From the NCBI GenBank assembly GCA_027080315.1, contig JALWSI010000126.1, positions 1 through 5,877 of the forward strand: a stretch of DNA of 5,877 nucleotides, given 5' to 3'. The position numbers were made by a program, and so were the translations under genes. Below, piece after piece: positions 1 through 5,877 of this stretch. The stretch is from a bacterium. Its GTDB lineage: Bacteria; Thermosulfidibacterota; Thermosulfidibacteria; Thermosulfidibacterales; JALWSI01. A model generated the notes under the pieces. It ran no database searches. It saw only the letters and a list, made by a program, of their open reading frames with translations, and was not told the origin of the DNA. Each line of letters opens with the position of its first letter. Within the stretch, counting starts at the first letter, position 1.

Positions 1-98
1 GTCCAAGGATACAACCTCCTCGCTGATGGTGGTAGGGTTCTAACACAGGGACGGGTTGTTGGCCATGGGGCTGTTATTCCACTTGTTGTTTATACTTC
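1..98. other. Short intergenic edge with possible start site of an off-window minus-strand gene
   Basis: No gene can be supported here. On the minus strand an AGGAGG Shine-Dalgarno-like sequence (plus positions 15-20) lies 8 bases before a TTG at 6-4, followed by GAC at the window edge. This could be the start of a third gene downstream of the toxin, but only two codons are visible. Plus-strand frame 1 is open from the edge to a stop at 148-150, but its end lies antisense to the toxin gene and the peptide is not recognisable. Confidence 0.2.
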
Positions 99-431
99 TT
101 ACTGTTGTAGAATATTCACAATTCTATCAATCACTTCCCTGATCTTGTAGTAACTTAGGTGTCCTACCCGATATAAAACTATGCTGCTGTCTGCAGTGAA
201 TATCCTATTTGGTCTTACGTTGCTCGTCTGTTTAAGAGATCCTTTCTCAAAATCGGCTTCTTCAATGATGATTGCGTATCTGTCTCTCACACTCTGGCTG
301 GTTATCTGGCAAAGGATTAGATCGTCTCCGTCTAACTGGGTGACAACCAAGGCGGGGCGTCTTTTGGCGCGGGTTAGGTCTGAAAATGGAAAGGGCACAA
401 CCACTACGTCTCCTTTCACAAATCTCGCCAA
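99..431 (-). CDS. MazF/PemK-family toxin (probable mRNA endoribonuclease)
   Basis: A 110-residue protein of the MazF/PemK (CcdB-like barrel) family, whose members usually cleave mRNA and arrest growth until neutralised by an antitoxin. Family marks are visible: the N-terminal strand KGDVVVVPFPFSDL (6-19), the basic KRRPALVV segment (23-30) with the arginines expected near the active site, QITS (42-45), and the LKQTSNVRPNRIFT stretch (66-79) matching the family's 'S-x-V...K/R-I/L-F-T' region. Length is normal for the family. The start is TTG at 431-429, chosen because an AGGAGG sits 7 bases upstream; a GTG at residue 5 is the alternative but has no comparable ribosome site. The gene overlaps the upstream antitoxin gene by 16 bases, which suggests translational coupling. 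The family call is firm; RNase activity and target are inferred. Confidence 0.9.
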   Translation of the reverse strand: MARFVKGDVVVVPFPFSDLTRAKRRPALVVTQLDGDDLILCQITSQSVRDRYAIIIEEADFEKGSLKQTSNVRPNRIFTADSSIVLYRVGHLSYYKIREVIDRIVNILQQ

Positions 432-616
432 GCCTCATCCTCCTCGGGCCTAAGCCAGTCTTTATTTAGAGAGGTCTCGCTTGCCAGAGCGGTTTCTATT
501 CCTTCTCTCACAGCCTTTGCCTCTAAAAAGCGGATGAAGTCTAACAGATCTTCAAGGTACTGCTCGGGGATCTTCTCTATCTCTTTTGCAATTAGCTCTT
601 TAACCTCCACCTGCAT
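416..616 (-). CDS. Antitoxin of the MazF-type module (DUF2281-like)
   Basis: A 66-residue acidic protein just upstream of, and overlapping, the toxin gene. The N-terminal half (about 1-36) is predicted helical and amphipathic (VKELIAKEIEKIPEQYLEDLLDFIRFLEAK). The tail ends in WLRPEEDEAWRDL, a terminal pattern common in small antitoxins paired with PemK/MazF toxins, where the acidic tail is expected to wrap the toxin. I see no clear AbrB or ribbon-helix-helix DNA-binding domain, so autoregulation is uncertain. The start is ATG at 616-614, with GAGGAG 6 bases upstream (plus 623-628); a GTG further up at 664 would add 16 residues unlike the family and lacks such a site. The order antitoxin then toxin is standard. 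The antitoxin role rests on context plus tail resemblance. Confidence 0.8.
   Translation of the reverse strand: MQVEVKELIAKEIEKIPEQYLEDLLDFIRFLEAKAVREGIETALASETSLNKDWLRPEEDEAWRDL
439..444 (-). promoter_or_regulatory. Ribosome binding site setting the TTG start of the toxin
   Basis: On the minus strand this is a perfect AGGAGG, 7 bases before the TTG at 431-429, and it lies inside the last codons of the antitoxin gene. It is the main reason for choosing TTG over the in-frame GTG at 419. An ATG sits between it and the TTG but is out of the toxin frame. Confidence 0.6.
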
Positions 617-686
617 CTCTGTCTCCTCGCCATAAGATTTCTCGTGTCTGCAAGACAATAGCACAGGGCAATTGACTGGTAAAACC

Positions 687-713
687 GGGAGGCAGGTCTA
701 AAGCCTGCCTCCC
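687..713 (-). terminator. Probable intrinsic terminator upstream of the toxin-antitoxin pair
   Basis: A perfect inverted repeat: GGGAGGCAGG (687-696), a 7-base loop, then CCTGCCTCCC (704-713). Read on the minus strand the stem is followed by GGTTTT, a short T run; on the plus strand it is followed by TCAAAA, which fits termination less well. It lies 15 bases past the last stop of the decayed repeat-protein gene (728-1140) and about 70 bases before the antitoxin start. It would therefore end the upstream transcript and insulate the module. The T tract is short, so efficiency is uncertain. Confidence 0.6.
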
Positions 714-727
714 TCAAAAGCTCACCT

Positions 728-1140
728 CTATTTGGAGTAACACACCTCTGATTCGTTGTAGTCTGGAGCGGTGATAGTAGCGTGTGAGTCTTGCCCCACC
801 ACGTGGGTGGACTATCCTGTAATGTTTGTATCAACTCCAGTAATAGTTGTGTTGATGACTGTGGCGCTTGATTTTCCTTCTAAAGGGCAGCCTAGTATAT
901 CTCCGCTTGCATCAAGCTTTAATATCCATAAGTCCCAAACACCGACGCCAGAGGAGTTCGTGAGTCCAGCTACAAGGTATCCGCCATCTGAGGTTTGCTG
1001 TATAGAGTCAAAAAAATCCCGGTCACTTTCGCCGAAAGTTTTTTGCCATGTCACCTTGCCACTTGAGTCAAGTTTAAGAATCTAACCATCCCCATTAACG
1101 GCGCCGAAGGAGCCAGCTACTATTGCTGCCTGCCCAAAAA
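728..1140 (-). pseudogene. Decayed gene for a secreted QQTSDGGYxVAG-repeat protein (C-terminal part)
   Basis: Reading the minus strand in one frame from about 1140 to 728 gives an almost continuous repeat protein. The first partial unit is AIVAGSFGAVNGDG-stop-ILKLDSSGKVTWQKTFGE; the second is SIQQTSDGGYLVAG...DLWILKLDASGDI; a T/N-rich tail follows (VINTTITGVDTNITG-stop-STHVVGQDSHATITAPD...). Similar repeats with 'DGGYIVAG' and 'WILKLDSSGN..WQKTYGG' occur in exported, probably beta-propeller-like proteins of unknown function. Two in-frame TAG codons interrupt it. The first (1084-1082) stands where the family has Trp (D-x-W-I-L-K-L), as expected from a TGG to TAG change; the second (814-812) is in the tail. 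The frame then continues 27 codons to a final TAG at 730-728. Upstream of about 1140 the repeat pattern is lost, so the 5' part is missing or rearranged. The longest intact piece, 812-1054, has no convincing start of its own. Confidence 0.65.
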
Positions 1141-1322
1141 TCCAATGGGTACTTCCTTCTCTCTACTGACACATCGTCCGGCTATGCCGAAAGTATAGGC
1201 AAGACCAGGGCCGAGGGACGGTTCAGAGAATTATGGCCAAGCCTCTTACTCCTGGATATAAGCTCCCATGAGCAAGAAAGATATGGACACCGATCACTAG
1301 GCACTCTAATAAACCTTCTGCA
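1141..1322. other. Unassigned spacer between the pseudogene and the deacetylase
   Basis: No recognisable protein or RNA gene. A plus-strand frame (1123-1326) is open and its stop overlaps the deacetylase ATG as ATGA, but its 67-residue product shows no known motif and no ribosome site. A TATAAG at 1257-1262 could be a -10 element for the deacetylase, but no good -35 stands before it. The spacer may hold the promoter of the deacetylase gene, or the junction of an old rearrangement that removed the 5' part of the pseudogene. Confidence 0.3.
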
Positions 1323-2009
1323 ATGAGAAGAGCATTAATCAACCTATCAGCTGTGATCCTTATTCTCCTGGTAGCTTCTCTTTCATCCTCTGCTGATCCC
1401 ATAACCCAGCTTCCCACCCATGAAAAGGTGGTGGCTCTCACCTTTGATGCCTGTGAGACCATCACTCCCGCCTACTTTGACATGCCCCTTCTCAACTATC
1501 TCCTCAAAGAGAGGCTGCCATTCACTATATTCATCAGTGGCAAGTTTGCCCGGGAACCCGCCAATGCCTTGGTCATAAAGCAACTCTCCCATAACCCCCG
1601 AGTAAAGATAGAGAACCACTCCTTCTCTCATGTCCTTCACATGGAGAGGTTGCCGGCCCAGAGAGTGCGGGATGAGGTGCTGAAGACTGAGAGGATTATC
1701 CTCAAACTAACAGGAAAGAGACCGCGATTTTTCCGGTTCCCGGGAGGCTATTGTGACCGTAGAACAATGGCGCTGGTGGAGAGCTTGGGCTACAGGGTGG
1801 TTCGCTGGACCTTTGCAAGCGGGGATCCCGACAGAAACATCACTCCATTGCGACTGAAAAGGTGGGTTCTTCTAAAGACCCGTCCTGGTGCCATTCTCAT
1901 CTTCCACATAAACGGCAGGGGATACAGCACCGCCGCTGCATTGCCTGTGATCGTTAGGGAGTTGAAGAGGCAAGGCTACAGGTTTGTGAGGTTGGATGAA
2001 GTTTTTTGA
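1323..2009 (+). CDS. Exported polysaccharide deacetylase (NodB homology domain)
   Basis: A 228-residue carbohydrate esterase family 4-like protein that would remove acetyl groups from a sugar polymer such as peptidoglycan or an exopolysaccharide; the substrate is unknown. Residues 1-24 form a signal peptide (MRRA, hydrophobic core, SSSA before DP), so it acts outside the cytoplasm. NodB motifs follow in order: motif 1 TFDAC (40-44), motif 2 NHSFSH (98-103, metal ligands H99 and H103), motif 3 RFPGGY (138-143), motif 4 region RWTFASGDPD (161-170), motif 5 LIFHING (192-198, catalytic H195). Motif 1 is odd: the usual TFDD has Ala43 where the second, metal-binding Asp is expected; Asp42, the presumed base, is kept. 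The ATG gives a textbook signal peptide but has no clear Shine-Dalgarno site. The gene is alone on its strand, and its stop codon lies within the first unit of the repeat region that follows. Confidence 0.88.
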   Translation: MRRALINLSAVILILLVASLSSSADPITQLPTHEKVVALTFDACETITPAYFDMPLLNYLLKERLPFTIFISGKFAREPANALVIKQLSHNPRVKIENHSFSHVLHMERLPAQRVRDEVLKTERIILKLTGKRPRFFRFPGGYCDRRTMALVESLGYRVVRWTFASGDPDRNITPLRLKRWVLLKTRPGAILIFHINGRGYSTAAALPVIVRELKRQGYRFVRLDEVF

Positions 2010-2032
2010 AGTTTTAAGTTGCAAGGGTTAAG
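2005..2032. repeat. Heptamer tandem block 1 (TTTTAAG type)
   Basis: Four consecutive 7-base units: TTTGAAG (2005-2011), TTTTAAG (2012-2018), TTGCAAG (2019-2025), GGTTAAG (2026-2032). The TGA stop of the deacetylase gene (2007-2009) is inside the first unit. The same unit type returns at 2106-2133, on the far side of the nonamer array. Confidence 0.75.
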
Positions 2033-2094
2033 TTGATTTGGTCTATCTGGTCTATCTGGTCTATCTCGTCCATCTGGTTGATTTGGTTTGTTGA
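2032..2094. repeat. Nonamer tandem array (GTCTATCTG type)
   Basis: Seven consecutive 9-base units in perfect register: GTTGATTTG, GTCTATCTG, GTCTATCTG, GTCTATCTC, GTCCATCTG, GTTGATTTG, GTTTGTTGA. The central units are nearly identical, and the outer GTTGATTTG variants flank them on both sides. A unit length of 9 keeps a plus-strand frame open, but TAA at 2029-2031 stands just before it and no start precedes it, so coding is unlikely. Confidence 0.9.
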
Positions 2095-2105
2095 ATTTCA
2101 GGAAG

Positions 2106-2133
2106 TGTTAAGTTTTAAGGGTTAAGTTTTAAG
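2106..2133. repeat. Heptamer tandem block 2 (TTTTAAG type)
   Basis: Four 7-base units without gaps: TGTTAAG, TTTTAAG, GGTTAAG, TTTTAAG. Same type as block 1, so the nonamer array is bracketed by related heptamer blocks. On the minus strand each unit contains CTTAA, giving the T-N-A core shared with the larger heptamer array to the right. Confidence 0.8.
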
Positions 2134-2140
2134 AATCCAC

Positions 2141-2355
2141 TGACTTCTGGTTACTGACCTTTGATCCCTGACCCCTTACTCCTTACGCTTCACGCTTTAC
2201 TACTTACGCCTTACTCAGTCCTCAGTCCTCAGCACTCAGTCCCATTTCTCCTTACTCCTCACGCTTTACACCTTACGCTTCACGCCTAATACTCATCTCT
2301 GATTTCTGACTCCTGATTTCTGACTTCTGACTCCTGACCCCTGACCTCCGATCCC
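2141..2355. repeat. Diverged heptamer array, about 30 units of T-N-A-Y-N-N-Y
   Basis: From 2141 the plus strand parses almost entirely into 7-base words that begin T-[G/T/C]-A and end in a pyrimidine, for example TGACTTC, TTACGCT, TCACGCT, TCAGTCC, TGACTCC. Ten units run without a slip from 2141 to 2210. After a 4-base partial TTAC there are three TCAG units, then small slips (one 9-mer at 2236, one 6-mer at 2287) and further units to 2355. Variants cluster: TGA words (2141-2175), TTAC/TCAC words (2176-2214), TCAG words (2215-2244), TTAC/TCAC words again (2252-2286), TGA words again (2300-2348). The plus strand is G-poor and pyrimidine-rich. It ends 5 bases before the lptG stop. It is not CRISPR: there are no constant repeats with unique spacers. 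Confidence 0.88.
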
Positions 2356-2360
2356 TGCTA

Positions 2361-3431
2361 CTACTCCGCTGCCTCAAACATCCTGAAGCCCAGGAACCCA
2401 AAGATGATGTGGGGCAGCCAGCAGCCTACTATGGCAGGTAAAAGCCCCTTTTGTGAGAGGGATAAGAATATGGAGAGCCCTATCCAGTAGAAGAATCCAA
2501 ATAGAATACCCTTTCCTATGCCAAGAAGCATCTCTCCTCTTCTGGGATTCACTATGCCGAAGGGCAGGGCCAGAAGCACCATGATGAGGGGTGAGAAGGC
2601 TAAGGAGATTCTTCCCATTGCTTCGGTTTCAAGGTCCCTTCGTTTCAACCCTTGAGCCCTCATGTCTTTGATGTACTCTTTTAGCTCCCCGTAAGTCATC
2701 TGCTGGGGAGGCTTTTTTCTGTCGTCTATCTCTGAAGGGGATAGTCCAAGGTCAAACCCTAAGTTCTTGAAAGATTGCTCTTTTACCCCCTCTCTGTTCC
2801 AGAATATGGCCACGCCCTTAGGAGCGAACCACTTGCTGTTCTTCCATACGGCCTTTGGGGCGAGGTAGGTTATCTTCATGGTGTCCTTCTTTATGAGAAA
2901 ACAGGTGATTCCCCTAATTTCTCTATTTCTCTCGTCGTAGAAGGAGAGGAGGCAGGTGTTGTTTCCCTTCCTCACCCATACATTGCTGAAAGATATGAGC
3001 CTTACGGATTTTTTGCCTTTTATATCTGCGTTAAGCACCACCCATCTCTTCTGAAGCGACACCGGCACCACAGAGGCGTTCCAGGGAATCAGGAATATAG
3101 AGGATAGAAGGCCCACAATAACGACGGGGAAGAGCACCGTCCTTAGCCTTATCCCCACCGCCTTCATTGCTATGATCTCAGAGCCCCAGGATAGTCCTAC
3201 CAACAGCATCAGGGTTCCAACCAAGAAAGCCAGAGGCAGGGTGTGGGCGAGGGCCTGGGGAAAGGAGGCCAATAGGTATCTGAAAAGGGCGTGAAGTGAG
3301 GCCCGGTACTCAAGGACGTCGTCTAACACATCAAAGAATATCACAAGGTAGTAAACCAACAGAACCGATCCCAGAGCCAGGGCCAGCCTTTTGAGGAATT
3401 CCTTTAACACGCTTTTGGGAAGAAGGTTCAT
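2361..3431 (-). CDS. lptG: LPS export ABC transporter permease LptG
   Basis: A 356-residue inner-membrane protein of the YjgP/YjgQ family. With LptF and the ATPase LptB it extracts lipopolysaccharide from the inner membrane and passes it to the periplasmic bridge. The layout fits: membrane segments near 13-33, 57-80 and 98-117, a periplasmic beta-jellyroll-like domain (about 125-245), then three more segments near 275-293, 303-325 and 330-350. The conserved cytoplasmic stretch SWGSEIIAMKAVGI (81-94), the coupling region for LptB, and the MTYGELKEYI segment (246-255) before membrane segment 4 are present. It is called LptG rather than LptF by being second in the pair and by FFDVLDDV in segment 1. 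The ATG overlaps the lptF stop as ATGA, with GAAGG about 9 bases upstream. It ends with two tandem TAG codons and runs into the heptamer array; I see no hairpin terminator. Confidence 0.88.
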   Translation of the reverse strand: MNLLPKSVLKEFLKRLALALGSVLLVYYLVIFFDVLDDVLEYRASLHALFRYLLASFPQALAHTLPLAFLVGTLMLLVGLSWGSEIIAMKAVGIRLRTVLFPVVIVGLLSSIFLIPWNASVVPVSLQKRWVVLNADIKGKKSVRLISFSNVWVRKGNNTCLLSFYDERNREIRGITCFLIKKDTMKITYLAPKAVWKNSKWFAPKGVAIFWNREGVKEQSFKNLGFDLGLSPSEIDDRKKPPQQMTYGELKEYIKDMRAQGLKRRDLETEAMGRISLAFSPLIMVLLALPFGIVNPRRGEMLLGIGKGILFGFFYWIGLSIFLSLSQKGLLPAIVGCWLPHIIFGFLGFRMFEAAE

Positions 3432-4546
3432 AGACCCACGCCTTCAGACTTACGTTTGATGAGCCAGAGCCCGGTTCCTCCAAGGATGAGGTTGGGCGCC
3501 CATACCGCCAATGCCGCAGGGAGCAATCCTTTTAGGGCTATGTCCTGGAACAGAGCCAGAAGCCCAAAGTATAGCATGAGCCCTGCTAAGGTGATGATGG
3601 ATCCCGTCCATTTGCCCGACCTGCGGGCAAAGACCCCAAGGGGTATGCCCAACAGGGCGAACACCATGGCAGAGAAGGGCACCGCAAACCTCTTGTGCAG
3701 GTGGAGAAGTGTGTTGAGGAAACGTCTCTTAGATACCTCTCTGTCACGCTTCAGCCTTGCCAAAAGGGCAGGAAGCGTTAGGTCTCGCTTTGTTTCAGAG
3801 CCTAAGCTTCCTGACAGAAAAGGGTTCTCCATAGATAGAACGTAGAGCTTGAAAGAGAGCTGTTTGTATCCATCCTTGATGGCGCTGTATATGTTGCCAT
3901 TGCTGAAGGCAAAGTTTAGGGTGTTGTCAAAGGGGTTTATGCTAACTTTGGCCTTTTTTGCCATGATTATGCGTACGATTCCCGTCTTTTTGCCTGAGTC
4001 GTAGAGAAAGACGTCCTTTATCTTTTTACCTTTAACCTTTCCGCAGTATATCCAGATTCCCCTCTTCAATTGAAAGAACTCGCCGGGTTTAAGGCTTGAG
4101 CTGGGTGTCTCCATCATGGCTTTGACGGCAAAGCCTTTTATTGCCCTGTTGCTTAAGGGGGCGAGGTAGAGCTGAAACAGAAGGGATAGCACCACAACCC
4201 CTGCAGATAGGGCAACCAGGGGATAGGCGATTCTTTTAAGAGAGACACCGGAGGAGAGAAGGGCGATCAGCTCACCGTCTGCCGATAGCCTGCCCACGCT
4301 AACGAGCACCGAGAAGAGGTAGGATGGGGGGAATGCAAAGCCCAAAGACGAGACCACGGCGGAGAGAATCAGAGCCATGATGATAATGGGAGAAGCACCC
4401 CGGGCGATGATCTCGCTTAAGGACATCACCCTGCTCATCACGAAGAGGAAGAGGAATATACCCAAGCCCAATCCAAAAGAGGAGAAGGTCTCTCTCATAA
4501 GCTCCCAGTCGTAGGTGGTGATGGGGAGCCCCTTAGCTCTTTTCAT
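3428..4546 (-). CDS. lptF: LPS export ABC transporter permease LptF
   Basis: A 372-residue YjgP/YjgQ-family inner-membrane protein, partner of LptG in the LptB2FG lipopolysaccharide extractor. Membrane segments are seen near 22-42, 53-83 and 106-128, then a periplasmic jellyroll-like domain (about 133-255), then segments near 284-304, 314-335 and 340-363. The family's cytoplasmic loop GRLSADGELIALLSSGVSLKR (85-105), which meets the ATPase, is clear. Segment 2 has FAFPPSYLF (70-78) where many homologues have an LPMA-like stretch. The start ATG has AGAGGA 5 bases upstream (plus 4552-4557). It follows the RDD gene after a 17-base gap, the only real gap in the operon, and overlaps lptG by 4 bases. 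LptB must be encoded elsewhere. Confidence 0.88.
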   Translation of the reverse strand: MKRAKGLPITTYDWELMRETFSSFGLGLGIFLFLFVMSRVMSLSEIIARGASPIIIMALILSAVVSSLGFAFPPSYLFSVLVSVGRLSADGELIALLSSGVSLKRIAYPLVALSAGVVVLSLLFQLYLAPLSNRAIKGFAVKAMMETPSSSLKPGEFFQLKRGIWIYCGKVKGKKIKDVFLYDSGKKTGIVRIIMAKKAKVSINPFDNTLNFAFSNGNIYSAIKDGYKQLSFKLYVLSMENPFLSGSLGSETKRDLTLPALLARLKRDREVSKRRFLNTLLHLHKRFAVPFSAMVFALLGIPLGVFARRSGKWTGSIITLAGLMLYFGLLALFQDIALKGLLPAALAVWAPNLILGGTGLWLIKRKSEGVGL

Positions 4547-4563
4547 ATTGGTCCTCTACGGGA

Positions 4564-4971
4564 TCACACCAGAACCACCTTGGTTCCGGCTATCAGGTCG
4601 TGCCAGCCTCTGTATTCTCTGTCCATCCGTATCCATAGAAAACCCATGAAGAAGATGAGAGAGATAAGGTATCCCACCGTTCTTAAAACGGAGGTTAAAA
4701 TGCCAGGAGGGTTGCCGTCTTCGTCAATAACCTTGATGCCCATGGCCCATTTGCCCAGGGTCTGGCCTGATATTCCAATCATAAGCACAAAGTATGAAAC
4801 GGCTATGAAGGCGAAGAGGGCGGGATTCACCTGTGAGGGCGAGAATAACATTCGCATCACCTTGAAGATCAGAGAGAGAAAGAGGTAGTCAAGGAAGGCT
4901 GCCCAGAGCCTCTGACCAAAGGTGGCGTATCCCTCATGAAAGATCATATCCACCGAAAAGCCTTCTCTCAT
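4564..4971 (-). CDS. RDD-family membrane protein
   Basis: A 135-residue protein of the RDD family (small membrane proteins of mostly unknown role, named for conserved Arg, Asp, Asp). Visible marks: FGQRLWAAFLDYL (18-30) with R21 and D28 in membrane segment 1; a second segment near 50-68; the GQTLGKWAMGIKVID loop (69-83); R97 before the third segment (100-115); and the terminal GWHDLIAGTKVV (122-133), the family's usual ending. The first ATG overlaps the lolA stop as ATGA but lacks its own ribosome site; a GTG at residue 7, 7 bases after AGAAGG, or the ATG at residue 9 could be the true start. It sits between lolA and lptF, so a link to envelope lipid or lipoprotein traffic is a guess from context only. 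Confidence 0.85.
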   Translation of the reverse strand: MREGFSVDMIFHEGYATFGQRLWAAFLDYLFLSLIFKVMRMLFSPSQVNPALFAFIAVSYFVLMIGISGQTLGKWAMGIKVIDEDGNPPGILTSVLRTVGYLISLIFFMGFLWIRMDREYRGWHDLIAGTKVVLV

Positions 4972-5597
4972 TGTCTTGTCACCGTCACGTCAGGAGGTAG
5001 ATGAAGGTTGAAAATATCGTCTTTCAACCCGATATTTGTCTTCACCTTTGTGAAGGTGATCTTGTTGTGGTTTCCAAGAACATCCACCGTCTCAACGGAT
5101 TTGATCAGCAGGGTTACGGGATCAATCTTCACCTCAACAGATTTGATGGAAGACTCTTTCCTCTTGGGTATCAGGGTGAGAATAGGGGGCACCTCAGTCT
5201 CTTTAACCTCAAAAAGCCTTCTTATTCGCTTGGGTAGATCCACAAAGGGTCCTTTTACAAAGACGGCCTCAGGTTCTAAGCGACCTATTACGGCATCTTT
5301 TGCGTCCACATCGTAGAGGGTGAAGCTGTCGCCTCTGGTCACCACGATCTGGGGGTAGGGATCGGTGTACTCCCATCTTGAGAGCCCTGGTTTCAAAAAG
5401 ACCTTTCCGTGGAATATTCTCTTCTTTTTCACGTCTCCCAATCGGGCCTCTTGAGTGAAGTCTGCTTCAAGGTCCCTTATCTTGCTGTAGCGCTTGCCTA
5501 TCTTCTCAAGTAGTGAAGGTCCATTGGTGCCGGCGCTTGCCAGGGTGCTTCCCATCAATAGTAGCAGCACCAGAACTAAGATTGACCTTATTCTCAT
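4968..5597 (-). CDS. lolA: Outer-membrane lipoprotein carrier LolA
   Basis: A 209-residue periplasmic chaperone that takes lipoproteins from the LolCDE transporter and delivers them to the outer membrane. Residues 1-22 form a signal peptide ending ASA before GT. Family marks are LEADFTQEARLG (43-54), the GKVFLKPGLSRWEYTDPYPQIVV run (64-86) with the conserved Arg-Trp pair at 74-75, GDSFTLYD (89-96), and the terminal FNLHLPPDVTV (196-206), matching the 'F..PPGV' ending of LolA. Length is typical. The start ATG shares its A with the dnaB stop (TGATG), with an AGAGGCGG region about 7-10 bases upstream. It overlaps the RDD gene by 4 bases. Related LolA-like proteins act on other lipids, but the Lpt neighbours support an envelope role. 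Confidence 0.85.
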   Translation of the reverse strand: MRIRSILVLVLLLLMGSTLASAGTNGPSLLEKIGKRYSKIRDLEADFTQEARLGDVKKKRIFHGKVFLKPGLSRWEYTDPYPQIVVTRGDSFTLYDVDAKDAVIGRLEPEAVFVKGPFVDLPKRIRRLFEVKETEVPPILTLIPKRKESSIKSVEVKIDPVTLLIKSVETVDVLGNHNKITFTKVKTNIGLKDDIFNLHLPPDVTVTRQ

Positions 5598-5877
5598 CAG
5601 AACACCGCCTCTGAGAGGTTATCTGATGCGTAGTTCTCAAATCGCACAAACCTCTTCAAGAAGGTGAGCTTTACGGTTCCTGTGGGGCCGTTTCTCTGTT
5701 TACCTATGATCACCTCTGTCTCAGAGGCCTGGGAAGGGACTTCTTCCTTTCGGTAAACGTCGTCTCGGTACACAAAGATAACCAGGTCCGCGTCCTGCTC
5801 AATGGCCCCTGATTCCCTCAAGTCTGAGAGTTGAGGCCTCTTGTCCTGACGGGCCTCAACGGCACGGGATAGCTGCG
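5597..5877 (-). CDS. dnaB: Replicative DNA helicase DnaB, C-terminal part (cut by window edge)
   Basis: The last 92 residues of the hexameric helicase that unwinds DNA at the replication fork; the 5' part lies beyond the window. The frame is open to the edge and reads [41 protein letters not shown]..., matching the H3 motif region of the RecA-like domain (QLSR...[17 protein letters not shown]). It continues with [20 protein letters not shown], the H4 region with the arginine expected to reach the neighbouring subunit's nucleotide, and the usual FENYA-like end. An internal TTG at 5821 is not a start, because conserved sequence continues upstream of it. The TGA stop overlaps the lolA ATG by one base, so the helicase gene appears to be in the same transcript as the envelope genes. 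There is no sign of an intein in the visible part. Confidence 0.95.

What the first reader, a model, noticed from the sequence alone, without database searches (positions are those of the whole stretch)
2141..2355. About 30 diverged heptamers share a fixed T-N-A core
Seen directly: the plus strand parses into 7-base words starting T-[G/T/C]-A, with ten words in perfect phase from 2141 to 2210 and only a few slips afterwards. Position 2 of each word varies among G, T and C, while positions 1 and 3 hardly change and the last position is a pyrimidine. Ordinary slippage repeats drift at all positions; here some positions are kept while others diversify, as if a repeated contact or a biased process maintains the core. 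I know of no named repeat family with this rule.
Basis: seen in the sequence. Interest (0 to 1): 0.65.

Follow-up and report, generated by a model that had tools for sequence, protein, structure and literature searches.

The report
Heptamer arrays: relics of S23 elements
The repeated 7-letter words are real and belong to a multi-copy intergenic repeat; tests across many bacteria show that such arrays are normally the two complementary arms around a small widespread gene (S23, four-helix-bundle), which links a puzzling class of bacterial repeats to a poorly understood selfish element, although this particular copy has lost (or never had) the gene.

Summary
The array is real: 23 in-phase T-N-A pairs in 2141-2355, against at most 5 in 2000 shuffles. 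The T-N-A rule is not. Position 2 is fixed in CTGANNN words and T or C in YT[TC]ACNC words; the mixture arises because different modules are joined. The array is the 3' part of a composite (2010-2357): C'-A(9-mers)-C-D-E-F-E'-D'. About 16 copies lie in the genome, with fixed module order and even a conserved order of variant heptamers, so they were copied as units.

Following the words led to PF05635 (S23/23S rRNA intervening-sequence protein). In 70 S23 loci, 69 have a 7-9-mer array beside the gene and 46 on both sides (PIN controls 0/30 on both). The two arrays are usually inverted copies of each other. Their words differ between loci of one genome, yet the two arms of a locus match. At one operon junction, 14 genomes carry S23 plus arms, 10 have a 2-30 bp gap, and some carry arms alone. 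In this genome and its order, intact and truncated S23 genes abut the composite in one orientation.

Best reading: the window array is an S23-less remnant of such arms. Against it: the window has no S23 trace and its own arms are not complementary.

The parts
2010..2036 (+). module C': AAG-type heptamers (AAGTTTT AAGTTGC AAGGGTT AAGTTGA) directly after the deacetylase stop codon
   Evidence: sequence; the start of the query (1-77) matches C231:7161-7237 at 84%
2037..2090 (+). module A: 9-mer array TGGTCTATC / TGGTTTGTT
   Evidence: TRF period 9, 2039-2078; multi-copy in G000 and in G001, G003, G005, G007, G008 of the same order
2101..2136 (+). module C: heptamers AAGTGTT AAGTTTT AAGGGTT AAGTTTT, ending in the conserved junction AAGAATCNN
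   Evidence: TRF period 7/14, 2103-2133; junction TTTTAAGAATCNNCTGA in 9 copies exactly and 2 more with 1-2 mismatches in G000
2139..2173 (+). module D: CTGACTT CTGGTTA CTGACCT TTGATCC CTGACCC
   Evidence: unit parse and conserved unit order
2174..2215 (+). module E: CTTACTC CTTACGC TTCACGC TTTACTA CTTACGC CTTACTC
   Evidence: TRF 2174-2214; unit order
2214..2242 (+). module F: CTCAGTC x4
   Evidence: TRF 2214-2242
2251..2291 (+). second E array (E'): CTTACTC CTCACGC TTTACAC CTTACGC TTCACGC
   Evidence: TRF 2248-2280
2292..2357 (+). second D array (D'): CTCATCT CTGATTT CTGACTC CTGATTT CTGACTT CTGACTC CTGACCC CTGACCT; ends 4 bp before the end of the LptF gene
   Evidence: TRF 2298-2357
1323..2009 (+). 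neighbouring gene: polysaccharide deacetylase (PF01522)
   Evidence: Pfam E 1.4e-23
2361..3431 (-). neighbouring gene: LptF/LptG permease (PF03739), convergent
   Evidence: Pfam E 2.2e-70

Best explanation
The window array is a dispersed intergenic repeat made of several short tandem arrays. It most likely descends from the non-coding arms of an S23 (PF05635, 23S rRNA intervening-sequence protein) element that has lost its gene. Shown: S23 genes outside rRNA are, across many bacterial groups, bracketed by 7- to 9-mer arrays. The arrays are usually inverted copies of one another, come and go with the gene at one orthologous site, can persist without it, and have words that differ from locus to locus while the two arms stay matched. 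Shown: in this genome one intact and one truncated S23 gene sit in copies of the composite, and in sister genera further intact or truncated S23 genes abut it in the same orientation. Inferred: the arms pair in RNA (or single-stranded DNA) as in rRNA intervening sequences and are cut by RNase III. Slippage changes word number, and correction across the hairpin keeps the two arms alike. After loss of S23 the arms decay, are copied as units by recombination, and leave relics such as 2010-2357.
For: Class level. (1) First 28 loci: arrays on both flanks 21/28, either 28/28; PIN control 0/30 both, 5/30 either; upstream against reverse-complemented downstream score median 36.5 against 18. (2) 42 further loci: both 25, either 41, inverted median 31 against 18-20 for controls. 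(3) Pseudo-genes displaced within the same loci: 0/156 both, 1/156 inverted, against 20/26 and 19/26. (4) 13 genomes with several S23 loci: same-locus arms median 35, arms of different loci 19.3, none reaching 30. (5) fadB-fadA junction in 30 genomes: 14 with S23 and arrays, 10 with a 2-30 bp gap, and arm-only states such as L246 and L243. (6) Named plasmids: Nostoc edaphicum GGGAGTA arms (hairpin z -9.4), Trichormus arms with CTGACTC words like module D (z -5.4). Window level. (7) S23 at C231:9314-9670 lies between module C and an E-like array, and a truncated S23 C-terminus abuts module C in another copy. (8) S23 or fragments next to the composite, 3' end facing C/A, in G001, G005, G007 and G008. 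(9) S23 arms share words with the composites of their own genome in G000, G001 and G007.
Against: No S23 remnant is detectable in the window. Its modules C and D-F are not complementary (score 14, shuffles 13.3 +/- 2.0; only 1 of 10 copies exceeds shuffles), and it folds no better than shuffles on either strand (z 0.14). Composites also border toxin-antitoxin genes without S23, so adjacency to S23 may partly reflect shared islands. In G003 the shared-word test fails. Some fadBA gaps without S23 (L227, L229, L240) are not complementary.
Confidence: 0.5

Rival explanations
1. An independent composite short-tandem-repeat family (like cyanobacterial STRR or the TAACTGA heptamers) that spreads as a unit and lies between gene cassettes (toxin-antitoxin, CRISPR, glycan genes), where homologous recombination between copies shuffles the cassettes. 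S23 genes are only some of the cassettes.
For: About 16 copies with fixed module order and conserved unit order. Copies cluster in C231 and C6 beside HicA, ParE, AbiEii, DUF433/DUF5615, PIN and PemK genes and a CRISPR array. PIN genes of sister genera also lie next to module A. No complementarity in the window copy.
Against: Does not explain why S23 genes and fragments abut module C/A in one orientation in five genomes, nor the general link of such arrays with S23.
Confidence: 0.33
2. Plain microsatellite growth: a 7-base word expanded by polymerase slippage here and diverged by point mutation.
For: Period 7 is the commonest long simple repeat class in bacteria (Mrazek et al. as summarised in PMC4679880); copy numbers of units differ between copies.
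Against: Fixed module order and conserved order of variant units among dispersed copies; conserved junction sequence in 11 copies.
Confidence: 0.07
3. A maintained array of contacts for a DNA- or RNA-binding protein that reads T-N-A every 7 bases, or a rut-like terminator between the convergent genes.
For: Some positions are invariant within modules; the D-F strand is C-rich and G-poor, and the region lies between convergent genes.
Against: Words turn over completely between related genera while the architecture stays; copies also lie upstream of genes or antisense to them; position 2 is module-specific rather than free.
Confidence: 0.1

Closest known systems
23S rRNA intervening sequences (IVS) with S23p ORF, e.g. 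Coxiella burnetii (PMC4990558)
   Same: S23 ORF, terminal inverted repeats, and in Coxiella 2-3 tandem heptamers (GACAGAT) directly before the ORF with strain-variable copy number
   Different: The loci studied here were found beside protein genes, often inside operons; arms are long tandem arrays with locus-specific words; the window copy has no S23 and no complementary arms
TAACTGA direct repeats of Beggiatoaceae, Cyanobacteria and Bacteroidetes (PMC4679880)
   Same: Intergenic heptamer arrays, patchy distribution, mixed words in some genomes, suspected role in rearrangement
   Different: One near-invariant word there; many module-specific words here; no link to S23 was seen in the sections read
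Cyanobacterial STRR sequences (from my own knowledge)
   Same: Degenerate heptamers such as CTGACTC or GGGAGTA; here seen as S23 arms on Nostoc and Trichormus plasmids
   Different: Classically described as single tandem arrays, not as paired inverted arms of a gene
MITEs / REPINs
   Same: Short, non-coding, multi-copy, intergenic
   Different: No terminal inverted repeat or target duplication was identified in the composite
Avd of diversity-generating retroelements (PMC10053308)
   Same: PF05635 and Avd are related four-helix bundles
   Different: No reverse transcriptase, template or variable repeat was seen or sought here

Membership tests
Bacterial heptamer tandem repeats (STRR / LSSR / TAACTGA kind) | Intergenic head-to-tail 7-base units beyond chance | tested here: met
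Bacterial heptamer tandem repeats (STRR / LSSR / TAACTGA kind) | Multiple dispersed copies in the genome | tested here: met
Bacterial heptamer tandem repeats (STRR / LSSR / TAACTGA kind) | One near-constant unit word (TAACTGA type) | tested here: not met
   several module-specific words, plus 9-mers
S23 / IVS-like element | S23 (PF05635) ORF inside the element | tested here: not met
   no tblastn match in the window; met in one copy and partly in another copy of the same repeat, C231
S23 / IVS-like element | Inverted, mutually complementary arms | tested here: not met
   window C against reverse complement of D-F no better than shuffles; folding z 0.14
S23 / IVS-like element | Arms built of 7- to 9-base tandem words | tested here: met
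   window; class
S23 / IVS-like element | Shares arm sequence with S23 loci of the same genome | tested here: met
   (G000 own 46, other genomes 24.5-28, shuffled 18.5); same composite includes S23 at C231
23S rRNA intervening sequence (strict sense) | Located in helix 9, 25 or 45 of 23S rRNA | tested here: not met
   window lies between deacetylase and LptF genes
23S rRNA intervening sequence (strict sense) | RNase III excision from the precursor RNA | not testable with these tools
   needs RNA
MITE | Terminal inverted repeats and target-site duplication | tested here: inconclusive
   no terminal inverted repeat noticed in the copies read; no same-genus empty site available for this repeat
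CRISPR array | Constant repeat separated by unique spacers | tested here: not met
   head-to-tail units without spacers
Diversity-generating retroelement | Reverse transcriptase with template and variable repeats | not tested
   none looked for

The most novel reading that the evidence does not exclude
Many of the enigmatic heptamer arrays of bacterial genomes (including STRR-type words and the array in this window) are the living or decayed arms of one very widespread family of S23 elements. These insert beside or inside operons, form locus-specific hairpins of tandem words, and leave gene-less arrays behind.
Probability: 0.45. Interest if true: 0.8.

Novelty: new variant of a known kind. Interest (0 to 1): 0.62.

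Why it matters
Heptamer arrays have been seen since the first cyanobacterial sequences, and S23 intervening sequences for over 25 years; the function and origin of IVS remain unclear (PMC4990558). In these data the two coincide in dozens of genera. If that holds, arrays can be used to find S23 elements and their relics, and S23 genes can explain arrays. The locus-specific but mutually matched arms are a natural record of how inverted tandem arrays are made and corrected. It also suggests that mRNAs (for example cas10-cmr3, cas6-cas4, fadB-fadA, nuo genes) may carry rRNA-like intervening hairpins.

Tried and rejected
(a) T-N-A as a general rule: rejected; relatives use other words. (b) Hairpin of the window composite itself: rejected; z 0.14 on both strands, modules not complementary. 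(c) All-frame stop-codon array (T-N-A = stop on one strand, 7 coprime with 3): considered from the sequence; not pursued, because the 9-mer module lies in the same unit and words turn over. (d) Bidirectional rut-like terminator from the GC-skew switch: considered, kept only within the third rival, untested. (e) Horizontal transfer of the whole composite: the junction pattern in 84,980 named genomes gave one exact match, in an unrelated Lachnospiraceae contig that I did not examine further and take for chance. (f) Insertion preference of S23 for pre-existing arrays: unlikely at fadB-fadA, where gaps without S23 are mostly 2-30 bp and carry no array. (g) Phage carriage of S23: no match.

Full report
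OBSERVATION. The region 2141-2355 is a genuine period-7 array. T-N-A words at spacing 7 number 23 pairs against a maximum of 5 in 2000 dinucleotide-preserving shuffles; lag-7 identity is 0.67 against about 0.25 at neighbouring lags. TRF finds the same blocks, together with a 9-mer array at 2039-2078 and a 7/14-mer array at 2103-2133 just before them. The whole gap between a polysaccharide deacetylase (1323-2009, +) and an LptF/LptG permease (2361-3431, -) is therefore a string of short arrays.

WHAT THE RULE REALLY IS. Words of the E type have T-[T or C]-A-C fixed, and F words are CTCAG. So position 2 hardly varies inside a module.

COPIES IN THE GENOME. BLAST with 2010-2370 gives 32 matches in the own genome of 1.84 Mb, which I count as about 16 composites: C231 (about eight), C6 (three), C89, C168, C208, C219, C245, C142 and the window's C126. 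They share one order on one strand: A (TGGTCTATC 9-mers), B (TTGGGTTTG 9-mers, in some), C (AAGTTTT heptamers), the junction TTTTAAGAATCNN (11 copies within 2 mismatches), D, E, F. The order of variant heptamers is conserved: the unit-alignment score over all pairs of copies is 609, against 325 +/- 16 for shuffled units and 399 +/- 19 for units shuffled inside their module; 0 of 300 shuffles reach it in either case. The diverged array was thus copied as a unit. Most of the divergence between units is old and inherited, and no constraint on each unit is needed to explain a shared core.

RELATIVES. Five genomes of the same order share module A. Their composites read A, then a purine-rich 9-mer such as GGCGAGAAA, then heptamers such as CTTAATC/CTTACCC or GGGCGAA. 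The architecture is kept while the words turn over. The exact junction is not found in named genomes except one match in an unrelated Lachnospiraceae contig.

THE LINK TO S23. Two composites of C231 flank a PF05635 gene (23S_rRNA_IVP, 'four helix bundle' or S23): an intact one at 9314-9670 (Pfam E 1.5e-33) and a truncated C-terminus at 8522-8596. This led to a test of S23 genes in general. In the best S23 locus of each of 28 genomes, a 7-, 8- or 9-mer array lies on both sides of the gene in 21 and on at least one side in 28. Among 30 PIN genes from the same set of genomes the numbers are 0 and 5. Smith-Waterman scores of the upstream flank against the reverse complement of the downstream flank have a median of 36.5 for S23 and 18 for PIN. 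A second set of 42 loci gives 25 both, 41 either, inverted median 31. Pseudo-genes displaced within the same loci give 0/156 with both arrays and 1/156 with inverted similarity of 28 or more (S23 at 160-bp flanks: 20/26 and 19/26).

LOCUS-SPECIFIC WORDS, MATCHED ARMS. In 13 genomes with more than one S23 locus, the two arms of one locus match (median 35; 31 of 49 reach 30). Arms of different loci in the same genome do not (median 19.3; none of the 49 per-locus means reaches 30), nor do arms between genomes (median 17). Each locus has its own word, shared by its two arms, so the arms must be made or corrected together.

A NATURAL EXPERIMENT. Between fadB and fadA of 30 genomes of one order, ten have gaps of 2-30 bp and no array. 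Fourteen have gaps of 345-771 bp with an S23 match (tblastn 7e-6 to 8e-90) and arrays. Six lie between (51-237 bp), without S23; of these L246 (score 29, shuffles 13; folding z -3.2) and L243 (21, shuffles 15) keep opposing heptamer arms. Some short gaps (L228, L232) look as if they keep one or two arm words. Arrays therefore belong to the S23 element at this site and can remain after the gene is lost. Between genomes, arms at this site are less distinct than between loci of one genome (10 of 19 own pairs and 40 of 342 cross pairs reach 26), as expected if some related genomes inherited the same insertion.

NAMED EXAMPLES. On plasmids the pattern can be read by eye: Nostoc edaphicum has GGGAGTA arms around S23 between the nrdB-like and nrdA-like genes (hairpin z -9.4), Nostoc C052 GGGAACA, and Trichormus variabilis ATCC 29413 has TCAGAAT/CTGACTC arms (z -5.4) whose words equal module D of the window. 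Picosynechococcus PCC 7003 has 8-mers around S23 between cas10 and cmr3, and Anabaena 90 has arms around S23 between cas6 and cas4. In Pseudanabaena the two arrays are not complementary (score 16). Phage records have no S23 match.

BACK TO THE WINDOW. In the window's order, S23 genes or fragments beside the composite have their 3' end towards module C/A: G000 intact and truncated, G001, G005, G007 twice intact and in fragments, G008 a fragment. S23 arms share words with the composites of their own genome in G000 (46 against 24.5-28 with other genomes), G001 (38.8 against 21.8-32.5) and G007 (38 against 19-27), but not clearly in G003. In C231 the gene occupies the place between C and an E-like array where the window has the C|D junction. 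I therefore think the window composite most likely descends from such an element without its gene (confidence 0.5). Two defining features are not met in the window itself: there is no S23 remnant, and its arrays are not complementary and do not fold. As composites also separate toxin-antitoxin and other cassettes, an independent repeat family that brackets cassettes remains a serious rival.

KNOWN WORK. The Coxiella IVS paper reports 2-3 tandem GACAGAT heptamers before the S23p ORF, inverted terminal repeats and RNase III cleavage, and calls function and origin unclear (PMC4990558). TAACTGA heptamers are described, in the sections read, without reference to S23 (PMC4679880). Eight full-text searches found no paper that links heptamer arrays with S23 genes in general; most subscription journals and all bioRxiv preprints are missing from that library, so novelty is provisional. 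That STRR words are the classical cyanobacterial repeats is my own knowledge.

LIMITS. Insertions inside rRNA were not separated. Array calls use a simple threshold (18 of 28 matches at lag 7, 8 or 9). Pairing in RNA, RNase III cleavage and any role of the S23 protein are inferred from the IVS literature.

Noticed in passing
window 99-664 (-): A PemK/MazF-like toxin gene (99-431) next to a DUF2281-like antitoxin candidate (416-664); toxin-antitoxin genes recur beside the composite elsewhere in the genome.
   Followed up: partly
window 812-1054 (-): Open frame reading TFGESDRDFFDSIQQTSDGGYLVAGLTNSSGVG..., which looks like a fragment of a larger repeat protein, flanked by non-coding sequence.
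   Followed up: no
L010 (G000:C6) about 3400-4501: A CRISPR array with repeat GTTGGAATTTGAGACCTGCTCAAAAGGGATTAAGAC about 300 bp from a composite copy; one spacer pair is duplicated.
   Followed up: no
G003, about 40 places: A dispersed element with the near-constant string CTGATAGCTGATGGCTCATGGCTG, also at several contig ends: a separate high-copy heptamer repeat in a sister genus.
   Followed up: no
G016:C7:104028-104554, C2:122174-122711, C3:436717-437275: PF05635-like matches in pairs on opposite strands, about 170-180 bp apart, repeated in one genome (19 matches): possibly a different multi-copy unit.
   Followed up: no
L251, L252, L253: S23 elements lying antisense to both neighbouring genes (for example between nrdB-like and nrdA-like genes of Nostoc edaphicum), whereas most named examples are co-directional with their neighbours.
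   Followed up: partly
L228, L232 (fadB-fadA gap): Short gaps that look as if they keep one or two heptamers of a lost 3' arm (ATCTCACATCTAAAA), suggesting decay by deletion.
   Followed up: partly
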